DNA of 64,000 nucleotides. It comes from Crambe crambe. Its lineage: Eukaryota > Porifera > Demospongiae > Poecilosclerida > Crambeidae. Positions 1-64,000 of this stretch are shown here, piece after piece (positions within the stretch are counted from its first letter, which is position 1; the number at the start of each line of letters is the position of its first letter). The DNA lies in contig OZ004587.1 in NCBI GenBank assembly GCA_963924555.1, forward strand, positions 1,240,001 through 1,304,000. The letters run 5' to 3'. A model generated the notes under the pieces. It ran no database searches and was not told the origin of the DNA. It saw nothing but the letters and a program-made list of their open reading frames with translations. The translations under genes were made by a program, and so were the position numbers.

Positions 1-77
1 TACATTAATTGTATACAAGAACACTCGGTAGCTACATCCTCCAAGACAGACACTTGCTTATGAAATAATATATACAT

Positions 78-175
78 ACCAGACATGAGAACCAGCCCAC
101 CAGCTGCTGCAGAGATGCCAGAGTAACACACCCTCTGTGAGTCCTGGCATCCATGGTGACAATATTCCTGTGAGT
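78..175 (-). pseudogene. Decayed PCSK7-like convertase exon (catalytic-serine exon)
   Basis: Read on the minus strand this matches part of convertase exon 7 at 34433-34643. It has RNIVT-DA-TH-GC followed, after a frame change, by a YSGISAAAGG segment in place of the intact [10 protein letters not shown]. The frame must shift between the two halves, and the Thr next to the catalytic Ser is Ile. No neighbouring convertase exons were recognised. It is a relic of a second copy of the convertase that accompanies the duplicated Death/ankyrin genes. Confidence 0.75.
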
Positions 176-185
176 AGAATGTCAC

Positions 186-1230
186 ATAACTAGACTGGTA
201 CCTGTCATGTGACATATGGCATGCTAAATCAGTTTGATGTGTTATATACTCATAGTACACCCACTAGATAATTATGTTCATTTAGCCCTTTAACTGGATG
301 GCGAATCACTGCCGATCACCATGGTGCATGGCAATCACACTTGCAGCTCGAGCTGCACAAGCCACTCCTTCTTCTCCTGTTATGTTAAGACCACCAAAGA
401 ACTATAGGCTATGTAGGCAAGATTATTCCAGATTATTCCAGATTATTCAGTCTTGGAGTCACCTCAAAAATTATGTTGGCAAATCCTATTAAGATGTAGC
501 TAATTTTAGATAACAAGGAGATGTTGTATCATTCATTTTACTGTCCCATTAATTTATTATTCTTCTTATTTCTCTCAGCTAACATAAATTAAAAATTTGC
601 ATAAAACAAACCAGGGACGTTTTAACCAGGGTGAATGGTGAGAAGGCTAGAAACTAGAAGGGGCATAAGGAAGCTTGCCTACGAGAGAAGCCTGCAGTTG
701 CTGATCATGCTTGGAGTAATCATTATCCTATTTTATGGAAGGAAGCTTCAGTTGTAGATCAAGCTGGGACTAAGAAGGAGCAGCTTCTAAAAGAAGACTA
801 GAGCTTGGGTTACTACGCTTAAAGGTGTTTGTGCCTTCTGGTAATGCCATGCTATCAGCATGGTAACATAATATCCATAGGTGTATGCACTGTGTTTTCT
901 AGATAGCTATATAAGAACGTTTTTGTATCACCCTGAGATGTCGGTGGTTTATTTAAATTTAATTTTATAAAAAAATTAGCTATTTCATAACAAAAAAATA
1001 TAATACATGGAAATTCTGTTAGTATAAAATCTACAACATAATTGCATGACAACAACCACTGTGTTACATAATAATTATTGTTTACATAACTGTTGTGAAA
1101 TTCTGTTAGCATGAAATGTACAAAAAGCTACACCATAATTTCAAGATAATTCTAGTGACCAAATGAAAGTGTTGAGTGAGGGAAAGCACAAATGAGCACA
1201 AGATAATAGTGGTGGATGAGGAGGGAAGCG
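186..1230. other. Intergenic, no gene seen
   Basis: No supported coding exon. The part around 855-1230 is the 3' flank of the metallopeptidase/ankyrin gene. It resembles the 3' flank of the pseudogene copy at 12700-12987, including a shared 'TGTCGGTGGTTTATTT' stretch that belongs to the foldback MITE family. A weakly repeated 'GGAAGCTT' segment lies at 660-780. Confidence 0.5.
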
Positions 1231-4200
1231 TCATTGTTTAGTGAGTAAGTATTCCACCACCTCACTATGACCCTTCTCTAGGGCCAACTGGAGTGGTGTC
1301 TTGTTCAACTTGTTCTTGATGGTTGGGGGGGAACGAATGTATTCAATCAGATGCTTGATGACCGCAAGATGACCATTTTCTGCTGCCCAATGGAGCGGAG
1401 TCTCTCCATCCACATCTTTACAGATCGAGTTGCATACTTTGTTTTGGGTGAAGAATTTTATGATGGAGAGATGTCCATTGTTAGCTGCCATGTGAAGAGG
1501 TGTGACATTATTGTCATCCAGAGTGTTGAGGTCACAGCCATACTTCTCAACGAAGTTCATGACGAGGTGGAGGTGACCCTCTTGAGAAGCATTATGGAGT
1601 GGTCGTCTTCCTTGCCAACCGGGAACATCAGGACTGCAATGCATGACATTTATTAAATAGTCTACTACATCACTCTGTCCCATATGGGCTGCCTCGTGAA
1701 GTGGTGTGTTGTTATCATTGTCTGTACTGAGCGGATCACACTTTCTATCTTCACATAAATACTTCACAGTAAATAAGTGTCCGTTCTTTGCAGCGAGATG
1801 TAGGGGGGTGACTTGATCGTTGTCTCTACTGGCAGGGTCACAGCCATGCCTCTCAACCAAGTTCATGACGAGGTGGAGGTGACCCTCTTGAGAAGCATAA
1901 TGGAGTGGTCGTCTTCCAAACTGACCGGGAACATTAGGACTGCAATGCATGACATTTATTAAATAGTCTACTACATCACTCTGTCCTAAACCAGCTGCAT
2001 TGTGAAGTGGTGTGTTGTTATAATTGTTTGTACTGAGTGAATCACACTTTCTTTCTTCACATAAATACTTCACAGTAGATAAGTGTCCGTTCTTTGCAGC
2101 AAGATGTAGGGGGGTGGCTCGATTGGTATCTCTACTGGCAGGGTCACAGCCACACTCCATTATCAAGAACTTGACAATGGATAAATGACCCTTCTGGGCA
2201 GCCATAAAGAGAGGTCCTCTACCATACTTTTTATCAGGAAGGTTGGGATCACATCGACAGTCTTTGATCAGATACTTCACAATATCGATGTGCCCCTCCA
2301 TAGCTGCCATGTGGATGGGAGTGGTCTTGTATGAGGTGGAGTCTGAAAATATATCCTGAATGGACATGTACTGTAGCATCTTCTCCATCAAATACTTCAC
2401 GACTTCTAAATTTCCACCATGGCAGGCTCTATGTAGAGATGAGCAGCCTTCTTCATCCTGGTCGAGTGGATCCATTTGATGATTATCAACTAAATACTGG
2501 ACAATGGATAAACGCCCTGCTTCAGCTGCAGTGTGGAGAGGAGTAATTCCAAGCTGACCTGAAGGTGCAGGGTTGCATAGAGCTTTGTCGATTAGGTACT
2601 TGAGCACATCCAGTCGGCCATAGTCAGCTGCAGTGTGTAATACGGTGTCACCCTTCTTATTCTTGGTCAAGGGATTGAGCCCCTTTGTGATGAGACGCTT
2701 GACTTCTTCTAGGTTTCCTTCTTTGGCTGCATGGTGTAGTTCTTCATTGTGCTCTGTTGTAGTTTGTGCTGAGTCGATTATGTCCAGTCGTGGGTCATCT
2801 AAGTCTCTCTCGATGTTGTCCTGTAATGTGAGGGAAGGAAACTGTTAGATGAGTTGGCACTTGTTTACAAACAAGAATTAGGAGATTCAGGTTGGTTGTT
2901 CAAACCCTCTGGTTATTATGGGAAGATCCTTTGCGCTACCTTGGAACTAGAGGTAATACGATTTTATACCTCATGTGTGTGCCTGCATGTAGCATCAAAA
3001 CAAAATGATTTAAAGGCAAGAGTAGCTATACAATGTATGGCAGAGAGGCTAAGGGTGAGATTATGTGGGCACATCACCTAGTGACTGCATCCTATTCCAT
3101 TCAGCCCTTGTTCCAACTCTCTTTGACTAGTTATAACTACATCACCTTTATTAGAATAAACTATTTTATTTTTTCTTTACTTGTTTATAAATGCAATTTC
3201 TTCTTGCAGGAGGCCATTAGCCATTAGCTATAGCAATAACCATGCATCTCATTATAGCTGTTATTAATTAATTTTTGTGATTTCTTTTTGCAGGAGTAGC
3301 TGTATCAAGCTAGCTCTATAACTACAGCTTCTTTTTTTTTGCTGCTGCCCTTAATAGCTAATTCAAATCTGCATGTAACTTTGAGACAGTTACATGTCTT
3401 TATGTGGTTTTCAATGATTTCTTTTTTGTTTCGATAAGCAATTTCTTTTTGCAGGTGGCCATTAGCTAGCAATAACCTTCTCATTAAGATATAGCTGTCG
3501 TTCTGCCACAATTTTGTGATTTGCAGGAGGTAGTTTGTGCTGTATCTAGCTAGCTATGTAGAGCTGCTGCTGTTTTAAATCTGTAACTATGTCTTTATGT
3601 GGTTTTCAATGGTTTCCTTTTTTCCTTTATATTTTAAGCATTAGACTTTTATATAGCTCAACTCAATCTTGATTGATACATGTAGTTACAGGTTTCTATT
3701 AGTAGTACACTATAATGACTGTTGGCATTAATTTTTATTTGAATGAATGATGTAGCATTACCACATTCTGTGTTTGAAACCATGCACCTATATATATATA
3801 CTGTGCATGTACAGTGAGTTGATGTTTTAGTATAAAATAGTTAGACACCTCAATCAACAGGATCTATGGCATATAAAAACCCACAGGCCCTTAGTAGCAC
3901 CCTCTCTGTGCTAGGCTACCATATGCCCTGGCCCTTGGATTTCTATGTCTCAGAGTCTATAAGTAATACATGCTATACATAGTGAATTAAAAGTGTTAAA
4001 ATAGCATTGTTTGAAGCCAGAAATTTACGAGGATTCTCAGCACATAAGGTTATAGTTGTTAGAGGGGGGGAGGGGGGGAGCCAGTAACAACAGCTTCAAT
4101 GATGTCCATGCAGACAGTACTTTCCAGTGTTTAAATTGTGTCAATTAATTTTCTAACTCCAGAAAGGCTAGAGCTAGATTTGTAGGAAATTAATTAGCTC

Positions 4201-7200
4201 ACATGTCCATACAATGCACTATCTTATGTTTGTCAACCGTTATCTACTAACATGTTACCTCAACTTTAACTATACTTACTAGTGATGTGATGTTCAAACT
4301 AAAACAAATGAGTGGCTGTTCAATGCTTACTTGGAATTCTTCATCAGTGAGTTCAGTTCGGAATCCTACAGTAAAAGTGCTCTCAGTATCTGCTACATCA
4401 AGAACTGCCTCTGTCGTTCCCACGTCCAGTAGAGGGTTAATATCAACTTCATTGTCATTACATATCTCCTGGAGATTGGTCAAAGATACTGCTGGAGATA
4501 AGTCAGGGGAGGAAGGAGCTGGATAATTAAGGACAAAAGATATCAACCTTAGAATGGAACTTCAAAATTTTCTGACCTGAAAAGCTTGAGTCTGACGCAT
4601 TCTCATTGAATGAAGCTTCATCTGGAGTGAGGTCAAAAACCTGTTCACCATAGTGGATGCTACATACTCCAAGTTCACTCAATTCAAACTGCTGCCTTTT
4701 ATTGGCAATAACATTTCTGATATCTTCAATGCAGCAATTAAATATCATCCCTTCTTGTTCACAACGCAGGAGTCGCATTAGATTGCAACCGAATAGAACT
4801 TTCAATTTATTGTGTAGTTCAGCAAGTCCTTTGACTGTCAAATTGGTGACACTCTCCCTGAATTTCAACTTGCAGACTCTTCCAGCTTCCTCATCCACAG
4901 CACCAAATGCATCACTGGGACATTCACTAACGAATCTTGAGGAATACTCATGGAATTTTCTTATGAATCTTTTGAACTTCTTCTTGGCTGTGCTGCTACC
5001 GAGTGTGGTGGTTAGAAGGCGCATGATATCGCTATCGTAAAAGGACCAGAACTTGGATATTTGAGGTAAAACCTCTTCCATGGTCTTACAGTTGCATAGT
5101 ATCTGATTAATGTTCTGATCATGAAGTTTCAGAACTTTGACTATATCATCAAATGTGTGAGAAGCTTCGATTTCTTTGAATAGATCGAAGATAAGGTCTG
5201 CAAATCTTGCCTTGATTTTTGTAGTTTCTCTATCCAGTTGCAGCATAATTCTGCCAGCAGATAAAAAGGGGAAGTATGAAGATATATCATCTACACCCAG
5301 TTCTGCAACAAAGAATAGTATAGTTAAGACATTAGGATCAGCTTCGTAGTAGTGCTACAATCAGAAGCTTATAATTCTTATAGATGATGAGATGATGGCT
5401 TATTATAACCACAGGCTGTGTGGTTATGTTTAGGTAAGATATTTGTTTGTAATATCATTATTGTCACCCATGCACTGCAACATAGCCTTAACTTTTATCT
5501 CTGGAATTATAATGTGATAGTACTTGAGAAAAGGAGAAAAGGAGTCTTATCAAGCAAAATTTATTAAAAAGCTGTTAACTACTTGTAAAGTTTACAAGCT
5601 ACATATGAGATGTAAAATTCAATTAACAGGAACAAAAATTAATAGTGCATGAACTTGATTTAAAAACCATCAGACTAAGAGCTTTAGAATGATACAGATA
5701 ACTCCGTTTTGAATTTTTGCTCTATATGACATCTTTTCTATACTATCACAAATACTAATTTCATTCTAAAATCAAGACAGACACTTCAATAGCTAGCTAT
5801 CTCTCTTTACCTGAAACAGCAGAACTGATGGTTGATGCGGCAAAAGACTCAGCATACCAAGAATCAGATGCATCTAAAATGATCATTGAAGTCAGTTAGA
5901 ACAGTGAAGACTATCACGAGGTGATCTCACCTTCAATTCTTGCATGTGTATCTTGTTCACTCCTACAATACTGGAGAGCCAACCTCTTGGCCAGTCCCAC
6001 TTCACCAACATCAGGTGACTTCAGAGCAGAAACCACAGAATTCCAGTCCAACACGATTTTCTTTACATTGTTCTTCACCAAATAGTCAATAGCTGCCATT
6101 AGAGGATCATCCTTCTTCTTGAACTCCTTTAATTTTACATAAGGGATGCCCAATTGCTTGCCAATTGCAAACCACTTGTACTTAACAGTGCCCAACTCCT
6201 TGCACGTTGATGTAATCTTCCAAGTTATGTGGCCTGAAAATTTTAATAAAAATTTCGTGGATTTCTATGGTTCAACACACACAGAGTTTAATTTTTGCTT
6301 AAATACATAATTTTACCCCCCCCCCCCCCCCCCAAAAAAAAAAAAAAAAAAAAGATTTATAGCTTACTTGGAACAGGAGTTGCAATGTCAGTAATTGATG
6401 GTTCCAGTTTCTTATACTCTGAAAAAAGAATTGATTTTAGCAACATTATAACAGACTCTTTTGTACAAAGTGGTCGCTTAATTTTCCTAAATTCAACAAC
6501 ATTAAACTTGCTAGCTACCAGCAGCTATTAATTCACCTCTGTAGTATGCATCTGCTAAGGTCACCTTGTCCAACAAGGAAGGTTTATCAGAGACAAAGTT
6601 GATGTGTTTGTGGAATCCTTTCAAAACTTTGTACTCTTCTTCAGTAATTTTATCCTTCTCATAGGCAGCATCAACCTTTTCAGGAGTGTCGTATTTGTCA
6701 TCAACAAGCCATTCTGTATATGTTCTGCATGTATGGATGGATAAAGACTATTGCTTTAATTACGTAGAATGATAATAGAAGATACTAGGGAAATGTGCAA
6801 CACTTGACAGAGAGCAAGTAAGCAAGTATTCTTTATTGCTTCAACTCTTTAGAAGATTTTGATTTTCCAACCAGGAAGCTCCATACATAGAAACTGTAAA
6901 TGCTTACCACAAGCAAGTGCCTACAATTCACTTTGATAAGACGTAGCTCCTCTATGATAAAAGGCTGTATAAAACTATCTACATAGTTCAATTACAATTG
7001 CAGCATGTGACATGACCTGAGAGTCAGCTGACTCGCTGAATTACCTCAGTATTCAGCTAGCAATGGCTCTTCATATCTCCTTAAACAATCCGAATAATAG
7101 TATCAACATTTGCTCCATAGCTACATATCTTGTACTGAATTTGAGTTTTTCATGAATAGTACATGTCAACATCTTTGATTCGGATCAGAAAAGTATCCTT

Positions 7201-8349
7201 TGCAGGAGGTGATGAAATTCAGGGTAACCAGTGAATATTAATTTTAAAGCTTTAACATGTATGGATGTTACTTGATGCAATTTTGACACTTCAGAATTAG
7301 CTACCTGCGATAAGTACTGACTTACGGGTAGTGCATGACACTGTCTGGGTCATACTGGGAACTTGGGAAATTTTTTCCAGGATTGTTTTCTCCAACCCAC
7401 TGTTCCTGGAAGTTCACTATACTCCGACAACCAATTGTCTTCATCATCTTTCCCTCGCTCACAAACTTCCTCAGGATTTTCCAGTAGTCTGGACGCTGGT
7501 GCTCATGACCCAAGCCAAGTGCATGCCCGAATTCATGCACCACAGTTGCTCGTAAGTGGAAGTCATCTTTATCATCAAGATTGAGGACCATGGTGGGCTT
7601 GTCCTTACCCTCAGTCTGAGCTTCAGATCCCAACTTGGACCAACTTCCACCTCTTCCACCTGATAAAAAATTTATAGCAAATGCTCACTTTTTATTCCAC
7701 TAATGTTAAATACCACATACAGTTTGTAATGAACAAAATCAATTCAACAAATGAAAAAATCACATGTAGTGTAATCATGTTAACTCTACCTTTACAAATT
7801 TAGTAATTAACTTACTTTGAAATTTGACACGGACGTGTGAATCTTGAATGTTATGAGTGAGTTTGAAGATGGGAGTGTACTCACTGTTCCTCACATCATC
7901 CATACTCCAATTGGTCTTAGCTATTTCCATAATAATGTCACCAGTTATTGGCTGGTTCTTGTAAGTCCACTTGTTACGACTCTTCTCACTTTCATCGTCA
8001 TCAAAGAAGTACACCAGAATTTCACAATGGTCATCATCTGAGCTCTTCCACAATCGGCTCCTTGGCATCCATGCATTTTTACCATCACCACTAACCTACA
8101 TAGGAGAGTGATCTTTATTGTATAATTTCTTCTCCCACAGTCATGGTTACTAATAATGGCTCCAATTTGGAGCAAAAGACTCTGAATTGAAACTCAGTCA
8201 CTCAAAACTTAGCTAGCTAATATTCTGACCTCAGTTGCTCCTGCTTTCTTGTCACCTGTTCCATTTGTTTCACTAGCTGTGGCGAGTACTGAGTCAATAC
8301 ATTCACTTTTGCTGTTACTGTCATGATTCTTCTCTTGAAGAGTAGCCAT
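1231..8349 (-). CDS. Zinc metallopeptidase - Death-like - ankyrin fusion protein, 10 exons, ~1280 aa
   Basis: Exons on the minus strand: 8349-8230, 8095-7816, 7659-7326, 6724-6537, 6418-6368, 6233-5931, 5873-5811, 5302-4577, 4518-4331, 2820-1231. All have GT donors and AG acceptors, and phase is kept throughout (3843 nt). The first ATG has an in-frame stop just upstream and no signal peptide follows, so the protein is probably cytosolic. Residues ~45-310 are an astacin/MMP-like zinc peptidase: HEFGHALGLGH at ~175-185, then a SVMHYP Met-turn at ~240-245. The GGSWSKLG and fDPdSvMHYP context fits the MMP-like ZnMc subfamily better than secreted astacins. Residues ~340-420 are a Death-like fold (TGWF-type core, LDWNSVVSAL). 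Residues ~446-690 are an all-helical module containing KFWSFYDSDIM, familiar from sponge Death/ankyrin proteins but unnamed. Residues ~770-1275 hold 15 ankyrin repeats (TPLHLAAKNGH type). Likely a protease-coupled intracellular adaptor; function is inferred. Confidence 0.88.
2821..4330 (-). other. Large intron before the ankyrin exon
   Basis: This is intron 9 of the metallopeptidase/ankyrin gene. Acceptor TTACAG abuts exon 10 and donor GTAAGC follows exon 9. No coding exon is supported inside. It holds an imperfect internal duplication at 3195-3560 and a G-rich run near 4062-4078. Confidence 0.7.
3195..3560. repeat. Imperfect tandem duplication inside intron
   Basis: Two to three degenerate copies of a block. 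Each contains 'TTTCTTTTTGCAGG', then a GCCATTAGCTA stretch, then AGCTGT and TTTTGTGATTT segments. Each copy ends in a good polypyrimidine-AG, so they look like decoy 3' splice sites on the plus strand, with no exon following. Confidence 0.5.
6316..6353. repeat. Poly-C run joined to poly-A run
   Basis: About 17 C directly followed by about 20 A, in the intron between exons 5 and 6 of the metallopeptidase gene. A similar C-then-A structure recurs at 50731-50773. Confidence 0.9.
6725..7325 (-). other. Intron 3 of the metallopeptidase gene
   Basis: The sequence between the Met-turn exon and the end of the peptidase domain. No further exon or repeat was recognised. The donor is CCC|GTAAGT and the acceptor ATGCAG. 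Confidence 0.6.
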
Positions 8350-8514
8350 TGTGACCTATGCCCTAGCTATTCATCCAGTGAGGGACTTACTCTGTAACAA
8401 ACAACCAAAATCTTAGTAATTCAGCTCCAGAAATTAATGTTGGTTTTGTTCAAATCTGACTTGCATCACTGATTAATCACTGTTACAATAAATGAGTCCC
8501 ACAGGTTCTATATC

Positions 8515-8720
8515 AGTAACTAAAGGAAGCTCAACCAATCTCTTGCACAGGATTGAATGCTAAAAAGATAATTATAGCTAGCTGTTATCCTACACATGTC
8601 ATAAGGAAGCTCAACAAATCTCTTGGACAGGAAACTCATAAAGTGGGAATTTGAATTTGATAGCTGTTATCCTACACTATGTCACTAAGGATGCTCAACA
8701 AATATCTTGACCACAGAAAG
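8515..8720. repeat. Three imperfect ~85 bp tandem units upstream of the gene
   Basis: Each unit has 'AAGGAAGCTCAAC-AATCTCTTG-ACAGGA' followed by TTTGATAGCTGTTATCCTAC. They sit 5' of the metallopeptidase gene start (8349, minus), so they could lie in its promoter region. Confidence 0.6.
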
Positions 8721-9002
8721 GAAATTTGATAGCTTTTAGTGGCTTCTGATATCACTGCATGTGGGACTTTAGTTAATACCGAGTTGTAAAAGTGTTAACA
8801 GGAGAGGATTATTATCAGGGGCTATGCAGGTCTACTGTGAGTTATTTCAAAGCTTCAAAAAACTCACTCAATAACCAACATTTCAGCTAGATGCTCAGGT
8901 AGTGATAAAGAGTGACACGTGGTGAGGTGACTTACATGTATAAAAGGTAGACATAATTTGTTTCGTATAGCTGGCTGAGAATAGTAATGACAGTAAGAAG
9001 AT

Positions 9003-9245
9003 TTAACTATGTGCAAGTCTGTGGCCACCACAGGAGGATTATTAACTATGCAGGTCTATTGTGGTGGCCATCATAGATGTAGTACAGGAGGATTATTAAC
9101 TGTGCAGGTCTACACCATAGATGCAATACATATTAACCATGCAGGTCTACTGTGGTGGCCACCATCAGGAGGATTATTAACTATGCAGGTCTACTATTGT
9201 GGCCACCATAGATGCGGTACAGGGGCTATGCAGGTCTACTGTGGT
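9003..9245. repeat. Imperfect minisatellite
   Basis: About five degenerate copies of a 35-45 bp unit built from GTGGCCACCA, CAGGAGGATTATTAACT and ATGCAGGTCTAC. It has short open frames but no credible gene. Confidence 0.75.
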
Positions 9246-9699
9246 AAATGACTAACATGAACATTGAAAGAAGTATTGAGCTAACAAGAGATGGATGCAA
9301 GATAATGTGATTATGGTTCACTATTACAGTTCATGCAGTTCATTGGTAGTGCATGTACAAGTAAGTGTACACAAGTGTGGGGGTGGAGTCAACTTGGGTG
9401 GTCAAAGCTCATTTTGAGTTGGAATGCAAGACTATCACAAGCTTAAGTTCACAACCTTTTGGACGTCCATCCATATCTTGTTAGTTCACGATTTCGTTTG
9501 TGTTGATCGTCCCTTCTTGTAGCTAGTTACTTAATTAAATTGTAGCAATTAAATTTTCATTGTAGTTTTAGTATCATTAGCCACACCCCTAACTCCACCC
9601 TACCTGTTGTTGTGGTCACACATATAGGGAGCAGGGACACTTTTCTAACTACATTTCATTTTCAATTACAGTAGCCAGTTATCTTGTGTTATCAGCTTA

Positions 9700-9764
9700 A
9701 TAGTCTCGCGGGCCAGACAGATCTCCGAAAAAAAAAGAAGAGGTCTGGCCCGCGAGACTATGCT
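9700..9764. mobile_element. Short foldback MITE, TAGTCTC family
   Basis: A near-perfect hairpin. TAGTCTCGCGGGCCAGAC opens it and its reverse complement closes it, with a small A-rich loop. Related copies occur at 10743-10880 and 37736-37786, and a one-ended remnant near 40897-40930. No coding capacity, so it is a non-autonomous element. Confidence 0.8.
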
Positions 9765-10283
9765 ATTTTGACTTGAATCCAAAGGACTTGCTATATATTC
9801 TTGCCAGTTTAATAGAATAACTTACTTTCTTGACCAAGATTGATCTTGATGTGATCACTGACAGAGTTTCAAGAGGGATGGAAGCTGTATAAAGGAGGCC
9901 ACCAGATGAGCTTGGGGGAAGAAAGAGCACAGATAAAAGTGTCTGAACGGAGTAAGAGTGTACTCTTTTAATCAAACCCTACGTAGCTATGTCTTAGTGT
10001 CGATATAACGCTACGTACAGCTAAAGTAATGCTGTTGTTGACTTAATAACAAGACGTGGTACGAGCCCCGCCCTCTGAATTGAACGATGGAATCAAATTC
10101 GGGCGCTATACACTCACTGTATCAATATCACTGTTGCTATACACTAGTTCTATGTACACAGTAAACTGTATGACTCAAAGAACGATCACTTCTCGGGTGT
10201 GGCGGCTGCTGATAATCAAACCTCACACGCATGCGCAGTTAATTAGTGACGATTATAATCATGAATATCATAACAATAAAACC
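9765..10283 (-). other. Duplicated 5' region of the Death/ankyrin gene family
   Basis: On the minus strand 9815-9990 resembles 16668-16870 of the pseudogene copy, including the GGTCAAGAAAGTAAGT end of a tiny first exon. The ATG there has become ATC. 10040-10240 continues to resemble 16950-17160, including a 'GCATGCGCAGTTAAT' motif. It is an orphan promoter/first-exon duplication with no gene behind it. Confidence 0.6.
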
Positions 10284-10412
10284 ACACTATAATATCAAAT
10301 TCTGCACAATCTTCTGAAGCATATTTTGCCATTACCATATGCAGGGTGAGTAAAACTAGTTCTTTTTAGATGGTCTTGCAATAATACTATTGATATATGG
10401 TGTTCAGTGTCA
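10284..10412 (-). pseudogene. Decayed 3' end of the PCSK7-like gene
   Basis: It matches the last coding exon of the convertase near 32195-32300: CTTCTGAAGCAT, CCATTACCAT and GATGGTCTTGCA are all recognisable, but indels destroy the frame. Together with the fragment at 78-175 it shows that the convertase was part of the duplicated block. An adjacent 30-bp inverted copy of the GATGGTCTTGCA segment lies at 10427-10460. Confidence 0.6.
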
Positions 10413-10479
10413 GGACAGAAAAAGGAATCTTCAGTAATGCAAGACCATCTAAAAAGTATAGAGCTAAAGAGAGTGTGAC

Positions 10480-10740
10480 TTTTAAGTCAGACTAGGGTCA
10501 GACTAAAGTCAGACATGGTACGACCCCCTCCCCCTCCCCCTCCCCACTAGAAGTTAAACGTAAATTTGGATGGTATACCCAGTGCTATGTACACAGTTAA
10601 CTCAAACAACAATAGCTATGACAACACTTCTCCATCTAATACAATGAAAATCTTGGGTAGTCTTCTTCGGGCCAGACTCTCAAGCGCATGCGCAGTTAAT
10701 CTCGCAGGCCTCATGTACATCAGTGACATAGGGTGTGGCT
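10480..10740. other. Second duplicated promoter block, paralogous empty site of the transposon
   Basis: It is similar to 16880-17168: 'AAGTCAGACATGGTACGA', a (CCCCTC) tract, 'GCTATGTACACAGTTAAC' and 'GCGCAGTTAATCTCGCAG'. After CTCGCAGGCCTCATGTACAT it continues with AGTGACATAGGGTGTGGCT. That is the sequence lying on the far side of the big transposon at 31932-31953, so this is a paralogous unoccupied target. Confidence 0.7.
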
Positions 10741-10742
10741 AT

Positions 10743-10880
10743 AGTCTCTTGCATAGCCAGACCCCCAAGAAGGAGGAAATAGTCTCGCGGGCCAGACTCG
10801 ATTCTTTTTTTTTTCTTTGGGGGGGGGGGGGGGGGGGGGGGGGGGGAAGAATCGAGTTCTGGGCTGTGAGACTAAGGAGG
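10743..10880. mobile_element. TAGTCTC-family MITE expanded by poly-G
   Basis: Starts TAGTCTCTTGCATAGCCAGAC and ends with TGTGAGACTA, with an inner TAGTCTCGCGGGCCAGAC. Its centre is an AATCGAG hairpin interrupted by a ~36-base G run (about 10819-10846). Confidence 0.7.
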
Positions 10881-11019
10881 GAAAGGGTCTGGTACACTTT
10901 ATATAGCAGATCAGTTCTGCTAGTCCACTATTTTATAAGTGGAATGAAAACCCAGCTAGTATACATAGTATTATATAGTGTGGTAAACAGGGAGTATCCT
11001 TGGGCCATTCCCAACTCAC

Positions 11020-11870
11020 CAAAATCCTGTCATGACGACACTAAATGCTACCAAGTGATCAGAGGAGTCTCTGATGTAGACCATCTTCAAGAGGACCTAT
11101 ACAATGTAGCTAGGTACATGGTCATCAAACTGGAAAAAATCATTCAATATCAACAAATTTGTATGCATCCAATTCTGCAACAGAGAACCAACCTGTGCAA
11201 ACTATACCATGAATGGCGAACACAAAGATTTAGCTAACTAATGACCTTTCTTGGGGCAAACATCATCAACATACTCTTGCCAAAGCCTATGCCAAACTCA
11301 GTATGGTTTGTCATACTTTCAGTCCCTACACTTCAATCTTAACAAGGAAAAAGTTGTACATATCTCTGATTCAATTCCAGTTTCTATAATATAATAATGG
11401 GTCCCAATTGTGGAGACCTATGTTCATTAAAGATATAGAGATATAATAGAACAACTATAGTGCAGAGCCATGAAGTTCATTTTACAAGACTGTACTTCCA
11501 ATTACAAACCTAGACTTAAATCTCTTCATCTGTTGCTGCTCATGATGATGTTTGAACTCAATGACATCATGTTTTTCATTATCTGAAAAATCCCTCCAAT
11601 TCCTTCGATATCTCCAATTATGTACATGTCATTCAGTTCAACTGCAACCAGGTCAGGTTCCTTCAAACTAATCCACTCAAGATCCATCTCCAACTCCCCA
11701 AAATACTTCTATTTCAACAGGCTGACTAGACTATGGAACTCTGCCACCAATTGATATAACCGTAAGTGCTCTTACCATCAAATCCAAACTTTAGGTCAGT
11801 TCTTCTGAGAAGTTTTGAAGCCAATAGCTAATACTTGTACATTCCATCTTGTCTGCCCTTGCTGAAACTG
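11020..11870 (+). pseudogene. Dead non-LTR retrotransposon (LINE), 3' part
   Basis: Conceptual translation on the plus strand, across several stops and frame changes, resembles the reverse transcriptase C-terminal region of Jockey/CR1-like LINEs. It shows a FLGANI-like segment, IAKAYAKLSMVCHTFSP-like text, an LLPLMMMFELND-like stretch, and YFYFNRLTRLWNSATN near 11700-11750, the usual tail of such proteins. A T-rich, gene-free stretch follows. Confidence 0.6.
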
Positions 11871-12720
11871 TATGCCACCCAAATATAATTCTACGCTCAC
11901 TTTACATCACATCAAAACATGTAATCAATTTTTTTTGGTTGTTGTTTCTTTTTTTCTTTTTTTTTCTCTATTTTTTTTAAATTTTTTTATTTATTAATTT
12001 TTTTAATCCTCCTGGTTGCCAGGTCAGTCCTGGTCAACCTTCAGCCTGCTCTAATTCTCATCTTCTTTTTTGTTGCAACTTGCAAACGTCATCTTAATAG
12101 CAATAATGATATTCATAACCATGCAGCTTAACGCTTGGCAAGTTTTTGGTCTAGTAGCTGACTAAGCAAGAACCACTCTGCTATGCAAACCCTTTCCCTC
12201 CTTGAGTTTCTGGCTACGGTGTGGCCTGGGGAGAATGGGCATGGCATGTGAGATATTGTGGGCATGCAACTCTGCTGCACTGTATTGATAACATCACTGA
12301 AAGGTCAGGACAGGGTTGTATTCACCACTCCGGTTGGTCTGGTTTTCACCAGACCATTTTTATCATCCAATTTTATCCCACCTACAAAACACTATACATC
12401 TTAATAATTTACACTAGTTACTAATCAAAAAAGTGGGCAAAAATTTCCACACACAAGTACACCAGACAACTGCCTGTGGGATCTGTCTCTTCCTTATAGT
12501 GTTGCAACGGAGAGTTTTTATACTCGAGAGAGTCCTCATTGAGGGTCCACTGTACACCAGTTTAATACTCAGTGAGTTAAGAGTATAAATGATGTCGGAT
12601 GACAAATAATATAATTGTGATTTGTTGGAAGGTTGGTATCCATAGGCATATGCATGTGCGTTATCTAGATAACAACTGTAGCTATAATTATAGGAACATT
12701 TCTGTGTGCATTTTTGTATC
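11871..12720. other. Intergenic; part duplicates the flank of the transposon
   Basis: A T-rich tract runs 11930-12010. From about 12215 the text 'GTGTGGCCTGGGGAGAATGG' and 'CTCTGCTGCACT', and later 'AGGGTCCACTGTAC' and 'GTCGGATGA', match 31947-32115, between the transposon and the convertase. No gene is seen. Confidence 0.55.
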
Positions 12721-12724
12721 ACCC

Positions 12725-12816
12725 TGATGAAGGCTAGAATATTCTGGTTGAAATGTCGGTGGTTTATTTCATAAAGCCAATTTTTATGAGAACTAATTCT
12801 ATTGAATTTATTAGTT
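12725..12816. mobile_element. Foldback MITE copy (one-sided)
   Basis: Contains GAAATGTCGGTGGTTTATTT and ends with TATGAGAACTAATTCTATTG. This is the right half of the element seen complete at 45332-45437 and 21328-21409. The left inverted end is missing here. Confidence 0.65.
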
Positions 12817-12987
12817 GTTCAGAAAAAAAATTAATTATCTCATAACAAAAAAGTATTATTATATAACATGAATTCTGTTAGCATGAAGTGTCTAAAAATT
12901 TACAACAAATTGCGTGACCAAATGAAAGTGTTGAGCGAGGGAAAGCACAAATGAGCACAAAACAATAGTGGAGGGAAGTGTCATTAG

Positions 12988-15900
12988 CTATTTAGTGAGT
13001 GGAGTTAGGTATTTCACCACCTCACTATGACCCTTCTCTAGGGCCAAATGGAGTGGTGTCTCGTTAGACTTGTTCTTGATAGTTAGGGGGCAATGGATAT
13101 GTTCAATAAGATGCTTGACAATTGCGAGTTGACCAAATAAAGCTGCAACATGGAGAGGAGTGTTTCCTTTGACATCTTGAAACATAAAACTGCGATCTTC
13201 ATTTTGGGTGAGGTATTGGACAATTGAAAGGTATCCTTTTATAGCTGCCATGTGAAGAGGTGTGACATTATTGTCATCCAGACTCTTGGGGTCACAGCCA
13301 TGCTTCTTAATAAGGATCTTCACGAGGTGGAGGTGACCCTCTTGAGAAGCATTATGGAGTGGTTGTCTTCCTAATTGACCGGGAACATTAGGACTACAAT
13401 GCATGACGTTTATTAGATAGTCGACTACATCACTTTATCCTTTACTGGCTGCATTGTGAAGTGGCGTGTTGTTATTATTGTCCGAACTGAGTGGATCACA
13501 CTTTCTCTCTTCACATAAATACTTCACAGTAGATAAGTGTCCGTTCTTTGCAGCAAGATGTAGGGGAGTGGTTTGATCTATATCTCTACTGGCAGGATCA
13601 CAACCACACTTTATTATTAAGAACTTGACAATGGATAAGTGACCCTCCTGGGCAGCCTGGAAGAGAGGTGCTCTACCTTGCACACCACCAGGAAGATTGG
13701 GATCACATCGGCATTCTTCGATGAGATACTTGACAATATTGATGTGCCCCTTCAGAGCTGCCACGTGAGTGGGGGTAGTCTTATGTGAGGTGGAGTCTGA
13801 AAATATGTCCCGAATGGACTTGTACCGTAGTATCTTCTTCATCAAATATTTCACAATTTCTAAATTTCCACCACCACAGGCTCTATGTAGAGATGAGTAG
13901 CCTTTTTCATCCAGATGGAGTGGATCCATTTGATGATTGTCCACTAAAATTAATACTCGACTGTCGAGAAATCCCCTGCTTCAGCTGCTCTGTGGAGAGG
14001 AGTAGTTCCATGCCAACCCGAAGATGCAGGGTTGCATTGAACATGATTGATTAGATATTTGAGCACCCCCAGTCTGCCATAGTCAGCTGCAACATGTAGT
14101 ACCGTATCACCTTTCCTATTCTTGGTTAAGGGATTGAGCCCCTTCGTGATGAGATGCTTGATTTCTTCTAGGTTCCCTTTTTTGGCTGCATGGTGTAGTT
14201 CTTCATTGTGCTCTGTTGTGGTTTGTGCTGAGTCTATTATATCCAGTCGTGGGTCGTCCAAGTCTCTCCTGATGTTATCCTGTGATATCCAATAGTAATT
14301 ATGTTCAGATCAAGTCTAGAACCAAAATGGATACACACACTGTCATTTGCTCCTTACCTTGGACTCATTAGAGATATCAGTCTCCAGTCCTGAGATACTT
14401 CCACCATATGTTGAACGAGTGGCCACACTTATTGCAGTCATGTCACTGATCGTACCAAATGCAGCATCATCACCAGTCTTCACTTGAAGGGTAACCATTG
14501 GTTTCTCCAGAGAGAGGGTAAGGGAGGGAGGATCTGGCCAGAGAGAGAGAGAGAAAACTTTATTTTCAACAGCTAGACATGGCAACTTCAAGAATTTCTA
14601 ATGTATTATCCTTTCTTTCTTTTCGCTGTGAAGCTGCCAACCCCTGATGGAAGTAAAATCCTGGACAGTTCACTAAATTCCCTAGTCTATGTAGCTGTAG
14701 GTTATCAAATGGATAAGAATAATTACGGTTGCTGTAGACTCAATACCAGTCACATGAAATAAGCAGCTTTGGAGTTATTTAGCTATTAGCTATAACCAAA
14801 ACTTTTTTTGGTGAATGTATACAATTTCAATAATAATAAGTTAGTATTATTCATAGCTGCCAACCATCCAGGATTGTCCAGGGATTTGGTTTTTGTCAGG
14901 AATTTCGCTCATTACAATTATATAGAGCCAGAGCTTATGGCCATAGCTACAATCTAGGGGATCGGAGGAATGCCCTCTGATTCAATCTCCATGGCATAAT
15001 CTAGGCAATGCCATGAGGTTTGTTCTCTAGTTGAAAAGTTATGCTGATCTATACTATGCTCCATCAAGCATGTCAGGAAAAAGCATGCACCTATTTTTCC
15101 AGCATAATTCTTGCTCAGAAGCACCTGGCTATTAATTTTATTTGCTGAACAGAGATGCATCATCATTAGAGAGATCTATAGAAAACCTTTAGCTACATGC
15201 ACTATTATTCTCAGTTATGATGGGGGCACCCCCTGAAACCAAGGTGCCCAGGTAAGTAAAGTTGTGTGATGGACATAGCTAGCTACATAGTTACCTGTCT
15301 GACCAGTCTCACAATACTTCTTCTCAATAGCCTTTGATAAAGAAGAGAATTTGATGAGTGGTGCCTTGAGAGCTGTGGCAAGGTTTTTCCATATACATGC
15401 AGAGCCTTGGCCCATCAACCAATCCAGAAGGACTTGATTGAAACACTCGGCTGGGTCATTGTTGAACTTGGTCCTAATGGCTTCAAGGGTGAAAGGGTCT
15501 AGTTCCAACTCCACTCCTAGGTGGTACCACTTAGTGTAGGCAGCCCAGATAAAGTTCCTCACTGCCTTCAGATCTTTAGCAACCAACAGAGCTACAATAG
15601 GAAAAGATCAGTTGCAATTCCTTCGATTATAATAGCCAGCAGTTATGAAGCTACACTTCATTTATGCCTGGTTAACTTACTTGTTGAGCTTGTGTTTGAC
15701 CCAGTTGGACAGTTGGAACCTGATGATCGTGCACCTATGAAAAATAGACACCATACAAGGGAAAGGACGATATTAATCATTATCAGTATGGTGGACCACA
15801 TGTAACTGCTATTATTGTTCTCAGTTACAGAGTTACAGGTAATGGGCACCCCCTGAAACCAAGCCAACCAGGTAAGAGAAGCTTGTAGTGCATCCTATCT

Positions 15901-16686
15901 GAGCTAGTTACCTGTTTGACTAGTCTCACAATACTTTCTCTCAATAGCCTCAGATAAAGAAGAGAATTTGATGAGTGGTGCCTTGAGACCTGTGGCAAGG
16001 TTTTTCCATGTACATGCAGAGCCTTGACCCATCAACCAATCCAATAGGACTTGATTGAAGCACTCGGCTGGGTCATTATTGAACTTGGTCCTAATGGCTT
16101 CAAGGTCTGAAGGATCTAATTCCAACTCCACTCCTAGGTGGTAGCTACCACTTAGTGTAGGCAGCCCAGATAAAGTTTCTTATTGCCTTCAGGTCCTTAG
16201 CAACCAACAGAGCTATAATTATACAACAGAAAAGATCACTCACTAAAGTATATAAACATTAATAATACAACTATAGTTACATAGCCAGTAGTCGTCAGTG
16301 GAGGAAATTGGAAGGCCCCAAGGGTGTAATGTAGATATTTTTAAGGCACCATAATGAAGTATGCTGATCATCAGATTCTGATGGGTATTAGCTAGCTGGC
16401 ATTCTCTGACTCATTACTGGCTGAGTAGCTGTTTATCAGAGCTGTATAGCACGTGCAGTATAGCTTCTATTAAAAAATTCCTTTTTAATCTATACGAAAT
16501 AAGCTATCTTTATAAAAAACAAGAAGCAGGACAGGGATAGCTACAATAATATTATAGATATCCTGTAGTTTAAAGTTTTATTTATTCTTGATGATAGTTG
16601 TGTGCATGCAATTATTCATGAATCCATTTTCATAATTTATTAGCTAGTTATAGTTATAGTAGCTTACTTTCTTGAGCAGGATTCAT
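12988..16686 (-). pseudogene. Death-Death-ankyrin paralogue, disabled
   Basis: Minus-strand exons: 16686-16668 (MNPAQE), 16212-15912 (Death-like 1), 15734-15681 (Ser/Thr linker), 15591-15295 (Death-like 2), 14533-14358, then the ankyrin exon from 14279. Splice sites and phases agree. Three lesions are visible. Death exon 1 carries a 4-nt insertion (301 vs 297 nt) near 16138-16145, creating a TAG. The ankyrin exon has a ~5-nt insertion near 13948 giving TAA and a frameshift. A CAG codon equivalent to the intact copy is TAA at about 13437. The ankyrin text is otherwise very close to 1231-2820 (e.g. DPRLDIIDSAQTTTEHNEEL). There is no metallopeptidase module. Possibly still transcribed, but not able to make the full protein. 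Confidence 0.82.
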
Positions 16687-16689
16687 CTT

Positions 16690-17168
16690 GATGTCAGTAC
16701 TGACAGAGTTTTAAGAGGGAGGGGAGAACTATGTATTTGTGCAAAGGACAGGTTGAGGGTGGTCACCAGGTGAGCTTGGTGTTGGAGTGGGGGAAGAAAG
16801 AACACTGACAAAGAGAAAGTGTCTGGATGGGAAGGATTATGGGAAGGATTAGGCTCTTTTAATCACAATTACGTAATATCTTAGAGCTAAAGAGAGTGTC
16901 TGAAAGTTGGCTGACTTTTAAGTCAGACTATAGCTATAGGGTCGGCTAAAGTCAGACATGGTACGAGCCCCTCCCCCTCCCCATTAGAAGTTAGAACGTA
17001 TATAATTCGGGCGGTATACCCACTATATAGCCTATAGGTTGATCTAGTGCTACGTACACAGTTAACAGATAGCTATGGCACACTTCTCCAACTACAACGA
17101 AAATCTTGGGTGTGGCTAGGATAAACAACCTCAGGCGCATGTGCGGTTAATCTCGCAGCCCACATTAT
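16690..17168. promoter_or_regulatory. Upstream region of the Death/ankyrin pseudogene
   Basis: No ORF. It is the best copy of the block also seen at 9765-10283 and 10480-10740, so it is probably the family promoter. It ends at the left target-site repeat of the large transposon. Confidence 0.45.
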
Positions 17169-17176
17169 GTATATCC
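17169..17176. repeat. Left target-site duplication GTATATCC
   Basis: The same eight bases occur at 31924-31931, immediately outside the opposite inverted end. The flanks joined across them read like the unoccupied paralogous site near 10700-10735. Confidence 0.75.
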
Positions 17177-17440
17177 ATCTATTAAATATAGCGAAAACAG
17201 TAGAAGGACCCTGTAGAAGGACCGGCTAGAAATGACGTCATAGTGAGGTTCAAGATATTTCGCGAGATCAAAAAATCATTACAGTACTAACATATTCTAT
17301 TATACTAGCTGTTTAGCTGTGTAGCTATGCTGCAAGAAGTGATGAAACAAAGAGGACTGAAGAAGGACCAAGAAGGATGAGTGAAGGACTGGATAAAATG
17401 AGTGAAATGATAAATTCTATTTTAAGTACCAGACAAGACG
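17177..17440 (+). repeat. Left unique terminal inverted repeat
   Basis: An almost base-for-base inverse of 31640-31923. It contains AGAAGGACC repeats, TGACGTCA and a TTTCGCGAGATC motif, which are candidate transposase-binding sequences. Only a few substitutions were noticed between the two ends. Confidence 0.85.
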
Positions 17441-20400
17441 GACTACTGTAAATTTGGGGAAATCACACTATACTAGCACTGAAGCACTCTCTGTACTGCA
17501 TGTAATTAGAATTGACACTCTGTGAAGGTTAGAATCATATTGAGAAGAACCAAACGAAAAAAGAAAAGGATGGGGCTCTATTGCGGGCACCAGAGTGCTC
17601 TAATTAGAGAGATCACACTATACCAGCACTAAGACACTCTTGAGAGTCTTTGTACTGCATGTAATTAGAGTTGATGCTCTGTGATAGAATCAAATTAGAA
17701 TCACAGAGAAGAAAAAGAGAAGGACCGGGCTCTATTGCGGGCACCAGACTGCTCTAATTAGAGAGATCACACTATACCAGCACTAAGACACTCTTGAGAG
17801 TCTCTGTACTGCATGTAATTAGAGTTGACACCCTGTGATGGAATCAAATTAGAATCACAGAGAAGGACCGGATGAAAAAGAGAAGGACCGGGTTCTATTG
17901 CGGACACCAGACTGCTCTAATTAAAGAAACCACACTATACCAGCACTAAGACACTCTTGAGAGTCTCTGTACTGCATGTAATTAGAGTTGATGCTCTGTG
18001 ACAGAATCAAATTAGAATCACAGAGAAGGACCGGATGAAAAAGAGAAGGACCGGGCTCTATTGCGGGCACCAGACTGTTCTAATTAGAGAGATCACACTA
18101 TACCAGCACTAAGACACTCTTGAGAGTCTCTGTACTGCATGTAATTAGAGTTGACATCCTGTGATGGAATCAAATTAGAATCACAGAGAAGGACCGGATG
18201 AAAAGGAGAAGGACCGGGCTCTATTGCGGGCACCAGACTGCTCTAATTAAAGAAACCACACTATACCAGCACTAAGACACTCTTGAGAGTCTCTGTACTG
18301 CATGTAATCAGAGTTGATGCTCTGTGACAGAATCAAATTAGAATCTCAGAGAAGGACCGGATGAAAAAGAGAAGGACCGGGCTCTATTGCAGGCACCAGA
18401 CTGTTCTAATTAGAGAGATCACACTATACCAGCACTAAGACACTCTTGAGAGTCTCTGTACTGCATGTAATTAGAGTTGACATCCTGTGATGGAATCGAA
18501 TTAGAATCACAGAGAAGGACCGGATGAAAAAGAGAAGGACCGGGCTCTATTGCGGGCACCAGACTGCTCTAATTAAAGAGAACACACTATACCAGCACTA
18601 AGACACTCTTGAGAGTCTCTGTACTGCATGTAATTAGAGTTGACATCCTGTGACGGAATCAAATTAGGATCACAGAGAAGGACCGGGCTCTATTGCGGGC
18701 ACCAGACTGCTCTAATTAGAGAGACCACACTATACCAGCACTAAGACACTCTTGAGAGTCTCTGTACTGCATGTAATTAGAGTTGATGCTCTGTGATAGA
18801 ATCAAATTAGAATCACAGAGAAGGACCGGATGAAAAAGAGAAGGACCGGGTTCTATTGCGGGCACCAGACTGCTCTAATTAAAGAAACCACACTATACCA
18901 GCACTAAGACACTCTTGAGAGTCTCTGTACTGCATGTAATTAGGTGACAGAATCAAATTAGAATCACAGAGAAGGACCGGATGAAAAAGAGAAGGACCGG
19001 GCTCTATTGCGGGCACCAGACTGCTCTAATTAGAGAGATCACACTATACCAGCACTAAGACACTCTTGAGAGTCTCTGTACTGCATGTAATTAGAGTTGA
19101 CACCCTGTGATGGAATCAAATTAGAATCACAGAGAAGGACCGGGTTCTATTTCGGGCACCAGACTGCTCTAATTAAAGAAACCACACTATACCAGCACTA
19201 AGACACTCTTGAGAGTCTCTGTACTGCATGTAATTAGAGTTGACACCCTGTGACGGAATCAAATTAGGATCACAGAGAAGGACCGGATAAAAGGAGAAGG
19301 ACTGGGCTCTATTGTGGGCACCAGACTGCTCTAATTAAAGAAACCACACTATACCAGCACTAAGACACTCTTGAGAGTCTCTGTACTGCATGTAATTAGA
19401 GTTGACACCCTGTGACGGAATCAAATTAGGATCACAGAGAAGGACTGGATAAAAGGAGAAGGACCGGATAAAAAGAGAAGGACCGGGCTCTATTGCGGGC
19501 ACCAGACTGCTCTAATTAGAGAGATCACACTATACCAGCACTAAGACACTCTTGAGAGTCTCTGTACTGCATGTAATTAGAGTTGACACCCTGTGATGGA
19601 ATCACATTAGGATCACAGAGAAGGACCGGATAAAAGGAGAAGGACCGGATAAAAAGAGAAGGACCAGGCTCTATTGCGGGCACCAGACTGCTCTAATTAG
19701 AGAGATCACACTATACCAGCACTAAGACACTCTTGAGAGTCTCTGTACTGCATGTAATTAGAGTTGACACCCTGTGATGGAATCACATTAGGATCACAGA
19801 GAAGGACCGGATAAAAGGAGAAGGACCGGATAAAAAGAGAAGGACCAGGCTCTATTGCGGGCACCAGACTGCTCTAATTAGAGAGATCACACTATACCAG
19901 CACTAAGACACTCTTGAGAGTCTCTGTACTGCATGTAATTAGAGTTGACACCCTGTGATTGAATCAAATTAGAATCACAGAGAAGGACCGGATGAAAAAG
20001 AGAAGGACCGGGTTCTATTTCGGGCACCAGACTGCTCTAATTAAAGAAACCACACTATACCAGCACTAAGACACTCTTGAGAGTCTCTGTACTGCATGTA
20101 ATTAGAGTTGATGCTCTGTGACAGAATCAAATTAGAATCACAGAGAAGGACCGGATAAAAGGAGAAGGACCGGGCTCTATTGCGGGCACCAGACTGCTTT
20201 AATTAGAGAGACCGCACTATACCAGCACTAAGACACTCTTGAGAATCTCTGTACTGCATGTAATTAGAGTTGACACCCTGTGATGGAATCACATTAGGAT
20301 CACAGAGAAGGACCGGATGAAAAAGAGATGGACCAGGCTCTATTGCTCTAATTTGAGAGACCATACTATACCGAGACACTCTTGAGAGTCTCTGTACTGC

Positions 20401-20485
20401 ATTAGAGTTGACACCCTATGACAGAATCAAATTAGAAGGACAGGATGAAAAAGAGAAGGACCGGGGGCTCTATTGAAGGCACCAG
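17440..20485 (+). repeat. Left sub-terminal array, ~18 units of ~163 bp
   Basis: Each unit has CACACTATACCAGCACTAAG, ACACTCTTGAGAGTCTCTG, TACTGCATGTAATTAGAG, then GAATCAAATTAGAATCACAG, then GAGAAGGACCGG-type blocks, then GCGGGCACCAGACTGCTC. Units differ in the number of GGACCGGAT(G/A)AAAA sub-repeats, giving 140-190 bp. Units contain small palindromes (AGACTCTC..GAGAGTCT and CTCTAATTA..TAATTAGAG). Confidence 0.92.
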
Positions 20486-20879
20486 TAATGGTAACAACAG
20501 ATTAAATGAAGTAGCGTGTACCTATTATCATTATCATCATTATTATATAATTCATGCACATTTCTGTTAATTTTATAATGAAGTTGTAAGAGCTATTGAA
20601 TAATGATTGCTGGTCATGTGTGATGCCCTTCCTAGTTTTTCCCCCTAAACAAAAATAAATAAATAATAAATTAATTAATAAATAGATAAATAAATAAATC
20701 ATGGTATGTAGGTTCTTCCATAGATTCACCTTATTAGATTGTAGCATTCAAGCAGACACAGCCCCCTGATTTGTGCTGGGTCTACATTCTTTTTTGCAGA
20801 CTTAAATGTTTTGATAATATCATCACTGGATACCTAAAATGGATCAAAATAATATTGAAATGGAGATTAAGTGGCATAA
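20486..20879. other. Spacer between left array and OTU-ULP1 gene
   Basis: Holds a (TAAA)n-like tract at about 20653-20698 and the 3' flank of the minus-strand gene. No exon was recognised. Confidence 0.5.
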
Positions 20880-23800
20880 TTATACTTCAGCCAAAATTTG
20901 AATGTTGTGCAGTACATGAACACCACAATTGTAACCATCCTCTTGTTCAGCCACCTGCAAACATTATTACTACATATTTTGAAATAGTGCTGATACAATA
21001 CTGTCCACTTACCTTGATGTATACAGGGTTTAAACATATATCTACCCCTAATAAAATTGTGAAGAATTTCCCTACATCTTCTATGGTTTGCTGTGCAAAC
21101 ACCTTAGTGCTATCCCCTCCCGAGTCAAATATATAAGCTCTATAAAGCAGAAAAAGTGACAACTATGTCTTGTAAACAGTCTCTTACGTTTTGCTTGCAG
21201 GAACAACAGCAATTACAATCCAGTGCCAAATATCTGCTGACTCTGAACCATGTCCTATCCTGCTTATAATGTATTAAATAACAATATTATTGTTCAAACT
21301 CTGCTTATTCTCAGCTAACATGATAAAAATTCAATAGAATTAGTTCTCATAAAATTAGCTTATGAAACAAACCACCAAGCTAATTTTATGAGAACTAATT
21401 CTATTGAATATTATTGTTGCAAGGAATAAAATACCTTGGCTTGCAAGGAAAAACTATTATATTAAAACCATTCCAAATGTCTTTAGCTGGCTTTCCAATT
21501 GTTGCTTTAAGTGTCGATGAGAAAGCATCACTCAACTTGTCATGATGCAAGGAAAGACCCCTTTTAATGGATTCATATACACAAGCACTGACAATAGAGG
21601 TTTTGTCATTGCATATAGCTACTTTTGGAAGGACATGACTGCATATAGAAAAAATATAGCTCCTTATTATACCACTATAAACTAATTTTCTTACAGACAT
21701 ACCGTATAAAAAAATCTATAATATTATTTGAAATGCCATTATGAGGATACAGAGACCTCACATCAGAAAAGGAGAGCTGAAATGATGTCCTGTCACTCAA
21801 TACTCCACCCTTAACGAAAACTTTCCTCTGTCACCCCACAACATGCACAGTGATACCAACTGCTACACTTGCTACACTGGATCCAGTCTACATCACTGTC
21901 CCCATGGAGGTGCTTCACCATGCACTGGTGAGCTCCTTTGAAGACACACACCTCCCTAATGCTGTCAGCGATGTCTGTGCGATTATTGGGCATTCCACTA
22001 GCAATCACAAGATGTTCTCGTTCTGATAATACCACCATCATTATTAATTATTACCTGTAGCTACATAATGTACCTTCCGGCAGTAGAGGAACAATGTGGT
22101 TCAACTCCTTGCTTCCTCTAGTCATCCGTACCCACATGATATGGATAACAGATGCAGAGGCTTCACTCAAGCAACAGGGAAATAGAGTAAGCTGAGAGAG
22201 ACTTAGTTCTTCATCATCATCATCTTCACTGTGCTGTTGTATAGCAACTCCCACAGCACCAGCTAGAAACTGAATTTGTAACATTCCTAAAAATAAAATG
22301 GATGACTTTAGTGAAGTGCAAGTCATTGCTAATTATAGTTACCAGAATATGATCCAGATATCGTTGTGCTGCAAATCTCTTTCTCTAAGATGTATCGAAC
22401 CATTTCCAGGACAGTAGCATCCACTGGCTTATCTTCAAAAATCTTGTCACTGCTAGCCACAGCAGACACAAATGCTTGTGCTTCAGATATATCACTGAGT
22501 TGTGAGGCATACTGGGAATGCAACTGTACATAATACTCAAAAGAAATCAATAATCAATGATAATACCATTTTACAATAGTGATCAAAGTGATCAACTGCA
22601 TTACAAACACTTGCAAGCCGTAGAAGATGAGAATGTCTTTGCGAGCCAAATACCAGCAGGCTGACAGAATTATACAAGCAATCACCATCACCACGCGACT
22701 TCCCAATTACGAACTTTTGAGGGACTTTGGATCCCAACTGATTCTGACGTCTGCAAGGTAAACAAAAACAAAAATATTCCTTAATCTAGCATTTTAGCTA
22801 GCTACCTCTTATCAAGTAAAAAGGATGGAATATCTGATGCTATCTTCAAATCCACTGATTGAAGGACAACAGTCTTTTTTATCGTTTCTGCTGCCCTCTT
22901 AAGAAGTGGCCAGGAATGGGCACACTCTTCTAATAACAAAAGAGCTCTTCTTGGTTTCTGCATAGATGTCCAGCTATTAGCTAGTGTAATAATCACCAGT
23001 ACTTACTTACCACAGAACCATCAGCGGCTGCATATACGTGTACTAACTCTGGCACATTCACATCTTCACTCTGTTATAATTACTATCATCCAATTCTCAT
23101 GAAGTATAATCATCATAAACCTACTTTCTTGTCACTGCTGTGTGGCTACACAGACAATAGATAAATAATATTGTAAAAATGAATTGACTTAGTACTCACT
23201 TCTTCATTCTCAATCGTGGAAGCTTTGGGGGGTGACTACAGTATAATAGTATACTATAATTACATGCAAGAGCGAATGCATTTGTCTGATTACCATTTCA
23301 TGTCCTGATTTGCTGCTGTCATCATTTTCATCCCGTTTACTGCCAAAATCCATTTCACTGTCACTATCATCTTTGCTGTGAAAAATCACATTCATCAAAA
23401 GTGATTGCTTTAATACTCCTTACATTTCATAGTGATTTGGACATTTATCTAAAAATGCTTGCAGGATACATCTCATCTCTTTGGCAGTATACTTCGTGTT
23501 GTTTTCTAATAATTATTATAGCAACAATGATAATTTTAATTTTGAGCATGTTGTACATGTATACTTTTGGGATGGTTTGGGCTCTTAAATGTTAAGTCCT
23601 TCGGAAACCATTCAGCCCTGTTATTTGGATTTGAGTAGAAGTTGTATTTTCCTATAATTGTATATACAATAGTAATGTCATCCATCATTTTGTCTCCAGA
23701 TTGCAAGTCTACCCTCCGGATTCATTATCCTGGGTAAGATTTTATACAGGAGATCTGCCACATAGTGTTTTGAATCTCTTGAAGGGAGCATTAAGACACT

Positions 23801-24670
23801 ATCCTTTCTCTCCAGTTTTCCATGGTAATCTTCGTCACAATCTAAAAAAAATTATAAGCATGAAGTTACGACTGTCCGACTTTGTCAGTGAATTGCAGGT
23901 TGGTTGCCCAATGTAGGATGCATGTGTAAACTTGCAATAAAGGCAAGTTTTTATTGCAGTCAATTTGCACTTTACATTTGGACAACCCACTTGTAATTCG
24001 TGGCGGTTCAGATACCACTTCACACACCTCAGCTTTGACATGGGCAATGAAATATGGCCAAGTTGGTTAACTAACTTACCAAAATTAATGGCTGCACTTC
24101 GAAATTTTTCCTGAACTTCTTTATCATTTACAAATGATTTCATGTGTGTTGGAACTAAAACGTGTAATAATGAACAGTGTTGCAGAGTAGCATTAAACTA
24201 ACCTTTCCAAACAACCTGATGACGACCCTTAGAAACTTCCCAATAGAGGATAGCAAAGCTAGGGGGGTTGGGTTTAGTGGCTCTTATCCATCCATCAGCC
24301 TAACATAGGTATAGTAGGTTCAGTAATTATACAGTACTACATGACACATTACCTTTTTCATTAACTGCTTCCATTTTTTATTATTAATTGCAGATAGATT
24401 CTATAAATACACACAATTTCTAAGAATTCCTTCTGGATGAAGTCCCAGTAAGAGAAGCGGCTCCTTCAAAACAGTCTCATAGTTAGCTATGAACTCACTT
24501 TTTTCCTTTCTGGATTATTTTTTTCAAGCTTAATGATCTATGATTGTATTGTGGCTAAGGTAGTAGCTAAAAGTGTAAAAATGATTCATTTTAAAAGCTA
24601 GTCATACCTTAGGAGAAGGAGGTTTGGGAACAAAGTTTTGCATAGGAATCTCTGGGGATCCCGGATCCAT
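20880..24670 (-). CDS. OTU - PHD-like - ULP1 (C48) protein of the KDZ transposon
   Basis: Minus exons: 24670-24608, 24537-24499, 24400-24353, 24299-24203, 24154-24080, 23841-23713, 23370-23294, 23235-23200, 23145-23125, 23070-23011, 22957-22806, 22750-22567, 22523-22343, 22286-22074, 22022-21703, 21638-21435, 21259-21188, 21139-21013, 20954-20880; about 724 aa. The OTU fold has catalytic Cys in GDGDCLYNS and His in LNHIVPL. A PHD-like finger follows (WIQCSKCSSWYHCACCGV). The C-terminus is a ULP1/SUMO-type peptidase: LYPHNGISNNIIDFFI, WNGFNIIVFP, His in WHW, Asp in IFDSGG, then Q..GYNCG with the nucleophile Cys. Phases agree at all junctions except inside 22022-21703. There, after EESFR, the frame must move by one base to reach the ULP1 part, so a frameshift or missed micro-intron is present. 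Such proteases may act on SUMO or ubiquitin at the transposition site; that is inference. Confidence 0.8.
21328..21409. mobile_element. Foldback MITE nested in the ULP1 intron
   Basis: Begins AATTCAATAGAATTAGTTCT and ends with its reverse complement, enclosing a short loop with GAAACAAACCACC. It lies between two ULP1 exons (21435 and 21259), so it inserted into the transposon. Same family as 45332-45437 and 12725-12816. Confidence 0.8.
23890..24002. mobile_element. ~55 bp-arm foldback element in the OTU gene intron
   Basis: AATTGCAGGTTGGTTGCCCA on one side pairs imperfectly with the ACAAGTGGGTTGTCCAAATG side. The loop sits around CTTGCAATAAAGGCAAG. It fills most of the intron 24079-23842. 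Confidence 0.65.
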
Positions 24671-24800
24671 TGATATATCACAACTAGAAGACTTTTTTTT
24701 TTTGAAGCAGCAATTGGACTCTCTAGCTAATGTTAAACCACAACACAGACTAACCAGCTGATTTGAGGGCGTAAATTAGCAAGCCAGCGAGCGGAAAGGC
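24671..24800. promoter_or_regulatory. Divergent promoter of the transposon genes
   Basis: The two start codons face away from each other across about 130 bp, with a T-run near 24695. A shared bidirectional promoter is inferred. No further core element was identified. Confidence 0.6.
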
Positions 24801-27800
24801 ATGGATAAGGAGAAACAAACCGGTAGAACTTACCGTCCACCGCACTATCATGCTATATGGAAGCCAGCAAGAGATGCAGATGATAATGAAAAGTACATGC
24901 TTGCTGAGGGATTTAAAAGAAGAAGAGCAACCGGTATTAGCTTATCTTTAATAGCTATAATAGCTAATTTCACCTATTACAATTACATAGATAGCAAATG
25001 CTGTAGCAACACTGGTCCAGGTAGTTGTAGCAAGAAGAAATGCCATGATGGTACTAGTCTCACTGCTGGTAGAATAACCAAAGTGAGTGAGACCGGGCCC
25101 ACCTCTCAACATGTTCTAATATTGATTGTGTATTTCAGCCAGATTTTGCTGTGTTAGGAGAGCATGATTTTCCACTCAAGGTGACATAGCTAGCTCTGTA
25201 TGACTAATACTAAAACTTTAATTCTAAAACAGCTGGAGGTGTTGGACATTCATCAAGATCCAGTATGTAGCTACAGAATTTTTTTGGTTGAATGTTAATT
25301 TTATTATTGAAATAGGGAAGTTTAAATTTTGGTGACCTTTCTACTGAAGTAAAGTTTGATTCTCAAGAGGTACCCATAACCAACTTATCTCCTATCTGAT
25401 TTCAATGATTTTGATACAGACAATAGCTGATATTGATGCTTATGTTTTCTTGCTGAGAACCAACAAGGCAATAGCCACATGTGATCAGAGTGTAAAAAAT
25501 TTTGTTGTACAAGACTTTGATATCAAAGATAAGAAATTAAAAGTGAGCATAGTAATACCATTACTTCAGCTAATGTTCATAACCATTAGCTATATCCATA
25601 GATATATCTATGCTATACCTTTACAGAGCAGAACATTCTACTTTGTATCACGATGTGGGAAATTCTTTGCTGGTGAATCACACTGGGTTTATTGGTGTAC
25701 TTGCAACAAGAAAAAATCTGAATTGATAGACAGCTTTTCTTGGTCTAGTCATATGAGTTTTGCTGAGGTTTCAGATATTTTGCTCAACTGTATGCACGTT
25801 AAAGCAGTCCAAAATATTGTTGTTTCACTTGATGGTATTCAGAGCATATCAGCAGACTCAGATTTGTCAGGTATTGCCAACAGCCATAATTATTGCTACA
25901 GAAAATATTACTTTTTAATAGATCATAGCTACTCAGCTTCAGGATATGCAATGCCCATGCCAATAGAGGATTTCTCTTCTCCAGTAGCAGCATTACAGGT
26001 TAGTGTTTACTGTGGTATACGCTTGAGACATTCAACGTAATGCTCATGTATCATGCAGGGTGATTTCAACAAAGTTGGTGTTGAGGGTGCTGTTTGTGTG
26101 AAGTGTGCGGAGGGAAATTTTGGTGTTGTGTTACCAATGAACACTGGAATTGTTTGTACAACTTGTAAATATGGAAAATCCAGCTGTGACCATGTGCAGA
26201 AAGTTCTCTCTATTATCGACAGCACTGATGAAGACGATATTCCACACCTTCTATTACCATTTGTGCTAGCTAAGAACGGAACCCCCCAAAAACACATGAA
26301 ATATCCTCCTAGTTGCATTTCCAGAAAAAAGATTTCATTTCAAATTTCACTTTCTTTGGCAGTAGTCATGCAGCAACCATTGAAACAGAGGCTAAATATC
26401 CAAGATTCTCTCTGCCACCTCAAAGAATCCAGTATCCATTCAGAGTGTCCAAAGTGTGGTTGCTGCAATTGGAGAGATGTACCATCACACAAGCAGAGCA
26501 TAATAATTATGCCGAGAATTACCCATCAGAGTTTAGGCAGGTTACATTTTCATGGGCTATCCCACATTTGCTTATTATTATTAATTTTCATCATAGTGTA
26601 CAGCAAGCATTGTGATACACCAGAATGTGAGGGACAATTGGATTTTGATGGTTGTGATCTTGGTTTGCTGAACATGAAAAGCTACCTTGTAGCACATGAA
26701 GTCCTTCGGGATCACATGTACCACTTTTTGATGGGAAGGTACATACATTTTGTGTGTATATATGATTAAAATTTTATTTGACTTTGTAGGACAACAATGT
26801 TTACCGAGTATTCCATACTAGTCAAAATACATGAGGATCTGGGAAACTATGATTTTTCATCACAATTTACTTACAACCATTTCCGAATGGCATGGTATGC
26901 ATTTATCCAGCTGCTGGATATCGATTTCAACCAAAGCTTCATGTGCAACATTTGTGGTTGTGATCCCAAAAGAGTAATCATGGATGCCACGAGTCTTTCT
27001 TTTCGAAAGGATTATGATCCATGGAAAAATTTTCTCTCAGACTCAATCAAAAATGAATCCAAGTTCAAGGAGAAAAGATAAGTGACTGTAATTTTCTGTT
27101 TATTGAGCTCATGATTAACTCTATAATACTTCATTACTAGGTACAGTGAGCGTGTTTTTATCCCCCACAAGCACACCCGTGATGTATTACGTCAGTTTTG
27201 TGAGAAAGGATTGACAGAAAATGAATTCCATGAGTTAAAATCTCTTATTTCGAGTAATGTACCATCACTAAGAGATGTAATTATGCTAGTGGCAACACCG
27301 ACGTCAGAATCTAAATCAAGTGGGAAAATTTTCAAGTGTAATACTGAATGGCAAAAATTCCTTCTGTCAATTTCTGCTGTATCATCTGTGTGTGGTCTTT
27401 TACATCCTTCAGACAGAAGCATGAAGTTAATAAAGGATATGTGCTCCACTGACATCACCAAAAATCCAAAGTCAATGGAGTGTCTTCAGGAAGAGATTCC
27501 AGTTCTATTTGAATTAATTAGAACAACATCATCTCATTGGCCAACAATTCTTCGACCTGTACTAGAAGAATTGCTAAAAAAAGCAATGGCTCCTTTTGAT
27601 CAACCAAGTTGTGTCAGTGCTGATTATATGCGAAGTGATGAGTCATTGAGTTATTTTCCATGTCTTCCAAAGCATAGAAACAGATGCATATATTCAGCAG
27701 ATAATAATATAGGCAAAGTATTAACATGCACAAAAAGGAGCAGTCGCCATCCCACACTACTACCTGGTGTATTTACTTTGTTCTGTGAACATGGTAAATG

Positions 27801-28355
27801 AGAGAGCCATTTTATGTATAACTAATTTTCACACCTTTGCAGGTATATGTTACGGTTTTGAAGTTTTACGGATTTGTGAGTCCCCAAATATTCCTTTCAC
27901 AATACTGTTTGAAAGGTTTCAGAAAGGTATTGCAATAGATGTATAGCATAGCTATGTGGTTATTACTATTCTAACTTTTTTTTTAAAGCTCCAGAAGTTG
28001 TTATTTACGATAATGCATGCAATTTGCATTCATATTGCCTTAATCGAGAACCTGACTATTTCAAATTCACATGGTTCGTAGTGGACAGGTTCCATTGGCC
28101 CAACCACACAGGTATATAGCTATGTTAAATAATTTATACAACTTAATTGTTGATGTCATCTTGATAGGATGCAGCAGTGGTTACTGCATGGATTTGTATC
28201 CACAACTACAAGAGATAAACAGTCAGGTGGTAGAGCAGTCCAATTCAACACTCAAGAGGATCAAACCATCATTATCTTACATGAATGCACCAAACTTCTT
28301 ATTTCACTGTAAATTCTTTTTATGGTACAGGAACAAACTTAAATGTAATTCATAG
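24801..28355 (+). CDS. KDZ-superfamily (Zisupton-like) transposase, ~953 aa
   Basis: Exons: 24801-24933, 24991-25082, 25139-25180, 25233-25262, 25316-25369, 25420-25542, 25627-25998, 26059-26738, 26790-27077, 27141-27793, 27843-27926, 27989-28111, 28168-28355. Lengths sum to 2862 nt in frame. The N-terminal half has a SWIM-like CTTCKYGKSSCDHV cluster and another CPKCGCC cluster (CxC modules typical of KDZ proteins). The C-terminal half has the RNase H-like core with three acidic residues in order: VIMDATSLSF, VIYDNACNLHSYC and NSQVVEQSN, with DRFHWPNHTGCSSGY between the last two. HPTLLPGVFTLFCEHG is also typical. The 26059-26738 stretch could hide one intron (26541-26591 region); left unspliced it is open. 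The donor after 27077 is ATAAGT instead of GTAAGT, which may impair splicing. Confidence 0.85.
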
Positions 28356-28540
28356 TGTGCAGTAAATCTTCGTATAATAATAACGTGGTATAATGAATTT
28401 CAAGTCCTCTCAATTCCATATAATAGCAAGTTATGTGCAAGCAGGGGTGTATCCACAGAATTTTGAGTTGTCTGGTGTGCTTGTGTGTGAAGATTTAAGG
28501 ATGGCCATGCTCATCAGTAACTAGTATGAATTTTGATGAT
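28356..28540. other. Spacer between transposase and right array
   Basis: The 3' flank of the transposase gene. No exon recognised. Confidence 0.5.
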
Positions 28541-31500
28541 TAAGTGTGGTCTCTCTGATTAGAGCAGTCTGGTGCCCACGATAAAGCCCGGTCTTTCTCT
28601 TCTTATCCGGTCCTTCTCTGTGATCCTAATTTGATTCTGTCATAGAGCATCAACTCTAATTACATGCAGTACAGAGACTCTCAAGAGTGTCTTAGTGCTG
28701 GTATAGTGCGGTTTCTCTGATTAGAGCAGCCTGGTGCCCGCAATAGAGCCCGGTCCTTCTCTTTTTCATCCGGTCCTTCTCTGTGATTCTAATTTGATTC
28801 TGTCATAGAGCATCAACTCTAATTACATGCAGTACAGAGACTCTCAAGAGTGTCTTAGTGCTGGTATAGTGCGGTTTCTCTGATTAGAGCAGTCTGGTGC
28901 CCGCAATAGAGCCCGGTCCTTCTCTTTTTCATCCGGTCCTTCTCTGTGATTCTAATTTGATTCTGTTACAGAGCATCAACTCTAATTACATGCAGTACAG
29001 AGACTCTCAAGAGTGTCTTAGTGCTGGTATAGTGTGGTCTCTCTAATTAGAGCAGTCTGGTGCCCGCAATAGAGCCCGGTCCTTCTCCTTTTATCCGGTC
29101 CTTTTCTGTGATCCTAATTTGATTCCGTCACAGGATGTCAACTCTAATTACATGCAGTACAGAGACTCTCAAGAGTGTCTTAGTGCTGGTATAGTGTGTT
29201 CTCTTTAATTAGAGCAGTCTGGTGCCCACAATAGAGCCCGGTCCTTCTCTTTTTCATCCGGTCCTTCTCTGTGATCCTAATGTGATTCCATCACAGGGTG
29301 TCAACTCTAATTACATGCAGTACAGAGATTCTCAAGAGTGTCTTAGTGCTGGTATAGTGCGGTGTCTCTAATTAGAGCAGTCTGGTGCCCGCAATAGAGC
29401 CCAGTCCTTCTCTTTTTCATCCGGTCCTTCTCTGTGATTCTAATTTGATTCTGTTACAGAGCATCAACTCTAATTACATGCAGTACAGAGACTCTCAAGA
29501 GTGTCTTAGTGCTGGTATAGTGTGGTCTCTCTAATTAGAGCAGTCTGGTGCCCGCAATAGAGCCCGGTCCTTCTCCTTTTATCCGGTCCTTCTCCTTTTA
29601 TCCGGTCCTTCTCTGTGATCCTAATTTGATTCCGTCACAGGATGTCAACTCTAATTACATGCAGTACAGAGACTCTCAAGAGTGTCTTAGTGCTGGTATA
29701 GTGTGTTCTCTTTAATTAGAGCAGTCTGGTGCCCACAATAGAGCCCGGTCCTTCTCTTTTTCATCCGGTCCTTCTTTGTGATCCTAATGTGATTCCATCA
29801 CAGGGTGTCAACTCTAATTACATGCAGTACAGAGATTCTCAAGAGTGTCTTAGTGCTGGTATAGTGCGGTGTCTCTAATTAGAGCAGTCTGGTGCCCGCA
29901 ATAGAGCCCAGTCCTTCTCCTTTTATCCGGTCCTTCTCTGTGATCCTAATTTGATTCCGTCACAGGGTGTCAACTCTAATTACATGCAGTACAGAGACTC
30001 TCAAGAGTGTCTTAGTGCTGGTATAGTGTGGTCTCTCTAATTAGAGCAGTCTGGTGCCCGCAATAGAGCCCAGTCCTTCTCCTTTTATCCGGTCCTTCTC
30101 TGTGATCCTAATTTGATTCCGTCACAGGATGTCAACTCTAATTACATGCAGTACAGAGACTCTCAAGAGTGTCTTAGTGCTGGTATAGTGTGTTCTCTTT
30201 AATTAGAGCAGTCTGGTGCCCGCAATAGAGCCCGGTCCTTCTCCTTTTATCCGGTCCTTCTCTGTGATCCTAATATGATTCTGTCACAGGGTGTCAACTT
30301 TATTACATGCAGTATAGAGACTCTCAAGAGTGTCTTAGTGCTAGTATAGTGCGGTCTCTCTAATTAGAGCAGTCTGGTACCCGCAATAGAGCCCGGTCCT
30401 TCTCTTTTTCATCCGGTCCTTCTCTGAGATTCTAATTTGATTCTGTCACAGAGCATCAACTCTGATTACATGCAGTACAGAGACTCTCAAGAGTGTCTTA
30501 GTGCTGGTATAGTGTGGTTTCTTTAATTAGAGCAGTCTGGTGCCCGTAATAGAGCCCGGTCCTTCTCTTTTTCATCCGGTCCTTCTCTGTGATTCTAATT
30601 TGATTCCATCACAGGATGTCAACTCTAATTACATGCAGTACAGAGACTCTCAAGAGTGTCTTAGTGCTGGTATAGTGCGGTTTCTCTGATTAGAGCAGTC
30701 TGGTGCCCGCAATAGAGCCCGGTCCTTCTCTTTTTCATCCGGTCCTTCTCTGAGATTCTAATTTGATTCTGTCACAGAGCATCAACTCTGATTACATGCA
30801 GTACAGAGACTCTCAAGAGTGTCTTAGTGCTGGTATAGTGTGGTTTCTTTAATTAGAGCAGTCTGGTGCCCGCAATAGAGCCCGGTCCTTCTCCTTTTCA
30901 TCCGGTCCTTCTCTGTGATTCTAATTTGATTCCATCACAGGATGTCAACTCTAATTACATGCAGTACAGAGACTCTCAAGAGTGTCTTAGTGCTGGTATA
31001 GTGTGATCTCTCTAATTAGAACAGTCTGGTGCCCGCAATAGAGCCCGGTCCTTCTCTTTTTCATCCGGTCCTTCTCTGTGATTCTAATTTGATTCTGTCA
31101 CAGAGCATCAACTCTAATTACATGCAGTACAGAGACTCTCAAGAGTGTCTTAGTGCTGGTATAGTGTGGTTTCTTTAATTAGAGCAGTCTGGTGCCCGCA
31201 ATAGAACCCGGTCCTTCTCTTTTTCATCCGGTCCTTCTCTGTGATTCTAATTTGATTCCATCACAGGGTGTCAACTCTAATTACATGCAGTACAGAGACT
31301 CTCAAGAGTGTCTTAGTGCTGGTATAGTGTGATCTCTCTAATTAGAGCAGTCTGGTGCCCGCAATAGAGCCCGGTCCTTCTCTTTTTCTTCTCTGTGATT
31401 CTAATTTGATTCTATCACAGAGCATCAACTCTAATTACATGCAGTACAAAGACTCTCAAGAGTGTCTTAGTGCTGGTATAGTGTGATCTCTCTAATTAGA

Positions 31501-31630
31501 GCACTCTGGTGCCCGCAATAGAGCCCCATCCTTTTCTTTTTTCGTTTGGTTCTTCTCAATATGATTCTAACCTTCACAGAGTGTCAATTCTAATTACATG
31601 CAGTACAGAGAATGCTTCAGTGCTAGTATA
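28541..31630 (-). repeat. Right sub-terminal array, ~18 units of ~163 bp, inverted
   Basis: The same unit as 17440-20485 on the opposite strand. Recognisable by CTCTCAAGAGTGTCTTAGTG, GGTCCTTCTCT and AGAGCAGTCTGGTGCCCGC. Variants of the block between CATCAACTC and GTCAACTC alternate along the array. Confidence 0.92.
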
Positions 31631-31923
31631 GTGTGATTTCCCCAAATTTACAGTAGTCCGTCTTGTCTGGTACTTAAAATAGAATTTATCATTTCACTCA
31701 TTTTATCCAGTCCTTCACTCATCCTTCTTGGTCCTTCTTCAGTCCTCTTTGTTTCATCACTTCTTGCAGCATAGCTACACAGCTAAACAGCTAGCATAAT
31801 AGAATATGTTAGTACTGTAATGATTTTTTGATCTCGCGAAATATCTTGAACCTCACTATGACGTCATTTCTAGCCGGTCCTTCTACAGGGTCCTTCTACT
31901 GTTTTCGCTACATTTAATAGGTC
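31631..31923 (-). repeat. Right unique terminal inverted repeat
   Basis: Inverse of 17177-17440, ending CTACTGTTTTCGCTAC then ATTTAATAGGTC before the target-site repeat. Confidence 0.85.
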
Positions 31924-31931
31924 GTATATCC
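31924..31931. repeat. Right target-site duplication GTATATCC
   Basis: Identical to 17169-17176. The following GGTGGTGACATAAGGTGTGG resembles the unoccupied paralogue around 10720-10738. Confidence 0.75.
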
Positions 31932-32146
31932 GGTGGTGACATAAGGTGTGGCCTGGGGAGAATGGGCGTGGCTTTCGACTCTGCTGCACTATACATCACT
32001 GAGAGATCAGGATTTGTCTCTTAATAACTAAGGGGTCCACTGTACCCAGTTACTTATTGTCAATATGTCGGATGATACAAATAATACCTATAAAAGTCAA
32101 TAATTGTGATTTGTCAGATTATAGCTTTATTTAATATCAGTGTGCA

Positions 32147-35100
32147 TTACGTGTTCTCTGCCAACAATCTCTGCAGTTCTTTGTTGCTAGATTGTTCAAT
32201 TTCTGCACCATCTTCTGAAGCATGTGTTTTTCCATCACCATGGTGATCATCAACAGTAAAAATAACCAGTTCTTTTGAATGGTCTTGCGAGACTGAAGAT
32301 TCTTTTATTCTGTCCTGCTCACTTCCTTTGCAATTTGGTGGACTTGCAACTACAATGCTAATCATTTCCCCTCCCTCTCTTTCTTCACAAACTCTCTCTT
32401 CTTTCTGGAGAAAGCTTTCTCTGTCCTGGTAAAGTCTCTCTCTGTCTTCCACTCCATCCATGTCTCGTGTTTCGAGTAAAATCAGTCTTGATGTCTCCTT
32501 GGCCTCTTCTTCTTCTTCTTCTTCTCCTCCACTACTTCTTCCTCTTCTTTCAGAGGACTTTCTCAAGATGTTGACCAAGCGTATGTTGTTGCTGGATGAG
32601 TTAAGAAGTTGTCTCTTTCTCTTCCACTGCTTGTACTTGGAGGACACAAACTCGAAGATGAGGTGGAGGATCAGGACACCTCCTATTACTGCCAACACCA
32701 CCACTACTATCTTCTCCCACTACAGAAAAGATAAGTGAGTGTTCATAAATATATAATGTCATGCCATGTCTCAAATATGCTCCGACCCAAAATTTCAGGA
32801 CCAAGGTCAGACAGTCACTTTAATTACAAATAATTAATGACTGACCAATTTGAGTTTCCTGATGTTGAGAGGAAGTTTGAGGTCCTTTGGAGAGGCAGGT
32901 AGAGGTGGACAGGACAAAGGCATGTGCAGCGACTCCTGTGAAATTGCTTCCTCCACCAACCTGAACATCATGTACAGTACATTGACAATATTAGCATCTG
33001 GATAATAGTTGACCTTTTTCTTGTTTTGATGTCTTCAGAGGTAAGTTCAGATCCATAGAGAGTGAGAGACCAACTCTTCAACACTCCACCTTTCCTCTTG
33101 ACTGAAGGAAACTCTAGTACAAAGGAATGAGGTGAAGGGTCAAAGGTGTTGTAAGAAAATCGCAAAGAAATGAATATTCAGATTATAAAGTATAAGTACG
33201 TAGATTGTAAGATACAGAGAGTAAGTACACAAAATAAGTAAAGGGTGGATTAATAAGTATAACGGAACTCTGATAAGCTATAAGGTAAAGGGTCTCTCAT
33301 CAGGTAAAGGGTCAGCACTCCAACTTTTATCAAACGTACAAAGTCCATGCAACAAAACACTGGTATCATATGTCGACAGGAATGATCCAACATTGACCTT
33401 CTACTGTTGTTATTTAATTGCTAGCTTACTGTTGGTATCTGTGATGTTGAGTATCCACACCCCGGCTGGAGTCTCTCCCCAAAACTTTGAAGTGGTGAAG
33501 GTCCAGCCATCAAACCCTGTAGGTTCACTGCAATACAAACACACACGTACAGCATAGAACAAATTATTGTGTGCAGTAATTAGTAAAGTTGACCTTTGAA
33601 ATCTGCTGCTAAAACATAATGCATACCAATGGTGTGCAGAAGGGAAGAACAAATTGACCTTTGAACTTTGCTGCTAGCATAAATGTTAGCTCTATGCATT
33701 ATGACCAACCCAATTAAGTCCCCTGTTCCCAATTCTGTGAGCCCATAGCTAGTGTTCTTACATGTCATAAGTGCGAGGGGTGGAGAGGATTGAGCAGGTT
33801 TCATTGGGAGAGATCAGGGTGATCTGGAGTGCTCCCCTCCGCACATGACTCAAGGAGAGAGTCACTGCCACATACTCCAGTGTGTTCAGCTCCATAGATT
33901 TCTCATCCCCAACCACTTCAAAAAAAATTTTTTTTGGAGAGATTTTAGTGGACACGTAGACATGATTGTACCTGTACTTGTGACCAGCAGTGAAGATCCT
34001 GTCGGTGGTATTTTGTTGTCCTGCCCACCATGAGTACTACTGGGCACCGTCCACTTGATCATGTCTGGCAGTAGAGGCCACACTCCTGCCACCACTGTCA
34101 TTCGGTATGCATCCATCAGTCCAAACCCGTGCTGGTCACTATGGTGAAATCCCGCCCCATTTTCTACCCACTGTGCTCCCTTGACATCCACCTTAACTGC
34201 AGAGTATATCAGAACACTCTGCACATCTCTCCAAGTCAGACACCTCCTACGTACATAAGAATAACACAATACTGTAATTTGCCGTAATATTTCATGTAAA
34301 CTTACTAATTTCATATTTCATTTTCATACACTAACAAGTTTAAAGTGTATGAAATTATTTCAACAACTAAATGGTTAAAATATTTCAACTATGATAGAAA
34401 ATAATTCATTTAAATATTGACTATCCATGTACCTGACTTGGAGCATGAGAGCCACCATGCCCGCTGCTATTGGTGCTGCTGCAGAGGTGCCAGAAAAGGA
34501 CTTGGTACACCCTCCGTGAGTGCTGGCATCCGTGGTGACGATGTTCCTGTCCCCGGAGGCATGTCCATTACTATAGGTGACTGCCAGCATGGAGGGACAC
34601 AATTCAGCGTAATAGGGCATCTTATTCTGTTCATCTACAGCTCCTACAAAAATGTTGTACATGTCGTACATGTTACATGCAACAGATGACATCTATAGTC
34701 CTGAAACATGTACATGTTGGATGTTACATGCAAAAGGTACATCTTCAACATCATAGGTGTTACATGTGACTGATGTGTTGTAAATGTCCTACATGTTACA
34801 TACAACAGAGGTATCTACAGCTCCAACATGTAAATGTCATAAGTGTTTAACAACTGCAACATGTAAAATGTTGTACATGTTACATGAAACTGATAACAGC
34901 TCCTGCAAACATGTTGATAAGGTGAAACTGATATGTTGTACATGTTAAGTTTTCATGGGGAGAAGAAATGCAAAGTTGCATATCAAAACTACAAAGCATT
35001 AAAATGTTTACCCAATATGGGAGGGTTTATTTTTAGGGAGAGGCGAGAGGGCACTTCTGCATCCCCCCCCCCCCCCCCCCCCCCCCCCAAGTAAAATTCT

Positions 35101-38100
35101 GGATTAAACTCTGGTATAGATGGTGTGCATTCTAGTATGTGTCTTACCAACAGTGAGGGTGTAGATGGAGTTGGCATAGCCATCAAAGTTACAGTTGTCA
35201 TGCATCTGACCACCATTACCAGATGCAAACACATAGATGTTGCCATAACCATAGCGACCACTTGACGTACCCATTTCCAAAGCCTCCTACACATTCATAG
35301 ACAATGAATGAGCAATATTTTAAGGTGCTTTATTTGGAATTCTTACTCTAGCGAGATTCCCTGGACCTTCCACAGCTTTTCCACTATCCTCTGGCCCCCA
35401 GGAGCAACTGTAGATCCAGTTGACATGAGCCTTGTAGATAAAGGACTGTGCTTCCAAAGCATCAGTCACTTTCCCATCGAGCATCCGAATCCCAGACACT
35501 GATGCTCCATGTGCCACACCCACTGCACACAGGTTGTTGTTAGCCACAGCTGAAATCAGTCCTGCACACCTGAACAAAAGGAGATCAATCATCATGTTAG
35601 AAGTCACAAAACTCACACTATAGGTACCAGTCATGTGATGTGATGCTCATTTTGGTGCAACATGTGTCATACCAACCCAAATGGTATGTCACATGATAAG
35701 TACTGGTTTAGTAATGTGATGTCACGTGATACTTACTTGGTGCCATGAGTGTTATCTCCCTTGCTCTTGAGGTTGGGGGTGGGGTCATTGTCATCATCAT
35801 TGAAGTCGTAACTTCCAGCTGCATTCTAAAAGGAACATGTACACACTAGAGTGAGGCAAGCACACACATACAATGAAGTAGAGCCTCAAGCTGGTTCTGT
35901 CTTTAATTTACCACCTATAGTACTTGAGAAAAGGGGTCATATCAGCAAAATATTAAAGCTGTTAAACCTTTGTAAAGTTTACAAGCTACATATAAGAGAT
36001 GTAAAATTCAATTAAGTATAACTCAGTGTACAATTTGATTTAAAAATCATGTAAATCTCCAGATTAAGAGCTTTAAAATGAATTTTTTGCTCCCTTTTCT
36101 CAAGTACTATCACTATTATTATTATTTACAGGGTCCTACTCATAATATCCATTTCCTATCCACCATTTCCTACCCACAACCCAGGGTCCTTGACAGGGTT
36201 GTACCTACAATACTATTCCCAGGGTCTTTACTACCCACAATACTATTCCACCCACCAAGCTAGGGCTGCATTTGTATAGGAGGGGGGACTAAGTAGTATT
36301 TCAAGGGGGAGGTGAAGCTAAGTACTCACATAGTTAAGTTGGATGTCGGCATTAGCATGTTCCAGACCTGCAGCATAATTCAACATATCAGCACTACCAC
36401 AATGAATTGGATATTTAAGTTTGATTTCTACCCTCGACTATCACACATACATAAATCTTAATTAGACTGAGTTTTCTAAATAGGGTAATTAATCAAACCT
36501 AGGCATCACACCAACACAAATGGAGGCATCAGAAATCAGATTGCACATTATTTAGAAAATTAAGATTTATGTATATGTGACAGTCGAGGGTAGATTTCTA
36601 TTTCTGAAAAAAAAAGTGCAAAAGGCAGAAAGCATCAATCATGACAATTTTGACTAAAATGTACCTCGACTGTAACATGTGACTTACCATCATCCACTAC
36701 CGCGATGACCACACCCTCTCCTGTTATATTGTTGTGCCACACCTCCGTTACATTGATGTCATGACCATGCTCCTTCAAGTTCAACTGCACATGCCCAAAA
36801 AATAAATAATATTAGGGTACTCTCCCTCACACGTCGCTCTCTCCCTCAAGCTCCCTTATGTACTCTTTTCACCTTTCTCATGTTTGGACGTGTCAATGGT
36901 CTGTCCCCATTTTACTGAAGTATTGCCATTGTTTGCTTCACCCCCCCCCCCCCCCCCCCCCCCCCCCCAAGAGTTACCCTATTAATTAAAACTTAACACT
37001 TTTGGGATAGTTTGTGTTACAATCACAAAACTCATTTTCTTTAGAGAAATTAGTAATCAAGAACTGAAATTCTAAAGAAGTTTACTTGTAACTGACATCG
37101 GCTAGCAATTTTCCAGAAAAAATTTTTTTCGTGACACAATAAGACTGCTTCGTGACACAAACTGAAAGAGCAACTCTTTAATGCTGTCGTCATTTTCACA
37201 ATAAACTAAGCAAGAACAGCACTACATGAATACTGTCTTCATTTTCACGATGGCAAGGATGTCTTTCAGACATGTCATAATTGTGTAAGCACTTCTCCCT
37301 TTATTGAAACTTGAATTGTATGAATTTATAGAGATGAAAACTTGGACAGCTGAAGTCAATAGTCTAGTATCCATGCAATAGAAAATACTGTCCACATACA
37401 TCACCTAATCGTGTGTGGGCTCACTTTGCTCGCCCAATAAAAAATGATTTGACTTTTTTTACTAATTCAAAGCTTCGATATTAAGAGGTACTGTACAGAT
37501 TCCAGAAATTGACCTCTAAAGGAATTGAGGGCACCTCCCCAATCAGGGCTAGAAATAACTGCTGGTCACTTTCCGACCAATTACAGGATACTGAAGTCCT
37601 ATCAGTGCCTCATTTCTAACTCTACCAATCAAGATAGATGATTGATTAGTGGTAGCCAGAAGCCGGTTGACACGCTGATCGTGAGGGGGTCCACATTGTG
37701 GGAGTTCCCCTACCCTACCCTCACCTATTCTCCATTAGTCTCGTGTAGCCAGACCCCCTTTTCTTGGGGAAAGAATTGTGAGACTACCCTACCCTCCCTC
37801 CCCTCTCCTATCCTCCCCTCCCTACCCTCTCCTACCCTAGCCCAAAGTGGAGGGTAGGGAGGTGAGGATGATAACTTCCTGCCCACATCAAAGTACAGAG
37901 GGTGCAAAGTACACACACACACGGGTAGGTCCCTATTTCAATTAATGCTCACCAGGTGCCACTGTCTGGCAAACATAGGATCATTGAAGTTGGTTCTCTT
38001 TTGTCGGGTGAGATAATGCTGCCGGGAAGACCAAAGAATCGAGGGGTGTTCCTCCAACCCCTTATCCACCTCAGCAAGCCTTCTCTGTAGCCTGTCCAAA

Positions 38101-38651
38101 TCCCTCGTTTCCATATTGTGATGAGGGAGCAAGGCCGAGGACTGTTTGTGCTTGAAAATGTAAGTCCCATGAAAGGGTTGGATCAACCCTCTGTTCTCCA
38201 GATCAAAATCGCTTGCTATAGAGTCAGCTATTTGAGTTAGTTGGTCCTGCTCCAAAGTTCTCACATGCTCATACCCAAAGTAGTAGACCTCCTTCAAGAC
38301 TGGGTTGAGTCTGATCACCCACTCATCAGCCATTGTCCAACCACTGGAGTCTTGATCAATTGTTCTATCCTTGCCAAAGCCAGTGCTGTGATACCCTGGC
38401 CATTGTGTCAAGTCTCTACTACTGCCATTTGACGTGATGGTCGAGTCTGAAGTCTGATCTGCGAGGGATCTCGAGGAGGTTGGACTAGAGGGGTCGCCAT
38501 CGTGGAGAGAGGAGTGAATGTGGGAGGCTACTGCTTGCTCCAGATGAGGGGATCGAACTGAATCATCGGTCTTACGGCTAGAAGGACTGCTCTGAACAAG
38601 GATTGGAGCTAGGGATAGAGCGATAAATAACGAGAGCAAAGAACTAAGCAT
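32147..38651 (-). CDS. PCSK7: Proprotein convertase, PCSK7-like, 936 aa, 13 exons
   Basis: Minus exons: 38651-37953, 36784-36688, 36367-36330, 35825-35737, 35569-35347, 35286-35148, 34643-34433, 34246-33972, 33915-33762, 33527-33430, 33113-33014, 32960-32846, 32719-32147; phase consistent. An N-terminal signal peptide ([14 protein letters not shown]) and a long prodomain end at RQKR (autocleavage). The subtilisin core has Asp in VVDDG (~264), His in DNTHGTK (~305), oxyanion Asn in ASGNGG (~406) and Ser in SGTSAAAP (~482). [14 protein letters not shown] and LTWRDVQ point to PC7 rather than furin. A P-domain follows ([33 protein letters not shown]). One transmembrane helix (~[14 protein letters not shown]) and an acidic cytosolic tail complete it. 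It cleaves basic sites in secretory cargo; the tail probably directs trafficking. A 56-nt intron (33971-33916) joins what looks at first like a frameshift. Confidence 0.92.
35063..35088. repeat. Poly-C run in convertase intron
   Basis: About 26 C in the intron between exons 6 and 7. A second run of about 28 C is at 36941-36968 in intron 1. Confidence 0.9.
36785..37952 (-). other. First intron of the convertase gene
   Basis: No exon inside. It contains the long C run at 36941-36968, a TAGTCTC-family MITE at 37736-37786 and a CCCTACCCTCC-rich tract at 37785-37850. Confidence 0.7.
37736..37786. mobile_element. TAGTCTC-family MITE, short copy
   Basis: Starts TAGTCTCGTGTAGCCAGAC and ends TTGTGAGACTA, with a CCCCTTTTCTTGGGG stem in the middle. 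Inserted in convertase intron 1. Confidence 0.75.
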
Positions 38652-38843
38652 TGCTATGAAGCAAAAAATTAATCGGAGGACAAAGTTTACTCCTTAAAAT
38701 AGCTAGGGGGCGGATCCTCACCGCGCGCGCGGGTAGAGTTTACGAAGCGCGCCTACGCACGCGCAATCTAGTTTCATTGATGGAAGGCTCAAATTTTTCT
38801 GGTCATTGGGTTATGACTATTTTAGGGAATATAGGGTAGGTGT

Positions 38844-39917
38844 TTATGTGACATTGACATTGTATTTTTGCCTGCATACATTAGCAAATGCAACACACCA
38901 CCTAGAATGTGAAGATGCACACTTAATCTGATACATGAACTTCTTCTTGCACATCTTAACAGCAGCTGGAACGTAACACCACAAATCCTCCGCTACTAGA
39001 TGGAAGATCTTATTATCTTCTCCTCTCAAGTGATTGGCATGCACTATCATCGCATCACTATGTCTCTCCCCATAAATAAAGTACTGCTGTCCATTGGGAA
39101 AGTATTTGGAGTTCAAAGTTCTCCATCGAATCCTCCGAGAGTAGTGCCGTATACAAATATTCAACCCAGCTTGGTCATTCCATAGAAAGTTCAATTGATA
39201 CTGCAATATTGATAACCATAAGTACTTTGTAGCCGAATTTGGTATGATGTAGATAAAGCCACCACAAATGTAGTCAAAGATATATGGAAGTATTGAGTCC
39301 AGCATCTTCACTTCTGTGCTATCAGCTTGGAAGACAATATCCATGTTTCTTGAAATCCCTTCCAAGTAAGTCAGAGGATTCTTCAGGAATACTATGTCAG
39401 TGTCAACCATGAAGATAGTTGCTCCACAAGATAAAAGCTTCAGCACCAATTTAGTCCGCTCAATCATCATTTTCTGATAGCCAAGCTGACCAAACTTGGT
39501 GTACTTGATAGTAGCATTAGGATACTGGTAGCATGGCACTTGAGTGTCCTGAAGCTTATTACACACACCTTTCTCAAGGGATATTAAGTATATCTTATCC
39601 TTGAGACCAACTCTTTCTGCAGAACAGATCCAGTTGCGAACCATCGGGATCCATCCCTCGTTGATAAAGGTCACCAATAAGATTCCAGTAGATCTCGGTC
39701 TCGGCTTTAAATCACATGGATAGTTTCTACCATGATTATGAAGAGTCTCCTCACTGACCTGGCAATGTTCATAGCCTCTCATGGCACCAATTTCAATGTA
39801 GTCCATGATGTGCGACTTTCTCACTCCGATGTACAGGACAATTATGAAAACAGCTACTAGGACAGTGACTCGGAGAAATCGCGTCCTGAAAAGAGGACAA
39901 GATAATCTCCAGCTCAT
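38844..39917 (-). CDS. Type II membrane GT77-like nucleotide-sugar transferase, 357 aa, single exon
   Basis: An intronless frame; the first real ATG is at 39917 (MSWRLSC). A transmembrane anchor follows (~VTVLVAVFIIVLYIGV), then a Golgi-lumenal domain. ILLVTFINEGW near the start, DTDIVFLKNP (DxD-type metal and sugar-nucleotide site) and a WNDQAGLN segment near the middle fit the nucleotide-diphospho-sugar transferase family (PF03407, GT77). Conserved cysteines lie in the C-terminal half. The substrate cannot be read from sequence. It is tandem with the convertase, about 190 bp upstream of its start, so this gene's 3' end abuts the convertase promoter. The lack of introns among intron-rich neighbours suggests a retro-copy origin or an ancestrally intronless family. 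Confidence 0.82.
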   Translation of the reverse strand: MSWRLSCPLFRTRFLRVTVLVAVFIIVLYIGVRKSHIMDYIEIGAMRGYEHCQVSEETLHNHGRNYPCDLKPRPRSTGILLVTFINEGWIPMVRNWICSAERVGLKDKIYLISLEKGVCNKLQDTQVPCYQYPNATIKYTKFGQLGYQKMMIERTKLVLKLLSCGATIFMVDTDIVFLKNPLTYLEGISRNMDIVFQADSTEVKMLDSILPYIFDYICGGFIYIIPNSATKYLWLSILQYQLNFLWNDQAGLNICIRHYSRRIRWRTLNSKYFPNGQQYFIYGERHSDAMIVHANHLRGEDNKIFHLVAEDLWCYVPAAVKMCKKKFMYQIKCASSHSRWCVAFANVCRQKYNVNVT

Positions 39918-41282
39918 TATCTTCAACGATTGCGAGCAGCTGCATGTGAGTAGTTAGAGCATTAGTCGATTGTACAGTGTGATCTTGCAACATGAGATTC
40001 AGAACACCCAACTAATATTTACATAGCTTCCTTGTAAGTAGCCCAACTCTAAAGCCACAGTTAAGTCCTTGAGGCTATGTAAGTTTTGGTTTGGTGTTCA
40101 TGTTGCAATCCACTGTAACTACTACAGGCCTGGGGATTATGGTTGGGCTGGTCAGGCCAGTGAGAAACATAAGCATTTTGGATGAGTGGAATATTGTCAA
40201 TGAATAATGAGTGTATTATAGTAAACCAACACCAATAAACTTTAGCTTCCTCCGGCCAGTCCTGATACTCTGACACTTTTTGCATGCACTGGTATAATGC
40301 AGCACATATGTACCAGGTTGAACTGAGCACGCTCAGTAGCTACAGGACAGTCAGATCAGTAGCTACAGGACAGTCGGATTATAATAATCTGGGGGTGTGT
40401 CACTGTTAGCAAACTAGCTTAGTGCATTCATCTTATACAGTTAACACACATGCTTACTACACAATATACAATTCCTTGTCTACGTCGAAACCTCCTAACA
40501 ATGGATACACTTTGGGGCTAAATCCTTTTGTCCTAACTGATTATCTTCTTTTTAGTATATGGACAATGGTATTTTTAGATTGGCTGTATTAAGAGATCTC
40601 TTTGGAAATCAGATCAACTGTACATCCACAGCCACATATGAAGTGAGGACCTAAGGTTATTAGAAGGGGTGGAGGGTACCATGCATGACTCATTCACGAT
40701 TCTGGAGTTTGAGAATATCATGTTATGCAGCTTGAGTCATAATTTGTATCTGTTGCATGTTTTTGTATGTATGCCAGAACCTTCAGCTACTAGTAATACT
40801 AGCTCCCCCCTTTCAGGCTCTCAGCTAGCTAGCAAGGGGTTGAACTAACCTGCTATTCCCACAGTAGTTCAGAGGCGAAGTTCCAGCCAGATGGTAGTCT
40901 AGCATAGCCGACCCCCGCCCCCAAGAAAAGGAAGGTAACGAATTCCAGGAACGTTAATTTACAATTAAAGGCTGCGCGTTCATGCTCGAAGAGGGGGTGG
41001 GGCTTGTAAAATTATAGGGAAGAGAATGTGCTCGAAGTGCTTAATCAGAGAGTGCGGTAGCACTCTCTATGTAGGGATGACTCGGACGGCCGCGCGCGCC
41101 GCCTATAGACTAATACTAAAGTGAAATTCTAGTTCTCCCACTTAGACCTAACAAAAGCTACTGTGAATGATTATCCAGCCTACTAGAGCCTACTACAATG
41201 TGCAGACCAAGTTTCAGGACCAGGGAGCTTACCGTTTCAGAAATACGGCAAGCAGGTAAATCGCTATATTCTTCTTCTTCTC

Positions 41283-41320
<38 letters not shown>

Positions 41321-41813
41321 TTCTTAGACAACCATATCTCTCGAACCACTCAAGCTACAGCCATGATTTCTGGACAAATCCACTCCAAATTCTACCAACT
41401 ACGATCTTTTCTACTCGTTGATCCTCGAAAGAGTCGATGAAAAAGGAGACACTATGGAGCACAGCACTCGACTAATTCAATTAGGAAGCCATCTTTTCTA
41501 TAATACGCATGCGCATGTATTTGAATATCCAATTATTCGAAATCATAATATTACTCAGCTGTCTCTAGCTAGCTAGCTAGCTCTAGCTGATGATAGACTA
41601 CTGTATCGATTCGGGGATTTAGATTCACCACGGTAGACTCTATTTCAGCATCTTCGACCTCCAAGTATGGCTCAACAACACAACACCTTGACTCGATAAA
41701 TGATTGGGCTGGTATGCTATTGGAGAACTTCTTTCATCTGTCCCTGCATACACATAGAAGAATGAACTCTAATCATAGCTAAAACCATAAAAGAGAGGAA
41801 AAAAGACCAGGAA
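39918..41813. other. Intergenic, no gene seen
   Basis: Contains a one-ended TAGTCTC-like fragment near 40897-40930, a CpG-rich patch (CGGACGGCCGCGCGCGCC) near 41085-41102 that may mark a promoter, and an (ATT)n microsatellite at 41283-41319. Open frames here are short and unsupported. Confidence 0.55.
41283..41319. repeat. (ATT)n microsatellite
   Basis: About 12 perfect ATT units. The poly-Asn and poly-Leu frames it produces are artefacts. Confidence 0.95.
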
Positions 41814-42124
41814 CAAGTAAGGGAAAAAGCATTTCGTGAAATGAAAAAAAGATGTAGGGATGACCACTGCTCAAAAAAGTAAGGAAACAAGAAGGATGGA
41901 AATGGGATCAATCTTTGTTCTGTATATCCAGCCAACAATCCCTACATATACGTCAGGTAACTTCAGATTATGGTGTAGTAATGTGTGTATATGTAGGGAT
42001 TGTTGGCTGGATATACAGAACAAAGATTGATCCCATTTCCATCCTTCTTGTTTCCTTACTTTTTTGAGCAGTGGTCATCCCTACATCTTTTTTTCATTTC
42101 ACGAAATGCTTTTTCCCTTACTTG
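41814..42124. repeat. Perfect 137-bp inverted repeat with 37-nt loop
   Basis: Arms 41814-41950 and 41988-42124 read as exact reverse complements across the whole length. The loop is CGTCAGG...GTGTG. No terminal motif shared with the other MITEs was found. It could be a foldback element, a palindromic duplication or an assembly artefact. On the plus strand the left arm reads EKAFREMKKRCRDDHCSKK-like text, of unknown meaning. Confidence 0.9.
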
Positions 42125-42533
42125 TGTATATTGAAGTGATTCATATGTACGAGGAGAGATGACTATGACTATTTGTTTTTTTAAAAATATTTTTCTTGTG
42201 CTAATTCAATGTGTGACAAGTTGTGCAACTGCAAGAATCATAGATCTGTAGCAATAGCATAGCAAACTGCAGCTGTATTCAGTATGTATCAAAATCCCTC
42301 ACTGACTGTCAGAGGAAACTAGGATCTAATGATGTTAGCCAACCAAATAATGTTGTTATGAAATGGTTTAGTATTACACCATAGCTACATGCCTTTCATC
42401 CATCCATAGTAATAGCTGTACATAATTAACTAACACTGTCTGTCAGTGATTTGTAGTTACAATGTATCTTGACCAATGTACTGATTAATTAATGCTGAAT
42501 AGCTATAGCTAGTCAATGTTTTAATAGCTGAAG

Positions 42534-45500
42534 ATGACTTCTTTGGATTCAGAGAGACTGCGGAAAATCCTTTTAGAGACACCTGACTATTTTACAGAGT
42601 CACCATGGTTACCAAATCCCTTTGTTTGCCTCAGGGATATGGTGATCACTGGAACCAAAGAAATTATCAGCCGACTCCCTTGGAATGGAATGGGAATATG
42701 GATGATGGAAACTTGGAATTGGATGGTGATCAGTCACTATGACGATATCAGTCTTTTCACTCTTCCAGTGATTCTTGCTCTGATACTAACACTACTTCGA
42801 ATCTTCCTCAATCATGTCCTATACAAAGTATGTGACTAGCTTACAGTGGAACCTTTAATGGGACCAAGCCTTTTGTCTTTTATAGGGAGGTTGTCCTCTT
42901 TAGGAGGTTAGCTATAGCTATATTGTAGACTAATCGTCACTTGTTGAGAAGTTTGTTCTCTTTCAGAGTGTCCTTTATTGGAGGTCCTCTTGGTCAAATG
43001 ATTGAAGGATGCTAGGTCTAGACACTTTCTGTGTCCATTGAGTCACCTCTTGCATGCACTCCTATAGCTAAATTAATTAGCTATAGCTAGCTATACTGAA
43101 ATACTAAATTGTGGGAGGAATAGGAATAGATTAGCTAGCTACTCCATACTGGGTATGTAGCTATAGAGCTAGACTATTGTGACCAATCTGGCTACTAGCC
43201 TATAGCTATCTGGTAGCTAGCTAATTGTGTAACTAACTAACTAACTGTGCAACATATACGTACGTAGCTGCCTCTATGTTTTAGCTGTATACCATTTCTG
43301 TGCAGCGTATCCCTCTCTGGTTCCACTTGATGGCAGAATCTGCTGAGAAGTTTCCTGAGAGTGCATGGAACTGTCTGCTTTCTGTGTGTATTAGCAGTCT
43401 CAGCTTTTATCTGGTAGCTTCTGCTAATCACAATCCTTTCTTCGACCTTCGCTCACATTGGACGAGTATAAGCAAGTGTGGTAAGCCCCCCTCCAATCAT
43501 GCAAATTGAGAATATGTACATACACGCATGCATGTATTTGCATGCATGTCATTGCAAGGGAACAGAATTCTTAAGAAAGTATCATTTACAAGGATGTAAA
43601 AAAGCTTGTACTTGGAAACTGAAGTACATACATTGCTTTGCTTGAATAGTTACACAACTACAGCTGGTTTTAAAAAGATTGACAGAGTGCTATACGTAGC
43701 TACTTTGAGTTTTCTAGCTAGTTAGCTAGCTATCTCCAAACACCTGTGATTTATAGTTCTTGGATTTAGCTATAGTATTGTGGGTTCATACCTGTAGCTA
43801 GCTATAATACAATCTCTGTACACTGTAGCAGTGGCACAAGATGTTGACACAGAACTGGAGAGTGGTGTATTTTGGCTCTTCATAGTGGAAATAGGGTGTT
43901 GCATCCATAGTCTCTGTATCTTCACTTACTTGCCAATGGATGCAGCTCGAAGAGACTCTACTGTGATGATCACACATCATGTCATTACTCTCCTGCTTCT
44001 CTTCTCCTCTTCTTACCTGTTCAGGTCAGCAGACTTGTCTCGTTTGTTCTGGTTCACTAAAATGATGTGACAGTCCAAAGTAGAAAATAAACACATTCTT
44101 TTTTGGCCATATTTTTTTAAACTTTGGTTCACCATGATTATCTCATGACTACTAGTGGCCATGGTCTGGAAATTTATGTAGAGATAGTCCAACCATTTAG
44201 AACATGTGACAGCAAGTTTGAAACAAATACATCTAAGAACAGCAAATTTAATTAATTAAGTTAATGTGCCTTTGAACCTTGAAGTCTTAGTTTTACGTAG
44301 AAACACCACCCTTTACTGTCTGTCTATAATGTTAATGTTAATCTTAGAACTATGTCGTCCACCAAAATGATATTATTTGAATTATGAGTGGAATGGACAC
44401 ACTTGGGACCCAGCCTTTTGTCCTTTGTACAGAGGATGTCCACTTTGTACGTATAGAGTGTATGTACAAAGATGATCTTTGTTGAGAAGTTTGTTCTCAT
44501 TATTTTGTTATCGGAGGTTCCAGTTAACCTGTATGCACATGCAGTGTCAACTTCTTTCTTTGTTGCTATGATATGCACTTACAGCTGCTCTGTGTTAATT
44601 TTAGCTGGAGCAATTAGCTATTTCATGTGTGAAATGCATGCAGATATCACACTGTGGGTGTGCTATTGCTCACTCTACTCAGCACTGGAGATGTTCTCTT
44701 GGAATTATCAAAGATGGCAGTCTATTTCAGAGACAGAGGTGGCAGAAGAAATTGTGGCACAGAAATCATGGCTAACATTTTCTTTGTACTCTTCTCAATT
44801 CATACGTAAGTTGGTGAAAATAAGTTTAATAGATCATGCAGTCCTGGAGTCAATTGTAAAAAATTTTGCTGAATTTGCTCAATTCTTGGCCCTTTTTTTT
44901 TCCAACATGCCACATACTCTCAATGGATAGGAATTTCATCAAGATTGAGAAAATTATGCGAAATATTTTGTCTGTATAGCTAAGATTTATTTTTGCAGTG
45001 TAATATGTCGTCTCTATTGGTTACTGACCAAGGTGATGTACTCCACCATGCATGTTAGTGTCCAAGTTGTTCCAGGAGGTCCTTTTTATCTCTTCTTCAA
45101 TCTTCTCTTGTGCATCATCTATGCAATGCAGGTCAGCATTGGTAACTACATAAAATTCGGTTTCAATTTTTATCACAATAAAAGCATTACAGCTGATTAA
45201 AAGATTTAAGTATAGCTAGTAGATCTGAACCTGCATTATCTATAGCTATTAGGAATAGAAGTATATAGCTACTGCAGTAATTGGTGGATATTATAATTAT
45301 TCTGCTTATTATTCTCAGCTAACATGATAAAAATTCAATAGAATTAGTTCTCATAAAGATGATGGCTAGAGTATTCTGGTCGAAACGTTGGTGGTTTATT
45401 TCATAAGCTAATCTTATGAGAACTAATTCTATTGAATTATAATTATTATTTTGTAATTGCGGGTACTGAAGTTAATTATTTCGCTACATACAATCACTGA

Positions 45501-45755
45501 ATCTGTAGCTATTAGTTGTACAGCTTAGCTACATACATTAAATTTTTATTAATAGTTTTTGACAATAATTGCTAGCTTATAGCTACTAGCTATTTGTACA
45601 TGGTTCATGTGATGACCGTTGTTTAATATAGCTACCTATATTCGTAGGTGTACTGGTTCACGTTCATTTTGAAGTTATTATGGAGAATATTTGTCCGGGG
45701 GCAAAATCTACATGATACACGTGACTATGAAGATGAGAAAAGAAAGCAAGATTGA
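42534..45755 (+). CDS. Ceramide synthase (LAG1/TLC family), 354 aa, 6 exons
   Basis: Exons: 42534-42827, 43306-43480, 43832-44024, 44644-44805, 44999-45131, 45648-45755; phases agree (1065 nt). It is a polytopic ER enzyme that N-acylates sphingoid bases with acyl-CoA. The TLC domain shows the two catalytic-region histidines in TVMITHHVITLLLL, and the Lag1p motif continues as GDVLLELSKMAVYF. ESAWNCLLSV in exon 2 matches the family's early TLC helix. The C-terminus ends in acidic/basic text (DTRDYEDEKRKQD) like other members. No Hox-like domain is present, so it is closer to the CERS1 layout. The chain-length preference cannot be told from the sequence. Neighbours are unrelated. Confidence 0.9.
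42840..43015. repeat. Possible MITE in ceramide synthase intron 1
   Basis: Starts CAGTGGAACCTTTAATGGGA and shows repeated inverted pairs such as TTTATAGGGAGGTTGTCC and GTCCTTTATTGGAGG. CAGTGGAACCTC also occurs at 49199 and a relative lies at 58440-58740. Confidence 0.4.
45332..45437. mobile_element. Full foldback MITE in ceramide synthase intron 5
   Basis: Both ends carry AATTCAATAGAATTAGTTCT in inverted orientation. The centre contains GGCTAGAGTATTCTGGTCGA then AACGTTGGTGGTTTATTTCA. It is the longest copy of the family in the window. Confidence 0.85.
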
Positions 45756-46766
45756 AACAAAGTGAAAGTGTGACACAATAGCTATAGCTGTATAGAGCTA
45801 TACTTTTCTTTAATAACATATATTAGCTATTAGCTATAGCCAGCCACAGTCATGGTTGTGTTTTCACTGCAGCAGTGGACTGTCTATCTATTATAGCTAC
45901 TGACATAATCAATTGATCATAATTAAAATCTCTGATGGTATAAATTTAGATACTAGCGAGTGAGCCTGGACTTGATGCAAGAACTAGTGATCACATCCAG
46001 CTATTACAGTCATAGATAATAAGTCAGAAAGCAACAAAGACACAATAATTATAGCGATCACAATTCTTAAGCAGTCCAATGAGATACTCCTTGTATAATT
46101 AATATCTATCTTTGGGCAGGGCTTGTAGCTAGCTAGCTGGAAAAATTTACTCTCCACACTTATCCAAATAATAATTATTAGCTACTAAGAATAGCTACAA
46201 AAAATTAGCTAGCTAGCTATACACACAATAACTATTATAGCTTGCAGTAAAACATTAAACTGTTTCTCTTATGCTCACCTTGAGGAGTATCAGTGCATTC
46301 TACAGTTTCATTATTGATCTCTACATCAACTTCAGTGACTGTAATAATGGATTAGCTACTTGTTCAGTAGATTTGACTTCAGTCAAATCATATATAAACC
46401 ATAGCCCGCACACCAGGGCCTACTACACCTACATACATACACCTGGAGCGTATATAGATCTACAGTAGATCTATACACAACAATCAATGAGTCATGATCT
46501 GAGAGTCAGCTCACTCACTGAAATATATATATATATATATATTTCGCACTTAACCACTTAATTTGTAGCCTGGACCAGCACTCAGTATCAATACAGTAGT
46601 GGAATGATAAGTTTGGTGGAACAAATTGTCATAATGTTGATGCATGGGACTGTCTATGTTGATGCATGGGACTGTCACATGTATACATGTTGATGCAATC
46701 TTAGGCTATTTTCAATTATATAAACTTTGAATGGTAGAAGAGAAAATTAATTATTCTTCACCTGGA

Positions 46767-46798
<32 letters not shown>

Positions 46799-47423
46799 AA
46801 TGGAATATTCTGAATTAAATAGTAGCTAGCTAAGGCTTCTTAACTTGTAAACCAGCCATCATTATGTTTGTGGATGATATCACCCAAGTCCTTATCCCTC
46901 AAAAAGAAGAAAGCAGAATGTAAACAAAAGTCAAAAACCTATAACTACTGTGGACACAGAGGAATAGAGAAGAGGAGCACTTGAAATAGAACTCTGTCCC
47001 TGATGCACCATCCCATGATGGTGCTGGCAGAAGCTAGCTGTATGCAACCTTTTCAAACTGCAAAATCACAGCAGAATAATGAAAGCACCCAAAGTCAAAC
47101 TTTGGCTGCTTAATGGCATGACTGTGTTACCTGAGCTGAACTAACTCGCTGCAGACTGTAATGCCAGTACAGATTCACGTGAATCATAATAATAATTGCT
47201 ATGAAGATTACCCTCACCACTCAAACTTCAAGGGATTTTACACACCTCCTTCTGTCCTTCTGTCTCATAACATAAGATTTTATAGCCATAATAATGAAAA
47301 ACAGTAAAAAAAGATGATTGTATTACAGTACCCTGTGGCAAGAAAAGAGATAAGTATAGACTTTATAAAGACAATTGGTGCCAAGTCCTGAGCTGATCCG
47401 TTGTCACAAATTATTTGTAGTGC
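45756..47423. other. Intergenic, no gene seen
   Basis: A 3'-to-3' interval between the ceramide synthase and the carrier. Contains an (AT)n palindrome at 46522-46545, a ~29-base G run at 46767-46796 and a duplicated 'TTGATGCATGGGACTGTC' near 46635-46675. Confidence 0.6.
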
Positions 47424-49966
47424 CTATTGTCGCCTGAGGCCCCACTGGGATACTTGTCTCTGAGCATACTGCATCACTATCATACTGGTCCCATTCGCTA
47501 TGAAACTCCTGATAGTGCCCGGCCAAATCCCTCGGTAAAGGGCTCTCACTCCTCCTCTCTCTCGCACCACCACTCTCATTCGATGAAGTAAGGATTGTTT
47601 CTGATTGCCATAACTGCCTTGGACTTGGGATTTCATGTATTCCAGAGGCCACACCACCCACCAGGCCACTGTTGCTGCCACTCCGGACATGAGGAAAGGG
47701 CCAAGGAGAGGTCGTGAGAAAAGGTCAGGGAAATGTCGTCTGTACGAGTCGACTAAGATGAAATAAGTGGTCATGAGACCAACAGTTCTCATCCACGTTA
47801 CTGTGAAGCCAGTGTACAGATGTCTCAAATGCCACTGCTTACCCACTTGCCTTCTCACCTGTAGTTGGGAGGGAGAGGGAGGGAGAGAGGGAAGGAGAGA
47901 GGGAGGGAGGGAAGGACAGAGGGAGGGAGGGGGGAAAGAGGGAGAGAGGGAAGGAGAGAGAGAGAGAGGGAAGGAGAGAGGGAGGGAGAGAGAGGGAGGG
48001 AGGGAAGGGACAGAAGGAGGAATGGAGAATGATCACTCCCCAGGGTTCTCCCCAAAGGCATAGAGGCAAGACTGGCAAGACCATATAATTATCATGAAGA
48101 GTTTTCTGAGATGGCTCCTGGTGTAAAAGCCAAGGTACCAGTAAGGCACAGTGGCAAGATATAAGGCATAGCTGAAGGCACAGTGGCAAGATATAAGGCA
48201 TAGCTGAAGGCATAGTGGCAAGACATAAGGCATAGGGGGAAGAACTGAAGGCATAGTGGGAAGACATAAGACATAGGGGGAAGAACTAAAGGCATAGTGG
48301 CAAGACATAAGGCATAGGGGGAAGAACTGAAGGCATAGGGGCCCGCTATGCCTTAAGGTGCCTGGGGAGAACCCTGCTCCCACTTCTATCCTATGGCAGT
48401 GTATCTACACCCCAGCTAATTATTATCAAACTCAAGCAAGATGTAGAAGCGACTGGAAAAGGACAGATTGATTTACACTCCATAATTATATGTATATACA
48501 CACACATAATACCTTGGCATACTCGAGTGGTGTCTCAATGATAGCACGGGCAGTGGATGCAATGATCCCACCTGTGATGACTCTGGTCTGAAGACCCCCT
48601 GTGAAGGGAATTTCCCCTCTCCAGAAAGGGACGTCCATTGCAGTGTAGCACGCCTCAAACACTACAAAGACAAATAACCAGGTTTATTACGATCTCTACA
48701 TTAATTAGATCTCCAAATGCCTTTGCGCGCCCCCCCCCCCCCTCCAAACAGAAAATCTCCCTACTCAACCCGGGATATAATTCCTGATGATCCTTACCTA
48801 TTTATAATGTTGTAATTTTATAGTAAAACTTTTCATGTATTGTGTTATATTAATAGTCCCATAATAAATATCTGATATCATTCCTAAATTGTAATGATCG
48901 AGTTTGTTCCGAACTTCTATCATGTGTTCTATAATGTCTCTACACTAAATTTCCAGACCATTGGCCACTAGTAGTCATCAGTTATGCAAAAGCAATGATG
49001 AATTTGATTTCTACTCAGGATTATTACACCAAAAAAATAGATGATTCTGTCAGAGTATCCCACTATAATTTCTTGTATAAGATATTGCAGATAATGGGGG
49101 TGCCAGAAAGGTCAACTTGTGGGATATGAAGTTATATGGAATTGTCAGCATGAAACTGCTAATGTGGACAAGAATCACAGTTGGCATAGTTTTTACTGCA
49201 GTGGAACCTCCGAATAAAGGACACTTTGGGATCCTTTGCATTCTTGAAGGTTAAAAATGCCCCCCTCTGTTGGGAGGTTGTGGGGAGAGTCCACCACCAT
49301 AGTACTTGTGATGTTGGCAAACACATAGCACTCACCACCCACTCACCAGCGAACTGCGTGGACCTGAAGATGCCAGACCCCAAGAGGGGAGGGAAGCAGC
49401 CGCGATACAGTCCCCTGATCCCCTGATCCCTTACCGTCCTACTGAATGTTCTGAGCATGCTCTGTGACTCGAATCCAGCCTGGGCCTGCATTTTAGTCTT
49501 GACTGTGTCAAAAGGATGGCCTACGGCAACACTGGTGGTGCCATATAGCACTCCCACCCCAAGACCTGCAAAGTCATAGAGATGATGCTGAATTACTATT
49601 GGAGAAATATGATTATCGCTGTGGCTAGAGTACCAGCAGGAAGTTATGTATAAAAAACAGTACTACCCCTAGCCCCGCCCTTTGCCCATATGATAGACTG
49701 CTGATACTCTAGACACTGTATTGCTGGGGATATTTTTCTGCTACAGGTTAGCATTTTAGTTATCTCTGATACTTACAATAATTATAATCTACATAAATGC
49801 TACTGTATGGTGATTAAAGTCACGGGGTTGATCGACACTGCAGCATTTGAGAAGAAGCTGTTAAACTAGCCCCGACTCTGTGGGCCTCGTGGTGTGGGTG
49901 ACTGGGCTATGGCTCACCTATAAGTCCTTCCTTCCACCACGCTGTTCTCTTCTCATTGTGAGTCAT
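47424..49966 (-). CDS. Mitochondrial carrier family (SLC25) protein, 283 aa, 4 exons
   Basis: Minus exons: 49966-49918, 49565-49347, 48661-48513, 47858-47424; phase consistent. Three repeats are visible, each with the carrier signature P-x-(D/E)-x-x-K: PFDTVKTKMQ, PLEYAKVRRQ and PLEYMKSQVQ. The second half-signature (GLYRG, ALYRG) follows in repeats 1 and 3. It would be an inner-membrane transporter. Substrate contact residues are not clear enough to assign a subtype. The start ATG is followed by MTHNEKRTAWWKEGLIG, which puts the first helix at GVLYGTTSVAVGHP. Head-to-head with SMAD4. Confidence 0.88.
47872..48020. repeat. Purine-rich GGGA/GAGA tract in carrier intron 3
   Basis: About 150 bases of G and A only apart from rare C, beginning immediately beyond the acceptor of the last exon. 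On the minus strand this is a long CCCTCTC polypyrimidine tract feeding that 3' splice site. Confidence 0.9.
48145..48345. repeat. GGCATAG minisatellite in carrier intron 3
   Basis: Eight or so units of 24-42 bp built from AAGGCATAGTGGCAAGA, CATAAGGCATAGGGGGAAG and AACTGAAGGCATAG. The poly-codon open frames across it are artefacts. Confidence 0.85.
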
Positions 49967-50732
49967 TGACCCCAGACACTCAACTCCAAGTCCACTTAAC
50001 TTAACAGTGCAGTGTAGTACTTATACCGATCATGTGACACCACACCCTCTTTCGGCCCGCCCAAGCCCGGATATCCGATTTCGTTTACAAACATCGCCCC
50101 CGCCCGGGCATGCCTCATGGCGCGGTACCGGTGTGGTGGGCAGTCTCTCAGTGAGAATTTGTGACAATTGTGTGGAAGTGACTGGAACCATCCTATTTTA
50201 GTCTGGCTTTTAGTCTCGCCTGCTTTTCCGTTCTCGCATAACTTGTCTAGAACGTTGGACTGACCTCAACTGTTTCAGTGACTTGGAGATTCTCTATCTG
50301 ACAACCTCAGTCGTTCTGTTGTGCCTTCTCTACTCTATCCGTGGTATTGAACTCAATTGGATAACTGGCTACGGAGCAAATAAGTGAGAAGTACAGTATA
50401 ACTATATGTTTCTTTCTGTGGTCAGCTAGCTTAGCCAGCAAGCTAGCAGAGAGCTAGCTAGCTTCTCTGACACGGTGAAGTGAATCTTTAATTAGCTCTG
50501 TATGTAGGTAGCTAACTAGGTATAGCTCTACTTGTCAGTGACCTATGTAATGAAAGAGAACACCTTGTTTATAACCTTTCAGCAACATCTGTACTGTGTG
50601 GTAACCTAGCTAGCTCCAGGTGTTCTAGAGGTCAGAGGTTTTTATTTTTTTTTAATTTTTAAGCTGATTGAGGCTTCCACAATTAACATTTATAGCCTGA
50701 GGGTGTAACCTGATGCTAATAGCCACTACTAC

Positions 50733-50763
<31 letters not shown>

Positions 50764-52042
50764 AAAAAAAAAGTTTAGCTTCAGGCAGAATGATTATCGT
50801 GTTGAATGTACAAGATTTTTTTTTTTTTTTTAATCTCTTAATGGTGTCTCTCCCACACTCTCTATACATGTGCATCTGATTGATCTCCTATGGGTAGATA
50901 GTTGGGAGCAATCTTTGTTTTTTGTTGTATGGCACTGCATAGTATTTTCCTGTTGTCTTGTCAAGTACCATTACAGAGAGGTGGTCTTTTCTGAATCCTG
51001 TGGGTGAGTGCTGGTAGAAAAAACTTCTGGGAGGTTGACTTCACTGTCAGTGTGAGAATTAAATGGGGTGTGGACCTTGCCTATCTCTTTGAAGTTGTAT
51101 TTTCTCAAAAACACATGTTCCATGAATCCTATTAACAGCTGCACTCATTGGTCCTGCATGCACTTGAACAGACTGGCTCCATAGATAACGTTATCTGATC
51201 TGTCTTTTACAGCCTTCTTGTAAGTGATAGATGCTGGGAATTGGTAGGGCATCAGTGAACTGTCTAGCTGAACACTTCCTTTGAAAGCCACTTCTCAATA
51301 CAGCGATAGTAAATATGATGCTATTACTATTTGCTGGGAGTGGTCTTCCCATGGTAACATTCTTGACCTTAGTAAGGAAGTCTACAAAGAGAAAAAAACT
51401 CTAATTTTTTAAACGTAAAGTGAGTTTAGGTATGAGGTAAAGTAGGGCCAATGGTGGGGTATTATGAAGTACTTTCTTGGAATCCATTCACTTTGCCTCT
51501 ATAAAATTTGAGTGGTCCTCACATAGCTAGAGTGAAGTCTGATAGTGTTTTTTTTCTTTGCTGGTGTCTATAGTTTGACAGGTTCTGTTAAGCCTTGCTA
51601 ACACCTGTTAATAGTGCCTACCATTAGCTGTGATCGCCTCTTCCCTGCATTTACAAATTAGTGCTGATGATTCATTCTTCACACCTGCAGGACACGTTCT
51701 CGTGAGGTTTTATCGACCAGTGCAGTGCACGGCATATCAGTCCCTTTCCCTATCCCATCACTCTCTCATAGTGTATCACTCAAAACAGTCGTACACAGAT
51801 CATCCTTCAGGTATGTTTTCTTCTATGTTTTATTTGTAAGGTCTTTAACAAGTAGATTATAGGATGCAAATTCATATTAGTAATATCTTGTGCCTTTCCT
51901 ATAAAGTTGTGCAGTGTTCCCAAGCTGTGCCTATATATGCTACATATGCTTGTATACAGTCAATCACTTCACCATTTCTCTCCACAGCTCTTACCCTCTC
52001 TCTCTTTTCTCTGTGACTTTGTCTCTCGGCACAATTTTGATC
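49967..52042 (+). promoter_or_regulatory. Bidirectional promoter and 5' region of SMAD4
   Basis: A CpG-rich patch at about 50040-50150 lies between the carrier ATG and the SMAD4 side. A likely non-coding SMAD4 exon is 51691-51811 (acceptor CCTGCAG, donor CAG|GTATGT). The coding exon acceptor (TCTCCACAG) is at 51987. A C-run then A-run lies at 50731-50773. 50820-51380 read on the minus strand gives broken coding-like text that I could not place. Confidence 0.5.
50731..50773. repeat. Poly-C joined to poly-A
   Basis: About 22 C followed by about 19 A, the same arrangement as at 6316-6353. Both are preceded by a short TAC or ACTA stretch. Confidence 0.9.
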
Positions 52043-63777
<11,735 letters not shown>

Positions 63778-64000
63778 GTATGTATGCACATTTCCAGGAT
63801 GGGAATTTAGTGGGGCTTCAGGTAGTAGCACCAGAAAAAGAACGAGAGAGAAAAATTGTCCTCGTGTACATTATATTCAAAAACCACTGGTCTGTCATTG
63901 ATCACTTGTCACCACTGGGAACTACTGATATGCTTACCATTAATATTTTTAACATTTGTGTGGAAATGACCTGTTAGCTAATAATACCATATGGTTGGAA
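63778..64000 (+). other. Start of the next SMAD4 intron
   Basis: Follows donor GAG|GTATGT. No exon appears before the window ends. Confidence 0.7.

Follow-up and report, generated by a model that had tools for sequence, protein, structure and literature searches.

A putative Crambe crambe gene joining an astacin-like metallopeptidase to Death-like, TRADD-N-like and ankyrin domains

Here, we describe a ten-exon gene model of the sponge Crambe crambe whose product combines a zinc metallopeptidase of the metzincin type with a Death-like domain, a helical and TRADD-N-like module and ankyrin repeats. We suggest, with a probability of roughly one half, that this is one gene for an intracellular signalling protease that would be assembled via its Death fold and would belong to the Death/TRADD-N/ankyrin family of sponges. 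We infer a single transcript, an intracellular place of the protein, its assembly and activation as well as a role in immunity or cell death. The join of peptidase and Death-like domain recurs in P0001, a protein of 419 amino acids from another public contig (3122 bases) whose single open frame covers a Death-like domain as well as a related peptidase. The window, to which all positions given without a contig refer, comprises 64,000 nucleotides (assembly GCA_963924555.1, contig OZ004587.1, positions 1,240,001 to 1,304,000), and searches in the genome covered the assembly of 143 Mb in 119 contigs.

Gene model and domain order

The gene is located on the minus strand and runs from position 8349 to position 1231. 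All nine introns have GT-AG borders and the frame remains unbroken over 1280 amino acids, which confirms the original prediction of ten exons in phase. A start of 40 residues is followed by the metzincin domain (residues ~41-308), the Death-like domain (325-426), a helical region with the TRADD-N-like domain (447-689), an acidic linker and 15 ankyrin repeats. The features are:

8230..8349, minus strand: exon 1, residues 1-40, ATG closely preceded by an in-frame TAG
7816..8095, minus strand: exon 2, N-terminal part of the peptidase domain (remnant with 85% nucleotide identity at C10:4088169-4088470)
7326..7659, minus strand: exon 3, zinc motif HEFGHALGLGHE and Met-turn SVMHY
6537..6724, minus strand: exon 4, C-terminal part of the peptidase domain, collinear with P0001
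6368..6418, minus strand: exon 5, linker of 17 residues, phase 1-1
5931..6233, minus strand: exon 6, Death-like domain, phase 1-1
5811..5873, minus strand: exon 7, linker, phase 1-1
4577..5302, minus strand: exon 8, helical domain followed by the TRADD-N-like (RRM-like) domain
4331..4518, minus strand: exon 9, acidic linker
1231..2820, minus strand: exon 10, 15 ankyrin repeats and stop codon
948..963, minus strand: candidate polyadenylation signals, ATTAAA from 963 and AATAAA from 953

Exon 1 is the weakest-supported exon of the model, and the first exon as predicted is its least certain part. Phase 1-1 is common to exons 5, 6, 7 and 8. The candidate polyadenylation signals lie ~270-280 bases past the stop codon (AATAAA at 278).

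The metallopeptidase domain

The zinc motif HEFGHALGLGHE occupies residues 175-186, with the catalytic glutamate at residue 176, and the Met-turn SVMHY starts at residue 240, corresponding to the HExxHxxGxxHE motif and the SxMHY Met-turn of the Astacin family (M12A). Pfam Astacin (PF01400) matches with an E-value of 5e-8 and 33.3 bits (cut-off 22.5). Together these features substantiate the zinc peptidase of HExxHxxGxxH type that had been read from the sequence before. The closest solved relative in a PDB sequence search is bacterial myroilysin (E 2e-9), followed by tolloid-like 1 (8e-4), and a fold search with the predicted P0001 peptidase likewise gives myroilysin as nearest solved structure. 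Among solved structures the domain thus appears closer to myroilysin than to animal astacins. Two NCBIfam models match far under their cut-off, AbsR1 (E 3e-12) and a model of an intracellular bacterial effector metalloprotease (E 4e-6).

The modelled start contains no hydrophobic N-terminal stretch, the best 19-residue mean hydropathy within the first 60 residues being -0.22. The earlier claim that a signal peptide is missing therefore holds for this start. By eye neither a pro-segment of the animal-astacin kind nor the FxGDI motif could be recognised. In the alignment with P0001, ITGDI (residue 90) falls on the beginning of a helix predicted for the catalytic domain of that protein. Because the modelled start has no recognisable signal peptide or pro-segment, we prefer the label “astacin-like” to “secreted astacin”. 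Two cysteines, Cys17 and Cys64, stand N-terminal of the catalytic site, and we guess that they might provide a cysteine switch as in myroilysin.

According to passages of PMC9848320 a signal peptide and a pro-segment are parts of the core architecture of animal astacins, and typical members carry the signal peptide. A single fused protein could thus be secreted or directed to the membrane from a different first exon, with its Death part as leftover of exon shuffling. This would fit the low support for exon 1 and the called N-terminus of P0001, which is hydrophobic (mean 1.75) and speaks against a cytosolic place unless the start was miscalled; P0001 may be secreted or its start may be miscalled. 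However, secretion would put all assembly domains of a Death/TRADD-N/ankyrin protein outside the cell, the modelled N-terminus is not hydrophobic, and the highest 19-residue mean anywhere in the protein (1.07) falls into the ankyrin part. We regard a secreted protein as quite improbable and retain the intracellular one.

Pfam Astacin has 85 matches in the genome including the gene itself. With the peptidase of this gene as query only four other places were found, on C10:4088 (three pieces), C3, C1 and C18. A peptidase tree was reconstructed from 28 sequences: the gene, 17 of 19 collection proteins, three relatives from its own genome and seven of 80 listed loci. In this tree, of which four out of 25 inner branches are starred and the bootstrap had not settled, the gene forms a group with the C1 relative and 11 collection proteins that excludes the bacterial sequences (90/96, drawn open).

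Recurrence of the peptidase–Death join

P0001 and the peptidase of the gene share 40% identity over 197 columns with two gaps, up to the end of exon 4. Between the end of this alignment and the Death-like domain there are 39 residues in P0001 and 37 here. From HExxH to the Death core P0001 counts 168 residues and the gene product 167, and the cores share columns in a MAFFT alignment. Since P0001 repeats the join in one frame and with nearly equal spacing, the peptidase–Death fusion is, as far as sequences can tell, well supported. P0001 itself is absent from the genome, where its best peptidase match is this gene (46%). Its predicted structure is usable for the peptidase and of low confidence, hence unusable, for the Death part. 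Six of 15 peptidase relatives with a recognised Met-turn end one residue past it, i.e. at the site of intron 3 in this gene, and P0001 continues through that site. These ends suggest eukaryotic exons with a shared intron.

The same comparison bears on the question whether there are two adjacent genes, with the peptidase gene ending and the Death/TRADD-N/ankyrin gene starting inside intron 4. Readthrough of exon 4 meets an in-frame stop at 6511 (ORF 6511-6747) and an ATG at 6446 is in frame through exon 5. AATAAA/ATTAAA strings occur in intron 3 (6837, 6760), and ATTAAA occurs in intron 5 (6292, 6247). In contrast, intron 4 contains neither string, the gap between two such genes would measure only ~65 bases, exon 5 keeps its phase on both sides, and P0001 shows both parts joined. 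A pair of genes is therefore very unlikely, and we continue with the single fused gene.

Death-like domain

Pfam Death does not recognise exon 6 itself. The Pfam model is found in three of 16 aligned members of its family (best E 6e-4), and an extended paralogue of this exon (L023) matches no Pfam family. When the family was compared with PDB, FADD made up six of 15 hits (E 0.3-0.5), the other nine were unrelated and two of these, engineered proteins, outranked FADD. The profile of the family matches the P0001-type Death profile with a probability of 92% over 38 columns; for comparison, P0001-type Death against the profile of the exon 8 module gives 0.2%. Exon 6 thus very probably encodes a Death-like domain, and the Death-like fold of the original prediction is supported indirectly, by this profile match, by the FADD hits and by the three members found with Pfam Death.

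The C-terminal part of P0001 has many relatives in the genome (98 of the best 100 rows out of 205 candidates, best E 6e-14). The Death exon of the gene is missing from these best 100 of 205, so the two Death parts represent different subtypes. Both P0001-type places that were tested match Pfam Death under the cut-off (E 0.005). A profile of P0001 and five such places gave eight hits in PDB, all of them to Fas (three), TRADD (four) or THOC1 (one), with E-values from 0.004 to 1.

A phase-1 acceptor also precedes five paralogous Death exons and five paralogous modules, as read by eye from their flanks. From phase 1-1 in this gene and the phase-1 acceptor of the five Death paralogues it follows that the Death-like exon normally needs an upstream partner.

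Helical and TRADD-N-like module and ankyrin repeats

The module encoded by exon 8 had been described as all-helical. This stands for its first half. For the second half it was rejected by structure prediction, where residues 142-224 of the exon show strands and helices in RRM-like order, the beta-alpha-beta-beta-alpha-beta fold of the TRADD-N superfamily. The second half is probably TRADD-N, if this predicted fold is right. The genome contains 117 matches to the module, this gene included. Pfam TRADD-like_N (PF20694) is matched by four of 27 members at E-values up to 1 (best 0.004) and by one of six relatives submitted singly (E 0.45); the copy in this gene has no match. The only place in the genome above the cut-off of this model (27.4 bits) is C17:4462802-4463506, located within a module paralogue. 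A second place, C8:662067, is under the cut-off and outside the 117 module matches, and one control genome also gave a match under the cut-off. PF09034 produced just three weak hits, all on C6 and none at a module place.

A Gly-Cys turn between strands 2 and 3 is present in 22 of the 27 aligned sequences. The copy of the gene has Glu-Gly-Met at this position and lacks the conserved Gly-Ser (or Cys) turn, which the relevant passages of PMC8195603 give as strongly conserved and not invariant. We therefore use the label “TRADD-N-like”. Foldseek returned no match to the module at E 0.001, and TRADD was absent among the 50 Foldseek hits listed as well as in a second structure search. Module profiles against PDB sequences gave no hit in one search and four unrelated ones (E 0.11-0.71) in another.

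In seven of ten loci fetched (L043-L049), the module is followed within 1.5 kb by ankyrin exons of the same strand. Such exons are not within the flank in L041, L042 and the gene's own locus L040, the flank of which stops before exon 10. The 15 ankyrin repeats of the gene, predicted from the start, were recovered by motif count. Exon 10 contains an internal duplication of 306 bp (1530-2152), and a tandem ankyrin copy with 82-86% identity and frame breaks adjoins the gene. The internal duplication and the tandem copy would fit a fast-changing recognition part.

Decayed copy and selection

In the genome, the complete architecture was found intact only in this gene. A decayed copy at C10:4088172-4089310 comprises exons 2-3 with 85% nucleotide identity and frame breaks. 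Since it passes immediately into an ankyrin remnant, the peptidase and ankyrin parts have probably moved together once before, which concerns their linkage and not their splicing. The remnant of exon 2 at this place extends past the donor.

Neighbourhoods were compared for 60 astacin places, 57 of them from the 85 Pfam matches (extra pieces of the same loci being dropped) and three from the query search. They were set against 113 of the 117 module hits and all 33 hits of the Death-exon search and, by eye, against the best 150 of 965 Pfam Death places and the best 100 of 205 P0001-type places, where a neighbour may be missed. An astacin beside a Death or module copy on the same strand within 20 kb was seen only in this gene and in the decayed copy, and the nearest module of the latter is 9.7 kb away and may belong to another gene.

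Between the peptidase exons and the decayed copy the differences are mostly silent, with a dN/dS of 0.22 over 113 codons in which dN is inflated since the final few exon 3 codons compared enter a frame break of the decayed copy. This ratio argues for purifying selection on the peptidase. Together with the complete catalytic set and the collinear P0001 it places the observation beyond chance. The decayed C10 copy and the frame breaks of the neighbouring ankyrin copy could raise the suspicion that duplication within an unstable cluster has left a hybrid gene without function or close to losing it. This appears extremely unlikely, as all ten exons are open and the peptidase is under constraint. 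The gene could also encode a fused intracellular adaptor, with a peptidase that serves for binding or for constitutive processing and not as a regulated effector. The lack of a recognisable pro-segment of the animal-astacin type would agree with such an adaptor, whereas the intact zinc and Met-turn motifs and the purifying selection on the domain would not; we consider it unlikely and favour the regulated signalling protease.

Relation to known systems

Caspases with Death-fold prodomains, MALT1 and PIDD1 also unite a peptidase and a Death-fold assembly domain. These differ from the gene described here since they possess cysteine or self-cleaving folds and no zinc metzincin.

The nearest described family is found in another sponge. 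Parts of Kaur et al. 2021 (PMC8195603) report an expansion of NCOA6-type TRADD-N proteins in Amphimedon, with 357 proteins that have 1-3 Death-like domains, TRADD-N and often ankyrin repeats, and name caspase, PNPase and HD domains in the variable C-terminus as possible enzymatic effectors. Since its middle module is helical and TRADD-N-like, the Crambe protein appears to belong to this Death/TRADD-N/ankyrin family. It shows homology to the multi-copy module with ankyrin repeats after it, and shares the order Death-like, TRADD-N(-like), ankyrin with the Amphimedon proteins as far as these are presented there. In contrast with those, its metallopeptidase is found at the N-terminus, ahead of the Death-like domain.

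With Astacin M12A and myroilysin the gene has in common the HExxHxxGxxHE motif, the SxMHY Met-turn, the Pfam match above cut-off, the best PDB match and the fold match of P0001. It differs from Astacin M12A in the model without signal peptide or recognisable pro-segment and in its fusion to domains that are intracellular elsewhere.

In bacterial conflict systems Death-like or adaptor domains are likewise coupled to peptidase effectors. The relevant sections of Kaur et al. 2020 and 2021 (PMC7159879, PMC8195603) mention a metallopeptidase on rare occasions and inactive zincin-like domains in some of them. In contrast with the Crambe gene these systems are multi-gene and mostly trypsin- or caspase-like, and the likeness lies in domain coupling. 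Links to phages, viruses or anti-phage defence were dropped after searches without a relative: a nucleotide search with exon 3 found nothing in phages, P0001 gave one pattern match and no relative in viral contigs, and PADLOC returned nothing for P0001 and for the module one weak row (E 0.007) with no stretch passing. Residues 1-750 of the gene product, used as query in a protein search, gave no hit.

No account of a metallopeptidase–Death fusion in an animal was found in the literature searched (titles, beginnings of abstracts and passages, with bioRxiv preprints, most subscription journals and the source data of PMC8195603 outside). The original claim that the combination is undescribed thus stands for this fusion and not for the Death/TRADD-N/ankyrin part, which passages of PMC8195603 already describe. 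The new element, as judged from sequence, is the N-terminal, catalytically intact-looking myroilysin-like metzincin without detectable signal peptide.

Putative function and meaning

Death folds form helical assemblies, and proximity activates initiator caspases. In animals, Death-fold assemblies switch on caspases as well as kinases. By analogy the ankyrin repeats of the Crambe protein would recognise a target or a danger signal. Its Death-like and helical/TRADD-N-like domains would gather several copies or partners, and the N-terminal metzincin would be the effector that cuts a nearby substrate, like a caspase activated by induced proximity. The cytosolic sensor or executioner of the original prediction is likewise hypothetical.

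More tentatively, with the odds somewhat against it, the gene may represent an early-animal and non-caspase proteolytic branch of Death-fold systems, in which an intracellular, assembly-switched metzincin, possibly bacterial, was shuffled in phase 1 before a Death/TRADD-N/ankyrin sensor and has been retained in more than one species. Passages of PMC9848320 argue for transfer from animal to bacterium, contrary to our guess of a bacterial origin of the peptidase.

If the proposed reading is true, a zinc metallopeptidase would extend the range of effectors known for the Death-fold assembly code, and a single gene would offer a test of Death-fold proximity controlling an intracellular metzincin. 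It would then represent an unusual animal route to a protein-cutting switch in cell defence. The large Death/TRADD-N repertoire of sponges would provide an example of how new enzymes get picked up.

Related copies and repeats

The gene has a tandem neighbour within the window (12988-16179, minus strand), whose ankyrin exon is 82-86% identical to exon 10, the ankyrin exon of the gene, and is interrupted by two frame breaks. Upstream of this exon the neighbour has two exons of the Death type:

15218-15607 (-), Death-type exon
15907-16179 (-), second Death-type exon

Peptidase matches in the window are restricted to the gene itself, with none elsewhere, the tandem neighbour included. A decayed copy of the gene is located in the same assembly (G000:C10:4088172-4089310) at the margin of a cluster of genes with the helical and TRADD-N-like module, and its peptidase exons 2-3 directly abut ankyrin remnants. 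The window also contains two oppositely oriented arrays of a 163/326-bp tandem repeat (17488-20346 and 28543-31611) and 200 consecutive N (56198-56397).

A further divergent astacin-like gene is found on contig C1 (L015:4639-7137, plus strand). An open frame downstream of it encodes a lysine-rich, CaaX-like C-terminal tail; if the exons are linked, such a tail would be in keeping with an intracellular peptidase anchored to a membrane.

Exon 10 includes a 306-bp direct duplication (1530-2152, 90% matches) corresponding to 102 residues, i.e. three 34-residue repeats. Through this duplication the recognition array of the gene has grown recently.
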